Below, piece after piece: positions 1-58,443 of a DNA stretch of 58,443 nucleotides. The stretch covers positions 1 to 58,443 of the forward strand of contig JASHNV010000150.1 in the NCBI GenBank assembly GCA_030041455.1, written 5' to 3'. The notes under the pieces were generated by a model. That model made no database searches, was not told where the DNA came from, and saw only the letters and a program-made list of their open reading frames with translations. How positions within the stretch are numbered: position 1 is the stretch's first letter; the number at the start of each line of letters is the position of its first letter. The stretch comes from Spirochaetia bacterium (lineage in GTDB: Bacteria; Spirochaetota; Spirochaetia; DAHUYW01). Position numbers and translations under genes: made by a program.

Positions 1-115
1 CCAGGAGGAGCCGGGCACCGGAAGCGCGAGGCGGATCGTCACGACCGAGCGCGGTCCCGGTCGGCGAGGATCGCTTCGCTCAACCCCTGGCGGGTATTGG
101 GAGCCGTTACCGGTT

Positions 116-144
116 TTTATACCATAACTCCCCTGGGTTGTCAA
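116..144 (-). promoter_or_regulatory. Consensus sigma70 promoter firing leftward out of the window
   Basis: On the minus strand TTGACA (144-139) is followed by a 17-nt spacer and TATAAA (121-116). This is the best promoter near the left edge. It points toward lower coordinates, where fewer than 110 nt remain and no clear reading frame starts, so its gene or stable RNA must lie outside the window. Confidence 0.6.
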
Positions 145-197
145 CGAAACTTATTTGTGCGAAGCAATTGCAGCGGCCATGAGCCGGAGCGGCGACC

Positions 198-226
198 TTG
201 AGCAAGGCGCCGCGAGGCCGTACAAT
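198..226 (+). promoter_or_regulatory. Promoter of the small unknown gene
   Basis: TTGAGC (198-203), 17-nt spacer, TACAAT (221-226). Only 6 nt separate the -10 from the GTG at 233, so the predicted transcription start coincides with the start codon. Confidence 0.5.
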
Positions 227-232
227 GCGGCT

Positions 233-676
233 GTGACGGATCCGGTGATCGTTCGACAGGTGAGGGACAACGAAGCCTACTACACGGTCTACTGGTCCCG
301 CCTCGCGAAGGCGGACAAGTACGACATCGTGCGCTCGGTCCCCTCGGTCGGCGGGGTGTACGAGCTGTACTACCTCGACGACAGGAAGAAGCTCAACCTC
401 ATGTTCTTCGCCCACGCGTGGTACGGAGGGCTTCGCTCATCGATCCGCAAGCTCGTCGACGCGGAGCTCTCGCGGGACCCCGCGATAACGGAGATCCTGG
501 AGAATCGCGACGTGTACTATCGCTACTCCTGCACCGACTCGAATCAGGACATGCTCGACGTCGTCTTCTTTTTCGACTCGATCCACTTCCCGCACGGCAA
601 GCGCCGCGAGGACTCCGGCCGCTACGACGCGATTTACGTCAACGAGATCTCGGCCGACAAGATCGTGACCACCTGA
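233..676 (+). CDS. Conserved-looking small cytoplasmic protein of unknown function
   Basis: This frame encodes 147 residues from a GTG at 233; I do not recognise the family. An ATG-initiated extension from 155 is possible, but the added residues look like random coding and the promoter at 198-226 lies inside it, so I prefer 233. The protein is rich in Tyr, Asp and Arg, has no signal peptide or membrane segment, and contains a block near residues 35-60 ending LYYLDDRKKLNLMFF. It probably shares a transcript with the methyltransferase 12 nt downstream. It could be a partner of that enzyme, but nothing in the sequence shows this. Confidence 0.6.
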   Translation: MTDPVIVRQVRDNEAYYTVYWSRLAKADKYDIVRSVPSVGGVYELYYLDDRKKLNLMFFAHAWYGGLRSSIRKLVDAELSRDPAITEILENRDVYYRYSCTDSNQDMLDVVFFFDSIHFPHGKRREDSGRYDAIYVNEISADKIVTT

Positions 677-688
677 GCCGGGGCGAGC

Positions 689-1672
689 GTGGAGAGGGAA
701 GCCCTGCCTCGACTCGACACGGCGCCCGAGCTCATGCGCTCGCTCGCGGGGTATTGCAGGCTCGAGCGGGGCGGAATCTGGGAGGATCCCGTCCGCGGCC
801 ACCGCGTCGGAGTGCTTGACGCGACGAACCGCTCGGAGATCGCCGGGATGCTCGGCGGAAGGAGCGCCGCGCTCGTCGTGAGCGATCCGCCCTACAACAT
901 CGCCGTGGGCGGAAGGCGCTCCGAGCGCCTTCTCGACGAGACGCTCGTCGACTACCTCGCCTTCTCCCGGCGCTGGGTGGAGGCGACGATCCCGGCGATG
1001 GCGGCGCACAGCCACCTCTACGTGTGGCTCGGCGCCGACCAGTTCCACGGCTTTCAGCCCCTCGCGGATTTCATGATTCTCATGCGCCGCTACCAGGAGC
1101 TGCGCTCCCGGAGCTTCATCAGCGTGCGCAACCAGCGCGGCTACGGAACCCAGCGCAACTGGATGGCCGTCCGCCAAGAGCTGCTCAATTACGTCAAGGG
1201 CTCGCCCCCGTTTCACGTGGTGTACACCGACATCCCGAAAATACTCCGCGGCTACTATAAGACGGTCGGGGGCGAGAGAACCGAGAACCTCGAGCGGGGC
1301 CGCTCGCCGACGATCCGGCCGGGGAATATCTGGGTGGACATCCAGCAGGTCTTCTACCGGCTCGAGGAGAACGTGCCGGGCGCCTACGCGCAAAAGCCCC
1401 TCAAAGCGATCGAGCGAATCATCGCCTCAAGCAGCGACGAGGGCGACCTCGTGGCCGACTTCTTCGCCCACTCAGGCACCACCCTCGTCGCCTCCGAGCG
1501 GCTCGGCCGCGTCTGCTTCACCTCCGACGTCGAGCCGGTGTTCGCCGAGATCGCGATCCGCCGCCTCGAGCGCTTCCGCGAGACCGGAAAGACCGGCTTC
1601 CAGACGGCGAACCCCTTTCCGGAGATGGGAACGGCGGCCGGCCTCCCTCCCCGATCTCAGTCCTCCTCGTAG
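689..1672 (+). CDS. Site-specific DNA methyltransferase, beta class (N6-adenine or N4-cytosine)
   Basis: The 327-residue product starts at GTG 689, 12 nt after the preceding gene. The catalytic motif IV is SDPPYN at residues 65-70, and the AdoMet-binding motif I lies near the C-terminus as DFFAHSGTT (257-265). The order IV then I is that of beta-class enzymes. The central region should hold target recognition. DPPY fits amino methylation of adenine or cytosine. No restriction endonuclease gene is adjacent, so it looks like a solitary enzyme acting in epigenetic marking, unless a partner lies left of the window. Its 3' end overlaps the 3' end of convergent cydB by 16 nt. The specificity cannot be read from sequence. 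Confidence 0.88.
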   Translation: MEREALPRLDTAPELMRSLAGYCRLERGGIWEDPVRGHRVGVLDATNRSEIAGMLGGRSAALVVSDPPYNIAVGGRRSERLLDETLVDYLAFSRRWVEATIPAMAAHSHLYVWLGADQFHGFQPLADFMILMRRYQELRSRSFISVRNQRGYGTQRNWMAVRQELLNYVKGSPPFHVVYTDIPKILRGYYKTVGGERTENLERGRSPTIRPGNIWVDIQQVFYRLEENVPGAYAQKPLKAIERIIASSSDEGDLVADFFAHSGTTLVASERLGRVCFTSDVEPVFAEIAIRRLERFRETGKTGFQTANPFPEMGTAAGLPPRSQSSS

Positions 1673-2658
1673 ACGTTCTTCGTCACCTTGCCGCGAAAGA
1701 CCCAGTACTGGTAGAGGTTATAGGCGAGGAGCACGGGGATCGCCGCGCCGATCGAGACGAGCATGATGTGGAGAATCTCAGGCTGCGAGGCGGCCGAGTA
1801 CACGGTGATCGACGGGGGGACGATCACCGGGAAGAAGTTCGCCGAGAGCGCAAGGTAACCGAAAAAGGCAAAGGAGAGCGCCGAGGCGAAGGGCAGCCGC
1901 TCCCGCCCGCCGAGGATCCCGGAGATCATGGAGACGAACGAGAGCACCGAGAGGAAAAACGGCACGAGCGTCAGGAGAAACCCGGGGAAGCTCAGCCAGC
2001 GCGCGGCGAGGAAGCTGTGCTTCTCGACCGCGAGAATCGTGGCGGCGACGGCGCCGGCCCCGGCGACGGAGGCGCCCGCGAGCGCCGATCGGCGGCTCAG
2101 ATGCTGCAGCGCGCCGCCGGTCTTCATGACGAGGTACGTCGAGCCGAGCATCACGTAGCCGCCGAGCACCGCAAGCGCCATGACGACCGAGAAGGGCGTG
2201 AGCCAGTCCATGGGTCCGCCCGTGAAGGAACCTCCCGCCGAGCGGATCCCCCACAGCACGCCTCCGAAGGCGAAGCCCTGGCAGGCGCCCGCGACGACGC
2301 TTCCCCAGCCGAAGCAGAGGCTCCAGAGGCGCTTGCTCCGCGAATGGACGCGGAACTCGAAGGACACGGCGCGAAAGATGAGGCCCGCGAGCATCAGGAT
2401 GAGCGGCAGGTAGAGCGCCGACATGACGAGGCCGTAGACCGTCGGAAAAGCTCCGAAGATGACCCCGCCGAAGAGCACGAGCCACGTCTCGTTCGCGTCC
2501 CAGATGCTTCCGAGGCTTCCCATGACGAGCCCCCGATCCTTCTCGTCGCGGAGAAAAAGCGAGAGGATCCCCGCGCCGAGGTCGAAGCCGTCGAGCGTGG
2601 TGTACAGGAGCAGAATGAATCCCAAGAGCGCAAACCAGACCACCGGGAGAGCCGACAT
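1657..2658 (-). CDS. cydB: Cytochrome bd-type quinol oxidase subunit II
   Basis: This 333-residue multi-membrane protein is the second core subunit of cytochrome bd, which oxidises quinol and reduces O2 to water without pumping protons. The N-terminus MSALPVVWFALLGF leads into YTTLDGFDLGAGIL, a CydB hallmark, followed by ETWLVLFGGVIFGAFP near residue 60. About eight or nine hydrophobic helices follow. I chose the ATG at 2658 over an upstream in-frame codon because it is preceded by a strong AAGGAGGG ribosome site and begins 1 nt after the cydA stop, implying translational coupling. It is the last gene of the quinone/oxidase operon. Confidence 0.95.
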   Translation of the reverse strand: MSALPVVWFALLGFILLLYTTLDGFDLGAGILSLFLRDEKDRGLVMGSLGSIWDANETWLVLFGGVIFGAFPTVYGLVMSALYLPLILMLAGLIFRAVSFEFRVHSRSKRLWSLCFGWGSVVAGACQGFAFGGVLWGIRSAGGSFTGGPMDWLTPFSVVMALAVLGGYVMLGSTYLVMKTGGALQHLSRRSALAGASVAGAGAVAATILAVEKHSFLAARWLSFPGFLLTLVPFFLSVLSFVSMISGILGGRERLPFASALSFAFFGYLALSANFFPVIVPPSITVYSAASQPEILHIMLVSIGAAIPVLLAYNLYQYWVFRGKVTKNVYEED

Positions 2659-2659
2659 G

Positions 2660-4039
2660 CTAGTTCCCTCCTTCCGCGGCCGGCCGGGTCGGAGCGGCGC
2701 CGAGGTCGGGACCCTGCGCGAGAATCCGACGCGCAAAGACGAAGAAGCCGACCGTGAGGATCGCGTAGATCACGAACAGGCCGGCGAGCGAGAGATCGAC
2801 CACCCACGCCGCGAGATGGCTCGCCGCGTCGGCGGTCTTGAGCACGCCGTAGATGATCCACGGCTGCCTGCCCTCCTCGCGGGTAAGCCATCCGGCCTCG
2901 ACGGCGATGTAGCCGAGCGGCAGCGACCACATCCACGCCCGAAGGAGCCAGCGATGGCGCTCGACGCGTCCGGGCCTGAGGCGCCCCGCGAGCCACAGCG
3001 TCAAGGTCCAGATCATGACCCCGAGCAGGATGAGCCCGATGAGGACCATGAGACGAAAGCCGTAGAAGGGGATGACGACCGGCGGACGGTCGTCGGCGGG
3101 AAAGTCCTTCAAGCCCTCCACCTTCCCGGTGAGGGTCCTCGTCTCGAGAAGGCTGAGGAGATAGGGGATCTGGATCTGGAAGGAGTTCCGCTCCCGCCCT
3201 CTATCGGGCCAGGCGAGCACGTTGAAGGCGGCGGGCGTCCCGGGCTCGTTCGTTCGCCAGTGCGCCTCGATCGCGGCGAGCTTCGCCGGCTGCTCCTTCG
3301 CGACGGCGAGTCCCTGCGCGTCGCCGAGAAAGACCTGGAGCGGCGTGACGAGGAGCGCGATGGCGAGCGCCGTCTTGAAGCTCTTCAGGAAGAAGCCGGT
3401 TTCCCGCCCCTTCGCGATGTACCAGGCGCTGATTCCTCCCACGACGAAGGCGGTCGTCTCGAGGCAGGCGACCCACATGTGGGTCGTCGCGCTCGCCATG
3501 TCGGGGTTGAAGAGCGCGCGGCCGAAGTCATCGAGAACGAAGCGGCCGTTCACGAAATGCCCGCCCGTCGGGGTCTGCATCCAGGAGTTCGCGACGAGGA
3601 TCCAGAACGCCGAGAGCGACGCTCCGAGGGCGACGAAAATCGTCGAGAGGAGATGGAGCCCCCGCGGGACCCGGTTCCAGCCGAACATCATGATGCCGAG
3701 AAAGCCGGCCTCGAGCATGAAGGCGAGCGTTCCCTCGAAGCCGAGGATGTTCCCGAAGAAGCCGCCCGCGGCCGCGGTGAACGGCTGCCAGTTGGTGCCG
3801 AACTGGAACTCCATGACGAGCCCGGTGGCGACCCCGACCGAGAAATTCAGGATGAGGAGCTTGCTCCAGAAGCGCAGGTGCGCGTAGTAGGCGTCGTCGC
3901 CCGCGGCGATCCAGAGGATCTCGAAGACGACGAGCGTGATGCTCAGGCCCACCGTCAGGGTCGGCCACACGATGTGGTAGCCGACGGTCATGGCAAATTG
4001 GATGCGGGAGAGAAGCACGGTATTCGACAGAAGGTCCAT
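2660..4039 (-). CDS. cydA: Cytochrome bd-type quinol oxidase subunit I
   Basis: This is the 459-residue haem-bearing subunit of the bd oxidase. The N-terminus reads LLSRIQFAMTVGYHIVWP, placing the conserved haem-ligand His at residue 22. The block GREQPAKLAAIE-like (here KEQPAKLAAIEAHW) starts the periplasmic Q loop, where quinol binds, and the late EGRQPWIIYG motif is also typical. At about 459 residues it is shorter than the E. coli enzyme and fits the short-Q-loop type, including the cyanide-insensitive oxidases. The ATG at 4039 follows GAGGTGAAACT. It is encoded between the prenyltransferase gene (27 nt away) and cydB. Confidence 0.95.
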   Translation of the reverse strand: MDLLSNTVLLSRIQFAMTVGYHIVWPTLTVGLSITLVVFEILWIAAGDDAYYAHLRFWSKLLILNFSVGVATGLVMEFQFGTNWQPFTAAAGGFFGNILGFEGTLAFMLEAGFLGIMMFGWNRVPRGLHLLSTIFVALGASLSAFWILVANSWMQTPTGGHFVNGRFVLDDFGRALFNPDMASATTHMWVACLETTAFVVGGISAWYIAKGRETGFFLKSFKTALAIALLVTPLQVFLGDAQGLAVAKEQPAKLAAIEAHWRTNEPGTPAAFNVLAWPDRGRERNSFQIQIPYLLSLLETRTLTGKVEGLKDFPADDRPPVVIPFYGFRLMVLIGLILLGVMIWTLTLWLAGRLRPGRVERHRWLLRAWMWSLPLGYIAVEAGWLTREEGRQPWIIYGVLKTADAASHLAAWVVDLSLAGLFVIYAILTVGFFVFARRILAQGPDLGAAPTRPAAEGGN

Positions 4040-4066
4040 AGTTTCACCTCGAGCGAAGAGGAGCTC

Positions 4067-5080
4067 CTACTGCGCAAGGAGCCTGCGGATCGCCGTATCG
4101 GCGGCAAGCCCCGCGATGTAGAGGAGTCCGAAACGGCGCGTGTAGACGAACGCCGAACCGACGAACCAGAGCGGCCAGGATTCCTGAGGGTAATCCTCGG
4201 GCCGGGTCTCGGGCCTCGCCCTGCGGTACATCGGGAGCATGACCCGGAAAAACCTCGGCAGCGCGAAGACCACGATCAACACGGCCGGCGTAAAACCGCC
4301 GAAAGCGACGAGACCCCCCACGAGGAGCAGCTGACAGGCGACGAGCGCGATCGCGACCGCGCGCGAGGGCGCCTCGCCGATCACCACCGGCAAGGTGCGG
4401 ACGCCCTTTGCCCGGTCCATGTCGCATTTGTCGATGTGCTTGCCGAAGATGACGAGCGTCGCGCCGATCCCGAAGGGAAGGCTCGCCGCGAAAGCTCCCC
4501 AGTCCCAAACGCCGGTGAGGACGTAGAAGCCGCCTGAGATCATGAGGGGTCCCCACACGATGAGAATCGAGAGCTCGCCGAGCGCGAGGTATTTCAGGGG
4601 CCAGGTGTAGGCAAGGAGAAAGAAGAGCCCCGCGAGCATCAGCGGAAGGGTAAGTCCGCCCCGGTAGGCGACGAGAGCGGCGCCCGCCGCGAGCGCGACG
4701 GCGAGATTGGCGAGGGCGTACGCGAGGAGCGCGCGCTCCGACATGAAGCCCCGGTCGAGGGGATGGGGGCCGTACTGAGCGCGAAAGTAATTCCCGCGGT
4801 CGACGCCCTTCCTGAAGTCGACGTAGTCGTTGAGAAGGTTGTTCGCCGCGTGCGCGAAGACGAGCGCGACGGTGAGCAGGAGCCACACCGCCACGTCGAT
4901 GTTCTCGACGCGGTAGGCGAGGATACCGGCCACGGCGCTTGAGATCAGCGTGAGGATGATCGCGGCGAAGCGCGTCAAGACGAGCCACTTCGAGACGAAG
5001 TCGAGGGCGGCCCACTCGCCGTCCTCGATCCGCGGCATCGCCATCACGGCCTTCGCCCACATTCTCGTGTCGAGTCGCAT
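4067..5080 (-). CDS. UbiA-family membrane prenyltransferase, probably quinone biosynthesis
   Basis: The 337-residue product has about eight or nine membrane helices and both aspartate-rich motifs of the UbiA superfamily: NLLNDYVDFRKGVD (residues 81-94) and HIDKCDMDRAKG (about 205-220). These bind Mg2+-diphosphate and attach a polyprenyl tail to an aromatic acceptor. Its place between a polyprenyl diphosphate synthase and a quinol oxidase argues for menaquinone or ubiquinone synthesis, most likely the MenA-type step. The sequence is not a textbook MenA, so the acceptor is inferred. The start is ATG 5080 with AAGGAAG upstream. Alternatives are haem O or other lipid prenylation. Confidence 0.83.
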   Translation of the reverse strand: MRLDTRMWAKAVMAMPRIEDGEWAALDFVSKWLVLTRFAAIILTLISSAVAGILAYRVENIDVAVWLLLTVALVFAHAANNLLNDYVDFRKGVDRGNYFRAQYGPHPLDRGFMSERALLAYALANLAVALAAGAALVAYRGGLTLPLMLAGLFFLLAYTWPLKYLALGELSILIVWGPLMISGGFYVLTGVWDWGAFAASLPFGIGATLVIFGKHIDKCDMDRAKGVRTLPVVIGEAPSRAVAIALVACQLLLVGGLVAFGGFTPAVLIVVFALPRFFRVMLPMYRRARPETRPEDYPQESWPLWFVGSAFVYTRRFGLLYIAGLAADTAIRRLLAQ

Positions 5081-5132
5081 GCTCTTGCTTCCTTGCCGCG
5101 GGAGCTCGCGCCTCCCGCCTCGGGATGATGGC

Positions 5133-5909
5133 TTACCCGGAGGCGCCGGGCGAAGCGCTATCGGAAGACTTTTTGTTTGAGGAATGGAGCGGGAAGGTCA
5201 TCTTCGCGCCGTACCAGCCGACGACCGAGACCATCGGAAGGAGCGCGAAGATCATGACGAAATAGACGACGCCGGCGCCGGCGAAGGCGTCGGCGATGCG
5301 GGGCTCGGTGAGCCGCCAGATGAAGGCGACGAGCCCGATCACGAACATGGTCGACGATACCGAGATCTTGATGATCACCCCGGGCATCGGACGGGCCATG
5401 TAGTTCAGCCACCAGGTGATCAATCCGGTCGGAATGGCGACGAGACAGAAGAGCAGCCCGCCGGCGAGACAGTTGAGCCCGGTGATCTCGAAGCCCTTCC
5501 TCCCGGTGAGGAGGTACAGCACCATGAAGACCGGAGCCGCGATCATGAACACGATCGGAAAGTGGACCGTCATCGGGTGGGGGTGGCGGCGAAAGAAGGG
5601 ATAGCGGTCCAGGAAACGGTCGACCGCCTGACGGAACGCGCTCTCCTCGGGAGCCTCGACCTTCTCGCGAAGGAGGATACCTACCTGCGGGAAGCGGCCC
5701 AACACGGAGGCGTCGTGCGGCGCCTTGGCAAGCTCCAGGGTCAAGTCCTCCCCCGCGTGGTGCAGGCGCATGTGCTGGCCGTTCTTCCAGAGCTTGCTCG
5801 CGCTCACGTCGATCACCTTGTCCTCGTACGCGACGTAGACCGGCTTTCCGTTCTGCCCATCGTACTCCTTAAGCTCCTCGACGGTGAACTTCCTCAACTC
5901 CTCGGCCAA
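5133..5909 (-). CDS. Cytochrome b5-like domain fused to a DUF2231-type membrane domain
   Basis: The 258-residue protein joins two modules. Residues 5-80 match the cytochrome b5-like haem/steroid-binding fold, with FTVEELKEYDGQNGKPVYVA, then HHAGEDL (His50/51) and a second conserved His at 65 (PHDASVL) as likely haem ligands. Residues 105-240 start HPHPMTVHFPIVF, the DUF2231 signature, and form four membrane helices. The tail is Ser-rich. The start is TTG at 5909, chosen for a strong GGAGGAGGAAC ribosome site. It lies 35 nt after the polyprenyl synthase and 52 nt before the prenyltransferase, inside the oxidase operon, so I infer a membrane electron carrier. The redox partner is unknown. Confidence 0.8.
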   Translation of the reverse strand: MAEELRKFTVEELKEYDGQNGKPVYVAYEDKVIDVSASKLWKNGQHMRLHHAGEDLTLELAKAPHDASVLGRFPQVGILLREKVEAPEESAFRQAVDRFLDRYPFFRRHPHPMTVHFPIVFMIAAPVFMVLYLLTGRKGFEITGLNCLAGGLLFCLVAIPTGLITWWLNYMARPMPGVIIKISVSSTMFVIGLVAFIWRLTEPRIADAFAGAGVVYFVMIFALLPMVSVVGWYGAKMTFPLHSSNKKSSDSASPGASG

Positions 5910-5944
5910 CGTGTTCCTCCTCCTCGCGACGCAGCATCTGGTGC

Positions 5945-6796
5945 CTACGGGAGCTTTACGGTGGCGGACATGTCTTTTTGCACGGACATTGCCACGACGA
6001 GATCGACCATTTCCAGCAGCTTCGATTTGAACACGGAGCCGCCGATCGCCTTCAGCGAGCTCCTCGCACGGTCCGCCGCCTTGAACGCGTAGTCGAGCGA
6101 GAAACCCTCGATCTCGGAAGTCTCGTCGTCAACATAATCATCGACGAGCTGATAGGCAATACCGACGTTCATGCCGAACTCCTCGAGCGCCTGGACCGAG
6201 ACGGCCGTTCCCCCGCATACCCGCGCCCCGGCCTGCGTCGAGACCGCCATGAGGCCCGCGGTCTTCAGCCGGACGATGGTGAGGTAGGTCTCGAAATCGA
6301 GGTTGTCGCCGGGATACAGCTCGTGAATGATCTCGCCCTGACACATTCCGGTCGTTATCCGCGTCACCGGCTCGATGATCTCCGGCGCGAGGTGGCGCGT
6401 GAGGAGATGGAACGCCAGGGAAAACAGCGCGTCCCCCGCGAGGACCGCGACGTGGTTGTTGTAGGTCTTGTTCAGCGTCGGAATGTCGCGCCTGAAGGCG
6501 GCGTCGTCGAGGATGTCGTCGTGGACGAGGCTCGCGTTATGGATCAGCTCGATCGCCGTCGCGAGCTGCACGAGCGCCTCGTCGACGCTCTCGTCGCTTC
6601 GCGTCGCGGCGGCGCGCCCCGAGAGGATGGCGAGGGCAGGACGCAGGAGCTTGCCTCGCGCCTGGAAGATATAGTCGACGATCTTGTTGACGACCTTGTT
6701 CTCGGTCTTGACTTGCTTTCGAATGTTCCGTTGGACGCGCGAGAGCTCGGGGAGGATCGGCTGGTAGATGATCTCGATCGTGTTCTTCTTCGGCAT
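5945..6796 (-). CDS. Trans-polyprenyl diphosphate synthase (quinone side chain)
   Basis: This 283-residue protein belongs to the IspA/IspB-type all-alpha isoprenyl diphosphate synthases, which elongate allylic diphosphates with IPP. The first Asp-rich motif is HDDILDD (about residue 80); the second is QLVDDYVDD (about residue 210), and the early GKLLRP block binds IPP. The residues upstream of the first Asp motif are ASLV, small side chains that fit a long-chain product. The ATG at 6796 has AGGGAA upstream; an ORF extension to 6844 crosses the promoter and is rejected. It is the first gene of the operon, so it likely makes the tail used by the prenyltransferase encoded downstream. Confidence 0.88.
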   Translation of the reverse strand: MPKKNTIEIIYQPILPELSRVQRNIRKQVKTENKVVNKIVDYIFQARGKLLRPALAILSGRAAATRSDESVDEALVQLATAIELIHNASLVHDDILDDAAFRRDIPTLNKTYNNHVAVLAGDALFSLAFHLLTRHLAPEIIEPVTRITTGMCQGEIIHELYPGDNLDFETYLTIVRLKTAGLMAVSTQAGARVCGGTAVSVQALEEFGMNVGIAYQLVDDYVDDETSEIEGFSLDYAFKAADRARSSLKAIGGSVFKSKLLEMVDLVVAMSVQKDMSATVKLP

Positions 6797-6815
6797 GCCA
6801 CGTTCCCTAGGCGTC

Positions 6816-6844
6816 TTTATACCATGGCGTCCCCGGAAATACAA
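6816..6844 (-). promoter_or_regulatory. Promoter of the quinone/bd-oxidase operon
   Basis: Reading leftward, TTGTAT (6844-6839), 17-nt spacer, TATAAA (6821-6816). The leader to the ATG at 6796 would be about 13 nt. All five genes down to cydB follow on the same strand with short gaps, so this is the likely main promoter. Confidence 0.6.
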
Positions 6845-6904
6845 GGAAGACGCGTCGACTGAAGGCCCGCCGAGACGAGACGCCCGAGCGCCGGGATCGC
6901 GCGC

Positions 6905-7930
6905 TCAGCGCTCGCCGCGCGATCCCGGCGCATCGCCTCCTCCGGCGCGCTCAAGCGCATCGAAGAGGCGTTCCGAGAGCGCCGAGACGAGGAGCGAAAA
7001 GAGCTCCTCTCGGCGCGCCGCCGCGAGCACGGGCACCTCCAAGGTCCGCACGCCGTCCCGGACGCCCGCTCGCGCCGCCTCGGCGACGAGGAGGACCTTT
7101 GCGCCGGACGCCGCGGCCTCTTCGGCGAGCCGCCTGTCGCGCGACGAGGTCGGACCGGCCGGACTGAAGACGACGAGCCTCGCGCGAGAGGCCGCGCGTC
7201 GGAAGACCTCCGGATCGAGCTCCCCGGGCTCGTACGCCGCCGCGACGGAGGCGGCCCTGCGCATGAGCGACCTCGCGGCCCCGCGCGCGGCGGGGAGCGC
7301 GGGACCGCCGCCTGCGAAGACGACGGCGTCGGCGGGGAACAGGTGGCTCGCGGCCTCGCGAAGCTCCTCCTCGCCTGAGTCGAGGAGGTGGGCGCGCGCC
7401 TCTTCGAGCTCCCCGTAGGCGTGGTCGAGAGCGCCCTCGATTCGGGCGGCGAGGAGATGGAGGAGCGCGAGGAGATTCGGCCGGAGCGCCGACGGCGTAG
7501 AGGCGCGGAGCGGAAGGCGAACCTCGGCCATGGACGCGCCGGGAGCGCCGGGATCGTTCGTGATAGCGAGAAATTGGGAGCGGCCGACACCGGCTTCCGC
7601 GAGCGCGTGAAGCCCGGAATCCGCATGCGCTCCGGAGTCCGCGTACGCTCCGGAGTCGTCCTCCGCTCCGAAGACGAGGATCGGGAGGCAGCGCGCGGCG
7701 AGGCGCGGGGCCCGGAGGAGCTCCGCGGCGCCGAGGGCGGCGGGAATGATGCCCTCCGCGGCCAAGCGCGGGAATATCGCGGGCTCGACGATCCCTGAGG
7801 CGCCCGCGAAGACGACGGCGCGCGCGTCGATCACCCGGCGGCGCGACTCGTCGAGGAGCGCGCGGCCGTCGGCCCGATAGAAGCCGATGAGATCGCCCAG
7901 GGAGGCATGAATCGATCGGAAGTCGCGCAT
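6905..7930 (-). CDS. Double SIS-domain protein, putative sugar-phosphate-binding
   Basis: The 341-residue product from ATG 7930 appears to contain two SIS-like half-domains. The first starts VVFAGASGIVEPAIF (about 39-53). The second starts VVFAGGGPALPAARG and runs through AYEPGEL to RLVVFSPAGPTSSRD, the usual order of a phosphosugar site. This layout resembles GlmS isomerase domains and AgaS/FrlB-type deglycases, but the normal Ser-rich loops are poorly kept, so the substrate is unknown and a regulatory role is possible. Residues 92-109 are three hexapeptide repeats. A leftward TATAGT at 7996-7991 could be its -10, but no good -35 accompanies it. An ORF extension to 8254 looks spurious. Confidence 0.6.
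   Translation of the reverse strand: MRDFRSIHASLGDLIGFYRADGRALLDESRRRVIDARAVVFAGASGIVEPAIFPRLAAEGIIPAALGAAELLRAPRLAARCLPILVFGAEDDSGAYADSGAHADSGLHALAEAGVGRSQFLAITNDPGAPGASMAEVRLPLRASTPSALRPNLLALLHLLAARIEGALDHAYGELEEARAHLLDSGEEELREAASHLFPADAVVFAGGGPALPAARGAARSLMRRAASVAAAYEPGELDPEVFRRAASRARLVVFSPAGPTSSRDRRLAEEAAASGAKVLLVAEAARAGVRDGVRTLEVPVLAAARREELFSLLVSALSERLFDALERAGGGDAPGSRGER
7604..7657 (-). repeat. Three imperfect 18-nt tandem repeats inside the SIS gene
   Basis: The gene repeats an 18-nt unit three times, encoding DSGAYA, DSGAHA and DSGLHA (residues 92-109). The units share the core GACTCCGGAGC-like sequence on the coding strand. Copy-number change would stay in frame, so length variation is possible. 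Confidence 0.7.
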
Positions 7931-8071
7931 TGGGTCGAGTCTCCCTCGGGAGTCCGCTCCGCTCGCGCGCGCCCCGGAGCTCCCGAGGCCACTATAGCAC
8001 GGCTCCGCGGTTGCCGCACCCCGTCCCTCGCGTCCCGGTCGCCAAGCCCCGCGCGTTTTCCGGGCGCCCTC

Positions 8072-8100
8072 TTGCGCGAGCAGGGAGCGCGCGCTACCCT
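8072..8100 (+). promoter_or_regulatory. Promoter of the XPB-type helicase
   Basis: TTGCGC (8072-8077), 17-nt spacer, TACCCT (8095-8100). The ATG at 8109 is 8 nt from the -10, so at most a leader of a few nucleotides is predicted; no clear ribosome site lies in between. Confidence 0.45.
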
Positions 8101-8108
8101 GACCCGCT

Positions 8109-9773
8109 ATGGCCAAGGAAGAGAGCGGCAAGCCGCTCATCGTGCAGAGCGACAACACCCTGCTGCTCGACGTGCACGCCGAAGGCTTCGAAGAGGCGCG
8201 AGGCGCCATCTCGGCGTTCGCCGAGCTCGAGAAATCCCCCGAGCATATCCACACCTACCGCATGTCTCCCCTGAGCCTGTGGAACGCCGCCTCCGCCGGC
8301 CTGAGCGCGGAGGACGTCGCGACGCGGCTGCGGACATGGTCGCGTTTCGCGCTGCCTGAGAACATCCTCTTCTCGATCCGCGAGACGATCTCGAGATTCG
8401 GCAAGCTGAGGCTGCTCGGTACCGCCGAGAGCGATCGGCTGTTTCTCGAAGTCGGAGACGGCGCGATCCTCGCGGAGATCAAGGGCCTGAAGCGACTCGA
8501 GCGATACCTCGCGCCCGACGACGGCGGATTCTACCTCCGCCTCATCGATCGGGGAACCGTGAAGCAGGAGCTCACGAGAATCGGCTACCCGGTGAAGGAC
8601 GAGGCGCCGCTCGCCCGGGGCGAGCCGATCGAGATCGCCTTCCGCGATACCACGGCGAGCGGCTTCAAGTTCGCGGTGCGCGACTACCAGTCGGAGGCGG
8701 CTAGGGCGTTCAACGGCGACGGAGCGCCGGGAAGCGGCTTCGGCACGGTGGTGCTTCCCTGCGGGGCGGGCAAGACCGTGGTCGGGATGGCGATCATGGA
8801 GCTCTTGAAGACTAGCACGCTCATCCTCTCGACCAACGTCGCCGCGGTCCACCAGTGGATCGACGAGCTCGTCGACAAGACCTCGCTCGGCCCGGCGGAC
8901 ATCGGAGAGTACTCAGGCGACCGCAAGGAGATCAGGCCCGTCACGGTCTGCACCTACCAGGTCCTCACGTGGTCGCGGGAGAAGGACGGCGACTTCCCGC
9001 ACTTTAAGGTCTTCCGCGAGCGGAACTGGGGCCTCATCATCTACGACGAGGTCCACCTCCTGCCGGCGCCGGTCTTCCGGGTGACCGCCGAGCTTCAGGC
9101 GGTGAGGCGCGTAGGCCTGACCGCGACGCTCGTGCGCGAGGACGGAAGGGAAGACGACGTCTTCTCGCTCGTCGGACCGAAGCGCTACGACGTCCCCTGG
9201 AAGGAGCTTGAGGCGAAGGGATGGATCGCGGAGGCGAACTGCTACGAAGTCCGGGTCTCCTTGCCCGAGGAGCTTCGCATTCCGTACGCCGTCGCGGAGA
9301 AGCGCCAGAAGTTCCGCATCGCCGCCGAGAACCCGCTGAAGCTCGACATCGCGAGACAGTTGATCGAGAACCATCCCGAAGACGCGATCATGGTGATCGG
9401 GCAGTACCTCAACCAGCTCGGCGAGATCGCGCGGGCGATCCAGGCTCCCCTCATCACCGGCCAAACGTCGAACCCGGAGCGAGAGCGCATCTACGACGAT
9501 TTCCGGGCGGGGCGCGTGCGGGTGATCGTCGTTTCCAAGGTCGCCAATTTCGCGATCGACCTGCCCGACGCCTCCGTCGCGATCCAGGTCTCGGGAACCT
9601 TCGGCTCCCGCCAGGAGGAGGCGCAGCGCCTCGGGCGCATTTTGCGGCCGAAGGAGCGGAACTCCTATTTCTACTCGGTCGTCTCGCGCGCCACCGTCGA
9701 GGAGGAGTTCTCGGCGAACCGCCAGAAGTTCCTCACCGAACAGGGGTACAAGTACCACATCGAGGCCTGGTAG
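8109..9773 (+). CDS. XPB/Ssl2-family DNA helicase (superfamily 2)
   Basis: This 554-residue protein is a bacterial XPB/Rad25-like helicase, a 3'-5' SF2 translocase tied to DNA repair. The N-terminal 180 residues match the XPB damage-recognition-like region. The Walker A motif is PCGAGKT (about 216), the Walker B is YDEVHLL (about 313; XPB proteins use DEVH), motif III is GLTATLVRED, and motif VI is QRLGRILRPK (about 509). It starts at ATG 8109 just after its own promoter. The next gene encodes the helicase-associated partner that usually accompanies these enzymes. XPB is found in actinobacteria and in spirochaetes such as Treponema, and in few other bacteria. Confidence 0.93.
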   Translation: MAKEESGKPLIVQSDNTLLLDVHAEGFEEARGAISAFAELEKSPEHIHTYRMSPLSLWNAASAGLSAEDVATRLRTWSRFALPENILFSIRETISRFGKLRLLGTAESDRLFLEVGDGAILAEIKGLKRLERYLAPDDGGFYLRLIDRGTVKQELTRIGYPVKDEAPLARGEPIEIAFRDTTASGFKFAVRDYQSEAARAFNGDGAPGSGFGTVVLPCGAGKTVVGMAIMELLKTSTLILSTNVAAVHQWIDELVDKTSLGPADIGEYSGDRKEIRPVTVCTYQVLTWSREKDGDFPHFKVFRERNWGLIIYDEVHLLPAPVFRVTAELQAVRRVGLTATLVREDGREDDVFSLVGPKRYDVPWKELEAKGWIAEANCYEVRVSLPEELRIPYAVAEKRQKFRIAAENPLKLDIARQLIENHPEDAIMVIGQYLNQLGEIARAIQAPLITGQTSNPERERIYDDFRAGRVRVIVVSKVANFAIDLPDASVAIQVSGTFGSRQEEAQRLGRILRPKERNSYFYSVVSRATVEEEFSANRQKFLTEQGYKYHIEAW

Positions 9774-9911
9774 GCGTCTCGCGCCGGCTCCTCCGCACGC
9801 GCCCCAGGCCCGGCTTGAACGGCTCCCGCCTCCGACTTCGGGGCCGGCGCCGGGCTCCCGATCGACCGAAAGGGCCGGGCTTCGCCCGGCCGGGCGTCGC
9901 CCGCATCGCGC

Positions 9912-9940
9912 TTGAACCGGCCTCCCGTTGGCGGTATCCT
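9912..9940 (+). promoter_or_regulatory. Promoter of the helicase-associated gene
   Basis: TTGAAC (9912-9917), 17-nt spacer, TATCCT (9935-9940), 18 nt before the ATG at 9959. It gives the partner gene its own promoter in the 185-nt gap after the helicase. Confidence 0.5.
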
Positions 9941-9958
9941 GGTCGTCCGGCGCGATCA

Positions 9959-12037
9959 ATGAACGAAATCGAGCAATGGAAGAAAATAGTCCTGACGCTT
10001 CCTCAGGCGTCCTTCTTCGAGATTACGCGAAACTACCTCGGCGAGCTTCGCACGCCGTTCAACAAGCACAGCCTCATCAACGAGCTCGTCGCCTTCCTCA
10101 GGCGCCCTGAAACCCAGGAGCGCATCGTGCTCCAGATCGACGAGGACGACGCGAAGCTCCTCACCGCGCTCTTTCTCCTCGACGAGCCCGGAGGAGAGCG
10201 CCTTTTTTCCCTCTTCGCGGGAGAGCGGAGCTACCTCGAGTTCCACAACCATCTGCTCAACCTCGAGGACCGACTCCTCGTCTACCGCGAAGCGGACCCG
10301 GCCGGCTTTCGGGTCCGCGTGAACCCGATCCTCCGGAGCCGTCTCGCCGAGTCCGCGGTGCGCCCGGAGCTCCTCTTCCCGTCGAGTCCGGCGAAGGGGC
10401 CGGAGCCGCAGGCTCCCTGGCTGAGCGAGGCGCTCGTCCTCGGCTTCGTTTCCTACCTGTTCGAGCGGCCGGGCATGCTCAAGTCGGACGGACGGCCCAA
10501 GAAAAAGATCGAAGACGAGATGAAGGCGATCTTCCCGGGGCTGCTCGGCGCGACCGGTCACGGAAGCCGCCTCGAGCTGCTCGTGCGCTCCCTCGCGAAC
10601 CTCGGGTTCGCTCGCCTCTCGGGAGGCGAGCTCTTCGTCGAGCTCGAGCGGCTGAGGGGCGCGGGACGACTGGACCCGTCGAGCCTCGCGCTCCTTGTCT
10701 GGTCGGCCGCGATCGACGACGGCGAGGTCGCGGGGGATCCCGAGGCGTTCGAGGAGAGGCTCGCCGGCTTCGAGCGCCAGGCGCAGCTGATCGGCGACCT
10801 CCTCGCAAGCCTCGACCCCGGCCGCCTCTACCCGCTCGCGACCCTGAGGCGCGTCGCGCTCGCGCTCGCGCCCGAGCGGCGCGGGGCCGAAGGCGACGGC
10901 CCCGCGCTTCCGGTCGGCTTCGACCGCCTCGTTGGCGGGCTCGCCGACCTCTCCGTGATCGTCCCTTCGGGCAAGGCCGGCTTCCGCCGGACTCCGTCCT
11001 GGCCGCTCGAGGCCCCTGCGGCGGAGCCGGGCGGGCTCGTCGTCCAGCCGAGCTTCTCCCTCGCGTGCAGGCCGTCCCTTCCCTTCGAGGCGGGGCTTCT
11101 CGTCGCGTCCATCGCCGAGGTACGCCGCCTCGACGTCTATCCCCTCTACGAGATTACGAAACGCTCCTTTGCCCGAGCGCTGAGCCGCGGCCTCGAGTCG
11201 GGCGCGATCTGCGAGGCGCTCGAGCGCTCAAGCGGCTCCCCCCTCCCGCAGAACGTCCGCTTCTCGCTCGAGAGCTGGCAGAAGGAGCAGTCGGGGATCG
11301 GTCTCTACGCGGGCGTCGTGCTCGCCGCCGACGAGGAGCGGCGCATTCTCGTGGAGCATTCCAAGGCGATGAAGCCGTGGATCCGCCGCGTGCTCGCTCC
11401 GGGGGTGTTCCTGCTCGATCCCCGCGAGCGGCCGGAGTGGGAAAAGGCGCTCGCGCGGTCCGGCCTCGGCCCGATGCCGGAGGTCAAGCAGGCCGGAAGG
11501 CCCGAGATCATGCGCGGAACCGGAAGGGGCCTCAAGACGGTCGCAAAGGGGAAGCGAATCTCCCTCGCCCCCGGCGGAGAAGCGGCGCCGAGGGCTCCGG
11601 GCAGCCCCGCGCAGGTCGGTCGCCGGCGCGACGCGCTGCTCCGCGAGCTCTCCTCGACGCTCGAAAGCCTGAAGCTTCCGCGCGAGCTCACCGGAGAGCT
11701 CGCCGCGCGCATCCGGAAGAAGCTCATCCTCTTTCCCGATCAGATCCGCAACGCCACCGCGCGGCAGGACCGCGTGGAGGCGAAGGGGCTCGATTACGTG
11801 GGCAAGGTGCGCCTCATCGAGCAGGCGCTCGCCTCGGGAACCGACCTTCTCGAGATCCTCGAGCGCTCCGAGCGCGGGACGACCCGCAAGCTCCTCGTGA
11901 GGCCGGAGAAGGTCGCCAAGGCCGGAAGCGACCTCCTCCTCCACGGCCGCTCGCTCCCCGAGGAGACGGCCGTGCAGATCAAGGTGCGGAAGATCGTGCT
12001 CCTGCGAAAGCTGAGAAGCTCGCTCTTCGCGCCCTGA
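9959..12037 (+). CDS. Helicase-associated protein (XPB partner, Helicase_C_3-like)
   Basis: The 692-residue product begins at ATG 9959 (MNEIEQWKKIVLTL); the longer open frame upstream runs through the helicase gene in another frame and is a shadow. The middle, around 370-520, has the Helicase_C_3-type layout: LVVQPSFSLACRPSLPFEAG, then SLESWQKEQSGIGLYAGVVL and a conserved ILVEHSKAMKPWIRRVLAPG. The C-terminal 140 residues hold KGLDYVGKVRLIEQAL and a basic tail, possibly nucleic-acid binding. Such proteins are usually encoded next to bacterial XPB and probably act with it on damaged DNA. The mechanism is not established from sequence. Confidence 0.75.
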   Translation: MNEIEQWKKIVLTLPQASFFEITRNYLGELRTPFNKHSLINELVAFLRRPETQERIVLQIDEDDAKLLTALFLLDEPGGERLFSLFAGERSYLEFHNHLLNLEDRLLVYREADPAGFRVRVNPILRSRLAESAVRPELLFPSSPAKGPEPQAPWLSEALVLGFVSYLFERPGMLKSDGRPKKKIEDEMKAIFPGLLGATGHGSRLELLVRSLANLGFARLSGGELFVELERLRGAGRLDPSSLALLVWSAAIDDGEVAGDPEAFEERLAGFERQAQLIGDLLASLDPGRLYPLATLRRVALALAPERRGAEGDGPALPVGFDRLVGGLADLSVIVPSGKAGFRRTPSWPLEAPAAEPGGLVVQPSFSLACRPSLPFEAGLLVASIAEVRRLDVYPLYEITKRSFARALSRGLESGAICEALERSSGSPLPQNVRFSLESWQKEQSGIGLYAGVVLAADEERRILVEHSKAMKPWIRRVLAPGVFLLDPRERPEWEKALARSGLGPMPEVKQAGRPEIMRGTGRGLKTVAKGKRISLAPGGEAAPRAPGSPAQVGRRRDALLRELSSTLESLKLPRELTGELAARIRKKLILFPDQIRNATARQDRVEAKGLDYVGKVRLIEQALASGTDLLEILERSERGTTRKLLVRPEKVAKAGSDLLLHGRSLPEETAVQIKVRKIVLLRKLRSSLFAP

Positions 12038-12061
12038 CTCACTCGGGCGGCTCGCGCCTGC

Positions 12062-13555
12062 CTACGTCTCCGCCGCGCCCCGCGGGTAATCGCGGCCGGT
12101 GAACAGCGCGAACTGGGCGTAGGCCTGCTCGAGCAGCATCTCCATGCCGGGGACGACCCGGCACCCGGCGGCTTGCGCGCGGCGGAGGAGCTTGGTCTCC
12201 CTCGGCGAGTAGACGAGATCGTAGACGATCTCGCGGCCCGACAGATCGTAGAAAGCGAGGGGGTCGTTCCCCGCGCCGCCGGCATCGACGCCGCCGCCTT
12301 CCATTCCGACGCTCGTCGTCTGGACGATGAGGTCGAAGCCGCGCCCGACGAGCCCGGAGGAGAGCTCCGCCCAATCGCAGCCGAACTCCTCCGCGAGCGA
12401 TCGGGCGCGCTCGACGGTGCGGTTCGCGACCGTGACCCTCGCGCCCTCGTCGGTGAGCGCGAAGACCACGGCCCTCGCCGAGCCTCCGGCGCCCGCGACG
12501 AGCGCCGTCATGGCCGGAAGCCGGCGGGGCGGCCGAGTCCCCTCGACGGCGCGTCTCAAGGGCGCGAGGAAGCCCGACGCGTCGGTGTTGGCGCCGCGCC
12601 ACCCGCTCGGGGTCCGCACGAGGGTGTTGCACGAGCCGATGCGCGCGACCTCAGGCGAGCGCTCGGCGAGGTAGGGCAGCACCGCCCGCTTATGGGGAAT
12701 GGTCACCGAGCTCCCGCGGATCCGCAGGCGCTCGGCGATGGCGAAGAAGAGCGCGATGTCGTCGATCGGAAGGGGCAGGTAGACCGCGTCGATACCGAGC
12801 GCGCGAAAGCCGGGATTGTGAATCCACGGCGAGCGGCTGTGCATGACGGGGTTCCCGATGACCGCGTAGAGCTCCGTGCGCTCTCCGATCGATCGCGCCC
12901 GGTAGATCGCGCTCAGGGTCACCGGGTCGACGTGGCCGGGCGCGGCGCTTCGCTCGCCCGCCGTGCAGTAGCTGAGCGCGGAGCCGAGCCGGGATGCGAG
13001 CACGCGGGTCGGAAATCCGTAGGGGCCCATCCCGAGGAGCACCTTCTCGACGCCGGAAAGCTCGTCGTAGGCGTCGAGGAGCGACAGGAGGTCGCGCGAA
13101 GAGCCGAGGAGGACCGCGGCCTTCGGGAGCTCGTCCGCCGACCGCGCAAGGCGGCGCAGCCTGCCCGCGAGGTCGGGGGGTAGGCCGGCGGTGAGGTGGA
13201 GCGATCGGATGATCCGGACGGAGCGCGCTCGCGCGCGGGCTTCGACCTCCGAAGCGGCGAGATCCTCCTCAAGATCGACGAAGGCCCACGGCGCCTCGAT
13301 CGCGGAGCGAAGGAGCGACACCCGCTCCTCCTCGCTTCCGCGGAAGCGGCCTCCGTCGCTCTCGCGGCGAACCGTGAGGATCGCGGGCAGCCGAGCGCGC
13401 TCGGGGAACGAGCGGAGCGCCGAGCGCTCGCCCGAGTCGAGAAAGTCGGCCCTGAGCTCCACCGCGTCGATCGAGTCCCGGTTCCGCTCGACGAGCGCGA
13501 GATCGGCCGCCAGGGTCGGCTCCGTGAGCGAGAGGCAGATCTTCGTGGGCGTCAT
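12062..13555 (-). CDS. aroDE: Bifunctional 3-dehydroquinate dehydratase (type I) / shikimate dehydrogenase
   Basis: The 497-residue protein fuses two consecutive shikimate-pathway steps. Residues 1-225 are a type I dehydroquinase: ELRADFLD near residue 30, FVDLEEDL, and a C-terminal barrel strand ending LGMGPYGFPTRVLA; the Schiff-base Lys is expected in the EKVLLGMG region. Residues 240-497 are AroE-like: YAVIGNPVMHSRSPWIHN binds shikimate, SVTIPHK carries the catalytic Lys, GSCNTLVR and NTDASGF follow, and GAGGSARAVVFAL binds NADP. The ATG at 13555 overlaps the nagA-like stop by 4 nt. AroDE fusions are known in some bacteria. The window also holds two type II enzymes (28-29 kb), which look catabolic rather than biosynthetic. 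Confidence 0.9.
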   Translation of the reverse strand: MTPTKICLSLTEPTLAADLALVERNRDSIDAVELRADFLDSGERSALRSFPERARLPAILTVRRESDGGRFRGSEEERVSLLRSAIEAPWAFVDLEEDLAASEVEARARARSVRIIRSLHLTAGLPPDLAGRLRRLARSADELPKAAVLLGSSRDLLSLLDAYDELSGVEKVLLGMGPYGFPTRVLASRLGSALSYCTAGERSAAPGHVDPVTLSAIYRARSIGERTELYAVIGNPVMHSRSPWIHNPGFRALGIDAVYLPLPIDDIALFFAIAERLRIRGSSVTIPHKRAVLPYLAERSPEVARIGSCNTLVRTPSGWRGANTDASGFLAPLRRAVEGTRPPRRLPAMTALVAGAGGSARAVVFALTDEGARVTVANRTVERARSLAEEFGCDWAELSSGLVGRGFDLIVQTTSVGMEGGGVDAGGAGNDPLAFYDLSGREIVYDLVYSPRETKLLRRAQAAGCRVVPGMEMLLEQAYAQFALFTGRDYPRGAAET

Positions 13556-14703
13556 GCGGCGTAGACCTCCTCCCCCGCGATGATACACGCTTTGACCGTA
13601 AGCTTCGATTCCCCCGGACGCCAGGCGAACAGGACCAGGTTGGCCTCGGCGCCCGCTTCGATCCGCGCTCGCCGCCCGAGGAGGCCCGCGGGCACCTCCG
13701 TCGCGAGGAGAACGCCTTCGCGGAGGCCGAGGCCGCTCATGGCGACGAACTGCGCGACGCCGCGGTCGAGGAGGTGGCCCGCCCCGGCGAGGGAGGCGCC
13801 GCTCTCGGCGGGCGCGCCGATGTGGCCGTCGGAGTAGACCTCCACCTCGCTATCGAGCCACGCGTAGCGGCCCGGCGGTCGGCCGGCATGGACGGCGACG
13901 TCGCTCACGAGAAAGAGCTTCCCGGCGGGTTTCACCCGGCTCATCGCCTTGACGACGGATCCGGGAAGATGGAAGCCGTCGCAGATGATGCCCGCGGCGA
14001 GCTCGTCGGCGGCGAGCTGCTCCCAGAGGTAGTTCGGGTGGCGGGGCAGGAGGCGGTGGCTTCCGTTTCCGAGATGGGTCGAGAGGGTCGCGCCGGCGGA
14101 TATCGCCTCGCGGATCTCCTCGGGACGAGCCGCGGTGTGACCGATCGCCACGCGAACGCCCGTCGCGACGACCCTCTCGATGAAGGGGAGCGCGCCTGGG
14201 CGCTCGGGGGCGAGCGTGACGTACCGAATGGCGCCCTCGGCCGCCTCCTGCCACTCCGCGAACTCCTCGAAGTCCGGATCCCGCACGAAGGAGCGCGGAT
14301 GCACGCCCCTCGGCCCGTCCTCGGCGGAGATGAAGGGCCCCTCGACGTGCATGCCCGCCACCGCCCTTCCGACGAGCGGAATCCCGGCGCAGGCGCGCGC
14401 GATGACCTTCAGATTGCGCGAGATTCGTTCCCTCGGTCCGGTGACGATCGTCGGCACGTGCTGGGTGGTCCCCGACGCGGCGAGAGCGCGCACCACGGAG
14501 AGGACATCCTCGGCCTCGAGGCGCTCCGAGCTGTAGTCGACGCCCCGAAGCCCGTTTACCTGGAGATCGGTGAAGCCGGAGGCGATCCAGGGAAGGTCGT
14601 CCGACGCGCCGCTCCCTCGAGCCGAGACGCTCCGGATCGTCTCGCCTGAGATCTCGACGTCGAGGATCTCGCCGCCGAGCGCGGACCTTCCCCTCACGAT
14701 CAT
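13552..14703 (-). CDS. nagA: N-acetylglucosamine-6-phosphate deacetylase-like amidohydrolase
   Basis: The 383-residue product from ATG 14703 has the NagA architecture. SGFTDLQVNG (42-51) replaces the usual amidohydrolase HxH strand, as in NagA. MHVEGPF (Glu121) is the metal-binding segment, AIGHT supplies a His, THLGNGSH corresponds to HLFNAM, IICDGFHL follows, and LVSDV carries the catalytic Asp. It would deacetylate GlcNAc-6-phosphate in amino-sugar use or cell-wall recycling. HLGNGSH is unusual for NagA, so a related N-acyl sugar is possible. A longer frame to 14844 lacks family similarity. The stop overlaps the aroDE start, so the two are translationally coupled. Confidence 0.83.
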   Translation of the reverse strand: MIVRGRSALGGEILDVEISGETIRSVSARGSGASDDLPWIASGFTDLQVNGLRGVDYSSERLEAEDVLSVVRALAASGTTQHVPTIVTGPRERISRNLKVIARACAGIPLVGRAVAGMHVEGPFISAEDGPRGVHPRSFVRDPDFEEFAEWQEAAEGAIRYVTLAPERPGALPFIERVVATGVRVAIGHTAARPEEIREAISAGATLSTHLGNGSHRLLPRHPNYLWEQLAADELAAGIICDGFHLPGSVVKAMSRVKPAGKLFLVSDVAVHAGRPPGRYAWLDSEVEVYSDGHIGAPAESGASLAGAGHLLDRGVAQFVAMSGLGLREGVLLATEVPAGLLGRRARIEAGAEANLVLFAWRPGESKLTVKACIIAGEEVYAA

Positions 14704-14725
14704 GGCGCTCCCCCGCCCGCCCGCC

Positions 14726-15265
14726 TCAGAAGTCTCCGCGGTAGACGTAGACGTCGGTGAGCCGGTCGGACTCGAAGAACAGCCGCGCGCGCACCGGATA
14801 GCCGCGGTCGGGAAGGAGAAAGATGAGCGACGCACCGTCGGCATGAAAGGGGCTCCCGAGGACCTGCTCGACCTCCTCCATCGATTCCCCGATCGTGACG
14901 CCGAGCACGGGGTCGCCGAAGCGCTCGTCCACTCGGACCTGCCAGACGCGGTCGCGGAACCAGAAGAGGTAGGAATGGTCCGGGTAGTAGAAGACGACGT
15001 CGTCTTGCCATGCGGAGTCCCCTCGCAGCGGGAAGACCTCCTCGGGCGGGCCGTAGGTGGAAAACACCTCGGCGAGGGTGAGCCCGAGGAGGTCGGGCAG
15101 GCTCGTATGCCCGGGAAAGGGCTTCGCCGCAGGGGCGGGAGCGGCGTCCGGCCCGGGCGAGGGATCCCGGGACGTGCCGGTCCGTCCGTCCGCCGGAGCG
15201 AGCTGCTGCGCGAAGAGCGCCTGAGCGCAGAGCGCGACGAAAAGCGCGAGGGGAGCGATCTTCAT
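14726..15265 (-). CDS. Secreted protein of unknown function with repeated SmpA/BamE-like helix-turn units
   Basis: The 179-residue product has a clear signal peptide (MKIAPLALFVALCAQALFAQ, cut after LFA or FAQ), then a Pro/Ala-rich linker to about residue 52. The mature part holds two similar units, LLGLTLAEVFSTYGPPEEV and LGVTIGESMEEVEQVLGSP, resembling the fold repeated in SmpA/BamE-like proteins, with aromatic strands between. It is probably periplasmic. It lies 12 nt after the TPR lipoprotein gene and 22 nt before nagA, so it sits in the middle of a minus-strand operon. The function is not recognised. Confidence 0.65.
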   Translation of the reverse strand: MKIAPLALFVALCAQALFAQQLAPADGRTGTSRDPSPGPDAAPAPAAKPFPGHTSLPDLLGLTLAEVFSTYGPPEEVFPLRGDSAWQDDVVFYYPDHSYLFWFRDRVWQVRVDERFGDPVLGVTIGESMEEVEQVLGSPFHADGASLIFLLPDRGYPVRARLFFESDRLTDVYVYRGDF

Positions 15266-15277
15266 GTGTCCGGGATT

Positions 15278-16915
15278 CTATCGAGCGGTCTCGAGGGTTT
15301 CAAGCTCGGCGGCGAGCGCGCGGTCGCCCGGGTCGACCGCGGAGGCCTCGCGCAGGTACCAGATCGCCGTCGCGCGCTCGCCGGAGGCGCGGTAGAGCTC
15401 GGCAAGCGAGCGGAGCGCCTCCACGTCGGCGAGATTCTCAAGGAGCGCGGCCTTGAGATCCGCGAGGCGGGCGGTCCGGCCGGGCTCGAGCGTGCTCTTG
15501 AGATAGTAGAGCGTGCTCCGGGCGGACGGCAACGTGAGCGCCGAGAGGCCGTCCCCGATGGCGCGCGCGGCCTCCTCCCGCTCGCCCGCCGCGAGGAGCG
15601 CCTCGACGTAGGGGATGACGTAGCCGGGATCGTCGGGATGGCGCGCCTCGAGCCTCCGCGCGTAGAGCGCGGCGGTCTTCGGATCGCCGAGCCGCGCATA
15701 GATGAGCGAGGCCTGCGCGAGGGACCTGTCCGAATCGTCGACCGCCACGAGGCTCGCCACGTAGCGAGCCGCCCGCTTCCAGTTCGATCCGCTCACCGCC
15801 GAGTCGACGAGCAGCCTGAGGCTCGATGCGCTCTCGGGATCGCCTCTCAGGCTCGCGGCGAGGAGAGAGCTTCCCTCGGCGGTCCGTCCGACTTCGAGGA
15901 GCGCCTTGGTGTACTCCTTCGCAATCTCAGGATCGCTCGGGAACCGCTTGACCGCGCGTGCCAGGGCGCCGAGCGCCTTCAGCGGGTCGCTCATCTCGTC
16001 GAAGAGCCGCGCTTCGAGGAGAAAGAGCTCCGGGCTCTCCAAGCCGAGCGCCTCCGCCGCCGAGATCTGCGCCACCCCCTCCGAGACCTTCCCCTCGCGC
16101 TCGTAGATCTCCGCCGCGAGGAGCCGCGCCTCGGCGTCGCGGGGCGCATCCCGCACCGACGCGGCGATGGCCCGGTCGGCGGCCTGGAGGCTCCCGAGCT
16201 CGAAGAGACTCTCGGCGTCGAGCCGCTCGATCTCGGCGTCCGGAGGAAGCGCGCCTGAAAGCGCGTCGAGGAGCGCGCGGGCGTCCTCGTCTCGACCCTC
16301 GGCGAGGAAGATCCGCGCCTCCCCCACCTCGGCCGGATAGCAGGACGGTCCGACGGAGAGCGCTCGGCGGTAGTCGTCGAGGGCCGTCTCCCGCTCGCCG
16401 CGCCGCTCGGCGATGACTCCCTTGAGGTACGGAGGAAGCGCGGACTCAGGATTGAGCCGCTCGGCGTCGTCGAGCGATTCCTCCGCGAGGTCCTCCACGC
16501 TCCGGTCGGTCGTCCTGAGCGCGGCGACCGGCGGGAGAATGAGGGTAAGGAACGAGACGTCGCGCTGTCCGATGCGCGGAAACTTTCCCCGCTCGATGTC
16601 GTTGAAGATCGCCGGGTAGATGCTGTTGGATGTCGGGTCGATCGCGTATTCGGGCCTGAGGTAGAGCGGATAGATGAGCTCGATCATCTTATAGGCGACG
16701 TAGCTGAGCTCGAGACCCCGCTCGGAGTATCCGGCGGTCGACTGCTCGAGCGCGCTTTCCGCCTTCGCGAGCGACTCAGGCGACGCGACTCCGATGTTCT
16801 TGAGGCTCTCCTCGAGCACCCGGGGCGTCTCGGGGGGCGACGCGCTCCTGTCCTCCCGCTCGGTCGCGCAGGCGCCGAGCAGCGCGCACAGAAGCAGGAT
16901 CCACAGCGGTTTCAT
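15278..16915 (-). CDS. TPR-repeat lipoprotein
   Basis: The 545-residue product starts MKPLWILLLCALLGAC: a lipoprotein signal peptide with lipobox LGAC and Cys16. The rest is almost entirely helical with degenerate tetratricopeptide repeats, seen as recurrent A/L-rich pairs such as PYLKGVIAERRGERETALDDYRRAL and SLAQASLIYARLGDPKTAALYARRL-like segments. It would sit in the periplasm anchored to a membrane and act as a scaffold. It starts 58 nt after the icd stop, beyond a strong hairpin, and is followed closely by the secreted-protein gene. I cannot name a partner. Confidence 0.75.
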   Translation of the reverse strand: MKPLWILLLCALLGACATEREDRSASPPETPRVLEESLKNIGVASPESLAKAESALEQSTAGYSERGLELSYVAYKMIELIYPLYLRPEYAIDPTSNSIYPAIFNDIERGKFPRIGQRDVSFLTLILPPVAALRTTDRSVEDLAEESLDDAERLNPESALPPYLKGVIAERRGERETALDDYRRALSVGPSCYPAEVGEARIFLAEGRDEDARALLDALSGALPPDAEIERLDAESLFELGSLQAADRAIAASVRDAPRDAEARLLAAEIYEREGKVSEGVAQISAAEALGLESPELFLLEARLFDEMSDPLKALGALARAVKRFPSDPEIAKEYTKALLEVGRTAEGSSLLAASLRGDPESASSLRLLVDSAVSGSNWKRAARYVASLVAVDDSDRSLAQASLIYARLGDPKTAALYARRLEARHPDDPGYVIPYVEALLAAGEREEAARAIGDGLSALTLPSARSTLYYLKSTLEPGRTARLADLKAALLENLADVEALRSLAELYRASGERATAIWYLREASAVDPGDRALAAELETLETAR

Positions 16916-16932
16916 GCTCCGTCGAGTCGAGC

Positions 16933-16965
16933 GGGCCGGGCGGCCCCGCGGGAGCCGCCCGGCCC
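16933..16965. terminator. Perfect 12-bp GC stem after isocitrate dehydrogenase
   Basis: GGGCCGGGCGGC (16933-16944) pairs perfectly with 16954-16965 around a 9-nt loop. It lies 8 nt past the icd stop on the minus strand. No U-tract follows, so it may be a 3' stabiliser or weak terminator rather than a classic intrinsic terminator. Confidence 0.5.
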
Positions 16966-16973
16966 GGTCCGGC

Positions 16974-18185
16974 TCATCCCATGCTCTCGATCATCCGATC
17001 GGCGAACTCGCTCGTCGACACCTCGTGCGCGCCCTCGGTGAGACGCGCGAAGTCGTAGGTGACGTACCTCTTCGCGATCGCGCCCGCGAGCCCCTTCTCG
17101 ATGAGCCTCGCGGCCTCGCCCCAGCCGAGATAGTCGAACATCATGCGTCCCGAGAGAATGAGGGAGCCGGGGTTGGCCTTGTTGAGCCCCGCGTATTTCG
17201 GCGCGGTGCCATGGGTGGCCTCGAAGACCGCGAAGCCGTTCTCGTAGTTGATGTTGGCTCCGGGGGCGATCCCGATTCCACCGACCTGGGCGGCGAGCGC
17301 GTCGGAGATGTAGTCTCCGTTCAGGTTCATGGTCGCGATGACGTCGTACTCGGCGGGCCTCGTGAGGATCTGCTGGAGGAACGCGTCGGCGATCACGTCC
17401 TTGACGAGCACCTTCCCCGCCGGGAGCGCCCCGGAGCCGAGCTGCTCCTGGGTGACCACCACGTCCGGGAACTCCCGTTTCGCAAGCTCGTAGCCCCACT
17501 CGCGAAAGGCGCCCTCCGTAAACTTCATGATGTTGCCCTTGTGCACGAGGGTCACGCTCTTTCGCCCGTGGTCGCGCGCGTAGCGGATCGCCGCGCGCAC
17601 GAGCCGCTCCGTGCCGCTCTTGCTGATGGGCTTTATCCCGACGCCGGAATCGGGCCTGACCGGCCACGCCATCTCGTCGCGCAGGAAGGCGATGAGCTTC
17701 GCCGTCTTCTCCTCGCCCGCCTTCGTCTCGAATCCCGCGTACACGTCCTCGGTGTTCTCGCGAAAGACCACCATGTCCACGAGCTCAGGCGCCCGCACCG
17801 GCGAGGGAATGCCCGCGTAGTGCTTGACCGGCCGCTCGCAGACGAACAGATCGAGCTTCTGGCGCAACGTCACGTTCAGGCTCCGAATGCCTCCGCCGAC
17901 CGGGGTCGTGAGGGGTCCCTTGATGCCGACCATGTAGCGCCTGAACGCCTCGAGGGTCTCCTCGGGAAGCCAGCTTCCCGTGGTCGAAAAAGCCTTCTCG
18001 CCCGCGAGAACCTCCTTCCACGCGACCGCCCGCTTTCGGTTGTACGCCTTCGCGACGGCCTCATCGAAGACCCGCACCGACGCCGACCAGATATCGGGGC
18101 CGGTGCCGTCGCCCTCGATGAACGGAATGACGGGATTCTCGGGAACGACGAGCCTGTCTTTGCCTTTCGTGATGATGCTTTCCAT
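16974..18185 (-). CDS. icd: NADP-dependent isocitrate dehydrogenase
   Basis: The 403-residue protein converts isocitrate and NADP+ to 2-oxoglutarate, CO2 and NADPH. Diagnostic blocks are [14 protein letters not shown] (residues 21-34), [16 protein letters not shown], the substrate-binding [29 protein letters not shown], the metal-binding NLNGDYISD, and [20 protein letters not shown]. The Lys-Tyr after HGTAP matches the NADP-specificity pair of the E. coli enzyme. Length is typical of the bacterial homodimeric form. The ATG at 18185 has its own leftward promoter, which shares its -35 with the divergent lipoprotein promoter. Confidence 0.95.
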
Positions 18186-18217
18186 AGAAGAACCTGCCCC
18201 CTGTAATCGGTGCCGGA

Positions 18218-18246
18218 ATACTACCAGAAAGGCTCCGCCTTGCCAA
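18218..18246 (-). promoter_or_regulatory. icd promoter
   Basis: On the minus strand TTGGCA (18246-18241), 17-nt spacer, TAGTAT (18223-18218). The predicted leader to the ATG at 18185 is about 25 nt. Confidence 0.6.
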
Positions 18247-18268
18247 CCGAAAGCTTCCGTGGTAGGAT
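18240..18268 (+). promoter_or_regulatory. Promoter of the envelope operon, sharing its -35 with icd
   Basis: TTGCCA (18240-18245), 17-nt spacer, TAGGAT (18263-18268), 9 nt before the ATG at 18278. Its -35 covers the same bases as the icd -35 read on the other strand. Confidence 0.6.
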
Positions 18269-18277
18269 CCGCCGACC

Positions 18278-19345
18278 ATGAAAATGACTCTCCGCGGCCT
18301 CCTGCTCGCGACGCTCGCAGCGGTCGGTTTCATCGGCTGCGGGTTCTCGGACTCCTACTATGAGGTCGGCGACCGGACCCAGCGACAGGAGCTTTCGCAG
18401 GTGTTGCGGGGCATCAACGACGGCCGCGAGAGCGACGAGTCGCGCTTCATCCTCATCCAACAGGTCATCAAGTCCCTCCAGGGCGCCCCCCAGCGGCTCA
18501 ACCTGTTCCTCACCGACTATGTGGCGCGCCATCCGAAGGATCCCTACAATGCCTACTACCTCTACGTGGTCGCCCAGGACTACGCGGACTCCGACGCGCC
18601 GCCGCTCGCGATCCACTATTTCGACCGGATCGTCAAGAATTATCCCGATCTCCTCGTTCACGGGACCTCGGTCCACTACCTGAGCCTCACCAACCTCATC
18701 AAGCTCGCGGACGATCCGGAGCGGCGAGTCGAGTACTACAAGGACCTCATCGCGCGGTTCGGCGACAAGATCCAGACGGGACCCGCCTACTACTTCCTCG
18801 GCAGGAGCTACGCGGCGCTCGGCGAGTGGGACCTCGAGATGGAGGCCTTCAAGGAGTTTCTCGCGGCGCCCGACGTTCCGGTGTCGGGCTATCCCGACGC
18901 CCGCAACGCGGTGTCGGACATCATCGCGTTCTACGAGTATCAGAACAAGGATTGGACGATGCCGAGCCTGTCCGACCTCGTGAGCGCGATCCGTTCCGCC
19001 ATCGAATCCCAGAACACGAGCCTGCTCGCCCATTACCGGGCGAAGGTGGGCTTTTTCGCGCGCTCGTGGGAATCGGAGAGCTTCCCGGTGAGCGAGGACT
19101 TCCTCACCGACTTCGGGGTGTTCCTGAACCCGTCGGTGTGGATGTCCGACACCCTCGACATCGACTCGAACTCCCGCGAGGCGTATCTCAGGACCGGAGG
19201 ATGGACCTACCGCATCGAGACCTGGTATCTCTATTTCCGAAAGATCAACTTCCCGGCCGACCCCTCGGTTCAGGGGCAATGGGAATGGGCCGGCATCTAC
19301 TTCGGGGACAAGCCGTTCGCCGACGAGTCGCGGGCCCAAGGATAA
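18278..19345 (+). CDS. Lipoprotein with helical, TPR-like repeats
   Basis: The 355-residue product starts with a lipoprotein signal ending VGFIGC (Cys21). The first two-thirds are helical and look like divergent TPR units rich in Tyr: [31 protein letters not shown]. The last 90 residues are different and aromatic, ending in a WEWAGIYFG segment. It is probably an envelope scaffold. It heads a co-directional run (transglycosylase 33 nt downstream, then three more genes), so a role in cell-wall or envelope maintenance is likely. I do not recognise the exact family. Confidence 0.75.
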
Positions 19346-19378
19346 GCCCGGTGGAGCGCGACCGAAGGTGACACGACG

Positions 19379-20827
19379 ATGAGACTGCTCCACGCCCGGG
19401 CGCTCGCGGCCGGGATGACGGCGCTCGCCGCGACGGCGCCCCTCTTTTCCCAGGCGCTGCCGCAGGCGGACGCCCGGCCGGAGCGCTCGCTTCCCGCCCC
19501 CGCGCTCTCGGGCGCCCGGTCCGCTTACGAGTTCGCAAGCTACACCGAGGGGGACTCCCTCCCGTGGAGCGGAGCAGTGGGCGGCTCGGAGGCGCTCCCG
19601 CACGGCGCCCTCCCCGCCCGGCAGACGCACGAGGGGCCCGAGGTCTACAGCGTCCAAGTCCCGATGAACGACCTCATACGGTTCTACCTGGACTACTACT
19701 CCACGCCGGGCGGCATCGACTGGCTGACGCAGATCCTGAGGCGCGCGCAGCCGTTCCGCGGCTTCATCGCCTCGCGCATCGCCTACTATCATCTTCCTCC
19801 GGAGCTCATCTACCTGCCGATCGTCGAGTCCACCTACGATCCCTACGCGGTCTCCTACACCGGAGCGGCGGGGCTGTGGCAGTTCATGACGAACAGCATC
19901 GGGCCCTACGACATTCGCATCAACGAGTGGATCGACGAGCGGTTCGACTTCTGGAAGTCGACCGACGCGTCCTTGCAGAAGCTCAAGTACAACTACGAGG
20001 TGCTCGGGGACTGGCTCCTCGCGCTCGCGGCCTACAACGCGGGCCTCGGCGCGCTGATGTACGTCATCGACAAGTCGGGCCTTCACGACGTGTGGCAGCT
20101 CGCCGCGCAGGGGTATCTCTCCTACGAGACGAAGCAGTACATCCCCAAGTTCCTCGCGATCGCGGCGATCTGCAGCTACGGCGGCCGGAACGGCATCCCC
20201 CTGGACTGGAGCGCGCCGGTCAGGTGGGACCGCCTGAAGCTCGACCAGTCGGTCGACCTGCGGATCCTCGCCCGCGAGGCCCAAGTTCCCCTCGCGCAGC
20301 TCCTCGAGGGGAACGCCGAGCTCCGCTACGCGATCACTCCCCCGGAGAGCTCCGACTACTACCTCAAGGTACCCGCGAGCGAGGAGGCGGCGATCGCGTC
20401 GACGCTCAGGCAGCAGCGGTTCAAGCTCATGCGCTTCTACATCTACTCCGTCACCTCGGGCGACACCCTCTACGATCTGTCGCGGTACTACGGTGTTCCT
20501 GTCTCGATGATCCTGCAGTATAATCCCGGCGTGCAGCCCAAGAGCCTCCAGCTCGGAACGCGGCTCGTCATCCCGGGGATCAAGGACCTCCCGCCCTACC
20601 GGCGCGCGTCGGCATCTTCGGCTTCCGAGCCGGTCGACACGAAATCCTTCGTCGGCACCTACACCGTGCAGCCGGGGGACACCCTGTGGAGCATATCGCT
20701 TCGCTACAGCACCTCGGTCGAGGCGCTCGCGCAGGCGAACGGCCTCTCCTTGACCGGCCTCCTTCACGACGGCGACTCGCTCCGCGTGCCTCTCACGAGC
20801 AGCCTCATCGAGGCGAGCGCGCAATGA
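19379..20827 (+). CDS. LysM-containing membrane-bound lytic murein transglycosylase (MltD-like)
   Basis: The 482-residue protein carries a signal peptide (cut near LFSQA). A lytic transglycosylase domain of the SLT/MltD type spans about 120-300, with catalytic Glu150 in LPIVESTYDPYAVS followed by GAAGLWQFM and ALAAYNAGLGAL. Two LysM domains (about 355-400 and 425-470, YTVQPGDTLWSISLRYSTSV) bind peptidoglycan. It cleaves glycan strands to 1,6-anhydro ends during wall growth. Its stop overlaps the next start (ATGA). It lacks an obvious lipobox, so it may be periplasmic rather than lipid-anchored. Two C-terminal LysM copies match the usual MltD plan. Confidence 0.9.
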   Translation: MRLLHARALAAGMTALAATAPLFSQALPQADARPERSLPAPALSGARSAYEFASYTEGDSLPWSGAVGGSEALPHGALPARQTHEGPEVYSVQVPMNDLIRFYLDYYSTPGGIDWLTQILRRAQPFRGFIASRIAYYHLPPELIYLPIVESTYDPYAVSYTGAAGLWQFMTNSIGPYDIRINEWIDERFDFWKSTDASLQKLKYNYEVLGDWLLALAAYNAGLGALMYVIDKSGLHDVWQLAAQGYLSYETKQYIPKFLAIAAICSYGGRNGIPLDWSAPVRWDRLKLDQSVDLRILAREAQVPLAQLLEGNAELRYAITPPESSDYYLKVPASEEAAIASTLRQQRFKLMRFYIYSVTSGDTLYDLSRYYGVPVSMILQYNPGVQPKSLQLGTRLVIPGIKDLPPYRRASASSASEPVDTKSFVGTYTVQPGDTLWSISLRYSTSVEALAQANGLSLTGLLHDGDSLRVPLTSSLIEASAQ

Positions 20828-21720
20828 CCGGCGCCCGCTCGTGGCCGCTCGCCGGAGCGCTCTGGTGCCTCGCCCTGGCCGCCTCGGCGCAGGACGTGGG
20901 CAGCGCCTCCTCGGCCCCGCGGCCGGCCTACACGAGCAGCGTCGACTGGGCGCGGAGGGTGCTCGCGATCGACGCGACCGTGGACCTCTCGGGCTACCAG
21001 ACGGTGCTCCCCGACGCGCGCTTTCGGGGGGAGCAGGCGATCGAGGACGCCGAGCCTGAGATGATCCAGTCGGCGCTTTTCCCCGTTCGCGTCGACGCGG
21101 ACGACACCGTGGGCTCGATGGCGCGGTCGAGCCCCGACCTCATGACGATGGTGCTCGGGGTCCTTACGCCGGCCGACGAGCGCTACGCGGTGCTTTCGCC
21201 CGATCTCAGGCGCCTCACGGTCCGCTACCAAATTCCCCTCTTTCCGGACGTGAGCTCCCTCCTCGTGGCCACGACCCAAGCGAACCCTCCGCAGGAGGGG
21301 ATGGGATTCGTGCCGAGCGCTTCGTTCACCGGGATCGTCATTTACGCGAAAGGACCGCTTCCGGTGCACGGCGAGGAGCGAAGCGCCCGCCTTGCGCCCT
21401 GCCTTTTCCCGCGCGTGCTGGACGACCAGATGAACGTCATCGCCTCCGCCCAAACCGTCGACCCGGACGTCCTGAAGGCGCGGGGGGTGGCCACCTACAC
21501 CGACTCGACCAACGAGCACCCGTTCGTCGACCTCATCGGCTATAATCCCTTGAGAACCGTCGCGACCGGGCTCTTCGGCGCGAACCCGACGGACGTCATC
21601 ATATCGAGGGACGCCGCGCGGGAGATTCTCGCGAACGAGAACAACATCGGTCTCATCGAGAACGCGAAGATCCTGATCATCGCGGACCTGCCCCCCGTGG
21701 CCGTCCGCCCCGCGCCGTGA
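20824..21720 (+). CDS. Secreted protein of unknown function (LPP20/FlgT-like tail possible)
   Basis: The 298-residue product from ATG 20824 overlaps the transglycosylase stop by 4 nt. It begins with a signal peptide (ALWCLALAASAQ). The rest is alpha/beta; the C-terminal part, with TGLFGANPTDVIISRDAAREIL and a final ILIIADLP strand, vaguely resembles LPP20/FlgT-type proteins. That resemblance is by eye and weak. No lipobox or membrane helix is seen beyond the signal. Tight coupling to the transglycosylase suggests a joint periplasmic role, perhaps regulation or assembly. A longer frame from 20686 runs through the upstream gene and is spurious. Confidence 0.65.
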   Translation: MTGARSWPLAGALWCLALAASAQDVGSASSAPRPAYTSSVDWARRVLAIDATVDLSGYQTVLPDARFRGEQAIEDAEPEMIQSALFPVRVDADDTVGSMARSSPDLMTMVLGVLTPADERYAVLSPDLRRLTVRYQIPLFPDVSSLLVATTQANPPQEGMGFVPSASFTGIVIYAKGPLPVHGEERSARLAPCLFPRVLDDQMNVIASAQTVDPDVLKARGVATYTDSTNEHPFVDLIGYNPLRTVATGLFGANPTDVIISRDAAREILANENNIGLIENAKILIIADLPPVAVRPAP

Positions 21721-21760
21721 GGCCGCGCTCCCGACGGGCTCGAGCGCCCGGAGGATGTCC

Positions 21761-23062
21761 ATGAAGAGGCGATGTGCCCGCGCGAGCGCGGCGCTCCTCC
21801 TCGCCGCGCTCGCCTGCGCGGGCTGCGCGCCGAGCCGCATCGGATGGGGCGTCGTCCTCTGGTCGGCGGACGACGGCGCCCTGAAGACCGGTTCGGTCGT
21901 CGCGGTGCGATCCGAGTCCGCCCTCGCGCAGACCTTCACCGTCGACGCTCCGTCCGGAAGGCTCGTGACGCCCGACTGGCGGGTGGAGCTCTTCTCTTCC
22001 GAGAAGGCGGCACAGCGCTTCGCGGCCGCGTACGCGCCCTTTGTCGGGATGTTCGGCAGGGCGCGCTTCGCGGGGGTGGTGATCTGCCAGAAGCCCGACG
22101 CGACGTCGACGTGGGTCTATCGCCTGCGCGACTCGCAGATCGTGAAGCTCATCGCGCTCGTGCCGGGCGACGCGGAGGTGAACGGCGTCGCGGGCCACTG
22201 GTACGACGTCCTCACGGGAGACGGCTCCCGCGGTTTCTGCTTCGACGCCGATCTCAAGCTCTCAGGCGGCGGCGCCGCCGCGACGCCGAGCCTCTCGCCG
22301 CTCGACGAGCTCATGAGCGCCGTCTACCGCCCGGCCTATTTCGCCGACATGGCGGCGAGCGGCCGCTACGACCTCGCGAAGTTCTCCGACTCGTACGGGC
22401 TCTTCCCGGATCCGAGCGCGAAGCGGATCACGATCGTGAAGCCCGACGGAACCCTGTCCTTCTCCTACACCGCGGTCACGGCCTCCATAGGCAACGAGTT
22501 CTCGTTCGTCGGAAGCTCGCTCGTGCTTGCCGTCACCGGACAGGGCAGGCTCCGGGCGCGCTACACCGATCCTTCGGGCAAGTCCTACGACGAGGAGTAC
22601 GTGTCGATGAGCTCGGAGGAGGTGAACGAGCTCATCGGCAAGGAGCGCGCCCGGAGGCAGGAGCTCTACGACGCGCTGCTTCAGCGCGGGCGCCTCGAAA
22701 GCGATTACTTCGGCTCGATCGAGCTGAAGGCGGACATGACGTTCAGGTGGCGCGGCTACTCGCGCCTCGTCCCCGACGTCGTCCCCGCCGACGCCGAGGG
22801 CAGCGGAAGCGTGGAGCTCGGCCTCTACCTCGACGACTCCCTCAAGACCGAGTTCGACGGAGCGGTGACCTTTCGTTTCGCCGCGCCCGGGGGCGCGGTG
22901 CCGGTGAGCTTTCTCTACTCGTTCGCCGACGGCGGCGTCAAGCTCACCTACCTGCCTCCGGGCGCGAGCGGCGACAACGTCGTCACGAGCGTGCCCGCGA
23001 CGCCGCTCAACATCTTCTTCCGGGCGGAATCGCAGGGCACGGCATGGCGCTCGCGCAGCTGA
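21761..23062 (+). CDS. Lipoprotein with an SH3-like N-terminal domain
   Basis: The 433-residue product starts MKRRCARASAALLLAALACAGC: signal peptide with lipobox ACAGC. I chose the ATG at 21761 because the GGAGG site directly abuts the other ATG at 21755 and is correctly spaced only for 21761. Residues 25-80 read IGWGVVLWSADDGALKTGSVVAV, resembling a bacterial SH3-like fold. The rest is beta-rich with aromatic strands and a short charged helix near 285. It may bind peptidoglycan, like its operon partners. Its 3' end overlaps the ABC-F gene by 19 nt. Confidence 0.7.
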   Translation: MKRRCARASAALLLAALACAGCAPSRIGWGVVLWSADDGALKTGSVVAVRSESALAQTFTVDAPSGRLVTPDWRVELFSSEKAAQRFAAAYAPFVGMFGRARFAGVVICQKPDATSTWVYRLRDSQIVKLIALVPGDAEVNGVAGHWYDVLTGDGSRGFCFDADLKLSGGGAAATPSLSPLDELMSAVYRPAYFADMAASGRYDLAKFSDSYGLFPDPSAKRITIVKPDGTLSFSYTAVTASIGNEFSFVGSSLVLAVTGQGRLRARYTDPSGKSYDEEYVSMSSEEVNELIGKERARRQELYDALLQRGRLESDYFGSIELKADMTFRWRGYSRLVPDVVPADAEGSGSVELGLYLDDSLKTEFDGAVTFRFAAPGGAVPVSFLYSFADGGVKLTYLPPGASGDNVVTSVPATPLNIFFRAESQGTAWRSRS

Positions 23063-24978
23063 CCGGCGTCTGCCTCGCCTACGGCGGTCGCGATCTCCTG
23101 AAGGCGGTCAACTTCGGTCTCGACCCGACGAGCAGGGTCGCCCTCGCCGGCGCAAACGGGAGCGGCAAGACGACCCTCATGAGGATCATCGCCGGCGAGC
23201 TCCGAGCCGACTCGGGGGAGGTCGCGATCCCGAGGGACTTCCGCGTCGGCTACCTGCCTCAGTCGGGCGTCGCGTACACGGGCCGCTCCCTGATCGAAGA
23301 GGCCGAGACGGCCTTCGACCGCCTGCACGCGCTCGTCGCCCGGAAGGAGGAGCTCGAGCTCAGGCTCGGCTCGGTCACCGAGGCGAGCCGCGAGACCGAG
23401 CAGCTCCTGCGCCAGCACCACGAGCTCCAGGAGGCGCTTCTCGACAGCGGTTACTACGAGCGGCGGGAGCGCATCCAAACCGTGCTCGCGGGTCTCGGCT
23501 TCCTCGCCGCCGACCTCGAGCGGAGCGCGGGCGATTTCTCAGGCGGCTGGCAGATGCGGATCGCCCTCGCGAAGCTCCTCCTCGGAAGACCCGACCTCCT
23601 GCTCCTCGACGAGCCGACCAACTATCTCGACCTCGAGGCGCGAACGTGGCTCGAGGGCTACCTCACGGGCCTTGCCGGCGGCTACCTGATCGCGTCCCAC
23701 GACCGCTACTTCCTCGACGTGACCGTCGACCAGGTCGCGGAGCTGTGGAACGGGCGGCTGAAGGTCTATCGCGGAAACTACTCGAGCTACGAAAAGCGGC
23801 GAGGCGAGGAGCTCGCCGAGATCGTCGCGAGGTACCGGGCTCAGCGCGAGGAGATCGCGCGCACGGAGGAGTTCATCAACCGCTTTCGGTACAACGCCTC
23901 GAAGGCTCAGATGGTCCAGAGCCGCATCAAGCAGCTTGAGCGCATCGAGCGGATCGAGATTCCCGAGACGATGCAACAGGTGCGCTTCTCCTTCCCGCCC
24001 GCGCCCCATTCGGGCAGGCAGACGCTCTCCCTCGAGCACGTCTCGAAGAGCTACGGAAGCCGCCGCGTGCTGAGCGATTTTTCCCTTTCCCTCGGACGCG
24101 GAGAGAAGCTCGTGATCGCGGGCCGCAACGGAGCCGGGAAGTCGACCCTCATGCGTATCGTCGCCGGAATCGACCGAAGCTATTCGGGCTCGGTGCGGTA
24201 CGGAACGGACGTCGAGCTCGGCTACTTTTCCCAGGATTTCGAGGCGCACCTCGACGCCTCGAAATCGGTCATGGAGGAGATCGAGACGGTCCTTCCCACC
24301 GTGCTCTACCCGAGGGCGCGCGACCTGCTCGGCGCCTTCCTCTTTCGAGGCGACGACGTCTTCAAGCCGGTCTCGGTCCTCAGCGGCGGAGAGAAGAGCC
24401 GCCTCGCGCTCCTGAAGCTGCTCCTCGTGCCGGCGAATCTCCTTGTCCTCGACGAGCCGACCAACCATCTCGACCTGAGCTCGAAGGACGTGCTCCTCGA
24501 CGCGCTCCTCCGCTACGAGGGAACCCTCGTCTTCGTCTCGCACGACCGGTACTTCATCGAGAAGCTCGCGACGCAGGTCCTCGAGCTCACGCGGGCGGAG
24601 GCGAAGGACGACAGTCCGTCCTCGGCGCGGCTCTTTCCCGGCGACTACGCGTACTACCTCTGGAAGATATCCGGGCGAAGCGAGGAGAGCGCGGCGCAGG
24701 GCGCCGGGCCGAAGGCCGCCCCCGGGCAGCCGGCTCGACCTCCGAGCGTCCTTCGAAAGCTCGAGCGCGAGCAGCGGGGGCTCCTCGAGCGGATCGGGGA
24801 GCTCGAGCGGCGAGCGGCGGCGCTCTCCGAGGAGCTCGCGAAGCCCTCGACGTATCTGGACGCGGAGCGCGCAAAGCGCGTCGCCTCCGACCTCGACGCG
24901 AACGCGCGCGAACAGGAGTCGGCTACCCGGAGGTGGGAGGCTCTCGAAGAGGAGCTCTCGGCGGCAAAGCGGAGGTAG
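23044..24978 (+). CDS. ABC-F family ATPase (tandem ATP-binding cassettes, no membrane domain)
   Basis: The 644-residue protein has two cassettes: Walker A GANGSGKT (about 38-45) and GRNGAGKS (about 360); signatures FSGGW and LSGGEKSR; Walker B LLLLDEPTNYLDL and LLVLDEPTNHLDL. The linker (about 240-310) is the charged P-site tRNA-interaction helix pair typical of ABC-F factors, and a coiled coil ends the protein (from about 560). Such proteins act on ribosomes (EttA, Uup, antibiotic protection). The EQ-type Glu residues are intact. The start at ATG 23044 lies inside the preceding gene; the open frame further upstream is a shadow. The C-terminal coiled coil favours a Uup/YdiF-like subgroup. Confidence 0.9.
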   Translation: MALAQLTGVCLAYGGRDLLKAVNFGLDPTSRVALAGANGSGKTTLMRIIAGELRADSGEVAIPRDFRVGYLPQSGVAYTGRSLIEEAETAFDRLHALVARKEELELRLGSVTEASRETEQLLRQHHELQEALLDSGYYERRERIQTVLAGLGFLAADLERSAGDFSGGWQMRIALAKLLLGRPDLLLLDEPTNYLDLEARTWLEGYLTGLAGGYLIASHDRYFLDVTVDQVAELWNGRLKVYRGNYSSYEKRRGEELAEIVARYRAQREEIARTEEFINRFRYNASKAQMVQSRIKQLERIERIEIPETMQQVRFSFPPAPHSGRQTLSLEHVSKSYGSRRVLSDFSLSLGRGEKLVIAGRNGAGKSTLMRIVAGIDRSYSGSVRYGTDVELGYFSQDFEAHLDASKSVMEEIETVLPTVLYPRARDLLGAFLFRGDDVFKPVSVLSGGEKSRLALLKLLLVPANLLVLDEPTNHLDLSSKDVLLDALLRYEGTLVFVSHDRYFIEKLATQVLELTRAEAKDDSPSSARLFPGDYAYYLWKISGRSEESAAQGAGPKAAPGQPARPPSVLRKLEREQRGLLERIGELERRAAALSEELAKPSTYLDAERAKRVASDLDANAREQESATRRWEALEEELSAAKRR

Positions 24979-24986
24979 CCTGGGCC

Positions 24987-25625
24987 CTACCGCGTCGCGG
25001 CGTCGAGCGCCCGGCGCAGGCCGGACGCCGTGTAGCGGCCGCCGAACGCGGGCGTTCCGGGCTCGAACCGCCAGCCTTCGGAGAGCGGGCCGGCGTCGAG
25101 GCTGTCGAAGCCGAGGTCGGAGATGAGCTCCGCGATCGCCCGTTTCGCGGCCGGATCGTCTCCGGCGAGCGCGAACGCCCGCCGCCCCTCGATGCCCGGG
25201 AGGGACTCCTCCTCAAGCTCGCCGTAGCCGACGTGATTCAAGGCCTTCACCACGCGGGAGCGCGTCAGGAATCCCTGGACGATCTCGCTTGAGGAACGGG
25301 AGTCCTCCTCGACGTCGGCGAAGATCCCGTCCTCTTCGGGAAGGTAGTTCATCGCGTCGACGACGACCTTTGCGGCCAACTCCTCGACCGGGAGCGCGCG
25401 GAACCTCCGGATCGGAAGCGCGAGGATGACGAGGCCTCCTCTCGACGCGGCCTCCCCGGCCGTGACGGGCGTCGCTCCGGGCGTCAGCACTTCCGCCACC
25501 AGCTTCAGGCTTTCAGGCGCCCGGGAATTGGCGAGGAAAACCCGATAGCCCGATCGCATCGCGAGGCGGGCGAGCGCCGTCCCGACTCTGCCCGCTCCGA
25601 TGATTCCGAGGTCGGGGCGGCTCAC
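24987..25625 (-). CDS. NADPH-dependent F420 reductase-like / NAD(P)-binding oxidoreductase
   Basis: The 212-residue product has an N-terminal Rossmann motif, LGIIGAGRVGTALARLA, and resembles the F420-dependent NADP reductase family (F420_oxidored), with VVDAMNYLP and KALNHVGYGELE blocks. Many family members do not use F420 and act as ferric or generic NADPH reductases, so the true acceptor is open. It starts with GTG 25625 overlapping the stop of the luciferase-like gene (GTGA), so both are translationally coupled and may form a flavin/deazaflavin pair. It converges with the ABC-F gene, 8 nt apart. Confidence 0.78.
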   Translation of the reverse strand: MSRPDLGIIGAGRVGTALARLAMRSGYRVFLANSRAPESLKLVAEVLTPGATPVTAGEAASRGGLVILALPIRRFRALPVEELAAKVVVDAMNYLPEEDGIFADVEEDSRSSSEIVQGFLTRSRVVKALNHVGYGELEEESLPGIEGRRAFALAGDDPAAKRAIAELISDLGFDSLDAGPLSEGWRFEPGTPAFGGRYTASGLRRALDAATR

Positions 25626-26650
25626 CGAAGCTCCTGGTCGACGAGCGGCAGCACTTTGGTGCCGAGGAGCTCGATGGAACGCAGATATTCCCGGTGAGGC
25701 AGCTGCCCGACGTCCATTTGAAGGAAGTGGCGAACGTGGCCCATCGCGCGATGGAGCGCCACCATGCGCTCGGCGATCTCCTCGGGGCTCCCCGCGAAGA
25801 GAGCGCCGTCCCGGTTGGATTCCCAGTCGAAACGCCTCCGTTCAGGCGGCGGAAAGCCCCGCTCCCGCGCGACGGCCTCGATAGCCCGGCTCCAGTGCCG
25901 AAAAAAGGTGTCCTTTGCGCTTTTCGCGTCTTCGGAAAGGAAGCCCGGGCTCGCGACGGAAATCTCCATCCCCGACGGGTCGTGTCCGGCCTCCTCGTAG
26001 GCGCGGCGGTAGAGATTCGCGAGCAGCGTGAAGCGCGACGCGCGTCCCCCGATGATTCCGTAACTGATCGGAAGACCGAGGAGGCCGGCGCGGAGCGACG
26101 ACTCCGGATTGCCGCCGGTGGCAAGCCAGATCTTGAGCCTGCCCCGGTGAGGCCGGGGAACGACGAGAGCATCCTTCAGAGGACGGCGAAATTCCCCGCT
26201 CCAGGTGACTCGCTCGCCCTCGTTCAGCTTCATGAGGAGATCGAGCTTCTCGGCGTAGAGCTTGTCGTAGTCGGCGAGATCGTAGCCGAAGAGCGGAAAA
26301 GACTCGACTGAGGAACCCCGCCCGGCGATGATCTCCGCCCTGCCGCGCGAGATGGCGTCCACCGTCGCAAACTGCTGAAAGACCCTGACCGGATCGTCGG
26401 TGCTGAGGACGATGACCGAGCTCCCGAGCTTGATGCGCTTCGTGGTCGCCGCGCCGGCGGCAAGGATCGTCGCGGGCGTCGAGGCGGGAAACTGCGCGGT
26501 GTGATGCTCCCCTACCCCGAAGAAACCGAGCCCCACTTGGTCGGCGAGCTGAATCGCCTCAAGCAGGTTCCGGATCGCCTCGGCCGTCGAGCCGAGCTGT
26601 CCCCCCGGGAGCCGTTGCACGTCGCCGAAGCTGTAGACACCGATCTCCAC
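25622..26650 (-). CDS. Luciferase-like (LLM class) flavin-dependent oxidoreductase
   Basis: The 342-residue product is a bacterial-luciferase-type TIM barrel. Diagnostic blocks are DQVGLGFFGVGEHHTAQF, then KRIKLGSSVIVLSTDDPVRVFQQFATVDAISRGRAEIIAGRG, which lines the flavin phosphate site. Such enzymes oxidise small organics with FMNH2 or F420. The start is GTG 26650 (VEIGVYSFGD), supported by GGGAGGATG; the longer frame to 26752 has no ribosome site and no family match. The neighbouring NADPH:F420-like reductase could supply reduced cofactor. No F420-synthesis gene is in the window, so FMN is equally possible. Confidence 0.85.
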   Translation of the reverse strand: MEIGVYSFGDVQRLPGGQLGSTAEAIRNLLEAIQLADQVGLGFFGVGEHHTAQFPASTPATILAAGAATTKRIKLGSSVIVLSTDDPVRVFQQFATVDAISRGRAEIIAGRGSSVESFPLFGYDLADYDKLYAEKLDLLMKLNEGERVTWSGEFRRPLKDALVVPRPHRGRLKIWLATGGNPESSLRAGLLGLPISYGIIGGRASRFTLLANLYRRAYEEAGHDPSGMEISVASPGFLSEDAKSAKDTFFRHWSRAIEAVARERGFPPPERRRFDWESNRDGALFAGSPEEIAERMVALHRAMGHVRHFLQMDVGQLPHREYLRSIELLGTKVLPLVDQELR

Positions 26651-27042
26651 GGGCACATCCTCCCTTCGATCGCGGAGTCCCGGTCCGGGCGCTCGCTCCG
26701 AGGAGCCGGCGAATGCCGTTCCGGACATCGCGACGCCGCTCGTGGGCAGCACTGGAGCGTATCGCTTCGACCGGATCTCCCTTTTCGGAAGCGGGCGGTT
26801 TCAAAGCGGTTTTTTCTCGGGGTCGCATCCCGCCCGGAATGCGTGGGATTCCGGAATGGTACGCATCCCGAAAATGAAAGTCAAACGGAGCGGGTCGCGC
26901 TCCTGTCGTGGTGTGCCCGGCGCGGCGTCGTGCCTCCTGCGATCGTCGTCCGCCTCGCGCGGTCCGCGGAGGGGACTGGAGTATGCTAGTTCGGTAGACA
27001 GGAACGGATGAGGTACGAGGCGGAACGGGAAACGATGAGAGG
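26651..27042. other. Intergenic stretch with nested palindrome, left flank of the accessory region
   Basis: No gene is supported. Features seen are a T6 run at 26809-26815, the nested palindrome at 26839-26866, and near 26985 an AGTTCGGTAGACAGG segment that resembles the end of an IS3-type element. Confidence 0.5.
26839..26866. repeat. Nested 28-nt palindrome
   Basis: ATGCGT (26839-26844) pairs with ACGCAT (26861-26866), and inside lies the perfect 10-nt palindrome ATTCCGGAAT (26848-26857). The centre of symmetry is shared. It could be an operator for the luciferase-like gene or a scar of the nearby insertion sequence. Confidence 0.5.
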
Positions 27043-27534
27043 TTGAGAACGTACAGCGCCGACGTGAAGGCCGAGGTGGTGAAGATGGAGTTGGAGCAGG
27101 ACTTGAGCCAACGGGAAGTGGGACAGCGGTTGTCGATTCCCGCGGGGAGCATCGGGAACTGGGTGAGCGCGGCGAAGGGGCAGCGGATAGCCGGGGATCC
27201 CGGGGAGCGGACGGTGGGCGAGCTATCGGCTGAGAACGCGAGGCTGCGGAAGGAGCTCGCCTGGGGCGCGCATGAGCGAGAGATCCTGGGAAAAGCCGTT
27301 GCGTACTTCCGAGGTCCCGGGGGCCCGTGGAAGGCTCAACAGGCTGCTGACAACGTCGGAGCGTCGCCGTCGACACGAGCGAATTGCCATAGTACCCAAA
27401 GGGCGGGGCAGCGGATCATGATGGAGGCTTCCAATCCGCAGCCTGACGAATGCTCCAGGACCTTCCGCGCAGCCCGGAAGCCCCTCCGCGGGGCCTCGAA
27501 AACGGCTGCCGCGCAGACCACGGGAATAAGATAA
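27043..27534 (+). pseudogene. IS3-family transposase OrfA remnant (OrfB missing)
   Basis: Residues 1-83, from a TTG at 27043 after GATGAGAGG, match the OrfA helix-turn-helix of IS3/IS150-type elements: YSADVKAEVVKMELEQDLSQREVGQRL, IPAGSIGNWV, then the leucine-zipper-like ENARLRKELAWGAHEREILGKAVAYF. In intact elements OrfA ends about there and OrfB, with the DDE catalytic domain, follows. Here the frame runs on for about 75 unrelated residues and no OrfB is present, so it is a decayed fragment unable to transpose. It marks the left border of the accessory cluster. Confidence 0.8.
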
Positions 27535-27550
27535 CCTGAATCGTGTGTGC

Positions 27551-27567
27551 CCGCGCCGGAGGCGCGG
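27551..27567. terminator. Hairpin downstream of the TIM-barrel gene
   Basis: CCGCGCC-GGA-GGCGCGG forms a 7-bp stem with a 3-nt loop, 11 nt past the stop of the minus-strand gene. No U-tract follows, so terminator function is only probable. Confidence 0.4.
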
Positions 27568-27578
27568 CGTTCAGGGGA

Positions 27579-28355
27579 TCACTCGCGCGCCCACACCTCC
27601 CGGCAGAAGCGCAGGCTCTCGGCGTCGGAGTCCTCGGGCAGGGCGATGGCTCCGCGGTAGCCGATCGCGCGCAGGGAACGGAAGAAGGGGGCGTAGTCGT
27701 AGCCATCGGAGGGCCGGGGCGAGGCTTGCGCACCGCCTTCCGCGCGCGGAGCGTCCGCCTGAACGTGTCCTATATAGCGCGCGAAAAGCGCGAGGTCGGT
27801 CATCTCGGCGCCGATCGTCGAAAGCTCCCCGAGGCTGATGACCGAGGCGACGTTGCTTCGACCCGCGGCCTCGATGAAGTCGACCGTTTCTTGCAAGGTG
27901 TTGAGATAGTTCGTCCGGCCGGCTCCGAGCGGCTCTATCATGACCGTGATATCCCGCTTCCCGGCAACATCGCAGATCATCGCGACGAACTGCAGCATCT
28001 GCTGCTTCATGTCGGAAACGTCGCCTTCCTCGGGCAGGTACCGGGCGTATCCGTCGCTCCACAGCAGCGTTCGGCAGCCGAGGGAGGCGATGCGCTCGAC
28101 AACGCCCTTCAGGTACTCGATCCAAACGTAGGTATTGAAGCCCCGCTCGGTCACGCGCACTTCCGGCGGGAGGGGCCCTCCGCAGGCATCGACGGACAGC
28201 CCGAGACGCGCGAGGAGCGACGCGATTTCCGCGAGCCTCCGTTCGCTCTGCTCCAGGAGGCGTCCGACGCCGAGCTGCACGCCCTGGAAGCCCTCGACCC
28301 GGGCGGCCTCGAGCGTTTCAAGATCGCCTACCATCTTTGCCCATCGTACGCCCAT
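27579..28355 (-). CDS. Xylose-isomerase-like TIM-barrel protein with altered metal site
   Basis: The 258-residue protein fits the sugar phosphate isomerase/epimerase (AP endonuclease 2) family: VMIEPLGAGRTNYLN places the first metal-ligand Glu at 141, and GHVQADAPR gives His197. Two other usual ligands appear changed: the Asp-x-x-His strand reads VISLGEL (Ser174), and the final strand reads IALPED, with Pro240 where Glu is expected. The family includes 3-dehydroshikimate dehydratases (AsbF/QuiC type), of interest because two dehydroquinase genes lie just upstream, but the altered site means the reaction is uncertain. It lies 15 nt after the dehydroquinase-like gene and ends the leftward operon. 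Confidence 0.75.
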   Translation of the reverse strand: MGVRWAKMVGDLETLEAARVEGFQGVQLGVGRLLEQSERRLAEIASLLARLGLSVDACGGPLPPEVRVTERGFNTYVWIEYLKGVVERIASLGCRTLLWSDGYARYLPEEGDVSDMKQQMLQFVAMICDVAGKRDITVMIEPLGAGRTNYLNTLQETVDFIEAAGRSNVASVISLGELSTIGAEMTDLALFARYIGHVQADAPRAEGGAQASPRPSDGYDYAPFFRSLRAIGYRGAIALPEDSDAESLRFCREVWARE

Positions 28356-28370
28356 CCGCGGCCTCCCAGC

Positions 28371-28850
28371 CTAGTCCTTGGTCAAGTTCGCGAGGGCGTC
28401 GAGGGCCAAGAGGTAGCTCGTCTTGCCGAATCCGCCGATGACGCCGACGCACACGGCAGCGATCACCGACTGATGGCGGAACTCCTCGCGCGCGTGGACG
28501 TTCGATATGAAGACCTCCAAGCAGGGGAGGAGCATCGCGCCGATCGCGCTTCGAAGGGCGTAGCTGTAGTGGGCCAAGGCTCCGGCGTTAATGATTACGC
28601 CGTCGAAGCGCCCGGGCGCCCCCTGCAAGGAGTCGATGATCCGGCCCTCGCTGTTGTGCTGTTCGCACTCGACCTCGACGCCCAGCTTCGCCGACCGCGC
28701 ACGCAGCCCCTCGTGGATATCGTCAAGGGAGCCGCGGCCGTAGATCGAGGTCTTTCGGGAACCGAGGAGGTTGAGGTTCGGTCCCGAAATGACGAGGAAT
28801 CGCTTCTTCGCCGCGGCCCCGCCTCCCGCCTCGGCGGCTAGGGCAGCCAC
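28371..28850 (-). CDS. Type II 3-dehydroquinase paralogue with His-to-Phe change in the active site
   Basis: This 159-residue protein has the flavodoxin-like AroQ fold: SGPNLNLLGSR (Asn25, lid Arg32), SIYG (catalytic Tyr37), VIINAGALAHYS (Asn88, His94), then LEVFISNVHAREEFRH. In canonical AroQ the last strand reads EVHLSN; here Phe114 replaces that substrate-binding His, and the NPGAYTH motif has become NAGALAH. Catalytic Arg and Tyr remain, so trans-dehydration chemistry is possible on a different substrate. The start is GTG 28850, after AGAGAGG, overlapping the upstream paralogue by 13 nt; the longer frame from 28931 would overlap by 94 nt. Confidence 0.85.
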   Translation of the reverse strand: MAALAAEAGGGAAAKKRFLVISGPNLNLLGSRKTSIYGRGSLDDIHEGLRARSAKLGVEVECEQHNSEGRIIDSLQGAPGRFDGVIINAGALAHYSYALRSAIGAMLLPCLEVFISNVHAREEFRHQSVIAAVCVGVIGGFGKTSYLLALDALANLTKD

Positions 28851-29290
28851 GGATCGAGCCTCTCTTCCAGCAGCGCCCGCAGGGCGAGCACGTAGCCGAG
28901 GGAGCCCAGGCCGCAAATCTGCCCAATGCAAACCGGCGCGATGACCGACGTGTGCCGGAAGGATTCACGCTTGTAGATATTGGAGATATGCACCTCCACC
29001 GTTGGAACTTCGGCCGCGGCGATTGCGTCCCGAAGCGCGATTGAGTAGTGCGTGTAGGCGCCCGCGTTGAGCACGATCCCGTCGGTCCGCTGCCTGCATC
29101 CCTGGACGGCGCCAACGAGCTCTCCCTCACTGTTCGATTGAAAGAACTCAATCTCGACTTCGAGCGTTGCGGCCTCGGCCGCAACCTCGTCGTTGATGCG
29201 CTCGATCGACTTTCCGCCGTAAATGCCCACCTCTCGCTTACCGAGCATGTTGAGGTTCGGCCCATGAATGACCAAAAAGCGTCGTGCCAC
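28838..29290 (-). CDS. aroQ: Type II 3-dehydroquinate dehydratase (canonical active site)
   Basis: The 150-residue product from GTG 29290, after AGGGAGGAAGGC, carries the full type II set at the numbering of the M. tuberculosis enzyme: Asn12 (GPNLN), Arg19 and Tyr24 on the lid (GKREVGIYG), Asn75 and His81 (LNAGAYTHYS), Glu99 and His101 (EVHISN), and the RESFRH block. It should interconvert 3-dehydroquinate and 3-dehydroshikimate. Because a fused type I AroDE is present at 12-13.5 kb, this one probably serves catabolism, for example of quinate. It is the first gene of the leftward operon, divergent from the GntR regulator. Confidence 0.88.
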   Translation of the reverse strand: MARRFLVIHGPNLNMLGKREVGIYGGKSIERINDEVAAEAATLEVEIEFFQSNSEGELVGAVQGCRQRTDGIVLNAGAYTHYSIALRDAIAAAEVPTVEVHISNIYKRESFRHTSVIAPVCIGQICGLGSLGYVLALRALLEERLDPWLP

Positions 29291-29320
29291 GCCTTCCTCC
29301 CTGTGCGGCGGTTCGGTCGA

Positions 29321-29349
29321 ATGGTACGTGCGAATGGCTCGAGTGTCCA
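29321..29349 (-). promoter_or_regulatory. Promoter of the tandem aroQ operon
   Basis: On the minus strand TGGACA (29349-29344), 17-nt spacer, TACCAT (29326-29321), about 30 nt before the GTG at 29290. Confidence 0.45.
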
Positions 29350-29390
29350 TAATCGCGAATCCGGTCGTCGTGACCGCGGCGCGCCGGGTA

Positions 29391-29419
29391 TTTACCGCGC
29401 AGAATACTTGGATTATTAT
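29391..29419 (+). promoter_or_regulatory. Promoter of the GntR regulator
   Basis: TTTACC (29391-29396), 17-nt spacer, TATTAT (29414-29419), 10 nt before the ATG at 29430. The -10 lies inside the shared AT-rich site at 29403-29419. Confidence 0.5.
29403..29419. promoter_or_regulatory. Putative operator, copy 1 (ATAATAAT site)
   Basis: On the minus strand this reads ATAATAAT-CCA-AGTATT. The first 8 nt are identical to the left arm of the inverted repeat at 41655-41673. It overlaps the gntR -10, as expected for autoregulation. In this GC-rich DNA such an AT block is conspicuous. Confidence 0.5.
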
Positions 29420-29429
29420 TGAAAGCGGC

Positions 29430-30128
29430 ATGGGACAGCGGGGAAGCAAAAAGGCCCGGGCATACGAGAACCTCAAGAGACGGATCATCAGCGTCGAACT
29501 GTCGCCGGGGCTGCCGATCAACGAGGCGGACCTCGCAACGCAGCTGGGAATCAGCAAGACCCCGGTTCGCGAGGCACTGCGTCAGCTGGAGCGAGACGGC
29601 CTCGTAGAGAACGTTCCCTCGCACGGCTCGACCATCTCGCACATCACGCTGCGGGACATCAACGAGATCTTCGAGATCAGGGAGATCATCGAAGCGGGAG
29701 CTGCCAAGCGCGCCGCCGCGATCCGAGGAAACGACGAGCTCGCGCGGCAACGCGACGCGCTCGCGGGTATGATTCAGAACCCTCCCGCGGACGCGGAGAC
29801 CGAGTACCAGTGGGGAAAATGGGAGGATCTTCACCTGCTGCTCGTCCGATCGCTCGGTAACAGTCTGCTGGTCGACGTCTATACCGGGCTCGTCGATCGC
29901 ATCCTTCGAATCCGCAACCACTACGGCAAACGCCTGACCTCCGGTCGCTTCGGCGACATGGTGGCCGAGCACAAGGCGATTCTCGACGCGGTTCTCGGCG
30001 GCGACCCCGACGGCGCGGAGAATGCGATGGTGATCCATCTTCGAAACGCGAGCACCTACCTTGCCGAGCTCGCCGTCACCGGCGGCCCGTTCCCGCGACG
30101 GCCGCTGCCTTCGACCGGAGGCCGATAG
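29430..30128 (+). CDS. GntR-family transcriptional regulator, FadR/FCD subfamily
   Basis: The 232-residue protein has an N-terminal winged helix (about 10-75): AYENLKRRIISVELSPGLPINEADLATQLGISKTPVREALRQLERDGLVENVPSHGSTIS fits GntR throughout. A C-terminal FCD helical ligand domain follows (about 85-220) with LRDINEIFEIREIIEAGAA and the metal/ligand-His region EHKAILDAVLGGD. I chose ATG 29430 because the residues encoded upstream cross the promoter. It is divergent from aroQ and sits inside the catabolic cluster, so it probably represses both arms and responds to the substrate or an intermediate. FCD members usually sense organic acids. Confidence 0.9.
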   Translation: MGQRGSKKARAYENLKRRIISVELSPGLPINEADLATQLGISKTPVREALRQLERDGLVENVPSHGSTISHITLRDINEIFEIREIIEAGAAKRAAAIRGNDELARQRDALAGMIQNPPADAETEYQWGKWEDLHLLLVRSLGNSLLVDVYTGLVDRILRIRNHYGKRLTSGRFGDMVAEHKAILDAVLGGDPDGAENAMVIHLRNASTYLAELAVTGGPFPRRPLPSTGGR

Positions 30129-30205
30129 CCTTCCCGTCTTTCGCGCTCGCCGCTCGGCCGCCCTTTCCGCCGGCCCTCCTTGCGCGTCGCCGGAAGGCTC
30201 GACTT

Positions 30206-32128
30206 TCACGGCGTCGCGGGCCGCTCGGTGCCGGCCGGAAGGCTCTGAGCTTCGTTTGCCGATCCGGGCCGGGAAGACGGCTCGCCTTCTCCGGTCTTGA
30301 ACCGAAGGAGCGCGAGGTCGAGCGAGTCGCTCAGCTCTCCGAGCCTCTCGGCGATCCCGAGTACGCTGCCGACCACCGACGAGATCTCTCGAATGCCCGC
30401 CCCGATCTCTTCCATGCCGGAGCGAACTTCGGCCGAAACTCTCTGGACCGCGAGCATCGTCTCGTGGATCGACGCCGAGCTCTCCTGTATGGTCCCCGAA
30501 CCGCGTTGAACCGCCCGCGAGACGCCCTGCAATACCGCCATCGCCTGGAGCACCCGGCCGCCCCCGCCGCGAATCTCGGCCATCGTGCCCGCGATTTCGA
30601 CGAGCGACGCGGAGAGCTCCCTCACGTCGCGGTCGATCGTCCCAAACGCGTCGCTGAGCTCCGCCCCCGACTCGCCGGCCCTGGCGATCAGAGCGACGAT
30701 GTCTCGAACAATGGAGTCGATCTCCTTGGATTGCTGCGCGCAGGCTTCCGACAGTTTGCGGATCTCGTCGGCCACGACCGAGAAGCCCTTCCCGGCCGCG
30801 CCCGCGTGGGCGGCTTCGATCGCGGCGTTCATGGCGAGGAGACTGGTCTGCGAGGAAATGCTGTCGATTACGGCGGTGATGCTGTGAATGCTCCCCACGT
30901 TGTCGTTTATTCTTCGGACAATGTCGGTCGTGAACGCCGCCTTCTGTCCCCCCGTCTCCATGGTTTTCGCGAGGCTCTCGACCGCCGAGCGGCGCTTTTC
31001 GGCGGCGGCCGCCACGCCTTGGAGCGTCTCGATCATCCGGGTAACCGAGGCGGTAGACTCTTCCACCATCGCGAGCTGCTCTTGGATCTGTCGGTTCAAG
31101 GACTGGATGTTGCTTGAGATCTCCTCGACATCGCGGCCCGCAGCGAGAAATCGCTCGTCGAGCCCGGCGATCCGCCGGCCGATCGCGTCGATGTTGGCGT
31201 CGATTTGCGCCGTCGATGAGCTCGCCCGCCCGGTCGTCACGATCAGACTCTCTTTCAGCTCGATGTTGTCGTGCGACACGCTCTGGACGTGCGAGACGGT
31301 TTCCTTCAGCCCGTCGTCGAACTCGGTGAGATCGGAGGCAAGCGAGCCGATCTCGTCCCGAGCGCGGACGAGGAAGCGCGCAGTGAGGTCGCCGCCCTTC
31401 ATTTGTGCTATCCCCGCCTCGATGGCGCGGATTGAACGGGCGAGGCCGCCCATGACCGTGAAGAACACGGCGAGCGTGATCCCGACGAGGACCACGATGA
31501 TCGCCGCGGCCGTGAGGCGGCTGCGGGCCTCGAGCCTGGAAACCTCGCGGTCGATTATGGAAAACTGCTCCGAGACCACGGACTCGGAGCTGCTGATCGT
31601 GTCGTCGAGCGTGTCCATCCGCGCGTAAAAGCTCTGGGCGTCGGCGACGACCGTCACGCTTGCCGTCTGGTTTGGAGTTTTCTCATCGGTCAGTACGGTG
31701 GGCAGGTCAAACTCGAGCGCGAGTCCGTAGGCCTGCTTGACCGCGTCGTGGAGGGCGCTGGCGGCGGCGAGAAAATCGTCGGTGTCCCTTCCGAGGAGCG
31801 TCTCGAGATTCTCGATCACAACGAGAGCGTTTTTCACCGATCCGCTCATAGCCGGAAGAACGCTCATCCTGTGGACCGAAGCGAAGGCTTTCGCGGTAGT
31901 CCCCGCCGCCGCTTTGAAGACATCGAGCTGCCGGTCGAACGGCAGGCGCGCTAGCCGATTGAGCGCCAGTGCCTGGTCCACCAGAGCGGTTCTCGAATCC
32001 TCGAGCGTTTGTCGTTCCGATTCGATGCTCGCCACCGGCGCGAGCACGATGAAGTAGACCGCCGTCGAGACGACAAAAGTGACGATGAGGAGGAGGAGAA
32101 GCGCGAAGAGCTTCGTACGGATGCGCAT
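30206..32128 (-). CDS. Methyl-accepting chemotaxis protein
   Basis: The 640-residue receptor has two membrane helices (about 6-30 and 207-229) bracketing a helical sensor domain of about 175 residues, then a HAMP segment (SIRAIEAGIAQMKGGDLTARF). The signalling domain has the conserved hairpin tip SQTSLLAMNAAIEAAHAG-AAGKGFSVVADEIRKLSE. A C-terminal tail rich in Pro and Ser lacks an obvious CheB/CheR-binding pentapeptide. The ligand is unknown. Placement in the catabolic island suggests chemotaxis to the island's substrate or a breakdown product. The ribosome site is AAAGGGTG before ATG 32128. Confidence 0.93.
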   Translation of the reverse strand: MRIRTKLFALLLLLIVTFVVSTAVYFIVLAPVASIESERQTLEDSRTALVDQALALNRLARLPFDRQLDVFKAAAGTTAKAFASVHRMSVLPAMSGSVKNALVVIENLETLLGRDTDDFLAAASALHDAVKQAYGLALEFDLPTVLTDEKTPNQTASVTVVADAQSFYARMDTLDDTISSSESVVSEQFSIIDREVSRLEARSRLTAAAIIVVLVGITLAVFFTVMGGLARSIRAIEAGIAQMKGGDLTARFLVRARDEIGSLASDLTEFDDGLKETVSHVQSVSHDNIELKESLIVTTGRASSSTAQIDANIDAIGRRIAGLDERFLAAGRDVEEISSNIQSLNRQIQEQLAMVEESTASVTRMIETLQGVAAAAEKRRSAVESLAKTMETGGQKAAFTTDIVRRINDNVGSIHSITAVIDSISSQTSLLAMNAAIEAAHAGAAGKGFSVVADEIRKLSEACAQQSKEIDSIVRDIVALIARAGESGAELSDAFGTIDRDVRELSASLVEIAGTMAEIRGGGGRVLQAMAVLQGVSRAVQRGSGTIQESSASIHETMLAVQRVSAEVRSGMEEIGAGIREISSVVGSVLGIAERLGELSDSLDLALLRFKTGEGEPSSRPGSANEAQSLPAGTERPATP

Positions 32129-32788
32129 GCAATCACCCTTTGCGAGCCCGATTCTCCGGGGCTCGCGCGCGAGCCGCGCCGCGGGAACCGGCGGCCCGAC
32201 GCTCTCTGGCGAACGTTCCTTGGCCCGTCCGGGCCCGCAAAGCTCCCGCGGAAGCCGCTTCGGCCCGTTCCGCCCGGTGCGTCGTCACGAACCTCCTCGT
32301 CCCCGATTCTCGCCCGATGTTGGCTCTCGGTTTTCGTTCGGCATGCGTCGAAGCACGATGGCCCTGGAACGCTTCTCGAAAGCCGATCGGCCCGCGGCGG
32401 GAGAAATCCGCGATCGTCGTCCGGCCCGCCGTGATGCGGCGCCTGCGGCGGCCTGCGTACTCGGGGGCCGCGCCGGGCGGCACGTTTGGCGCGATCAAGC
32501 TGGTCTCCGCTCCCTCGCTTCTCCAATAGCAAATCCGGCCGACCGGGCGACCCGCTCCCGGGGCGATTCGAACGAGCAGGATCGGCCTGCGAGCGACGAC
32601 GCGTTTTCCTGCCCGGGCGGAGCGTCTCGGAGGGCCCGCATTCGCAATCGCCGCTCGACCCGGGATGCACGAGGATCGAGGAGGGCCGGCAGAGCGCGGC
32701 CGCGTCGGCGATCCTGAGAAGCCAAGCTTCGCTCGCGATTGCACGCCGCCGCCGCGTTCCGAGAGGATCGCGATTTCCGTTCGCGGCT
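32129..32788. other. 660-nt non-coding stretch between chemoreceptor and M24 gene
   Basis: No frame here resembles a protein. The only structure seen is the perfect 16-nt palindrome GGCTCGCGCGCGAGCC at 32160-32175, with a competing 8-bp stem formed by GCGAGCCC (32142-32149) and the GGGCTCGC starting at 32158. Both fall in the chemoreceptor leader. Confidence 0.5.
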
Positions 32789-33940
32789 TCAGCACACGAT
32801 CGCCTCGTCGGAGAGGCGCCATTCGAATCCGCCCGGCGTCATGAGCTCATAGCCGTCACTCGTGACCGCGACCGTGTCTTCCACCTTGACGTGGCCGAAA
32901 TCCGGAATCCGAAACTCCGCTTCGACCGAGAGCACCATCCCGGCCTCGAGCACGTCCGCGGAGCCGAGATCGACGACGGGATCCTCGTGGTGGACGAGTC
33001 CGATTCCATGGGCAATGAAGCTGCCGTACTCCCCCCACCGGTGCGAGCGCAGAAACTCGTCCGCTCCGCGCTGCACGTCGCTCGCGGCGGCTCCCGAGCG
33101 CATCGAGCTCAAACCCGCTTCCGAAAGCTCCCTGCAGGAGCCGAGCAGGTCGACGGCGCGGGCCGACGGCCGGCCGAGGAATCCCGAACGGCATACCTCG
33201 GCGATGTAGCCCTCGAATACGCCGCCCGCGTCGACGTGAAGCGGCTGTCCGCCTCGCCACGTCCTCTTCCGGGAGGGAGCTCGGAAGAAGCTCGGCCCCG
33301 CGCAGACGAGCGAGTAGAGGTAGTACAGATCCCGCCGTCTGAACTCCGAGCGCACGAGCTCCGCCACCTCGAGCGTGGTCTGTCCGTCGCGGCCCGACCG
33401 CAGAGCATGGTCCACCGAATGGACGTTCCTCCGCAGCCCTTCGCGGATGGCGTCGAGCTCGGCGGGCCGCTTGACGGCTCGGAGCGGATCGAGCACCGCC
33501 GAGGCTTCGATGAACGTCGCCTGCGGAAGCGCGTCGGCCAAGCCGAGGAAGGCGTCGGCGGGCAGATAGGAGAGCTCGGCGGCGATTCGTCCGCACGCGA
33601 GCCCTCGGGCGCGGAGCTCCTCCGCGACCTTCGCCACGGCCGCGGCGCTGCCGATACGGGCGCTTTCGACGCACTCGTGCGGCCACGCTTCGGCTTCGTC
33701 CATCATCGCCCGCTCCGTCGGCCTTCCGACGAAGAAGGATTGCTCGATGCGGTTCAGCGGTATCGCGACGAAGCACAGGTGCTGCGTGCGCTTCGTGTTC
33801 CCGTCCCACGCGTACAGGGGATAGTAGTAGCCGCCCGTAAGATAGCGGACGTTGTGACGGCTTGAGGCGAGGAGCAGCCCGACGTCGAACCTCTCCATCA
33901 GAGCAAACAGTCTGTCCGGGTCGAAAACAACGCCACCCAA
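32789..33940 (-). CDS. M24-family pita-bread hydrolase (aminopeptidase P / creatinase-like)
   Basis: The 383-residue protein has the two-domain M24 plan. An N-terminal creatinase-like domain contains RHNVRYLTGGYYYPLYAW and ends near RAVKRPAELDAIREG. In the C-terminal domain the five metal positions read Asp237 (HVDAGG), Glu248 (YIAEV), His311 (IAHGIG), Glu340 (SVEAEF) and Glu354 (KVEDTV). The second is normally Asp, so the site is conservatively altered. It may be a proline-type dipeptidase or hydrolyse another amide. The start is TTG 33940 with GGGGAA upstream; ATG 33898 is an alternative. It is the last gene of the long RraA-LIV operon. Confidence 0.82.
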   Translation of the reverse strand: MGGVVFDPDRLFALMERFDVGLLLASSRHNVRYLTGGYYYPLYAWDGNTKRTQHLCFVAIPLNRIEQSFFVGRPTERAMMDEAEAWPHECVESARIGSAAAVAKVAEELRARGLACGRIAAELSYLPADAFLGLADALPQATFIEASAVLDPLRAVKRPAELDAIREGLRRNVHSVDHALRSGRDGQTTLEVAELVRSEFRRRDLYYLYSLVCAGPSFFRAPSRKRTWRGGQPLHVDAGGVFEGYIAEVCRSGFLGRPSARAVDLLGSCRELSEAGLSSMRSGAAASDVQRGADEFLRSHRWGEYGSFIAHGIGLVHHEDPVVDLGSADVLEAGMVLSVEAEFRIPDFGHVKVEDTVAVTSDGYELMTPGGFEWRLSDEAIVC

Positions 33941-33958
33941 TCGAGTTCCCCGCCCCGC

Positions 33959-34990
33959 TCACCGCTCGAAAAGACACTTCACGGTTTCCCTCGCCTGGAA
34001 AGCGCCGAAGGCCTCTCCGGCGTCCTCGAGGCGAAACCGCTTCGTGATAAGCGCGCGGCCTGACACCTTTCCGGATGCAAGCCACTCGATCGCCCGCATG
34101 AAGTGCCGCTCCAGAAACGCGACGTCGCCGTAAATCGTAAGTCCGCTTCGAAGAAGCTTGAGCGGGTTGAAGCTCGACTCCGGGTAGAGGCCGAAGGTCG
34201 AAATGCGCCCCCTCGCCGCGGCGAGATCGAGCAGATAATCCCAGACCTTCGGCGAGCTCGCCGCCTCGATGACCATGTCGGCGCCGCGGCCCTCGGTGAT
34301 CTTCATCACGGTCTCGACGGGATTCTCGCGGCTCGCGTTGACGACGTGGGTCGCGCCGAGGCGCTCGGCGATCTCGAATCGCGTCGCGTCCACGTCGAGC
34401 CCGATGACGATCGTCTTCGAGACTCCCGCGGCCCTCAGGGCCTGCAGGTGCAGCAGGCCGACCGATCCCGGGCCGATGATCGCCGCGCTCTCTCCGACGA
34501 ACGGCTTGAGGTGCTCAAGCGACCTCGCGACGAGGCTCAGCGGTTCCAGGACGGCGGCGTCGGCGAGCTCGACCCCGGCGGGCAGGGGATGAACGAGCCG
34601 CTCCGGGACCCGCACGTACTCGGCGAAGGTGCCGTCGTAGGTAATTCCAAGGTGGTCCCAGTTCGAGCACATGTTCTTGTCCCCGTTTCGACAGTTGTGG
34701 CACACCCCGCAGCCGCTCAAGGCCTCGAGGCCAACCAGCGTCCCCGCGTTCACCGACCGGACCTTTTCGCCGATCTTGGCGACGACGCCCGCCCCCTCGT
34801 GGCCCATGACCATGGGAACCGGAACCGGCTTTCTGCCCCTGTATTGGCCGTTCAGGATCGAGACATCGGTGTAGCAGAGGCCCATGGCCTTCATCTCGAC
34901 CAGCACGTCACCGGGGCCGGGATCAGGAATCGGCACGTCCAATACCGCGTACGAGCCGGGACGGTCCTCGGTTTTCACTATGGCCTTCAT
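33959..34990 (-). CDS. Zinc-dependent medium-chain alcohol/polyol dehydrogenase
   Basis: The 343-residue product belongs to the MDR family. Catalytic zinc ligands are in GLCYTDV (Cys39) and GHEGAGVV (His/Glu near 65); the structural-zinc lobe is CGVCHNCRNGDKNMC; the NAD site is GPGSVGLLHLQAL, followed by an Asp (GLDVDATR), which favours NAD over NADP. It resembles sorbitol and threonine dehydrogenases and probably oxidises a secondary hydroxyl of the imported compound. ATG 34990 follows GGAGGCGAGGC. It lies 87 nt after the binding-protein gene and 18 nt before the M24 gene. Confidence 0.9.
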   Translation of the reverse strand: MKAIVKTEDRPGSYAVLDVPIPDPGPGDVLVEMKAMGLCYTDVSILNGQYRGRKPVPVPMVMGHEGAGVVAKIGEKVRSVNAGTLVGLEALSGCGVCHNCRNGDKNMCSNWDHLGITYDGTFAEYVRVPERLVHPLPAGVELADAAVLEPLSLVARSLEHLKPFVGESAAIIGPGSVGLLHLQALRAAGVSKTIVIGLDVDATRFEIAERLGATHVVNASRENPVETVMKITEGRGADMVIEAASSPKVWDYLLDLAAARGRISTFGLYPESSFNPLKLLRSGLTIYGDVAFLERHFMRAIEWLASGKVSGRALITKRFRLEDAGEAFGAFQARETVKCLFER

Positions 34991-35077
34991 GCCTCGCCTC
35001 CAGAGCGCGACGTTCGCGTTCCGCACAAGGAAACGTCTCGGAGACCTCGGGCGGTCCCCGAGAGCGCGCGGAACGGT

Positions 35078-36241
35078 TTATTGCAAGAACATACGCTGGC
35101 CGTTCTTGATGACGCCGACGTGCGTCACGTGGATTCCTTCACCCGTCGCGTCGTAGGTAAAGATTCCCTGCAGGCCCTGATAGCCGGATATCTTGTGCAT
35201 TTCCGCGGCCACGTTTTCCGGGGTGAGCGGATTGGCCCGCGACATCGCCAGCAGGAGCATCTTCGCCCCGTCGTAGCTGTTCGCCCCATGCTCTTCGGGC
35301 GCTTCCCCCCAGCGCTGTTGGTAGGCGGAGGCAAAGGCGCGCGTCATCTGGTTAGCGCTGTTGCCCGGATACGGGGAGGTAAAGTAGACTCCCTCGGCCG
35401 CGTCGCCCGCGGTCTCGATGAACTTCGGCGTCGCCATGGCGGAGCCGCCCGCGATGATTCCGGTGTAGCCGAGCTGCCGCGCCTGCTTTGCCACGAGTCC
35501 GCCCGCGACCTCCGACGCGGCGAGCAAGAGGACCTCGGGCTGGGTCTGCATGATCTTCGTTAGCTGTCCCGTGAAGTCCTTGTCGTCGATTCCGTACGAT
35601 TCGACGTCCAGCGGCGCGAGATTGTTGCGCTTGAGGGCCGCGGTTTGATACGAGGTCTCCCCCTGGCCGTAGGCCGAGTTGTCGCCGATGATCGCGTACT
35701 TTGTCTTGCCGAGCTTCACCAGGTAATCGATCAGGGGATCCTCGTAGGCGGGACCCGCGGGGCACTGCCGGAAGATATAGGCGCTGCCCTGCTGGGTAAT
35801 GCCGACGTTCGTACCGTTGGTGAGCTGGGGGATCTTGTATTGCTGGAAGATGGGAACATCCGCAAGGGTGGTGTTGCTGTTGGTAGTCGCCCACGCCGCC
35901 ATCACCTGGTCCTGCGTGGCAACTTTCTGGGCCAAGCCCACGGAGATAGTCGGGTTCGCCTCGTCGTCGTAGACGATGAGCTGTATCTGTCGCCCCTGAA
36001 TGCCGCCGGCGGCGTTTTGCTGCTCGACGGCGAGGGTGACGCCCTTCTTCAGCCAATCCCCCAGAATCGCGTTCGTGCCGCTCATGGCGCCGATGATGCC
36101 GATCTTGATCGGCGCCGACGATGATGCGGCCGCCGCGCCGCCTTGGGATTCGTTCGACCCCGCCGCGGCGACGGTCGAGAGGCCGACGATGAAGGCGATA
36201 CATACCGCCGCCGCCGAAATGCATAGACCTTTTCGAATCAT
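35078..36241 (-). CDS. LIV-type ABC importer periplasmic binding protein
   Basis: The 387-residue protein has a Sec signal peptide (cut near VAAAG) and the type I binding-protein fold of LivK/UrtA/aromatic-acid binders: IKIGIIGAMSGTNAILG, NAAGGIQGRQIQLIVYDDEANP, then DNSAYGQG and LAASEVAGGLVAKQARQLGYTG. Members bind branched amino acids, urea, amides or aromatic acids, so the ligand cannot be read directly. A strong GAGGAGG site precedes ATG 36241. It follows livF in an unusual order (permeases, ATPases, then binding protein), all on one strand. Given the neighbours, a cyclic hydroxy- or aromatic acid is my best guess. Confidence 0.92.
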   Translation of the reverse strand: MIRKGLCISAAAVCIAFIVGLSTVAAAGSNESQGGAAAASSSAPIKIGIIGAMSGTNAILGDWLKKGVTLAVEQQNAAGGIQGRQIQLIVYDDEANPTISVGLAQKVATQDQVMAAWATTNSNTTLADVPIFQQYKIPQLTNGTNVGITQQGSAYIFRQCPAGPAYEDPLIDYLVKLGKTKYAIIGDNSAYGQGETSYQTAALKRNNLAPLDVESYGIDDKDFTGQLTKIMQTQPEVLLLAASEVAGGLVAKQARQLGYTGIIAGGSAMATPKFIETAGDAAEGVYFTSPYPGNSANQMTRAFASAYQQRWGEAPEEHGANSYDGAKMLLLAMSRANPLTPENVAAEMHKISGYQGLQGIFTYDATGEGIHVTHVGVIKNGQRMFLQ

Positions 36242-36270
36242 GACAATCCTCCTCGGTTGTGTTCTGCGCC

Positions 36271-36286
36271 ACGAGAAATATCTCGT
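36271..36286. promoter_or_regulatory. Palindrome in the livF-binding protein gap
   Basis: ACGAGA-AATA-TCTCGT forms 6-bp arms around 4 nt in the 74-nt gap. It could be a small mRNA hairpin that tunes expression of the abundant binding protein, or an operator; the sequence does not decide. Confidence 0.4.
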
Positions 36287-36315
36287 TCTCTTTCAATGCC
36301 GACGCCTCGCTCTCA

Positions 36316-37020
36316 TCAGGCAAAGCCCAGGTAGGCCCGTTGGACCACCGGGTTCTCCCGCAGAGCCTTCGACGTGTCGGCGAACCGGACTTTGCCCGTC
36401 TCCATCACGATTCCGCGGTGCGCGATCTTCAGCGCGCTCCGCGCGTTCTGCTCGCTCAACAGAATGGTCAATCCCTGTTCGTTCAGCCCGACGATGATCT
36501 CGAACACCTGTCGTACAAGAAGCGGGGCCAGGCCCAGCGACGGCTCGTCCATCACGAGGAGGCTCGGCCTCGACATGAGCGCGCGACCGATCGCGAGCAT
36601 CTGCTGCTCGCCGCCGCTCAAAGCCCCGGCGAGCTGTTTTCTGCGGTCCATGAGCTTGGGAAACGTCTCGTAGACGCCCGCCTTGTCCCGCGCTATTCCC
36701 GCCGAATCGCGCCGGTGAAAGGCGCCCATTGCGAGGTTCTCGTCGACCGTCAAGAGGGGAAAGACCCGCCTCCCTTCGGGGACGTACCCGATGCCGAGGC
36801 GAACGATGCGCTCGGGCGGCAGCTTGTGAATCGGCGACCCCTCAAGGTAGACTCCCCCGCTTCGGGGCCGGAGCAGACCGCAGATCGTCTTGATGGAGGT
36901 CGACTTGCCGGCGCCGTTCGCTCCAATGAGCGCGGTGATCTCGCCCCGCCGCACCTCGAAGGAGATGCCTTTGACCGCGTGGACGTTGTCGTAGTAGGTG
37001 TGAACGGCCTCGACCATCAT
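36316..37020 (-). CDS. LIV-type ABC importer ATPase (LivF-like)
   Basis: The 234-residue cassette has Walker A GANGAGKS, signature LSGGEQQMLAIGRAL, Walker B LLVMDEPSLGLAPLLV, and the LivF-type EGRRVFPLLTVDENLAMGAF block. It powers import with the neighbouring LivG-like subunit. ATG 37020 overlaps the livG stop by 1 nt (TGATG), so translation is coupled; the open frame to 37137 lies inside livG. It is followed by a 74-nt gap and the binding-protein gene. Confidence 0.93.
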   Translation of the reverse strand: MMVEAVHTYYDNVHAVKGISFEVRRGEITALIGANGAGKSTSIKTICGLLRPRSGGVYLEGSPIHKLPPERIVRLGIGYVPEGRRVFPLLTVDENLAMGAFHRRDSAGIARDKAGVYETFPKLMDRRKQLAGALSGGEQQMLAIGRALMSRPSLLVMDEPSLGLAPLLVRQVFEIIVGLNEQGLTILLSEQNARSALKIAHRGIVMETGKVRFADTSKALRENPVVQRAYLGFA

Positions 37021-37784
37021 CACGGCTCGTCCTCCTTTCCGAGGTACGCCTCGATGACCACGGGATCGCCGCTGACGCTCTCGCAGGGCCCTTCCGCGAT
37101 CTTCCTTCCGTAATCGAGGACCGTGATAACGTCGCACACCCCCATCACGAGCTTCATGTCGTGCTCGATCAGCAGAATCGTCACTCCGGAATCACGGATG
37201 CTCTTGAGGGTTCCGCGCAGCTCGTCGGACTCGACCTCGTTGAGGCCGGCGGCGGGCTCGTCGAGCAGGAGGATCTTCGGCTTGGTCGCCAGCGCTCGCG
37301 CGATCTCGACGCGCCGCTGCTCGCCGTAGGAAAGCCCCGTTGCCGGGTGGTCCGCGAGGCCGGCTATCCCGAAGAGCTCGAGCAGATGGATCGCATCGCC
37401 CACGAACCGGCTCTCCTCCCTGCGCACCGCGGCCGGATTCAGGATCTCGCGCCAGAGTCCGGTCTTGGCATGGTGCCCCATGCCGACGAGCACGTTGTCG
37501 AGAACGGTCATGCTGCTGAACAGGCGGAGGTTCTGAAAGGTTCTCGCGAAACCGGCGGCGGTTATCTTGTGCGCGGGGAGCCCGGTTATGCCCGCTCCCT
37601 CGAAGCGAATGCTTCCGGAGGTGGGTTTGTAGTAGCCCGACACGACGTTGAACGTGGTGGTTTTGCCCGAGCCGTTCGGACCGATCAGGCCGTGTATTTC
37701 CCCCTGCTCGACGGCGAGCGAGACCTCCTTGAGCGCATAGATCCCGCCGAACTGCATCGTGAGGCTCTCGATCTCAAGGAACAT
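37020..37784 (-). CDS. LIV-type ABC importer ATPase (LivG-like)
   Basis: The 254-residue cassette has Walker A GPNGSGKTT, the LivG marker FARTFQNLRLFSSMTVLDNVLVGM, signature LSYGEQRRVEIARAL, Walker B ILLLDEPAAGLNEVE and the H-loop LLIEHDMKLVMGVCD. The signature Ser-Tyr-Gly instead of Ser-Gly-Gly is common in LivG. ATG 37784 lies within the last codons of livM (11-nt overlap), and a longer frame to 37895 would cover more of that gene. It pairs with LivF at the cytoplasmic face. Confidence 0.93.
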   Translation of the reverse strand: MFLEIESLTMQFGGIYALKEVSLAVEQGEIHGLIGPNGSGKTTTFNVVSGYYKPTSGSIRFEGAGITGLPAHKITAAGFARTFQNLRLFSSMTVLDNVLVGMGHHAKTGLWREILNPAAVRREESRFVGDAIHLLELFGIAGLADHPATGLSYGEQRRVEIARALATKPKILLLDEPAAGLNEVESDELRGTLKSIRDSGVTILLIEHDMKLVMGVCDVITVLDYGRKIAEGPCESVSGDPVVIEAYLGKEDEP

Positions 37785-38814
37785 CCGTTTCTCCCACCCG
37801 CACTTTCCCGCTCGCCGGATTCCGCGCCCAAAGCCGCCCTGCCAGGCGCGAGCTTCGGAAACGGCGCACCAGCTCCATCGTGCCTCCCGGAACAAAGAGG
37901 ACGACCACCATAATGGCGACGCCGTAGCCCACCAGCTGCCAGTTCTTGATGACCCGCAGGTACTCCTGGAGAATCGGGAGCGCCAGGGCGCCGACGATCG
38001 AACCGACGAGGCTTCCCATCCCTCCGACGAGGGTCATGGTCAAGATGAAGAGCGAAGAGTTAAAATCGAAGATATCCGGACTGATGTAGGTATCGAGGTG
38101 CGCGTAGAGCGCGCCGGCCGCTCCGGCGTAGACGGCGCTGACGACGAACGCAAGAATCTGGTAGTAGGCGGTGTTGACGCCCATGGCCTTCGCCGCCTGG
38201 TAGTCGTCCCGGATGGCGCGAAACGATCGGCCGACCCGATGCCTGAGAATACGCCGCGCGAAGAGAAATCCGACAACGACCGCGAGGAGAATCACGTAGT
38301 AGTACCGTTTGTCGGAATCGAGCGGAAATCCGAACAACGTCGGCATGCGGATGCGGCTGATCCCGTCGGGGCCGCCGGTGAGGCCCTGCGCGTTGACGAG
38401 GACGATGTTGATGACCTCCCCGAGGCCGATCGTAACGATAGCGAGGTAGTGAGACCTCACCTTCATCGATGGCAGTCCGACGATTCCGCCCACGAGGCCC
38501 GCCGCGACCATCGAGGCCGGCAGATTCAGCCACAGCGGGATTCCGAGCCTCGTGTTCAGAAGCGCGGCCGTGTAGGCGCCGACGCCCCACAGGGGCCCCA
38601 TCGCGAGGTTGTACTGCCCGGCGAAGCCCATCGCGATGTTGAGTCCGAGGCTTATCAGAATGTAGATGCCCGCCGTGTTGATGATGTGAACTTGGTAAGC
38701 ATTCGGCGCGACGAGGGGAAATAGGAGCAGAACACATCCCGCCGCCCCGAGGAGCGCGGTCTTCGCGCCGAATCGCTTCCTTGTCGCCTGATCCGTCACT
38801 GTTCGGTCGTCCAC
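37774..38814 (-). CDS. LIV-type ABC importer permease (LivM-like)
   Basis: The 346-residue permease has about ten membrane helices. Family blocks are ISLGLNIAMGFAGQYNLAMGPLWGVGAYTAALL, LAIVTIGLGEVINIVL, the cytoplasmic coupling loop RVGRSFRAIRDDYQAAKAMGVN, and LVGGMGSLVGSIVGALAL. The tail is long and basic. The start is GTG 38814, 9 nt after the livH stop. It forms the channel with LivH. Confidence 0.93.
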   Translation of the reverse strand: MDDRTVTDQATRKRFGAKTALLGAAGCVLLLFPLVAPNAYQVHIINTAGIYILISLGLNIAMGFAGQYNLAMGPLWGVGAYTAALLNTRLGIPLWLNLPASMVAAGLVGGIVGLPSMKVRSHYLAIVTIGLGEVINIVLVNAQGLTGGPDGISRIRMPTLFGFPLDSDKRYYYVILLAVVVGFLFARRILRHRVGRSFRAIRDDYQAAKAMGVNTAYYQILAFVVSAVYAGAAGALYAHLDTYISPDIFDFNSSLFILTMTLVGGMGSLVGSIVGALALPILQEYLRVIKNWQLVGYGVAIMVVVLFVPGGTMELVRRFRSSRLAGRLWARNPASGKVRVGETDVP

Positions 38815-38823
38815 GTTCGCGTC

Positions 38824-39714
38824 CTAAACCTTCTCCACGGTCGTTTCCCCGACGATGCCGGTCGGCTTGATCATGAGGACGAGCACCATGATGATAAAGG
38901 CAATTCCCCTGGTATACGACGAGGAGATGTAGCCGGAGGAGACCGCCTCCAGCACGCCGAACAACAGGCCGCCCACGATCGCGCCGGGAATGCTGCCGAA
39001 TCCCCCGAGGATGGCAGCCGCAAATCCCTTGAGGCCGATCGCCGATCCCATCGCGGGGTTGACGTACACAATGGGCGCCGCGAGGATGCCGGCCGCAGCG
39101 GCGAGCGCGGAGCCGATGGCGAGGGTTAGCGCGTTCATTCGATTGACGGGGATGCCCATCGCGCTCGCGATGTCGTGGTCCATGGCGGAAGCCCGCATCG
39201 CGACGCCGAGTTTTCCTCGCTTCAGGAAAATCTGGAGCGCCGTCATGAGCGCCGCCGCCCCGCCGATGAGCAGGAGCATCTGCGGCAAAACGCGGATACC
39301 GAGGACGATGATCGGAGTGTCCGGCAAGGGCGATTTCACCGCAAACCCCTCCGCGCCGAATATGATGACGAACAGGTTGTTGAGAACGAACCCGAGCCCG
39401 ATGGTCCCCAGAAGCATGAACATGAGGTCGAGCTTCGCGAGCGGCCGAAAGATTCGCTCGAGGACGACACCCAGCATCGCGTTGAGGAGAATGCCGATGA
39501 GGAGCGCAACGGGGTACGGCACGCGCAAGCCCACGACGATCCCGGCGTACCAGATGATCCCGAAGTAGGTGCCGACCATGTAGATGCTTCCCTGGGCGAA
39601 GTTGACGAGACCCATCGAACGATAGACCATCGAGTAGCCGAGCGCGATCAGCGCATACAGGCTTCCGATTCCTAAGCCGCCGATGATTGTCTGGATAAAG
39701 ATGCCGCTATTCAT
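38824..39714 (-). CDS. LIV-type ABC importer permease (LivH-like)
   Basis: The 296-residue permease begins MNSGIFIQTIIGGLGIGSLYALIALGYSMVY and contains MGLVNFAQGSIYMVGTYF, the coupling region LGVAMRASAMDHDIASAMGIP, and AAILGGFGSIPGAIVGGLLFG, all typical of LivH. ATG 39714 follows GAGGAGAG. An open frame to 39972 runs into the gap and has no family match. It is the first transporter gene, 119 nt after the SDR gene. Confidence 0.93.
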   Translation of the reverse strand: MNSGIFIQTIIGGLGIGSLYALIALGYSMVYRSMGLVNFAQGSIYMVGTYFGIIWYAGIVVGLRVPYPVALLIGILLNAMLGVVLERIFRPLAKLDLMFMLLGTIGLGFVLNNLFVIIFGAEGFAVKSPLPDTPIIVLGIRVLPQMLLLIGGAAALMTALQIFLKRGKLGVAMRASAMDHDIASAMGIPVNRMNALTLAIGSALAAAAGILAAPIVYVNPAMGSAIGLKGFAAAILGGFGSIPGAIVGGLLFGVLEAVSSGYISSSYTRGIAFIIMVLVLMIKPTGIVGETTVEKV

Positions 39715-39833
39715 CGTCTCTCCTCGCGCTCGGTCGATTCGGCTCCGACTCGGCGGGCTGCCGAGCCCCGCGAGCTCGTCTTCAGCGCAGGGCGCTAAGG
39801 TTTCGGCCGCCATTCCCTGGGCGGCACTTCGCG

Positions 39834-40601
39834 TTACCTGATGAGAATCCCCCCGTTCACGTCGAGCGTCACGCCGGTGATCCAATTCGAAAGGTCCGAC
39901 GCAAGGAACAGGACCGCTTCCGCGACGTCGACCGGCGCGCCGTTTTTTGTAACTGCCTTTCCCGCGTTCCACCTCTCGAACACGTCGGGCGGGACCTTCT
40001 TCGTAAGCTCGGTCAAGATCGGGCCCGGAGCGACCGCGTTCACGTAGATCCCGTGGGGCCCGAGCTCCTTCGCGAGCGTTTGGCTCAAGCCGATGACCCC
40101 CGCTTTCGACGCCGCGTAATTTACCCCCACGCCGGGACGCCCGGTTCTGCCCCCGAGGGAGGCGATGTTCACGATCTTGCCTCCTCCCTGTCGTTTCATG
40201 ATCGGTACCGCCGCCCTGCAGGCGACGAAGGTCCCCGTGAGGTTTACCCTGACCACACTCTCGAAGTTGGCAAGGCTCATCTCGTCGATCGGCTCGTGCT
40301 TGAGTATTCCGGCGCAGTTGACGAGGACGTCGAGGCGGCTGAATTTCGCCAGTATTCGCTTCACGGCTGCGTCAATCTCGTCCTCCGACGTGACGTCGGC
40401 GCGAAGGAACAACGTCGAATCGCCGGCCGGATCGAGGCGTCCCACGAGATCCCTTCCGGCGGCCTCGTTCACGTCAATCAGCCCGACGCGGGCGCCCTGG
40501 GCAAACAGGAGGGACGCGATTGCCTCGCCGATCGCACCGGCCGCGCCCGTTACGGCGCAGACTTTCCCGCCGAGCCCGTAGGTTTTCTTTCGTTCTTCCA
40601 C
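39834..40601 (-). CDS. Short-chain dehydrogenase/reductase
   Basis: This 255-residue classical SDR has the nucleotide site TGAAGAIGEAIA (about 19-30) followed by GLIDVNEAAG, whose Asp favours NAD(H). NCAG, the catalytic Ser region NIASLGG, and Tyr-Lys in NYAASKAG are all present, ending APGPILTE and GVTLDVNGGILIR. It probably oxidises a ring or chain hydroxyl of the imported compound; quinate- or shikimate-type dehydrogenation is possible but not shown. The start is GTG 40601 with AAGGATGGGAA upstream. It lies 283 nt after the RraA-like gene in the same direction. Confidence 0.9.
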   Translation of the reverse strand: MEERKKTYGLGGKVCAVTGAAGAIGEAIASLLFAQGARVGLIDVNEAAGRDLVGRLDPAGDSTLFLRADVTSEDEIDAAVKRILAKFSRLDVLVNCAGILKHEPIDEMSLANFESVVRVNLTGTFVACRAAVPIMKRQGGGKIVNIASLGGRTGRPGVGVNYAASKAGVIGLSQTLAKELGPHGIYVNAVAPGPILTELTKKVPPDVFERWNAGKAVTKNGAPVDVAEAVLFLASDLSNWITGVTLDVNGGILIR

Positions 40602-40884
40602 TTCCCATCCTTACCTTACGTCGCCACGTCGCTCGTCGCCGCGCCCGCAATACCGGACGCCGCCTGACCTTGGGGGAACGCCCGGCCTCTCCGCATGGAC
40701 GCGGAGAAAATCCTCGTTCGGGTCCCACCCTCGGCGCCCGCACCGCGGAGCGCCCCTGCGTGCGGAAGACGCGGTCGTTCGGCTCTTCTCGCTCCCAACG
40801 TCGGAAAGGCGGAGCGCGAAAGATCGCCGCAGCCGAGCCCGGAGGCAACGTCCAAGCGCCTCCGAGCCCGGCCGACGCGCCGGC

Positions 40885-41562
40885 TCACGCGCGCTCCTCG
40901 ACGAGGCCGAGCGCCCGAAAGACCCGTTCGAGCTCGTTCAGCTCGACGCTGCTGACCCCGGAAGCAAGGGCGGACGCCTTGACCTTCTCCTTGGCTATCC
41001 GGTGCCGCGTCGAGTCCAGCACTTCCGGAATTCGCTCCTTGGGGACAACGACCATCCCGTCGTCGTCCCCAAGGATCAGGTCTCCCGGAGAGACCGGCAC
41101 GCCCCCGAACTTGATCGGGTGGTTCACGGATCCGAGGACGCCCTTCGTCGTGCCGCGCATGCAGGTCCCGCGGCAAAAGATGGGGAACCCTAGCTCCGCA
41201 ATCTCCTCGCTGTCCCGCACGCAGCCGTCAATGGCGAGTCCGATGACTTTGCCTGCTAGCGCCGAGCGCGTCATGAGCGCGCCCCAGTATCCTGCCTCGT
41301 AGTATCCATCCGCCGAGGCGACGATAACGTCGCCCGCCTCGGCGAGCTGCAGCGCCTTGTGCAACATCAGGTTGTCTTTCGGATGACACAGCACCGTCAA
41401 GACGCTTCCAATCAGGTGGAGACCTTTGGCCAACGGTTTGATCGCCGGATCGACGGAACCGACCCGGCCGGCGGCCTCGTACACTGTCGCAGCGCCAAAA
41501 TGCGCAAATTGCGCGACGACGTCCGGGTCGACGCGCGCAATCTTCGTGTAAACGTGTGTCAT
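40885..41562 (-). CDS. RraA-like / HMG aldolase family protein
   Basis: The 225-residue product belongs to the RraA/HMG-CHA aldolase family: GAATVYEAAGRVG (about 23-35), EAGDVIVASADG, WGALMTRSALAGKVIGLAIDGCVRD with Arg116 and Asp117 binding substrate and metal, and SPGDLILGDDDGMVVVP. Catalytic members cleave 4-hydroxy-4-methyl-2-oxoglutarate or 4-carboxy-4-hydroxy-2-oxoadipate to pyruvate, the final step of protocatechuate 4,5-cleavage; others decarboxylate oxaloacetate or only regulate RNase E. It heads the long catabolic operon behind a full consensus promoter, which favours the aldolase role. Confidence 0.88.
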   Translation of the reverse strand: MTHVYTKIARVDPDVVAQFAHFGAATVYEAAGRVGSVDPAIKPLAKGLHLIGSVLTVLCHPKDNLMLHKALQLAEAGDVIVASADGYYEAGYWGALMTRSALAGKVIGLAIDGCVRDSEEIAELGFPIFCRGTCMRGTTKGVLGSVNHPIKFGGVPVSPGDLILGDDDGMVVVPKERIPEVLDSTRHRIAKEKVKASALASGVSSVELNELERVFRALGLVEERA

Positions 41563-41654
41563 GCCGTGATCTCCATAATCCCTCGACGCGTCCGATCAGC
41601 GACCGGCTTCCCGCGTGTTCAGGAACGTCTATATCTCCGGACCGCTCGGCTCGA

Positions 41655-41673
41655 ATAATAATTAGATTATAAT
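41655..41673. promoter_or_regulatory. Putative operator, copy 2: inverted repeat over the -10
   Basis: ATAATAAT-TAG-ATTATAAT: the arms are inverted repeats matching at 7 of 8 positions around a 3-nt spacer. It covers the whole -10 of the rraA promoter and the expected start point. The first arm is identical to the site in the gntR promoter. Confidence 0.6.
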
Positions 41674-41693
41674 ATGATCACGCCGCTTGTCAA
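41666..41693 (-). promoter_or_regulatory. Consensus promoter of the rraA-LIV operon
   Basis: On the minus strand TTGACA (41693-41688), 16-nt spacer, TATAAT (41671-41666): both hexamers are perfect sigma70 matches. The leader to ATG 41562 is about 95 nt. Such a strong promoter would need tight repression, consistent with the overlapping inverted repeat. Confidence 0.75.
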
Positions 41694-42193
41694 CTGCTTT
41701 GTGCGGTCCAGGAGCGGCTTCGCTCCATAGCTATCTGACGGCGAGAAAATCGTCAATGCGGCTCCGGTTCCCGCCGGAGCGGCTGAGCCGAATCGTACCG
41801 CCGTACCCTCGTGGTCCGCTTCATGCCGCGCAGCTTCATCCGGGCTCTATGGCGTCCGTGTGAGCGCTCTCGACGGCACGCGGCGTCTCGCGGCCAAGGC
41901 CGGACTGACGAATCCGATTCGAGAAGGCCCGAGCCCGCTCCGGGTGCCGTCTGCCGCCGGATCGCGAGGCCCGCATTTTCGGATAGGGCGCACAGTCGTC
42001 CGTCTCAAGCGCCGATTCAGGGGCTTTCGTCCGATCTCGCAGCGACCCGCGCCGCGAGATCGGGTGTCGAGGCTTATGCCGCTCCTCGCCTCCGTAGCTC
42101 GTTCAGCGCCTGACGCAAAGAGCGCGCACTTCCTCGAACGCATTGGGTGAAGCGTCCCTGTCGCGGTAAATATTCTCTGAACCCGTCACGTGA
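41694..42193. other. Non-coding junction region with hairpins
   Basis: No gene is supported. Two hairpins lie at its start: GGAGCG-GCTT-CGCTCC (41711-41726) and a 7-bp stem GCTCCGG/CCGGAGC (41761-41780). The remainder lacks codon periodicity. It separates the accessory operon from the ABC remnant. Confidence 0.45.
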
Positions 42194-42382
42194 CCGCCCC
42201 TTGACGTGGTCGACGCCGACCGGATTCTCTTTATGGAGAAGGGAGTCCTCACGGGAAGCGGTACTCACGAGGAGCTCTCGCGGAGCCATGAGCTCTATCG
42301 ATCCTTCGCGGCGCACCAGCTTCGCCTTCCCGCCGATCGGGAGGCAAGCGGAGCGGCGCTCGCGGACCCCCGCCGCGCTTGA
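42194..42382 (+). pseudogene. C-terminal remnant of an ABC exporter ATPase
   Basis: This short frame, just after an in-frame stop at 42191, encodes [20 protein letters not shown], then [19 protein letters not shown] and a short tail ending at TGA 42380. That is the end of an ABC exporter cassette, covering the D-loop-distal strand (DADRILxxEKG), the GTHEEL turn and the final helix. Walker A, signature and membrane domains are absent, so only the last 60 or so residues survive. The break coincides with the right border of the accessory region. The following two-component genes may once have been its neighbours. Confidence 0.8.
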
Positions 42383-42397
42383 AGCCTCGCGCTCGCC

Positions 42398-42426
42398 TGT
42401 ACCGACCACGGCTCGAGCGCTACACT
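42398..42426 (+). promoter_or_regulatory. Promoter of the two-component operon
   Basis: TGTACC (42398-42403), 17-nt spacer, TACACT (42421-42426), giving a leader of about 68 nt. It lies just after the ABC remnant stop. Confidence 0.4.
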
Positions 42427-42500
42427 GGGGAGGGAGCGAGCCAGAGACTCGCGGGCCGCTCAGATGCCCGCGGAGGAACGCTTCCTGTAAGGAGAGCGCC

Positions 42501-43175
42501 ATGCCGACCGTGCTGATCGCCGACGACGACAAGCATATCCGGCTTCTCGTGAGCCATTTCCTCGCTCAGGCGGGCTACCATGTCGTCGAGGCCGCGGACG
42601 GCGAGGAGGCGCTCGCGAAGGTCGAGGAGAGGCGCGTCGAGCTCGCGATCCTCGACATCATGATGCCGAGGATGGACGGATGGGAGCTCTGCAGGCTCCT
42701 CAAGCGCTTCTACGATTTCCCCATCCTCATGCTGAGCGCCAAGGGCGAGACGTCGCAGAAGGTGAAGGGGCTCGACATCGGAGCAGACGACTACCTCGTG
42801 AAGCCCTTCGAGGCCGCCGAGCTCCTCGCGCGGACGAGAGCGCTCCTCAGGCGCTACAAGATCGCGAGCTCGCAGCAGGTGCAGCTCGGCCGCCTCGCGC
42901 TCGACCGCTCGAGCCGCGAGGCGGTGGCCGGGAAGGAGCGCTTCACCCTCCCGCTGAAGGAGTTCGAGCTGCTCTTCAAGCTCGGCAGCTATCCCGGGAG
43001 GACCTTCACGCGCGAGGCGCTCATCGAGGAGCTCTGGGGAAGCGACTTCGACGGCACCGAGCGCACCGTCGACGTCCACGTCAACCGCCTCCGCGATCGC
43101 TTTCCCGAGGAGCGCTTCGGCTTCAAGATCACCGCGATTCGCGGGCTCGGCTACCGGCTGGAGATCGCGCCATGA
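42501..43175 (+). CDS. OmpR/PhoB-family response regulator
   Basis: The 224-residue protein has a receiver domain (1-120) with the acidic pocket IADDDKH, phospho-acceptor Asp in LDIMMPRMDG (about 52), Thr/Ser in MLSAKG and Lys in DYLVKPF (about 102). The C-terminal winged helix (about 130-222) includes LPLKEFELLFKL and RTVDVHVNRLRDRF, which bind DNA. ATG 42501 follows AAGGAGAG. Its stop overlaps the kinase start (ATGA). The regulon is unknown; an envelope-stress or efflux role would suit the ABC exporter remnant just upstream. Confidence 0.93.
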   Translation: MPTVLIADDDKHIRLLVSHFLAQAGYHVVEAADGEEALAKVEERRVELAILDIMMPRMDGWELCRLLKRFYDFPILMLSAKGETSQKVKGLDIGADDYLVKPFEAAELLARTRALLRRYKIASSQQVQLGRLALDRSSREAVAGKERFTLPLKEFELLFKLGSYPGRTFTREALIEELWGSDFDGTERTVDVHVNRLRDRFPEERFGFKITAIRGLGYRLEIAP

Positions 43176-44248
43176 GCGGCAAGCGGCCTCCCAAAACCTC
43201 GGTCTCCCGCCTCTCCACCATCGTCAGGATCCTCGTGTTTTTCGCCGCGCTCTGCGTGGTTTGGACCCTCGTCTACTGGGGCTCGGCGTGGCTCCGCCGC
43301 TCCCCAGGCCTCGGGTCGGGCGAATACGGCATCGAGCTTCTCAACTTCGTCCTCGCCTTCGTGCTTTTCGCCGGAATCATGGCCGCCTTGAGCAGCCTGT
43401 TCGCCGCTCGCCAGCATGATTTCTTCACGACCTTAAGCGAGGCGATGAAGCGCATCGCAAGCGGCGACTTCTCCGTCACGGTCCCGGTTCCCGCCTCAAA
43501 CACGCTCGTCGATCACGTGGCGACGAACCTCAACCTCATGGCGGAGTCGCTGAAGCGGATGGAGGAGATGCGCCAGGAGTTCATCTCCGACGTGTCGCAC
43601 GAGATTCAGTCGCCCCTCACGTCGATCGCGGGCTTCGCCCGCGCGCTTCACGAAGAGAGCCTGAAGCCCGACGAGCGCCACCGCTACCTGAGCATCATCG
43701 AGGAGGAAAGCAGGAGGCTCTCCCGTCTCAGCGACGGGCTCCTGAAGCTGAACTCCCTCGAGTCCCGGGCGCAGGAGATGGTCCTCGAGCGCTTCGGCCT
43801 CGACGCGCAGCTTCGAAGCGCCATCGTCGCCTGCGAGCCCGCATGGGCGTCGAAGAAGATCGCGGTGAGCGCGGATCTCGCTCCCCTCGCGATCACCGCC
43901 GACCCCGGAATGCTCGGTCAGGTCTGGAGCAACCTTCTCCAGAACGCCGTGAAGTTCACGTCCCGAGGCGGCACGATCCTCGTGCGTCTGCGGGAAGTCG
44001 ACGGAAAGGCGCAGGTATCCTTCGCCGACTCAGGCATCGGAATCGCGGCGGAGGACCTGCCATTCGTCTTCGACCGCTTCTACAAGGCCGATCGATCGCG
44101 GAGCCGCTCGGAGGAGTACAGCGGAAGCGGCCTCGGGCTCGCCATCGCGAAGAAGATCGTCGCGCTCCACGGCGGAGCTATCGAGGCGGAGAGCGCGGGC
44201 ACCGGCCAGGGATCGACCTTCCGCGTCGCTCTCCCGATCGGGCGGTAG
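43172..44248 (+). CDS. Sensor histidine kinase
   Basis: The 358-residue partner has two membrane helices (about 15-38 and 53-75) with only a short extracytoplasmic loop, then a HAMP-like segment (EAMKRIASGDFSVTV). Its H-box is DVSHEIQSPLTSIAGFARAL (His about 143), and the ATPase has NLLQNAVKF, DSGIGIA and GSGLGLAIAKKIV. The H-box reads HEIQSPL rather than HELRTPL, a minor variant. With almost no periplasmic domain it probably senses the membrane or a protein partner, as in BasS/BceS-like intramembrane-sensing kinases; that is inference. It is the last gene of its operon. Confidence 0.92.
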   Translation: MSGKRPPKTSVSRLSTIVRILVFFAALCVVWTLVYWGSAWLRRSPGLGSGEYGIELLNFVLAFVLFAGIMAALSSLFAARQHDFFTTLSEAMKRIASGDFSVTVPVPASNTLVDHVATNLNLMAESLKRMEEMRQEFISDVSHEIQSPLTSIAGFARALHEESLKPDERHRYLSIIEEESRRLSRLSDGLLKLNSLESRAQEMVLERFGLDAQLRSAIVACEPAWASKKIAVSADLAPLAITADPGMLGQVWSNLLQNAVKFTSRGGTILVRLREVDGKAQVSFADSGIGIAAEDLPFVFDRFYKADRSRSRSEEYSGSGLGLAIAKKIVALHGGAIEAESAGTGQGSTFRVALPIGR

Positions 44249-45155
44249 ACCGCCGAGCGCAATCCGGCGGCTCGTTCGACGGCGATCGTTCCCCCTTCCC
44301 GCGAGGAGTCCTCTGACCGTCATGCTCTCTTCGACGATTCGTCGACCGCGCGGCCGACGGACGACAGCGACCCGGCATCCGTACGATCTTCAACGGGCTG
44401 ACCGTGGCTCTCCGTTACGCCGCGTTTTCCCGATTCGGCCGGTACGACGTCGCGGCGCCCTCGTCCTTCGACCACGGTAGGTTCGGCCACGACGAGAATT
44501 CGCCTCTGAAAGGCGCCGTCTTTCCGGGAACGCAAACTCCCTGTGCCGGGCTCCGGGCGGACGCCACGCAGACACGACCTTGGATCGTCTCCAAGCCTAT
44601 CGGAACTCACGCGCCCTCGGGAGGTCCGGAGGAACCGGCGGGTGCGGGCGCGGACGCAAACCACGAGCCGGACGGTCTTGAGGCTCGGGTGTCCGCGCCG
44701 CCTGCGCGACGAATCGGGAAGTCTCCTCCTTGCCTGAGACCGGGTGAGCGGGACGTCAGCCTCGTCCCGTCCCACCTGTCACTCGACGCCTGCGATGGGT
44801 CACCCGCAATGCCCGGCTCACGACCCTGACGCCAGCCGCTCACGCGGGACGAGCGTTCCGCCGGATCAGGTCGGTCATCGGCCCACGGCTCCTGGAACGC
44901 CCTTCCCGACACCGTGAAGCCCGTCGGACCTGGGGCGCGAGACGAGCGCTCGAGCGCGTCTGAACTTCCCGGGTAGGCGCGATGAGCCTTCGGTCCCGCT
45001 CCCTTCGACGTCCGGCACGGCCATGCCTGAACGCCTTCGCCGGGCAGCGTCGACTGCCTTCGTCGATGAGTCTGCCCCGGCTTCAGCCGAGCATCCGCGC
45101 GGTATTCCGGAGGCACGCGGATCGGTGCGCTACCCGGTTTCCGGTTCCGTCTCTG
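44249..45155. other. 907-nt stretch with no supportable gene
   Basis: Open frames on both strands are short or compositionally arbitrary, and codon-position bias is lost compared with the flanking genes. No tRNA-like T-loop, obvious terminator with U-tract, or repeat array was seen. It could be a degraded gene or hold an RNA that I cannot recognise. Confidence 0.45.
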
Positions 45156-46286
45156 CTAGATTCTCGTCCCCTTCCAGGTGACTCGCCGCCTGACCAGCGC
45201 GCGCACGGTGAGGTAGCTGTTGAGGCCCATCGTGAGGAGCAAGTTCGGCACGAACGGGAGCCAGAAGAGCCGACGAGGCTGGCCGGTGCAGAGCCCGGCG
45301 ATGAGGGCCATGACCCCCATCGTGACGAAGGAGGTCGCCGTCATGACCCCGAGGAACGGATGGAACGGAATGAACGGGATCGCGAAGACGCTCGCGCTCA
45401 AGAAGAGCATGAGGTAGCCGTAGCCGAAGCGAGCCACGACGTCGGCGGAAAAGAGCCCGCCGACGTGCCAGCGCACCTCCTGCGCCGCGATCGCCGCGAG
45501 GCTCCCGAGCGGCTCGGTAGTCACGAGGGTAGGCTGGTCGAGGCGCGCTCGAACCTTCCAGCGCGAGGTGGCGCGCACCGCCTGGACGAGCGCCGCGTCC
45601 TCGGTCGTCGAATCGCCGAGCGACTCGAAGCCGCCGACCTCCTCGAGCGCGCGCCTTCGCACGGAGAGGTTGTTGCCGAAGCCGCCTGAGGCGGCGCCGA
45701 TTCCTGCGCTCCCGGCGGTGTAGCCGTACTTGAACAGGTGCTCGAACGCGTGAAAGCGGGAGACGAAGCCGAGATCCTTTCTCGTCACGATCGCTCCGAT
45801 GGTCAACCCGACCGAGGGATCCCCGTAGAGCCTTGCGGTCTCCTCGACCCAGCGCTCGGGAACCGTGCAGTCGCCGTCGGTGAAAAGGAGCACGTCGCTG
45901 TCGGCCTCCCGGGTGCCGCGAGCGAGGGCGTTCTGTTTCGGGTTCGCGATGCGGGGGTTCGGAGCGACCCGGACGATCCTCACCCGCCCGGGGTGGTGAG
46001 ACGCAAAGGCGGCCATGAGGCTCGGCGTGCCGTCGGTGGACCGATCGTCGACGAGGACCACTTCGAAGTCGGTCAGACTCTGCCTGCGAAGCGACTCGAG
46101 GAGAAGCGGCAGGTATTTCTCCTCGTTCCTGCACGCCACCACCACGGATATCGACGGCGAGGCTCCTCCCAGGCTCGTCGGGGGGAGCCTCGCCGACAGC
46201 CGAGCCATGACGACTCCGGCGTACAGCAGGAGGTGGACGATGACGATCCCGAGGCACAGGACAGCGATGACGACGTCGACGACCAT
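45156..46286 (-). CDS. Membrane-anchored family 2 glycosyltransferase
   Basis: The 376-residue protein starts with a membrane helix, then a GT-A catalytic domain (about 45-260): SISVVVACRNEEKYLPLLLESL, VVLVDDRSTDGT, the DxD-type TDGDC, GGFGNNLSVRRRALEEVGGF, and an EDAALV acceptor Asp with a later QEVRWHVGG (QxxRW-type) motif. Three more helices end the protein. This plan fits processive or lipid-linked transfer, for instance of glycolipids or exopolysaccharide. ATG 46286 follows GAGGAGG; upstream in-frame codons lack a site. It diverges from the rhomboid gene. Confidence 0.88.
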   Translation of the reverse strand: MVVDVVIAVLCLGIVIVHLLLYAGVVMARLSARLPPTSLGGASPSISVVVACRNEEKYLPLLLESLRRQSLTDFEVVLVDDRSTDGTPSLMAAFASHHPGRVRIVRVAPNPRIANPKQNALARGTREADSDVLLFTDGDCTVPERWVEETARLYGDPSVGLTIGAIVTRKDLGFVSRFHAFEHLFKYGYTAGSAGIGAASGGFGNNLSVRRRALEEVGGFESLGDSTTEDAALVQAVRATSRWKVRARLDQPTLVTTEPLGSLAAIAAQEVRWHVGGLFSADVVARFGYGYLMLFLSASVFAIPFIPFHPFLGVMTATSFVTMGVMALIAGLCTGQPRRLFWLPFVPNLLLTMGLNSYLTVRALVRRRVTWKGTRI

Positions 46287-46318
46287 GTGAGCGCCTCCTC
46301 TCATCGGGCTGATCGTCA

Positions 46319-46348
46319 ATCGTAGCATGGGGCGCGGGAAGTGGGCAA
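46319..46348 (-). promoter_or_regulatory. Promoter of the GT2 gene
   Basis: On the minus strand TTGCCC (46348-46343), 18-nt spacer, TACGAT (46324-46319), leader about 26 nt. Confidence 0.45.
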
Positions 46349-46405
46349 AGGCCGCTTCCGCCGGCGCGAAGGAGCTCCGCGCCGCTTACGGCTCCGCGCC
46401 TCCGC

Positions 46406-46434
46406 TTGACGTCCCGGGAGCCTGAGCGTAGGCT
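46406..46434 (+). promoter_or_regulatory. Promoter of the rhomboid gene
   Basis: TTGACG (46406-46411), 17-nt spacer, TAGGCT (46429-46434). The leader of about 32 nt contains a GGAGG ribosome site before ATG 46473. Confidence 0.55.
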
Positions 46435-46472
46435 ACCGGTGCTCCTCGATCGGGCGAGAAGCGGAGGCTTTC

Positions 46473-47057
46473 ATGCGCCTGAGGTACAACGCGCCGGTGA
46501 CGCTCTCGTTCGCGCTCCTCGCGAGCGCGCTGCTCGGGATCGACTCGCTCTTCGGAACGCACATCATCCTTCACTGGTTCACGGTCCCCGGCGCCGGGCA
46601 GTTCGACTGGGGCAATCCCGCCGGCTACTTCAGGCTCTTCAGCCACGCGCTCGGCCACGCGAGCTGGGCCCACCTGATCGGCAACTTCTCCTTCATTCTC
46701 CTCCTCGGTCCGATCCTCGAGGAGAAGTACGGCTCGCTCCCGCTCCTCGCCATGATGTTCGCGACCGCGCTCGTCACGGGGCTGATCAACGTGCTCTTCT
46801 TTCCGACCGGCCTCCTCGGAGCGAGCGGCGTCGCGTTCATGATGATCCTCCTCATCTCGTTCACGAACATCAAGAGCGGCGAGATTCCCCTCACGTTCAT
46901 CCTCGTCCTCGTCGTCTACCTCGTGCAGCAGGTCGTCGCCTCCGTGGGATCGAGCAACATCTCGGAGATGGCGCACATCATCGGCGGTCTGTGCGGGAGC
47001 GTGTTCGGCTTCGTTCTCCCCGAAGGCCGGACGAAGACGAAGCAGATCTCAGGATAG
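46473..47057 (+). CDS. Rhomboid-family intramembrane serine protease
   Basis: The 194-residue protein has six membrane helices and the rhomboid core: HLIGNFSFILLLGPILEEKYG (helix 2), GLLGASGVAFMM with nucleophile Ser about 118 in GASG, and AHIIGG with base His about 168. It cleaves transmembrane substrates within the bilayer. It is compact, with no extra domain. It has its own promoter and precedes prfA by 55 nt. Confidence 0.9.
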   Translation: MRLRYNAPVTLSFALLASALLGIDSLFGTHIILHWFTVPGAGQFDWGNPAGYFRLFSHALGHASWAHLIGNFSFILLLGPILEEKYGSLPLLAMMFATALVTGLINVLFFPTGLLGASGVAFMMILLISFTNIKSGEIPLTFILVLVVYLVQQVVASVGSSNISEMAHIIGGLCGSVFGFVLPEGRTKTKQISG

Positions 47058-47076
47058 CCCGACCGGCCCGGTCCGA

Positions 47077-47105
47077 TTGAAGGAGGCCGGTATTTCTGCT
47101 ACGCT
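47077..47105 (+). promoter_or_regulatory. Promoter of prfA-prmC-relA, leaderless prediction
   Basis: TTGAAG (47077-47082), 17-nt spacer, TACGCT (47100-47105). Six nt later comes the prfA ATG at 47112, the expected transcription start itself. Confidence 0.5.
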
Positions 47106-47111
47106 CGCGCC

Positions 47112-48206
47112 ATGCCCGGCGAGATACTAACCTCCATGCGCGAGCGGCTCGACAAGCTCGAAAGCCGCGGAAGCGAGGTCGAGCGGCTGCTCTCGGACCC
47201 AAACCTCATGAAGGACCTCGGACGCTACAAGGAGCTGATGCGCGAGCACTCCCACCTGCGCGACGTGGGCGAGGAGTACGGGCACTTCAAGAGGCTCTCT
47301 GGACAGATCGAATCGACGCGCGCGTTGCTCGAGGACGAGCGCGACGGAGACCTGAAGGAGCTCGCGCGCGAGGAGCTGAAGTCGCTTGAAGGCGAGCGGG
47401 AGGCGAGCGAGCGCAAGCTCAAGGAGCTCCTCGTCCCCCGCGATCCGCTCGATCTGAAGAACATCATCATGGAGATCCGCGCGGGAACCGGAGGCGACGA
47501 GGCGGCGCTCTTCGCCTCCGATCTGTTCCGGATGTACTCCCGCTACGCGGAGCGGCGGGGCTGGAAAATCGAGATTCTCCAGGCGAGCGGCATCGAGCTC
47601 GGCGGCTTCAAGGAGATCGTCTTCTCGATTTCCGGGAGCAGCGTGTACGCGAACCTTCGCTACGAGAGCGGGGTTCACCGAGTCCAGCGGGTGCCGGAGA
47701 CCGAGGCGAGCGGACGAATCCACACCTCCGCCGTGACGGTCGCGGTGCTGCCCGAGGCCGAGGAGACCGACATCGAGATCAGGCCCGAGGACATCCGAAT
47801 CGACGTCTTCCGCTCGTCGGGACCCGGAGGCCAGAGCGTCAACACCACCGATTCCGCGGTGCGCGTGACCCACCTCGCCACGGGCATCGTGGTCTCCTGC
47901 CAGGACGAGAAGTCGCAGATCAAGAACCGAGCCAAGGCGCTCAGGGTGCTCCGAGCGCGCCTCTACGAGATGGAAGAGGAGAAGAAGGCGCGGGAGCGCG
48001 CCGAGGCGCGGCGCCACCAGATCGGAACCGGCGACCGGTCGGAACGGATCCGGACCTACAACTTCCCGCAGAACCGGCTCACCGATCACCGCATCAACAT
48101 GACGCTCTACAAGCTCGACTCGGTGATCGAAGGCGATCTCGGCGAGCTCATCGAAGCGTTGAAGCTCGACGCCCGGGAGCAGGCCCTCAAAGAAAGCGCG
48201 GAATGA
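47112..48206 (+). CDS. prfA: Peptide chain release factor 1
   Basis: The 364-residue factor ends translation at UAA and UAG. The catalytic GGQ is in [21 protein letters not shown] (about 239-241), the methylation target of PrmC. The codon-recognition tripeptide PxT appears as PET in [14 protein letters not shown], which marks RF1 and not RF2. Domain order is complete: N-terminal helices (1-110), [19 protein letters not shown] domain and C-terminal [11 protein letters not shown]. The stop overlaps the prmC start (ATGA). Confidence 0.97.
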
Positions 48207-49120
48207 CCGTGCGCGAAGCGCTCCAGGAGGGCGCTCGCGCCTTGAGCCAGGCGCGGGAAGCCGGCACTCCGATCGACACCCCCTACCTCGACGCGGTCGT
48301 CCTCCTCGCGGAGGCTCTCCGAATCGAAAAGGAGCGTCTGTACGCGTCGCTTCGCGAGGAGCTTCCCGAAATACTCGCCGGCCGCTACGCCGAGCTGCTC
48401 GCGCTGCGCAGGCGGGGCGTCCCGGTCTCCTACATCCGCGGGACCAAGGAGTTCTTCGGGAGGGAGTTCTCCGTCGACCGAAGGGTTCTCGTCCCCCGCC
48501 CCGAGACCGAGATCCTCGTCGAGACCGCGATCGAGCTCATCGACTCCCTGAAGGCGGCCGGTCGGCCCTTCCCGGCGATCCACGACGTGGGGACGGGCTC
48601 CGGCGCGATCGCGCTCACCGTGAAGCTCGAGCGGCCCGAGGTCGAGGTCACCGCCTCCGACCTCTCGGCGGAGGCGGGGGAGGTGTTCCGGCTGAACGCC
48701 GCGCGGCTTCGCGCGGATGTCGCCTATCACGAAGGCTCGCTCCTTCGCGGGCCGTTCGGCTCGCCCGAGCACCGAGGACGATCCTTCGATCTCATCGTCT
48801 CCAATCCCCCCTATCTTTCCGACGTCGAGGTCGACGCCATGGTCGCCGCCGGATGGCCGGAGCCCGAGCGGGCGCTGCGGGGCGGCCCGGCCGGGCTCGA
48901 CGTCATCGGCGGGCTCATCGCCGAGAGTGTGGATTTTCTCCGCAATGGTTCGTATCTTCTCATCGAGATAGCCTCTTGGCAGGCCGAGCGGGTCTCGGCG
49001 CTCATGCGCGAGAGGGGGTACGACGAAGTGACGGTCCGCCGCGACTTAAGCGGCGGCGAGCGGGCGGTGATCGGGCGGCTGGACGCCCCTCCGGTCCCGC
49101 GGGTGCGGCCTGATGATTGA
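48203..49120 (+). CDS. prmC: Release factor glutamine methyltransferase
   Basis: The 305-residue enzyme N5-methylates the Gln of the release-factor GGQ motif. It has a helical N-terminal domain, [17 protein letters not shown], the AdoMet motif [11 protein letters not shown] (about 131), and the substrate motif NPPYLS (about 203). It directly follows prfA, its substrate gene, with translational overlap, and overlaps relA by 8 nt. Family length is 270-300, so it is complete. Confidence 0.95.
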
Positions 49121-51122
49121 CGCGATTTCACGGTTCAGGAAGAGGCTCGGGCGCTACACCGAGGAGGAGGGTGCGCGGATTCTCGATGCCGCGCAATGGG
49201 CCGAGACGCTCCACCACGGACAGCGGCGCGCGAGCGGCGAGCCCTACATCATCCATCCGCTCAAAGTGGCGGAGATTCTCATCGACCTCGCGATGGACTT
49301 CGAGACGATCGTCGCCGCGCTCCTCCACGACAGCATCGAGGACACGGACATCACGCGCGCGGAGCTCCGCGACCGATTCGGCAAGAACGTCGAGGCGCTC
49401 GTCGACGGCGTCACGAAGATCTCGATCCTCAAGGCGAAGAGCAAGAGCGTCCAGGCGGCCGAGACGATGCGCAAGATGCTCTTCGCGATGACGAAGGACA
49501 TCAGGGTCATCCTCATCAAGCTCGCCGACAAGCTCCACAACATGAGCACCCTCCAGTACCTGCCGGCGAAGAAAATCCAGGCGGTCGCGGTCGAGTGCCT
49601 CGACATCTACGCCCCGCTCGCCGGGCGCCTCGGCATCTCCTGGATGAAGGCGGAGCTCGAGGACCTCTCGCTGAAGCATCTCCACCCCGACGTCTACCAG
49701 CAGCTGAAGACGGCCGTCGCGCAGAAGAAGGCCTCCCGCGCCGATTACCTCACCTCCGTGATGACCGCCATCTCCGAGCTCGCGAAAAAGGAGGGCTACG
49801 CGATCGACGTCTCCACGAGGGCCAAGCACTTCTATTCCATCTACAGGAAGATGAAGCGACGCCAAAAGGACCTCGGCGAGATCTTCGACCTGCTCGGCAT
49901 TCGCATTCTCTGCGATTCGGAGAACGACTGCTACGGCATGCTCGGCCTCGTCCACCGGCTCTGGCCCCCGATCGAGGGCAGGTTCAAGGACTACATCGCG
50001 ATGCCCAAGGCGAACAAGTACCAGAGCCTGCACACCACCGTCATGTGCTACGGCGGCAATCTCATCGAGATCCAGATCCGCACGCACGAGATGCACCGCA
50101 CCGCCGAGTTCGGCGTCGCCGCCCATTGGGCCTACAAGGAGGGGATCGACCGGCCGCGCCTGCACTTTCAGCCGCGCGACCTCGCGATCATCACGAAGCT
50201 CAAGAGCTGGGACGGCATGAACATCACCTCGGGCGAGTTCCTCGACGAGATCAAGCGCGAGCTCCTGAAGGACTCGATTTTCGTGTTTACCCCGAAGGGC
50301 GATATCGTCGAGCTGCCGAAGGGCTCGATCGCGATCGATTTCGCCTATCACGTTCACACCGAGGTCGGGCACCACTGCGTCGGCGCGAAAGCCGACGGCG
50401 CCATCATTCCGCTCACCCAGGAGCTGAAGAACACCCAGGTGATCGAGATCGTCACCTCGGCGAAGGGGTCTCCCCACCTCAACTGGCTGCGCTACGTGCG
50501 GACCGCGAGCGCCCGCTCGAAGATCCGCCATTGGCTGAACCAGCACGACGACGGCGTCATCGTGGACAAAAACCTCGTCATCAAAAAGCGCGTGGAGGCG
50601 GCGCCGCCGCGTCCGGCAGGGACTCTCCCGCAGACGCTCGGCGACGGCGAGGTCGTCAAGAAGCTCTTCGACCGGAGCAAGGTGGTCTTTCGCGTCGGCT
50701 CGGAGAACAATCTCATGATCCGCATCGCGAACTGCTGCAATCCCGTGACCGGCGACGAGATCACCGGCTACGTGTCGCGCGGCAGGGGAGTCATCGTTCA
50801 CCGGCGCGACTGTCCGAACCTGTCCCACATCGCGGACATCAGGGAGCGGAGCATCGACGTGGAGTGGGAGGCCGCCTCGCCGAGGGCGACGCGCCGCTTC
50901 CGGGTGACCGCTCGCATGACCTCGGATCTCTTCTCGGAGATCGAGGGCGCGGTGCGCAAGTTCAAGGGCCACCTCATCGAAGGCAAGCTCGAGGAAGACG
51001 AGAACGGCAACCTCACCGGGTCGTTCACGATGGAGCTCGAGCAGAGCGACGATTTCCCCAAGGTGATGAAGAGCATCCGGACGATTCCCGCCGTCGTCAC
51101 CATCCAATCCGCCACCGCCTGA
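49113..51122 (+). CDS. Bifunctional (p)ppGpp synthetase/hydrolase (Rel/SpoT)
   Basis: The 669-residue protein contains, in order, an HD hydrolase domain (GEPYIIHPLKVAEIL, then ALLHDSIEDTD with HD and ED metal/catalytic residues about 72-76), a synthetase domain with RFKDYIAMPKANKYQSLHT (about 289), a TGS domain (FVFTPKGDIVELPKGS, about 390), a zinc-finger-like segment with conserved Cys/His (NCCNPV, HRRDC), and a C-terminal ACT domain. RxKD in the synthetase (RFKD) is the mark of bifunctional enzymes; monofunctional RelA has ExDD. With the HD pair intact, it probably both makes and destroys the alarmone. It starts inside prmC. Confidence 0.95.
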   Translation: MIDAISRFRKRLGRYTEEEGARILDAAQWAETLHHGQRRASGEPYIIHPLKVAEILIDLAMDFETIVAALLHDSIEDTDITRAELRDRFGKNVEALVDGVTKISILKAKSKSVQAAETMRKMLFAMTKDIRVILIKLADKLHNMSTLQYLPAKKIQAVAVECLDIYAPLAGRLGISWMKAELEDLSLKHLHPDVYQQLKTAVAQKKASRADYLTSVMTAISELAKKEGYAIDVSTRAKHFYSIYRKMKRRQKDLGEIFDLLGIRILCDSENDCYGMLGLVHRLWPPIEGRFKDYIAMPKANKYQSLHTTVMCYGGNLIEIQIRTHEMHRTAEFGVAAHWAYKEGIDRPRLHFQPRDLAIITKLKSWDGMNITSGEFLDEIKRELLKDSIFVFTPKGDIVELPKGSIAIDFAYHVHTEVGHHCVGAKADGAIIPLTQELKNTQVIEIVTSAKGSPHLNWLRYVRTASARSKIRHWLNQHDDGVIVDKNLVIKKRVEAAPPRPAGTLPQTLGDGEVVKKLFDRSKVVFRVGSENNLMIRIANCCNPVTGDEITGYVSRGRGVIVHRRDCPNLSHIADIRERSIDVEWEAASPRATRRFRVTARMTSDLFSEIEGAVRKFKGHLIEGKLEEDENGNLTGSFTMELEQSDDFPKVMKSIRTIPAVVTIQSATA

Positions 51123-51131
51123 TCGCGCTTC

Positions 51132-51160
51132 TGTACAGTCCCCGCGTTTGCGGATACCCT
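51132..51160 (+). promoter_or_regulatory. Promoter of the SDR gene
   Basis: TGTACA (51132-51137), 17-nt spacer, TACCCT (51155-51160), 11 nt before ATG 51172. Confidence 0.4.
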
Positions 51161-51171
51161 GGGGCGCTACC

Positions 51172-52011
51172 ATGAAAAGCAACGCGATTCTCGTCACCGG
51201 CGCCTCATCGGGGATCGGGAGGGCGTGCGCCGAGCGGCTTGCCGCGCGCGGCTTCGCCGTCTTCGCCGGCGTGAGGAGCGAGAGCGACGCCCGCGCGCTT
51301 TCCGCGACCAAGGGGATCGTTCCCCTCAGCCTCGACGTTACCTCGGCGGACTCGGTCAGGGAGGCCGCCGACAGGGTATCCCGCGCAGGAGGCGGGCTCT
51401 TCGGCCTCGTCAACAACGCCGGCATAACGGTGGCCGGGCCCCTCGAGGCGCTTCCCATCTCCTCCCTCAGGCTTCAGTTCGAGGTGAACGTCATCGGACA
51501 GATCCTCGTCGCCCAGGCCTTCATTCCGCTCCTGCGGGAGTCCGGCGGCCGGATCGTCCTCATGAGCTCGATCCTCGGCCGCCTCGCCCTGCCCTTCCTC
51601 GGCGCCTACGCGGGGAGCAAGTTCGCCCTCGGCGCGCTCGCCGACTCCTTGAGCATGGAGCTCGCGCCGTGGGGCGTCGCCGTCTCGCTCGTCGAGCCGG
51701 GAAACATCGCGACGAAGATCTGGGAAAAAACGAGGGAGCGCGGCTTGAAGGAGGCCGCGGAGGACCCCAAACGGTACCGAGAGCTCTACGGCGAGGAGCT
51801 TGCCCGCTTCGAGCGGTACACCGCGCACGCCGAGTCGAGCGGCATCCAGGCCGAGCGGGTGGCGCGCGCCTGCGAGCGCGCGCTGTGCGCCCGCAGGCCG
51901 CGCTCGCGCTACACCGTCGGCTGGGATTCCCGGCTTCTCGGACGCCTCGCGCCCGCGCTCGCGGGCAGAGTCCGTCAGCGGATCGTCCGCCGCGTCGTGC
52001 TTCGCAGGTAG
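51172..52011 (+). CDS. Short-chain dehydrogenase/reductase (retinol-dehydrogenase-like)
   Basis: The 279-residue protein is a classical SDR: TGASSGIGRACAERL (9-23) with the basic VRS following, pointing to NADP(H); NNAG; Ser in LMSSILGRLALP; catalytic Tyr and Lys in AYAGSKFAL; and VEPGNIATKIW. The C-terminal 70 residues form a helical, basic cap as in 17-beta-HSD/retinol-type enzymes that act on lipids. The start is ATG 51172 (a longer frame begins 24 nt earlier, upstream of the -10). It converges with the GT1 gene and overlaps it by 37 nt. Confidence 0.9.
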   Translation: MKSNAILVTGASSGIGRACAERLAARGFAVFAGVRSESDARALSATKGIVPLSLDVTSADSVREAADRVSRAGGGLFGLVNNAGITVAGPLEALPISSLRLQFEVNVIGQILVAQAFIPLLRESGGRIVLMSSILGRLALPFLGAYAGSKFALGALADSLSMELAPWGVAVSLVEPGNIATKIWEKTRERGLKEAAEDPKRYRELYGEELARFERYTAHAESSGIQAERVARACERALCARRPRSRYTVGWDSRLLGRLAPALAGRVRQRIVRRVVLRR

Positions 52012-53249
52012 CCGTCGAGAACGCGCACGGTCTCCGCGACGCCGTCCTCGGTCCTGATCCGGCTTCCGATCTCCGCGGCGGCCGCGCGCATCCGTTCGCT
52101 TCCGAGGACCTCGTCGATCGCGCGGGTCAAGGACTCGGCGGTGAGCTTCGCGACCGGAATCGGCTCCGCGCCGGCCCCGAGCGTTCGGACGCGGCGGCCC
52201 CAGAAGAACTGGTCGCCGAAGAACGGAACGACGATCGACGGAACGCCTGAGCGGAGCGCCATCGCGGTCGTGCCCGCTCCGCCGTGGTGGATCGCCGCGG
52301 CGACTCGCGGAAAGAGCCAATCGTGGGGCACGAAGTCGACGGCCAGGAGCCCCGCGGGGAGGGCCTCGGTCCGAAGCCCCCCCCACCCCGAGGCGACGAT
52401 CGCGCGCCTGCCGCTTTGACGCACCGCGTCGATGACCGCCGCGGTGAGCGGCGACGCCTCGCCGCGCGCCATGCTCCCGAACCCGACGTAGAGAGGCGCG
52501 CTTCCCCCCTCGAGGAACTCCGTGAGCGCTCGGGGGGGAGTCCATCCGGCGTCGCGGGCGAGGAACCAGTAGCCGCGGACCGACAATCGCGCTCGCCAGT
52601 CCGCGGGGATCGGGATGACCGACGGGCTGTACGCGTAGAGATAGGGAACGCCCGCGCGCGCGAACTCCGCGAAAAAATAGGGAAGCGGGCCGAGCCCGAG
52701 CTCGCGCTTTCGCCACCGGTCGTGGAGCCGGCGAATGAGGAGCCAGTAGGACCGCGCGATGAACGAGGCGCTCGGCCGATTCGCTCCCGGCAGTCGAAGG
52801 TCGGGCGTCATGATCGAAGGGAAGGCTCGAGTGGGATGGAGGGGATAGAGCGACGCGGGGATGCCGGGAATGCCGAGCGCCTCGGCGGCGGAGAGGGCGA
52901 CGACGGAAAGCGGGAGGCTGTACACGACCGCGTCGCACCCCCGGCAGACGCGCAGAACGTCGCGGGAAAGCTCCTCGATCAGGCCGCGCGCAAGCGAGGC
53001 GAGGCGAAGGAAAAACCTCGCCGGACTGCTCGACGAATCGAGCCACGCCTGACCTTCCGCGCCCCGGACGATGTCGACCGGGTTCCCGGCGAGCGGGGAG
53101 AACTCGATCCGGCAGCGGGCTGCGAGCTCTCGGAAGCCCTCGTGGCTGCCGAAGACCACCTCGTGTCCCGCCTGGAGCAGGCCGGCGCCGAGCGCCGCGA
53201 AGGGTTGAACGTCGCCCTGCGAGCCTGCGGCGATAATCGCGATTCGCAA
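51975..53249 (-). CDS. GT1-family glycosyltransferase (UGT / sterol-glucosyltransferase type)
   Basis: The 424-residue GT-B enzyme starts MRIAIIAAGSQGDVQPFAALG, typical of MGT/UGT enzymes, and has the donor-binding signature FVPHDWLFPRVAAAIHHGGAGTTAMALRSGVPSIVVPFFGDQFFWG near residues 315-360. Members glycosylate lipids, sterols or natural products. The start is TTG 53249 with GGAGAAAATAG upstream. It is divergent from the KAS III-like gene and shares a promoter region with it; the convergent SDR at its 3' end also looks lipid-active. Together these hint at a small glycolipid set, unproven. Confidence 0.9.
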   Translation of the reverse strand: MRIAIIAAGSQGDVQPFAALGAGLLQAGHEVVFGSHEGFRELAARCRIEFSPLAGNPVDIVRGAEGQAWLDSSSSPARFFLRLASLARGLIEELSRDVLRVCRGCDAVVYSLPLSVVALSAAEALGIPGIPASLYPLHPTRAFPSIMTPDLRLPGANRPSASFIARSYWLLIRRLHDRWRKRELGLGPLPYFFAEFARAGVPYLYAYSPSVIPIPADWRARLSVRGYWFLARDAGWTPPRALTEFLEGGSAPLYVGFGSMARGEASPLTAAVIDAVRQSGRRAIVASGWGGLRTEALPAGLLAVDFVPHDWLFPRVAAAIHHGGAGTTAMALRSGVPSIVVPFFGDQFFWGRRVRTLGAGAEPIPVAKLTAESLTRAIDEVLGSERMRAAAAEIGSRIRTEDGVAETVRVLDGYLRSTTRRTIR

Positions 53250-53289
53250 CTATTTTCTCCTCGGACTGTCCAATATGGGCCGAACGCGA

Positions 53290-53318
53290 TATAATAACGA
53301 ATTAGCGGCGGGTTGCAA
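53290..53318. promoter_or_regulatory. Overlapping divergent promoters for GT1 and the KAS III-like gene
   Basis: The plus-strand -10 TATAAT (53290-53295; -35 weak at about 53267) overlaps the minus-strand -10 TATTAT (53296-53291; -35 TTGCAA at 53318-53313, 16-nt spacer). One polymerase would exclude the other. Confidence 0.5.
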
Positions 53319-53398
53319 AGAAACTCCGGGGAAGACTCCGTCCCGCCGGGATCACAACAACTCAAGGAAGGTCACGGAGTGATGGCCTTTTTTGCAAC
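53312..53398 (+). promoter_or_regulatory. Structured leader candidate upstream of the KAS III-like gene
   Basis: GTTGCAAA (53312-53319) can pair perfectly with TTTGCAAC (53391-53398), enclosing about 70 nt. Inside are two ACTCCG copies (near 53323 and 53335), either of which can pair with one CGGAGT (near 53375). A U-rich run (53388-53393) sits in the closing stem, just before the weak GAGGC ribosome site and ATG 53408. It looks like a switchable RNA, or alternatively two operator half-sites. Confidence 0.35.
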
Positions 53399-53407
53399 GA
53401 GGCGTTC

Positions 53408-54451
53408 ATGAGGATTGAATCGATCGGCATACGAACTCCGTCGCGAAGGGTGACCAACGACGACATCCTGCAGATCCTTGAAGAGAACAGCGGCGGCGTT
53501 CCGAAAATCCTGTTGAAAACGTACATGCGGATGGTTTCCGGTCTCTTCAAGGTGGCGGGATCCGAGGTACGCTACATCCGGGATTTCGCGCGCAACGAGA
53601 AAGCCGTCGACTTCATCAAGGGGGCGATCGCCGACTCGCTCGATCAATGGGGACAATCGAAGAGCGACATCGACCTGATGATTTACTGCGGGGTCGGCAA
53701 GGGGTTTCTCGAGCCCGCGAGCGCCTATTTCTACGCAAACGCCATGGGGATGAGCTGCGCCTGTTTCGACATCTGCGACGCCTGCATGAGCTGGATTCGG
53801 GCGCTTGAGATCTCCTACGAGTTCTTCAAGAGCGGGCGCTACCGCAACATCATGATCGTCAACGGAGAGTTCAACGTTCACCACGGCCTGCCGGACAATT
53901 TCAAGGTCAAGGATCTCAAGCAGATCGAGTACACCTTCCCCACCTACACGATCGGGGAGAGCGCGACGGCGACGATCGTCGCCGCCTCGGACAAGGAGTG
54001 GAAGTTCACGTTCAAGACGCTCCCCGAGCTGAGCGATCTGTGCACCATTCCGCTCGACGGCTACGAGAGCTTCGTCGACAATCCGAATCATCGCCTCAAC
54101 AAGAACGGACTCTCCAATTTCGTCTCGTACGGCGGGAAAATGTTCGACAGCGCGCGCGAGCACCTCGCCCCGCTCGTCCGAGATACCGTCGGGGACATGA
54201 ACGGACCGGATATCTACTTCCCCCACGCGGCCTCCGACACCGCGTACCTCTCGGCCGGAAAGGACATCGGCATTCCCTCCGAGAAGATGTACGCGAAGGT
54301 GTTTCCCGCGTTCGGAAACGTCGTGTCGGCGAGCATCCCCATGGGCATGGACATGGCGATCAAGGAAGGACGCCTGCGGCGCGGCGACAAGGTCGTGTTC
54401 TGCCCCGCGAGCGCGGGCATGGTCTACAGCGTCGTCCAGTTCGAATACTGA
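53408..54451 (+). CDS. KAS III / HMG-CoA-synthase-like thiolase-fold enzyme, orphan
   Basis: The 347-residue protein has a FabH-type catalytic triad: nucleophile Cys126 in DICDACMSW, His273 in FPHAAS (HQAN position) and Asn304 in FGNVVSASIP (GNTSAASIP position). It ends CPASAGMVYSVVQFEY. The Cys loop departs from the usual AACSG of FabH, and no fatty-acid gene is near, so it probably is not housekeeping FabH. Such enzymes condense acyl-CoA or acyl-ACP units (OleA, HMG-CoA synthase, signalling-lipid synthases). Base composition seems less GC-extreme than its neighbours. ATG 53408 is well conserved in context. Confidence 0.85.
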   Translation: MRIESIGIRTPSRRVTNDDILQILEENSGGVPKILLKTYMRMVSGLFKVAGSEVRYIRDFARNEKAVDFIKGAIADSLDQWGQSKSDIDLMIYCGVGKGFLEPASAYFYANAMGMSCACFDICDACMSWIRALEISYEFFKSGRYRNIMIVNGEFNVHHGLPDNFKVKDLKQIEYTFPTYTIGESATATIVAASDKEWKFTFKTLPELSDLCTIPLDGYESFVDNPNHRLNKNGLSNFVSYGGKMFDSAREHLAPLVRDTVGDMNGPDIYFPHAASDTAYLSAGKDIGIPSEKMYAKVFPAFGNVVSASIPMGMDMAIKEGRLRRGDKVVFCPASAGMVYSVVQFEY

Positions 54452-54750
54452 GTGCATCCCCGTGCGCCGGAGTCGGAGCTCGCGGCTTCGCTGGCGGTTG
54501 GCGCCTGCCGTCCGTCGCCGCGACGCCGGCAGCGCGCCTTCGCTCCCGTCCGGGACGGTAGACCGCGCGCCGATTCGCGCGAGGCTCGCGTCCGCGGCGG
54601 GATACCGCGGTTTTCTCCGCGCCGGATGGCCGGTCGCGCTCCGCGGGTAGGCTCCCGCCTGCGTCAGGTCGCGCGGGGCGCCTCGCCGTATTCCATGATC
54701 CATCCGTCGCGCGCGTTCGCGCTCCGGCCGGAAAGGCTTTGGGAGAAGAC
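54452..54750. other. 299-nt gap, nothing recognised
   Basis: The gap between the KAS III-like gene and the outer-membrane protein gene shows no clear promoter with good spacing, no terminator with a U-tract and no coding frame. A GGGAGAAGAC ribosome site ends it. Confidence 0.4.
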
Positions 54751-56379
54751 ATGAGGAAGTTCGCCGCGGCCGCGCTCGTAGCGGCGCTTGCCGGCCTCGC
54801 TCCGGCGCTTTTCGGCCAGGAAGTGGCACAGGTCAACGACCGGCTCTACACGGACCTCGAGCTCTGGCAGGACAGGGGTCTCATCGGGGACCTTCCGCCG
54901 CTTCGCCCCTTTCCGATTCAGCTCGTCGTCAAGCTCCTGAACGAGGTCAGCGCGCGCGGCACTCGGGCGGACCGCACGCTCGCGGGCGAATACCTTCGAG
55001 CGATCGAGGGGAGCGCCAACGCCCACCTCGAGGTCGGCGCGCTCGTCCGGTCGAGCCCCGGGGAGACCTATGAACAGGCGGGCGTGAGCGTGGTCGCCCA
55101 GGGCGCCGTCACCCCGATCCTGACCTACTCCGGCGACCTCGGCGTCTTCGGAGTGAGCGGTCCGTCGAGCACCGCGCTTCCTACCTATGTTCGGCCGACG
55201 CAGGACTTCCTGAACGACTCGTCGGTCCAGCCGCTCGGATCAAGCGGCTTGACTCCTCGGCTCTCCATGACGTCGCAGCTCGCCCTCGGAAGCGATTCGC
55301 TCTATTTCCAGACGGGAGTCCTGCAGGATTCCTTCGGCCCGTTCTGGGGCGACAACGCGGTCCTGAGCCCCGATGCGCCCCAATCGGTGGACTTTTCGCT
55401 GACCTGGCGGCAGGGATTCTTCACCTACACGCAGCTCCTGAAGGACATCTCCGCGACGCAAAACGACGGCGGAGGAGGCCCGAGCCCGGGGAAGTTCCTG
55501 TCGCTCAATTCGCTCGATTTCTATCCGGCTTCGTGGCTCACCCTCGGGATTTTCGAGTCGGTGGTCTGGGGCGACGGCTTCGATCCCCGCTACCTTCTTC
55601 CGGCTCCGAGCGTGCTCTACTACGCGCAGGGTCTCGTGGGCTGGCCGGGGGCCGAGCATTTCGGGCTGTCCGCCGAGGCGAGGCTTCCGCACGCGATCAA
55701 GGTGGATGCGCTGCTCTACCAGGGGGACGCGAGCTTCAACGATCTCGTGAAGCTCGATTTCAACACGATGGATCTTTTCTCGGCGCAGGGCGGGCTCTCG
55801 TGGACTCCGAATCTGCCCTTCTTGACCCGGCTGAGCCTGAACTATCTCCTCGTCAGCCCCTACGCCTACACCCATGTCTACGGCGGCGGCACGCAGGCCG
55901 ATCCCACGGAGATCAACTACGAGAACTATACCAACGACGGCGAAAACATGGGACCGTCGATCGATCCGAACTCCGACCGCCTCGAGATCGAAGCTCTCGT
56001 GCGCCCGGCTCCGTTCGCCGACGTGACGCTGTTCGGTCGCATCGTGCGCCACGGAAACGCCTCCTCCTACGGCGGCACGACCTACGGTAACGGCACCGTC
56101 TTCGACGACGGCTACGTCGACGGCAGCCCGAGCTTCGCCCCCGGCTACACGGGGACGAGCGAGCTCTTTCGCTTTCTCAGCCAGCCGGTACTCGAGCAGA
56201 TTTTCCAGATCGGCGCCGCCACCTCCCTGCGCTTCGAGACGACCTTCGGAGAGATTCTCGGAACCGTTTCCTACACGTTCGAGTTCATCGCGAACCCGGT
56301 CGATGCGAGCGGCAATCCCCAGGCCGGCGTGAGCGAAGCGAACAACTACATCGAGGCGGGCCTGACCTATCGATTCTGA
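54751..56379 (+). CDS. Outer-membrane beta-barrel protein, Wzi-like
   Basis: The 542-residue product has a signal peptide (MRKFAAAALVAALAGLAPALFG) and ends GLTYRF, a C-terminal Phe typical of barrel proteins recognised by the BAM machinery. Alternating polar/apolar strands with aromatic girdles fill the protein. The N-terminal region YTDLELWQDRGLIGDLPPLRPFP resembles the start of Wzi-type capsule-assembly proteins, so it may hold surface polysaccharide; that match is by eye. ATG 54751 follows GGGAGAAG; the in-frame TTG at 54739 does not. It converges with the GT28 gene, 21 nt away, consistent with a shared envelope theme. Confidence 0.65.
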   Translation: MRKFAAAALVAALAGLAPALFGQEVAQVNDRLYTDLELWQDRGLIGDLPPLRPFPIQLVVKLLNEVSARGTRADRTLAGEYLRAIEGSANAHLEVGALVRSSPGETYEQAGVSVVAQGAVTPILTYSGDLGVFGVSGPSSTALPTYVRPTQDFLNDSSVQPLGSSGLTPRLSMTSQLALGSDSLYFQTGVLQDSFGPFWGDNAVLSPDAPQSVDFSLTWRQGFFTYTQLLKDISATQNDGGGGPSPGKFLSLNSLDFYPASWLTLGIFESVVWGDGFDPRYLLPAPSVLYYAQGLVGWPGAEHFGLSAEARLPHAIKVDALLYQGDASFNDLVKLDFNTMDLFSAQGGLSWTPNLPFLTRLSLNYLLVSPYAYTHVYGGGTQADPTEINYENYTNDGENMGPSIDPNSDRLEIEALVRPAPFADVTLFGRIVRHGNASSYGGTTYGNGTVFDDGYVDGSPSFAPGYTGTSELFRFLSQPVLEQIFQIGAATSLRFETTFGEILGTVSYTFEFIANPVDASGNPQAGVSEANNYIEAGLTYRF

Positions 56380-56400
56380 CGGTCTCTCGATGTCTCGCCT

Positions 56401-57684
56401 TTAAGCCTTGCGGCGCTTGAGAACCGCGTTCGAGCCGCGGTAGGCAACCATGTAGCCGAACGCCTGCTTGAGAGGATAGGGACGCCCGTCGGGGGAGAAG
56501 AGCATCTCGCGCAGCCGCGGGCGGTACGCGGCCGACGGACGCGCCTTGAGGGCGAGGATAAAGTCGACGATCTCGTCGGTGCCGTTTCGAAGCGTGAGCC
56601 GCTCGATCCGCGCGCGAAACACGTCGTAGGCCGCCGGATCCTGGACGAGCTGCCTGATGCGGCTCACGATCTCGGCGGGCTCCTCGATGTAGAAGCCGAT
56701 TTTGTTCGTGAGGACGAAATCCACGTTGCCGCGCTCCTGGCCGTAGAGGTACTGCGAGACGATGAGCGGCTTCTTCAGCATCAGCGACTCCATCACGGTC
56801 GCCGGCCCCCCCTTCGACACGATGATGTCGGCGACGTTCATGAGCTCGAACATGAAGTCCACGAAGCCGTAGACATGAACGGCCTTCCCCGGATTGCGCT
56901 CCCGAATCCGCTCGACGCGCGAGCGCGTGAGCGCGTCTTTGCCGCAGACGACCGCGATCTCCACGTCGAGGTCGGACTCGACGAGCGACTGGGCATAGCG
57001 CTCTCCGTTCGGCAGTCCCTCCCCACCGCCTGCAAGGAGCACCACGCGCTTGTCGGCGGAGAAGCCGAGCTCCCGCCTGAGGGCGAGAACGCGCTCCTCG
57101 GACAACGGACGGCCGAACTGGCTGCGAAGGATCACGGGAAAGTGATGGACGTTCCAGGCCGGGTGATCGAAACGCTCGATCGCCTGCCGCCTCGCCCGCT
57201 CGGAGAAGACCACGATCGGGCCGCCGGTCCGCTGGAACCAGAACTCCGGCGCGGTGAACGGATCGAGAACGACGGTCATGACCGCCGGATGGCGCCGAAC
57301 GCGCTTCACGGCGTAGAGCGCCGGCGCTATGAGCAGGCAATGGAGAAGCACGATCTTGGTGATCTCGTGTTTCTCGATCGTCCGCGCGATGCGCCGCCAG
57401 AACAGCCGGATCATCACGGCGTTCCACAGGCGGCGGACCGCCTTGCTCTTCGTCACGAGGATCGCAGCGACCCACAGCTGCCGCATATAGTTGGAGGAGA
57501 ACCGGTATCCCCGATCGAAGAACCTGCGCCAGAAGATGCTCTCCGGCGGCATGGCGTCGAGCGTGACGACCTCCACTTCGTCGGGCGTATGAAGCTCGCG
57601 GATCCGCCGCTCGATCGCCAGAGCGGCCGCGATGTGCCCGCCGCCGGTCCTGAGATACGGAAGCAGAATGCGTTCACGGACCAT
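56401..57684 (-). CDS. MurG/MGDG-synthase-like glycosyltransferase (GT28), probably glycolipid
   Basis: The 427-residue GT-B protein has an N-terminal LLPYLRTGGGHIAAALAI, like MGDG synthases (GGGHxxAA), a middle VVLLAGGGEGLPNG loop and a C-terminal donor site with DIIVSKGGPATVMESLMLKKPLIVSQY and EERGNVDF-like acceptor Glu/Gln. MGDG synthases and YpfP-type enzymes glycosylate diacylglycerol in the membrane. The N-terminal basic/hydrophobic patch fits membrane association. ATG 57684 follows AAGG; the frame to 57747 crosses the promoter. It is probably responsible for a membrane glycolipid, common in spirochaetes. Confidence 0.83.
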   Translation of the reverse strand: MVRERILLPYLRTGGGHIAAALAIERRIRELHTPDEVEVVTLDAMPPESIFWRRFFDRGYRFSSNYMRQLWVAAILVTKSKAVRRLWNAVMIRLFWRRIARTIEKHEITKIVLLHCLLIAPALYAVKRVRRHPAVMTVVLDPFTAPEFWFQRTGGPIVVFSERARRQAIERFDHPAWNVHHFPVILRSQFGRPLSEERVLALRRELGFSADKRVVLLAGGGEGLPNGERYAQSLVESDLDVEIAVVCGKDALTRSRVERIRERNPGKAVHVYGFVDFMFELMNVADIIVSKGGPATVMESLMLKKPLIVSQYLYGQERGNVDFVLTNKIGFYIEEPAEIVSRIRQLVQDPAAYDVFRARIERLTLRNGTDEIVDFILALKARPSAAYRPRLREMLFSPDGRPYPLKQAFGYMVAYRGSNAVLKRRKA

Positions 57685-57745
57685 ACGACCTTGTCCTCTT
57701 ACGTAATGATAAATTCGCTGTTCTTCGGGGCGGACGGGACATTTC

Positions 57746-57775
57746 ACTATACGTTACCTTCTTTCGATCCGTCAA
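57746..57775 (-). promoter_or_regulatory. Promoter of the GT28 gene
   Basis: On the minus strand TTGACG (57775-57770), 18-nt spacer, TATAGT (57751-57746). The leader is about 55 nt. It is back to back with the rightward promoter at 57782. Confidence 0.6.
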
Positions 57776-57781
57776 GCTTGG

Positions 57782-57810
57782 TTGACTTCGGTCCTCGAAC
57801 GGCGTAAGGT
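57782..57810 (+). promoter_or_regulatory. Rightward promoter with no adjacent recognised gene
   Basis: TTGACT (57782-57787), 17-nt spacer, TAAGGT (57805-57810). The next gene is trmL, 480 nt away, so this could drive a long leader, a small RNA or an unrecognised peptide. Confidence 0.45.
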
Positions 57811-58294
57811 TCCCTCGGGTGAGACCCGGACGATGCTCCGCCGCCGCGCGGTCCTCAAGCGATGCGCGCCGTTCCTCGATCCGGGGCATAGGGGTCCCTT
57901 TCCGAAGCGCGGGCATTCAGGCGGCGCCGCCTCTGCTCGGGCTGCGGACCGTTCACGCGTGATCTCCGAGCGCGTCCAACGTCTCGGGAACCCGGCTGAT
58001 TCCCGTTACGAAGGGGCAGGCGCACCGCCTCGCCTCGTAGCGCATGCGGCGCGCCTGCGCGGCGTTCGGAGCGGTGCGTGGGCGCGCTCCCGGAGAGACG
58101 ACCACGCGAGCTTTGAGGCACCTACGCGGTTCGGCCGCTCGCGGAAGGCGGCCTCCCCTCCGGTCGCCTTGAGCCTCTGCGATCGAAGACAGGAACGAGG
58201 CCGCCCGGGGGCTGCGACCGGCAAGCGGATCGGCCGCCGCGGAGCTCGCCTGCCTCGCCCGCGCGGTACTCGCAAGCGACGGGAGCGGAACACC
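57811..58294 (+). other. 484-nt stretch before trmL without a supportable gene
   Basis: The plus frame leading into trmL stays open from ATG 57833, but its product is Arg/Pro-rich and unlike any fold. No terminator or repeat was seen. Confidence 0.4.
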
Positions 58295-58443
58295 ATGGCG
58301 ATTCACGTGGTCCTCCATGAGCCTGAGATCCCCCAGAATACCGGCAACATCGCGCGAACGTGCGCAGGCGTCGGGGCGAAGCTCCATCTCATTCGCCCCC
58401 TCGGCTTTTCGACATCGAGCCGCGAGCTCAAGCGCGCCGGCCT
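58295..58443 (+). CDS. trmL: tRNA (cytidine/uridine-34-2'-O)-methyltransferase, 5' part only
   Basis: The first 49 codons from ATG 58295 match the start of the SPOUT enzyme Trm[21 protein letters not shown], then [12 protein letters not shown] and a conserved RELKRAG. TrmL 2'-O-methylates the wobble base of tRNA-Leu. The gene is cut by the window end; family members are about 150-160 residues, so about 100 residues are missing. No good promoter lies close to it; the nearest is at 57782-57810. A 20-nt GGGAGCGGAAC stretch offers the ribosome site. Confidence 0.88.

Follow-up and report, generated by a model that had tools for sequence, protein, structure and literature searches.

Classical cytochrome b5 (1JEX) carries its first axial haem histidine in an HPGG motif and has a second axial histidine, and proteins of the MAPR family, such as PGRMC1, ligate haem through a tyrosinate (PMC10093951). 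Two archaeal b5 proteins, from Hadesarchaea (6NZX) and Methanococcoides burtonii (6VZ6), have been solved as chains of 78 residues which, unlike the protein described here, have no DUF2231 membrane part; no papers on these two proteins were found in the literature searched. DUF2231 is a widespread membrane domain (also listed as PF09990 and COG4892); the literature searched gave isolated mentions of it, but neither a function nor any functional account.

The window, the whole stretch of DNA analysed (58,443 nucleotides of contig JASHNV010000150.1, from the draft genome G000 of a Spirochaetia bacterium, 95% complete), encodes a b5-DUF2231 fusion protein of 258 aa at positions 5133-5909 of the minus strand. 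The gene has a TTG start, and a strong ribosome-binding-site-like sequence, AGGAGGAGGAA (5914-5924, minus strand), is located just 5' of it. As claimed in an earlier note on this DNA, a b5 domain and a four-helix DUF2231 domain share one reading frame in the 258-aa ORF, both with Pfam scores above the cut-offs: PF00173 (Cyt-b5) at aa 9-69 (E 7e-6, 26.4 bits against a cut-off of 23.7) and PF09990 (DUF2231) at aa 111-239 (E 6e-15, 55.9 bits against 26.4). The fusion is not a chance event or a frameshift artefact, because a paralogue that is 68% identical and likewise fused is encoded on another contig of the window genome (flanked by HSP20 and carboxymuconolactone-decarboxylase-family genes), and full-length homologues are present in dozens of genomes. 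An AlphaFold2 model built with 28 homologues (mean pLDDT 85.9, pTM 0.71) includes a folded b5 head. The earlier note had called the protein probably new; this holds for the literature searched, in which no functional paper was found, but not for the public genomes, in which the two domains and their fusion are already present and widespread: the fusion is an established family.

The cytochrome b5-like domain (5673-5897, minus strand; aa 5-79) matches the fold of both archaeal proteins, in its sequence as well as in its predicted structure. Foldseek against the PDB gave, for the predicted head, a TM-score of 0.96 with 6NZX (rmsd 0.8 A, 53% identity) and of 0.94 with 6VZ6 (47% identity in the structural alignment), both scores normalised by the solved protein, and the two structures have in common with the head its fold and the positions of His46, His50 and His65. 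These three residues (5772-5774, 5760-5762 and 5715-5717, all on the minus strand) are invariant in all the true b5 fusions aligned; just two proteins of the set departed from this, and both proved to be rubredoxin fusions. His50 and His65 were among the residues named in the earlier note; His51, named with them, is variable, and the equally invariant His46 had been overlooked. His65 aligns with the second axial histidine of 1JEX. In place of the HPGG motif that holds the first axial histidine of classical b5, the head has a loop with His46 and His50, both candidate axial ligands. A haem would most likely be held between His65 and one of His46 and His50, the choice of first axial ligand being a guess, because the head lacks the classical HPGG motif. 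The head is also detectably related, by sequence and by fold, to the MAPR family (PGRMC1) and to the plant proteins 1T0G and 1J03, but MAPR proteins use a tyrosine where the fusion family has three invariant histidines. Membership of the MAPR subclass was rejected: there is no conserved tyrosine in the ligand loop of the head, and histidine is invariant instead.

The DUF2231 domain (5193-5579, minus strand; aa 111-239) is modelled by AlphaFold2 with four membrane helices, at aa 112-135, 138-170, 176-201 and 212-238. The HPHPMTVHFP motif (5556-5585, minus strand) is located at the predicted cytoplasmic end of helix 1; it had been read as a conserved histidine pair, and it is indeed conserved, with three invariant histidines rather than a mere pair (His109, His111 and His116, in 66 of 66 aligned proteins). 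The invariant or nearly invariant residues of the alignment comprise these three histidines, Pro112, Gly162, Trp166, Asn169, Lys181, Gly234 and Pro240. Mapped on the model, the conserved residues of the membrane domain occupy the ends of the helices that are on the same side as the N-terminal head. This side is enriched in Lys and Arg (averages of 3.2 in the N-terminal flank and 3.4 in loop 2, compared with 0.6 and 1.3 on the opposite side), and consequently the conserved site would face the cytoplasm, as would the b5 head, an orientation taken only from the positive-inside (charge) rule. Across the 66 sequences, helices 2-4 have no conserved histidines, which leaves a bis-His haem within the membrane bundle unsupported; likewise unsupported is the second haem site that the earlier note implied for DUF2231, all the invariant histidines being at one end of helix 1 and having no bis-His partner. 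A membrane di-haem cytochrome b of the b561-like type was discarded for want of histidine pairs across the helices and of a significant fold match.

In the window, the fusion gene is the second of five genes which follow each other on the minus strand and probably form an operon: a polyprenyl diphosphate synthase family gene (5945-6844), which comes first; the fusion; a UbiA-family prenyltransferase gene (4067-5080), MenA-like and below every NCBIfam cut-off; CydA, the cytochrome bd quinol oxidase subunit I (2660-4039); and CydB, subunit II of the same oxidase (1657-2736), whose true start is probably inside the listed ORF. The gaps among the first four genes are 35, 52 and 27 nt. A scan for consensus promoters across this operon found nothing. 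The window also has, on the plus strand, an N6/N4 DNA methyltransferase gene (PF01555; 689-1672), an ORF of 173 aa without a Pfam match just upstream of it (155-676), and a gene for an XPB/RAD25-like helicase (8109-9773).

The genes located within 5 kb of the fusion were counted in 67 non-redundant b5-DUF2231 loci, which are related to each other, so that the counts are not independent. UbiA or UbiE genes were found in 28 of the 67 loci, an NrfD/molybdopterin (Act-like) complex in 13, and cydA/cydB in nine; 40 loci have at least one of UbiA/UbiE, CydAB or an NrfD-type complex, and the remaining 27 have none of them. The gene orders include cydA-cydB-fusion, consecutive on one strand (L037, L166); fusion-UbiA-UbiE, also consecutive on one strand (L183, L184, L186); UbiA-family genes directly upstream of the fusion (L185, L187); UbiA-fusion with convergent UbiE genes (L019, L155, L159, L162); and NrfD/molybdopterin genes adjoining a cbb3-type oxidase (L021). 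Parsimony requires at least 11 changes of the Ubi linkage on the gene tree and eight each of the Cyd and NrfD linkages, which indicates that these links were gained or lost repeatedly; linkage to cydAB appears in five separate places on the tree, the window included. An obligate subunit of cytochrome bd was rejected as a candidate, since the linkage is not constant and cydAB is near in so few of the loci. The UbiA neighbours belong mostly to one cluster (c1); those of its members that were tested fall far short of every NCBIfam cut-off. A methyl-plastoquinone route is not claimed: the best NCBIfam match of the UbiE of L019 was MpqE, at 294.6 bits, below the 335-bit cut-off, and the two UbiE proteins of the window genome have MpqE scores far below those of the L019 protein. 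Two further arrangements were observed. At L024, L026 and L034, and probably also at L020, the gene immediately before the b5 fusion encodes a second DUF2231 protein, without a head, which suggests a possible two-subunit form. In Solidesulfovibrio and Desulfovibrio (L035, L038, L039, L041-L044), a phosphatase-like gene and a response-regulator gene are followed by the fusion, with a 4-nt overlap in several of the loci; in Solidesulfovibrio, a histidine kinase adjoins the pair.

In the nearest DUF2231 relatives of the fusion (L191-L202, Desulfobacterota), the b5 head is replaced by a rubredoxin-like Cys4 domain (RUBY_RBDX matches in L191-L193 with E 1e-14 to 1e-16; two such heads in L200). Their membrane domains have the HPxxxHxP motif as in the fusion and, in most cases, the Trp, the Lys and a Gly-rich stretch (GG) close to the end of helix 4. 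That a single membrane domain carries redox heads of two unrelated kinds is the strongest individual reason to think that the head serves in electron transfer, although the metal of the rubredoxin-like heads could be structural zinc and not redox iron. Around the 18 loci whose DUF2231 protein lacks a b5 head (L191-L208), the stretches examined contained no UbiA, UbiE or Cyd genes, whereas about half of the b5 fusions have Ubi or Cyd neighbours (Fisher p 1.6e-4, indicative only, the loci being related). This association with quinone genes, peculiar to the b5 form, is the strongest argument for a link to quinones, and it makes the family, with its b5 or rubredoxin-like heads, a testable case of DUF2231 as an electron-transfer docking domain. 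Nitrospirota (Nitrospiria) also encode CopD-type proteins with the same type of b5 head on a membrane bundle (L051, L052), but these differ from the fusion in having a CopD membrane domain, no DUF2231 and a different gene order.

Since the family adjoins genes making and using respiratory quinones, the protein probably carries electrons in the respiratory chain. In its full form, the reading that we prefer is that of a membrane-tethered b-type cytochrome of a quinone-linked respiratory chain, for which we infer the haem, the quinone contact and the partners, and whose chances we put at about even. The N-terminal head would bind one haem b in the cytoplasm, through His65 and either His46 or His50; the DUF2231 four-helix bundle would act as anchor and present its conserved site where the membrane meets the cytoplasm. 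This putative site (His109, His111, His116, Trp166, Asn169, Lys181) would meet a quinone or quinol, or a quinone-handling partner, and the head would shuttle electrons, in a presumed direction, between the membrane face and a redox partner in the cytoplasm; the cells concerned would respire through a cytochrome bd oxidase or use a quinol complex of the NrfD/Act type. Searches of the PDB with Foldseek for structural kin of the membrane bundle gave weak helical-bundle matches only (E above 0.1); because the membrane domain has no significant solved-structure match, its quinone contact would be without structural precedent among solved structures. The varied neighbourhoods, that of the paralogue in the window genome included, also count against this reading, as does the missing HPGG motif. 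The earlier note had proposed, from the operon position, that electrons pass between the quinone pool and another partner, and this is plausible, given the adjoining cydAB; the quinone link gains support beyond what the note could draw on from the Ubi, Cyd or NrfD-type neighbours in 40 of the 67 loci and from the rubredoxin-like head of the sister proteins.

The chief rival, possible at a modest probability, is that the fusion is a redox partner in quinone making, its b5 head giving or taking electrons during the tailoring of the prenylated ring produced by UbiA/UbiE. UbiA/UbiE are the commonest neighbours of the family, well ahead of cydAB, UbiA is often directly adjacent, three loci have the fusion, UbiA and UbiE in a row on one strand, and the window fusion is placed between a polyprenyl synthase gene and a UbiA gene. 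Against it, no recurring desaturase, hydroxylase or P450-like neighbour was seen, many loci have respiratory complexes without UbiA, and we know of no b5-dependent step in the menaquinone or ubiquinone routes. The present data do not separate quinone making from an electron shuttle.

An unlikely alternative is that the fusion, instead of shuttling electrons, holds haem and delivers it to b-type proteins such as cytochrome bd, a role that has been proposed for certain MAPR proteins of eukaryotes. The alignment of the head with the MAPR-like 1T0G and 1J03 is consistent with such haem handling, as are the invariant histidines at the membrane face, which could pass haem on, the three haems that CydAB requires, and a DUF2231 gene located near a haem O synthase gene in the window genome. 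Against it, cydAB is near in only nine of the 67 loci, and the rubredoxin-like head of the sister proteins would be needless in a haem chaperone. We hold equally improbable that the protein is an oxygen-induced membrane redox sensor or repair factor, which would have respiratory neighbours through shared regulation only. The Solidesulfovibrio gene, which overlaps or follows the pair of phosphatase-like and response-regulator genes and has a histidine kinase gene beside it, and the paralogue located between HSP20 and carboxymuconolactone-decarboxylase-family genes are in agreement with this, but the regulator pair is missing from most loci, and the neighbours that recur across lineages are enzymatic quinone genes, not regulators. 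Finally, the Pfam Cyt-b5 score, barely above the cut-off, and the absence of HPGG could mean that the head is a structural or ligand-binding remnant and no haem protein, which is very improbable given that every true b5 fusion has the three histidines, as do 6NZX and 6VZ6, and that the fold match is so close.

With regard to the origin of the quinone, neither MqnA/MqnD (PF02621) nor MenB (TIGR01929) was found in the window genome, which encodes five UbiA-family proteins, two UbiE-like proteins and two CydA proteins; among the other fusion genomes searched for both, two (G198, G201) likewise gave no PF02621 and no MenB above or near the cut-off. These three genomes may have an undescribed quinone source, or the genes may have been lost in gaps of the draft assemblies. 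On another contig of the window genome (C118; locus L064, 3883-6987), a c1-type UbiA gene is followed by two UbiE-like methyltransferase genes, without the fusion. The same UbiA-UbiE-UbiE trio adjoins the fusion in many Desulfobacterota, and the analysis thus points to an unassigned gene module of UbiA and UbiE in that phylum. It is conceivable, albeit doubtful, that the fusion is the redox part of an undescribed system for a quinone or quinone-like lipid, made up of an unassigned UbiA prenyltransferase, one or two UbiE-like methyltransferases and the b5-DUF2231 protein, and passing electrons to cytochrome bd or to complexes of the NrfD/Act type.

The 35 relatives found in a genome scan came for the most part from Desulfobacterota, with a few from Spirochaetes, Deferribacteraceae and others. 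Among 395 sampled genomes of Desulfobacterota, the phylum of Solidesulfovibrio (locus L038), near full-length b5-DUF2231 fusions were present in about 41. To our knowledge, oxygen-linked respiration via cytochrome bd is still poorly understood in these bacteria. A tree of 68 fusions places the window fusion and the paralogue within the Desulfobacterota sequences. A transfer of the gene from this phylum may plausibly have occurred. A viral origin was rejected, as the scan of viral contigs found no relative. The window genome has, in addition, a gene for a DOMON-domain protein convergent to a standalone DUF2231 gene (L061, contig C161; 9157-9867 and 10017-10538), with a haem O synthase gene nearby, which is possibly another pairing of a haem domain with DUF2231.

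Follow-up and report, generated by a model that had tools for sequence, protein, structure and literature searches.

A KAS III-like enzyme family with an OleA-type glutamate, found beside a reductase and a glycosyltransferase in Spirochaetales and beside sensor kinases in other lineages

A contig of 58,443 nucleotides from a Spirochaetia bacterium (JASHNV010000150.1; its whole length is called the window here) carries a KAS III-family gene at 53408-54451, close to genes for a glycosyltransferase and a short-chain dehydrogenase/reductase (SDR). The question is what this enzyme joins together, and what then becomes of its product. An initial annotation had taken the gene for an orphan distinct from ordinary FabH and had proposed that the three neighbors make a glycosylated ketone or alkyl lipid. 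Genomes and loci are identified below by G and L numbers, the window's own genome being G000.

The gene is real, intact and not a housekeeping KAS III. The open frame at 53408..54451 (+) encodes 347 amino acids followed by a stop codon, and its product matches the Pfam families PF08541 (54.8 bits, cut-off 26.6) and PF08545 (26.3 bits, cut-off 24). An AlphaFold2 model (mean pLDDT 93.1, pTM 0.92) has the standard KAS III fold, and in fold comparison the OleA and FabH chains tied, with Z scores of 35-38 for both, so that the comparison did not separate OleA from FabH. Against the FabH model TIGR00747 the protein scored 61.7-69.3 bits, short of the cut-off of 292.1, and nothing in NCBIfam exceeded its cut-off, the best matches being PRK09258 and PRK07204 (90.3 bits against 285 and 402). 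A genome search found two other proteins above the TIGR00747 cut-off in the window's genome, indicating that housekeeping fatty-acid initiation is covered elsewhere. The nucleophile Cys126 (codon 53783-53785, +) lies in the loop FDICDACMSW, and the triad is completed by His273 (54224-54226, +) and Asn304 (54317-54319, +); each of the three residues is kept in all 38 family rows of our alignment. Two early observations, a complete triad and an unusual cysteine loop (DICDACMSW), were therefore accurate.

The suggestion that the gene is an orphan was not borne out, because relatives exist. A single-sequence search of 60 genomes, including the window's own, found one close relative at 76% identity, in a genome carrying the same genus label (G001, locus L051). 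Across 394 genomes of the class, such a search recovered the window, G001 (76%), G082 (66%) and G147 (58%), with everything else at or below 28%; a Paraburkholderia plasmid carries a relative at 39% (L043). A first single-sequence scan of the genome contig collection returned zero relatives, a scan of viral contigs returned none, and phage records gave just weak matches of 20-25%. With an alignment of five sequences as the query (the window, G001, G082, G147 and the Paraburkholderia plasmid copy), one scan of the GTDB contig collection recovered 44 family loci. Their hosts are Spirochaetota, Saganbacteria/WOR-1, Pseudomonadota (mostly Paraburkholderia), Amycolatopsis, Chlorogloeopsis, Acidobacteria, one myxococcal MAG and one Bacteroidales MAG. 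The family is compact, patchily distributed across eight phyla and marked by the signature GF-x-EP ... CFD-x-x-DACMSW; the window's closest non-spirochaete relatives are in WOR-1/Saganbacteria, at 50-52% identity.

We placed the family in a tree of 66 rows, 38 of them family rows (the window and 37 of the 44 loci). Near copies or partial sequences were dropped (L062, L073, L076, L078, L081, L082 and L092, plus the plasmid copy L043), and the aligned L085 sequence is missing its N-terminal part. All 38 family rows form one clade (support 100/99), with the FabH rows as a separate group outside it. OleA also falls outside, on a long branch joined with L135 and L136 (95/87), a join that may be a long-branch artefact. 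The window's KAS III clusters with neither FabH nor OleA, and this placement, together with the low TIGR00747 score, agrees with the early view that it is not an ordinary FabH. The family splits into two branches. Spirochaetia, WOR-1/Saganbacteria and a gammaproteobacterium make up the first (98/98). The second (96/97) comprises a sensor-linked group from Paraburkholderia, Ramlibacter and a gammaproteobacterium (100/98) and another group (91/80) of mixed, mainly biosynthetic members. The nearest outgroup KAS III proteins (L049:8219-9289, -, and L050:8867-9928) read FREP...FDINDTC and also have a glutamate; they belong to a conserved set in two Spirochaetia genomes that by eye includes AMP-ligase and acyl-CoA dehydrogenase genes.

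The likely chemistry is suggested by a single residue, Glu102 (codon 53711..53713, +), the equivalent of OleA Glu117 and the proposed condensation base. Glutamate occupies this position in 38 of 38 family rows, compared with five of the 28 other KAS III rows (OleA, L005, L035, L135 and L136); the four FabH rows have F, F, L and C. When solved structures were searched with a profile built from the window and 30 of the 44 loci (A2), the top match was OleA (E 1e-32), and the profile alignment pairs Glu102 with the glutamate of the OleA motif DYLEP. PDB titles name OleA E117A/D/Q mutants, and the title of a paper cited in PMC7064751 describes Glu117 as key to condensing two acyl-CoAs. According to an excerpt of Kresovic et al., 2015 (PMC4578411), the pyrone synthase PpyS uses E105 and C129, 24 residues apart, and the E105A replacement abolished product. 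Glu102 and Cys126 of the window's protein are likewise separated by 24 residues; since some other family members have 25, this spacing is supportive rather than diagnostic. From the invariant glutamate, the OleA match and the PpyS spacing and E105A result, we infer head-to-head, non-decarboxylative joining, and the window's enzyme probably joins two acyl chains in this way.

We propose a reaction, with its substrates and order of steps, on the basis of these similarities. Cys126 would be acylated by a fatty acyl thioester, and Glu102, probably contributed by the partner monomer as in OleA, would deprotonate the alpha carbon. The carbanion would then attack a second acyl (or 3-oxoacyl) thioester, which could yield an alpha-pyrone or an alpha-alkyl beta-keto acid, the latter becoming a ketone if CO2 is lost. 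We read the family as head-to-head ketone or pyrone synthases, some of which are probably signal makers.

In the window, two genes lie close to KAS III. A GT1/GT28-like glycosyltransferase of 424 amino acids (51975..53249, -; PF06722, PF03033, PF00201) is transcribed divergently from it, as first described. The SDR (51172..52011, +; 279 amino acids, or 287 from a TTG at 51148; PF00106, 147 bits) converges on the glycosyltransferase, the two genes overlapping tail to tail by 37 bp. With one divergent and one convergent pair, the block is not one operon. The 158-bp intergenic region between the glycosyltransferase and KAS III (53250..53407) averages 67% column identity across three genomes, in scattered positions, and a search there for a regulatory element shared by the three found only one weak promoter-like match, on the glycosyltransferase side. 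The lipid-type C-terminal cap once ascribed to the SDR does not correspond to any defined feature; among the NCBIfam matches listed for this protein, PRK06182, 3-ketodihydrosphingosine reductase and the others were all below cut-off.

The order SDR, glycosyltransferase, KAS III is kept in the window, G001 and G082, with an identical 37-bp SDR/glycosyltransferase overlap in all three. The SDR is preceded by relA/spoT in the window and, in G001, by a gene that by eye is cation/H+ antiporter-like; the G082 contig ends at that point, so the flank comparison covers the other two genomes. A block and an overlap conserved despite differing flanks make a three-gene lipid pathway plausible. Among the 394 class genomes, an SDR above 46% or a glycosyltransferase above 44% identity to the window's occurs only in these three. 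KAS III lacks an adjacent SDR and glycosyltransferase in G147, where a glycosyltransferase at 42% lies on another contig, and it also occurs without them alongside in the other lineages examined, which makes the SDR and glycosyltransferase optional partners.

A second arrangement bears on the glycosyltransferase. In G010 and G069, a 43% member of the window's glycosyltransferase family adjoins an epimerase-type SDR and a different glutamate-bearing KAS III (L135 and L136), and two separate pairings of this glycosyltransferase type with a glutamate-type KAS III favor glycosylation of the KAS III product. In the three Spirochaetales genomes, the SDR would reduce the keto group and the glycosyltransferase would glycosylate the resulting hydroxyl, giving a glycosylated dialkyl lipid; reduction before glycosylation would be the simplest order. 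Of the original three-gene proposal for a glycosylated ketone or alkyl lipid, what stands is a block conserved in three Spirochaetales genomes, consistent with one pathway leading to a glycosylated lipid of ketone or alcohol type, but the SDR and glycosyltransferase are optional in the family, where a link to signaling is commoner.

Several other features of these regions were recorded. The L136 KAS III is a 623-amino-acid frame whose C-terminal half matches no assigned domain, and L136 also contains a LuxE-like acyl-protein synthetase. Other members of the glycosyltransferase family have nearby large membrane proteins that by eye resemble RND/MMPL transporters (L138:6891-9446, -; L140:935-3313, -); near KAS III itself, Pfam confirmed MMPL only in L091. 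Downstream of KAS III in the window are a 546-amino-acid protein that looks exported and matches nothing in Pfam or NCBIfam (54739-56376, +) and a glycosyltransferase resembling diglucosyl-diacylglycerol/MGDG synthases (56404-57747, -).

Relatives of the window's enzyme are most often found beside a membrane sensor of a type that reads signals between cells. Counting the 44 loci together with the plasmid copy, 29 of 45 have a membrane histidine kinase as the next gene on the same strand, at apparent gaps of -41 to 42 bp. The neighborhoods examined total 848 kb and contain just 19 other histidine kinase-like frames, a count that includes the second half of a broken L064 copy. Because neighbors were listed by choosing frames mechanically (by greatest length or by codon-GC weighting), some may be false frames; the main neighbors were checked with Pfam. 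Twenty-seven of the 29 kinases belong to one family, referred to here as CqsS-type. The P. caribensis member has about six membrane helices by eye and HATPase, two receiver and Hpt domains by Pfam, and its residues 1-212 match two kinases that each have a CqsA-like neighbor (both neighbors identified by eye): one from V. campbellii, adjoining that gene, and one from Cupriavidus, directly following it. In local comparison with V. campbellii CqsS, all eight sensor domains tested of the 27 are homologous (E <1e-4), that of Ramlibacter being the weakest. An excerpt of PMC3376566 gives W104 and S107 of V. cholerae CqsS as setting head-group specificity. At these sites, which we located through the V. 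campbellii W-x-x-S motif and assigned by our own alignment, the tryptophan is kept in seven of the eight kinases, and the S107 site is Ala in six, Cys in one and Leu in one.

The remaining two kinases, from WOR-1 and Saganbacteria, have a different sensor and match HisKA_7TM (L054 over the cut-off, L055 just under it). The pairing of KAS III with a kinase thus arose at least twice, and because the pairings are confined to two clades, the 29 loci represent about two independent events rather than 29. Among 17 tested genomes with a CqsS-type pair, CqsA is encoded elsewhere in eight (E <1e-100), Ramlibacter has a 28% match of uncertain kind, and eight have no CqsA match at 1e-30. According to the same review, genes for a synthase and its sensor usually lie side by side. 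Among the matches listed in a search of titles and abstract openings of open-licence PMC papers, none connected a CqsS-type kinase with a KAS III or PpyS-like enzyme. In L064 the CqsS-like kinase is broken across a pair of overlapping frames (11067-13638), perhaps by a frameshift or sequencing error, and in L058, L065, L071, L073, L077, L081 and L082 (Paraburkholderia group) a second histidine kinase-like frame, near 13.6-15.0 kb (-), is convergent to the CqsS-like kinase.

We infer from these pairings that the family product in other lineages is a possible ligand of the adjacent membrane histidine kinase, likely as a diffusible or membrane-borne signal. A broader reading, which we put forward tentatively, is that the family is an autoinducer synthase class that took over the position of CqsA next to CqsS-type receptors and, in a separate event, became associated with 7TM kinases in WOR-1/Saganbacteria. 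It would make head-to-head ketone or pyrone signals, and in Spirochaetales the core product would be reduced and glycosylated to a new glycolipid or a masked signal.

Family members also have other neighbors. AMP-ligases are found beside or near KAS III in L059, L069, L075, L086 and L090, and P450s in L057 (by eye), L086 and L088. Three scattered loci have nearby a fusion of an ABC1-type atypical kinase with a class-III aminotransferase, identified by Pfam (L057:10843-13683; L075:13432-16116, -; L093:10921-13668), for which we know of no function. The family enzyme looks like a reusable core step.

A sensor of the kinds seen in relatives was looked for twice in the window's organism, and its presence there was unsupported. 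Neither a CqsS-like nor a WOR-1-type sensor domain was found in G000, where matches cover only the kinase core or receiver, and no orthologous sensor domain was found in G000, G001, G082 or G147. The sole kinase/regulator pair seen in the window, at 42.1-44.2 kb, appears by eye to be of ordinary OmpR type. Since the window's genome shows no such sensor, we prefer a glycosylated lipid there and assign the signal reading to the relatives; for the window's product, a glycosylated lipid is likelier than a signal. These results weigh against the spirochaete KAS III being a signal synthase too, producing a diffusible alkyl ketone or pyrone that is sensed by an unlinked kinase and modified or inactivated by the SDR and glycosyltransferase. 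Because most loci of relatives are kinase-paired, the closest non-spirochaete relatives in WOR-1/Saganbacteria among them, and because the similar enzyme PpyS makes a known signal (PMC4578411, excerpt), we keep this as the leading rival, though an improbable one.

A decarboxylative, FabH-like enzyme using malonyl-ACP to start the chain of a special fatty acid or polyketide would also have a KAS III fold and triad, and the structural tie between FabH and OleA fits it as well. We consider this quite unlikely given the score far under the TIGR00747 cut-off, the position outside FabH on the tree, the two other FabH proteins in the genome, and an invariant glutamate where the FabH rows have F, F, L and C. 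The three genes may instead be neighbors by chance, or through shared inheritance of an unselected segment: only three genomes have the block, it cannot be co-transcribed as a whole, and SDRs and glycosyltransferases are common enzyme types. That gene order and the 37-bp overlap persist at 66-76% KAS III identity in genomes labeled as two families (f1, f35), while the flanks of the window and G001 differ, leaves this explanation slightly less credible still. CerJ is a KAS III-like acyltransferase. The adjacent glycosyltransferase could supply a sugar to an enzyme of this sort, which would esterify a hydroxyl or the sugar, and excerpts of the literature describe ChlB3 as another KAS III-like acyltransferase. 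However, the full Cys-His-Asn triad and the condensing-enzyme glutamate are invariant, and relatives exist without any similar glycosyltransferase alongside, making this the least probable of the alternatives.

On balance, we lean modestly toward a PpyS/OleA-like condensing enzyme whose product is reduced and glycosylated in spirochaetes and is a possible kinase ligand elsewhere. If true, an uncharacterised family of head-to-head condensing enzymes spanning eight phyla becomes recognizable by sequence, Paraburkholderia becomes a tractable setting in which to find a new quorum-sensing molecule together with its receptor, and a glycosylated lipid derived from an alkyl ketone is predicted in spirochaetes.

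Among known systems, OleA of Xanthomonas campestris (PDB 3row and mutants) is the best solved relative by profile. The window's KAS III combines the Cys-His-Asn triad with a glutamate at the OleA E117 position, as expected of an OleA/PpyS-like enzyme, whereas OleA lies outside the family on the tree and is about 20% identical in the model alignment. The window's SDR neighbor is of the classical short-chain type (PF00106), a further difference from the OleA system. With CqsA/CqsS and LqsA/LqsS (PMC3376566, PMC3285556; excerpts), the likeness lies in the homologous sensor domain of the KAS III-linked kinases (Paraburkholderia, Ramlibacter and a gammaproteobacterium; eight tested) and in the adjacent synthase candidate. 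That candidate is a KAS III, whereas CqsA is a PLP enzyme, and the S107 site differs in all eight kinases; pairing of the CqsA/CqsS type is absent from the window. The photopyrone and pseudopyronine synthases PpyS/PyrS share with the window's enzyme the KAS III triad, a glutamate 24 residues before the cysteine (E105/C129 and E102/C126) and the predicted head-to-head chemistry; the comparison uses published residue numbering, the tree's reference rows being FabH, OleA and other KAS III proteins. PpyS signals through the LuxR-type receptor PluR, whereas the family's enzymes are paired with histidine kinases in relatives and with an SDR and a glycosyltransferase in the window. The same excerpt of Kresovic et al., 2015 (PMC4578411) describes a second group of PpyS-like enzymes, with members in Burkholderia and Microcystis, whose role it leaves open; the window's family may overlap this group, and the pairing of synthase and sensor makes the group's role directly testable.
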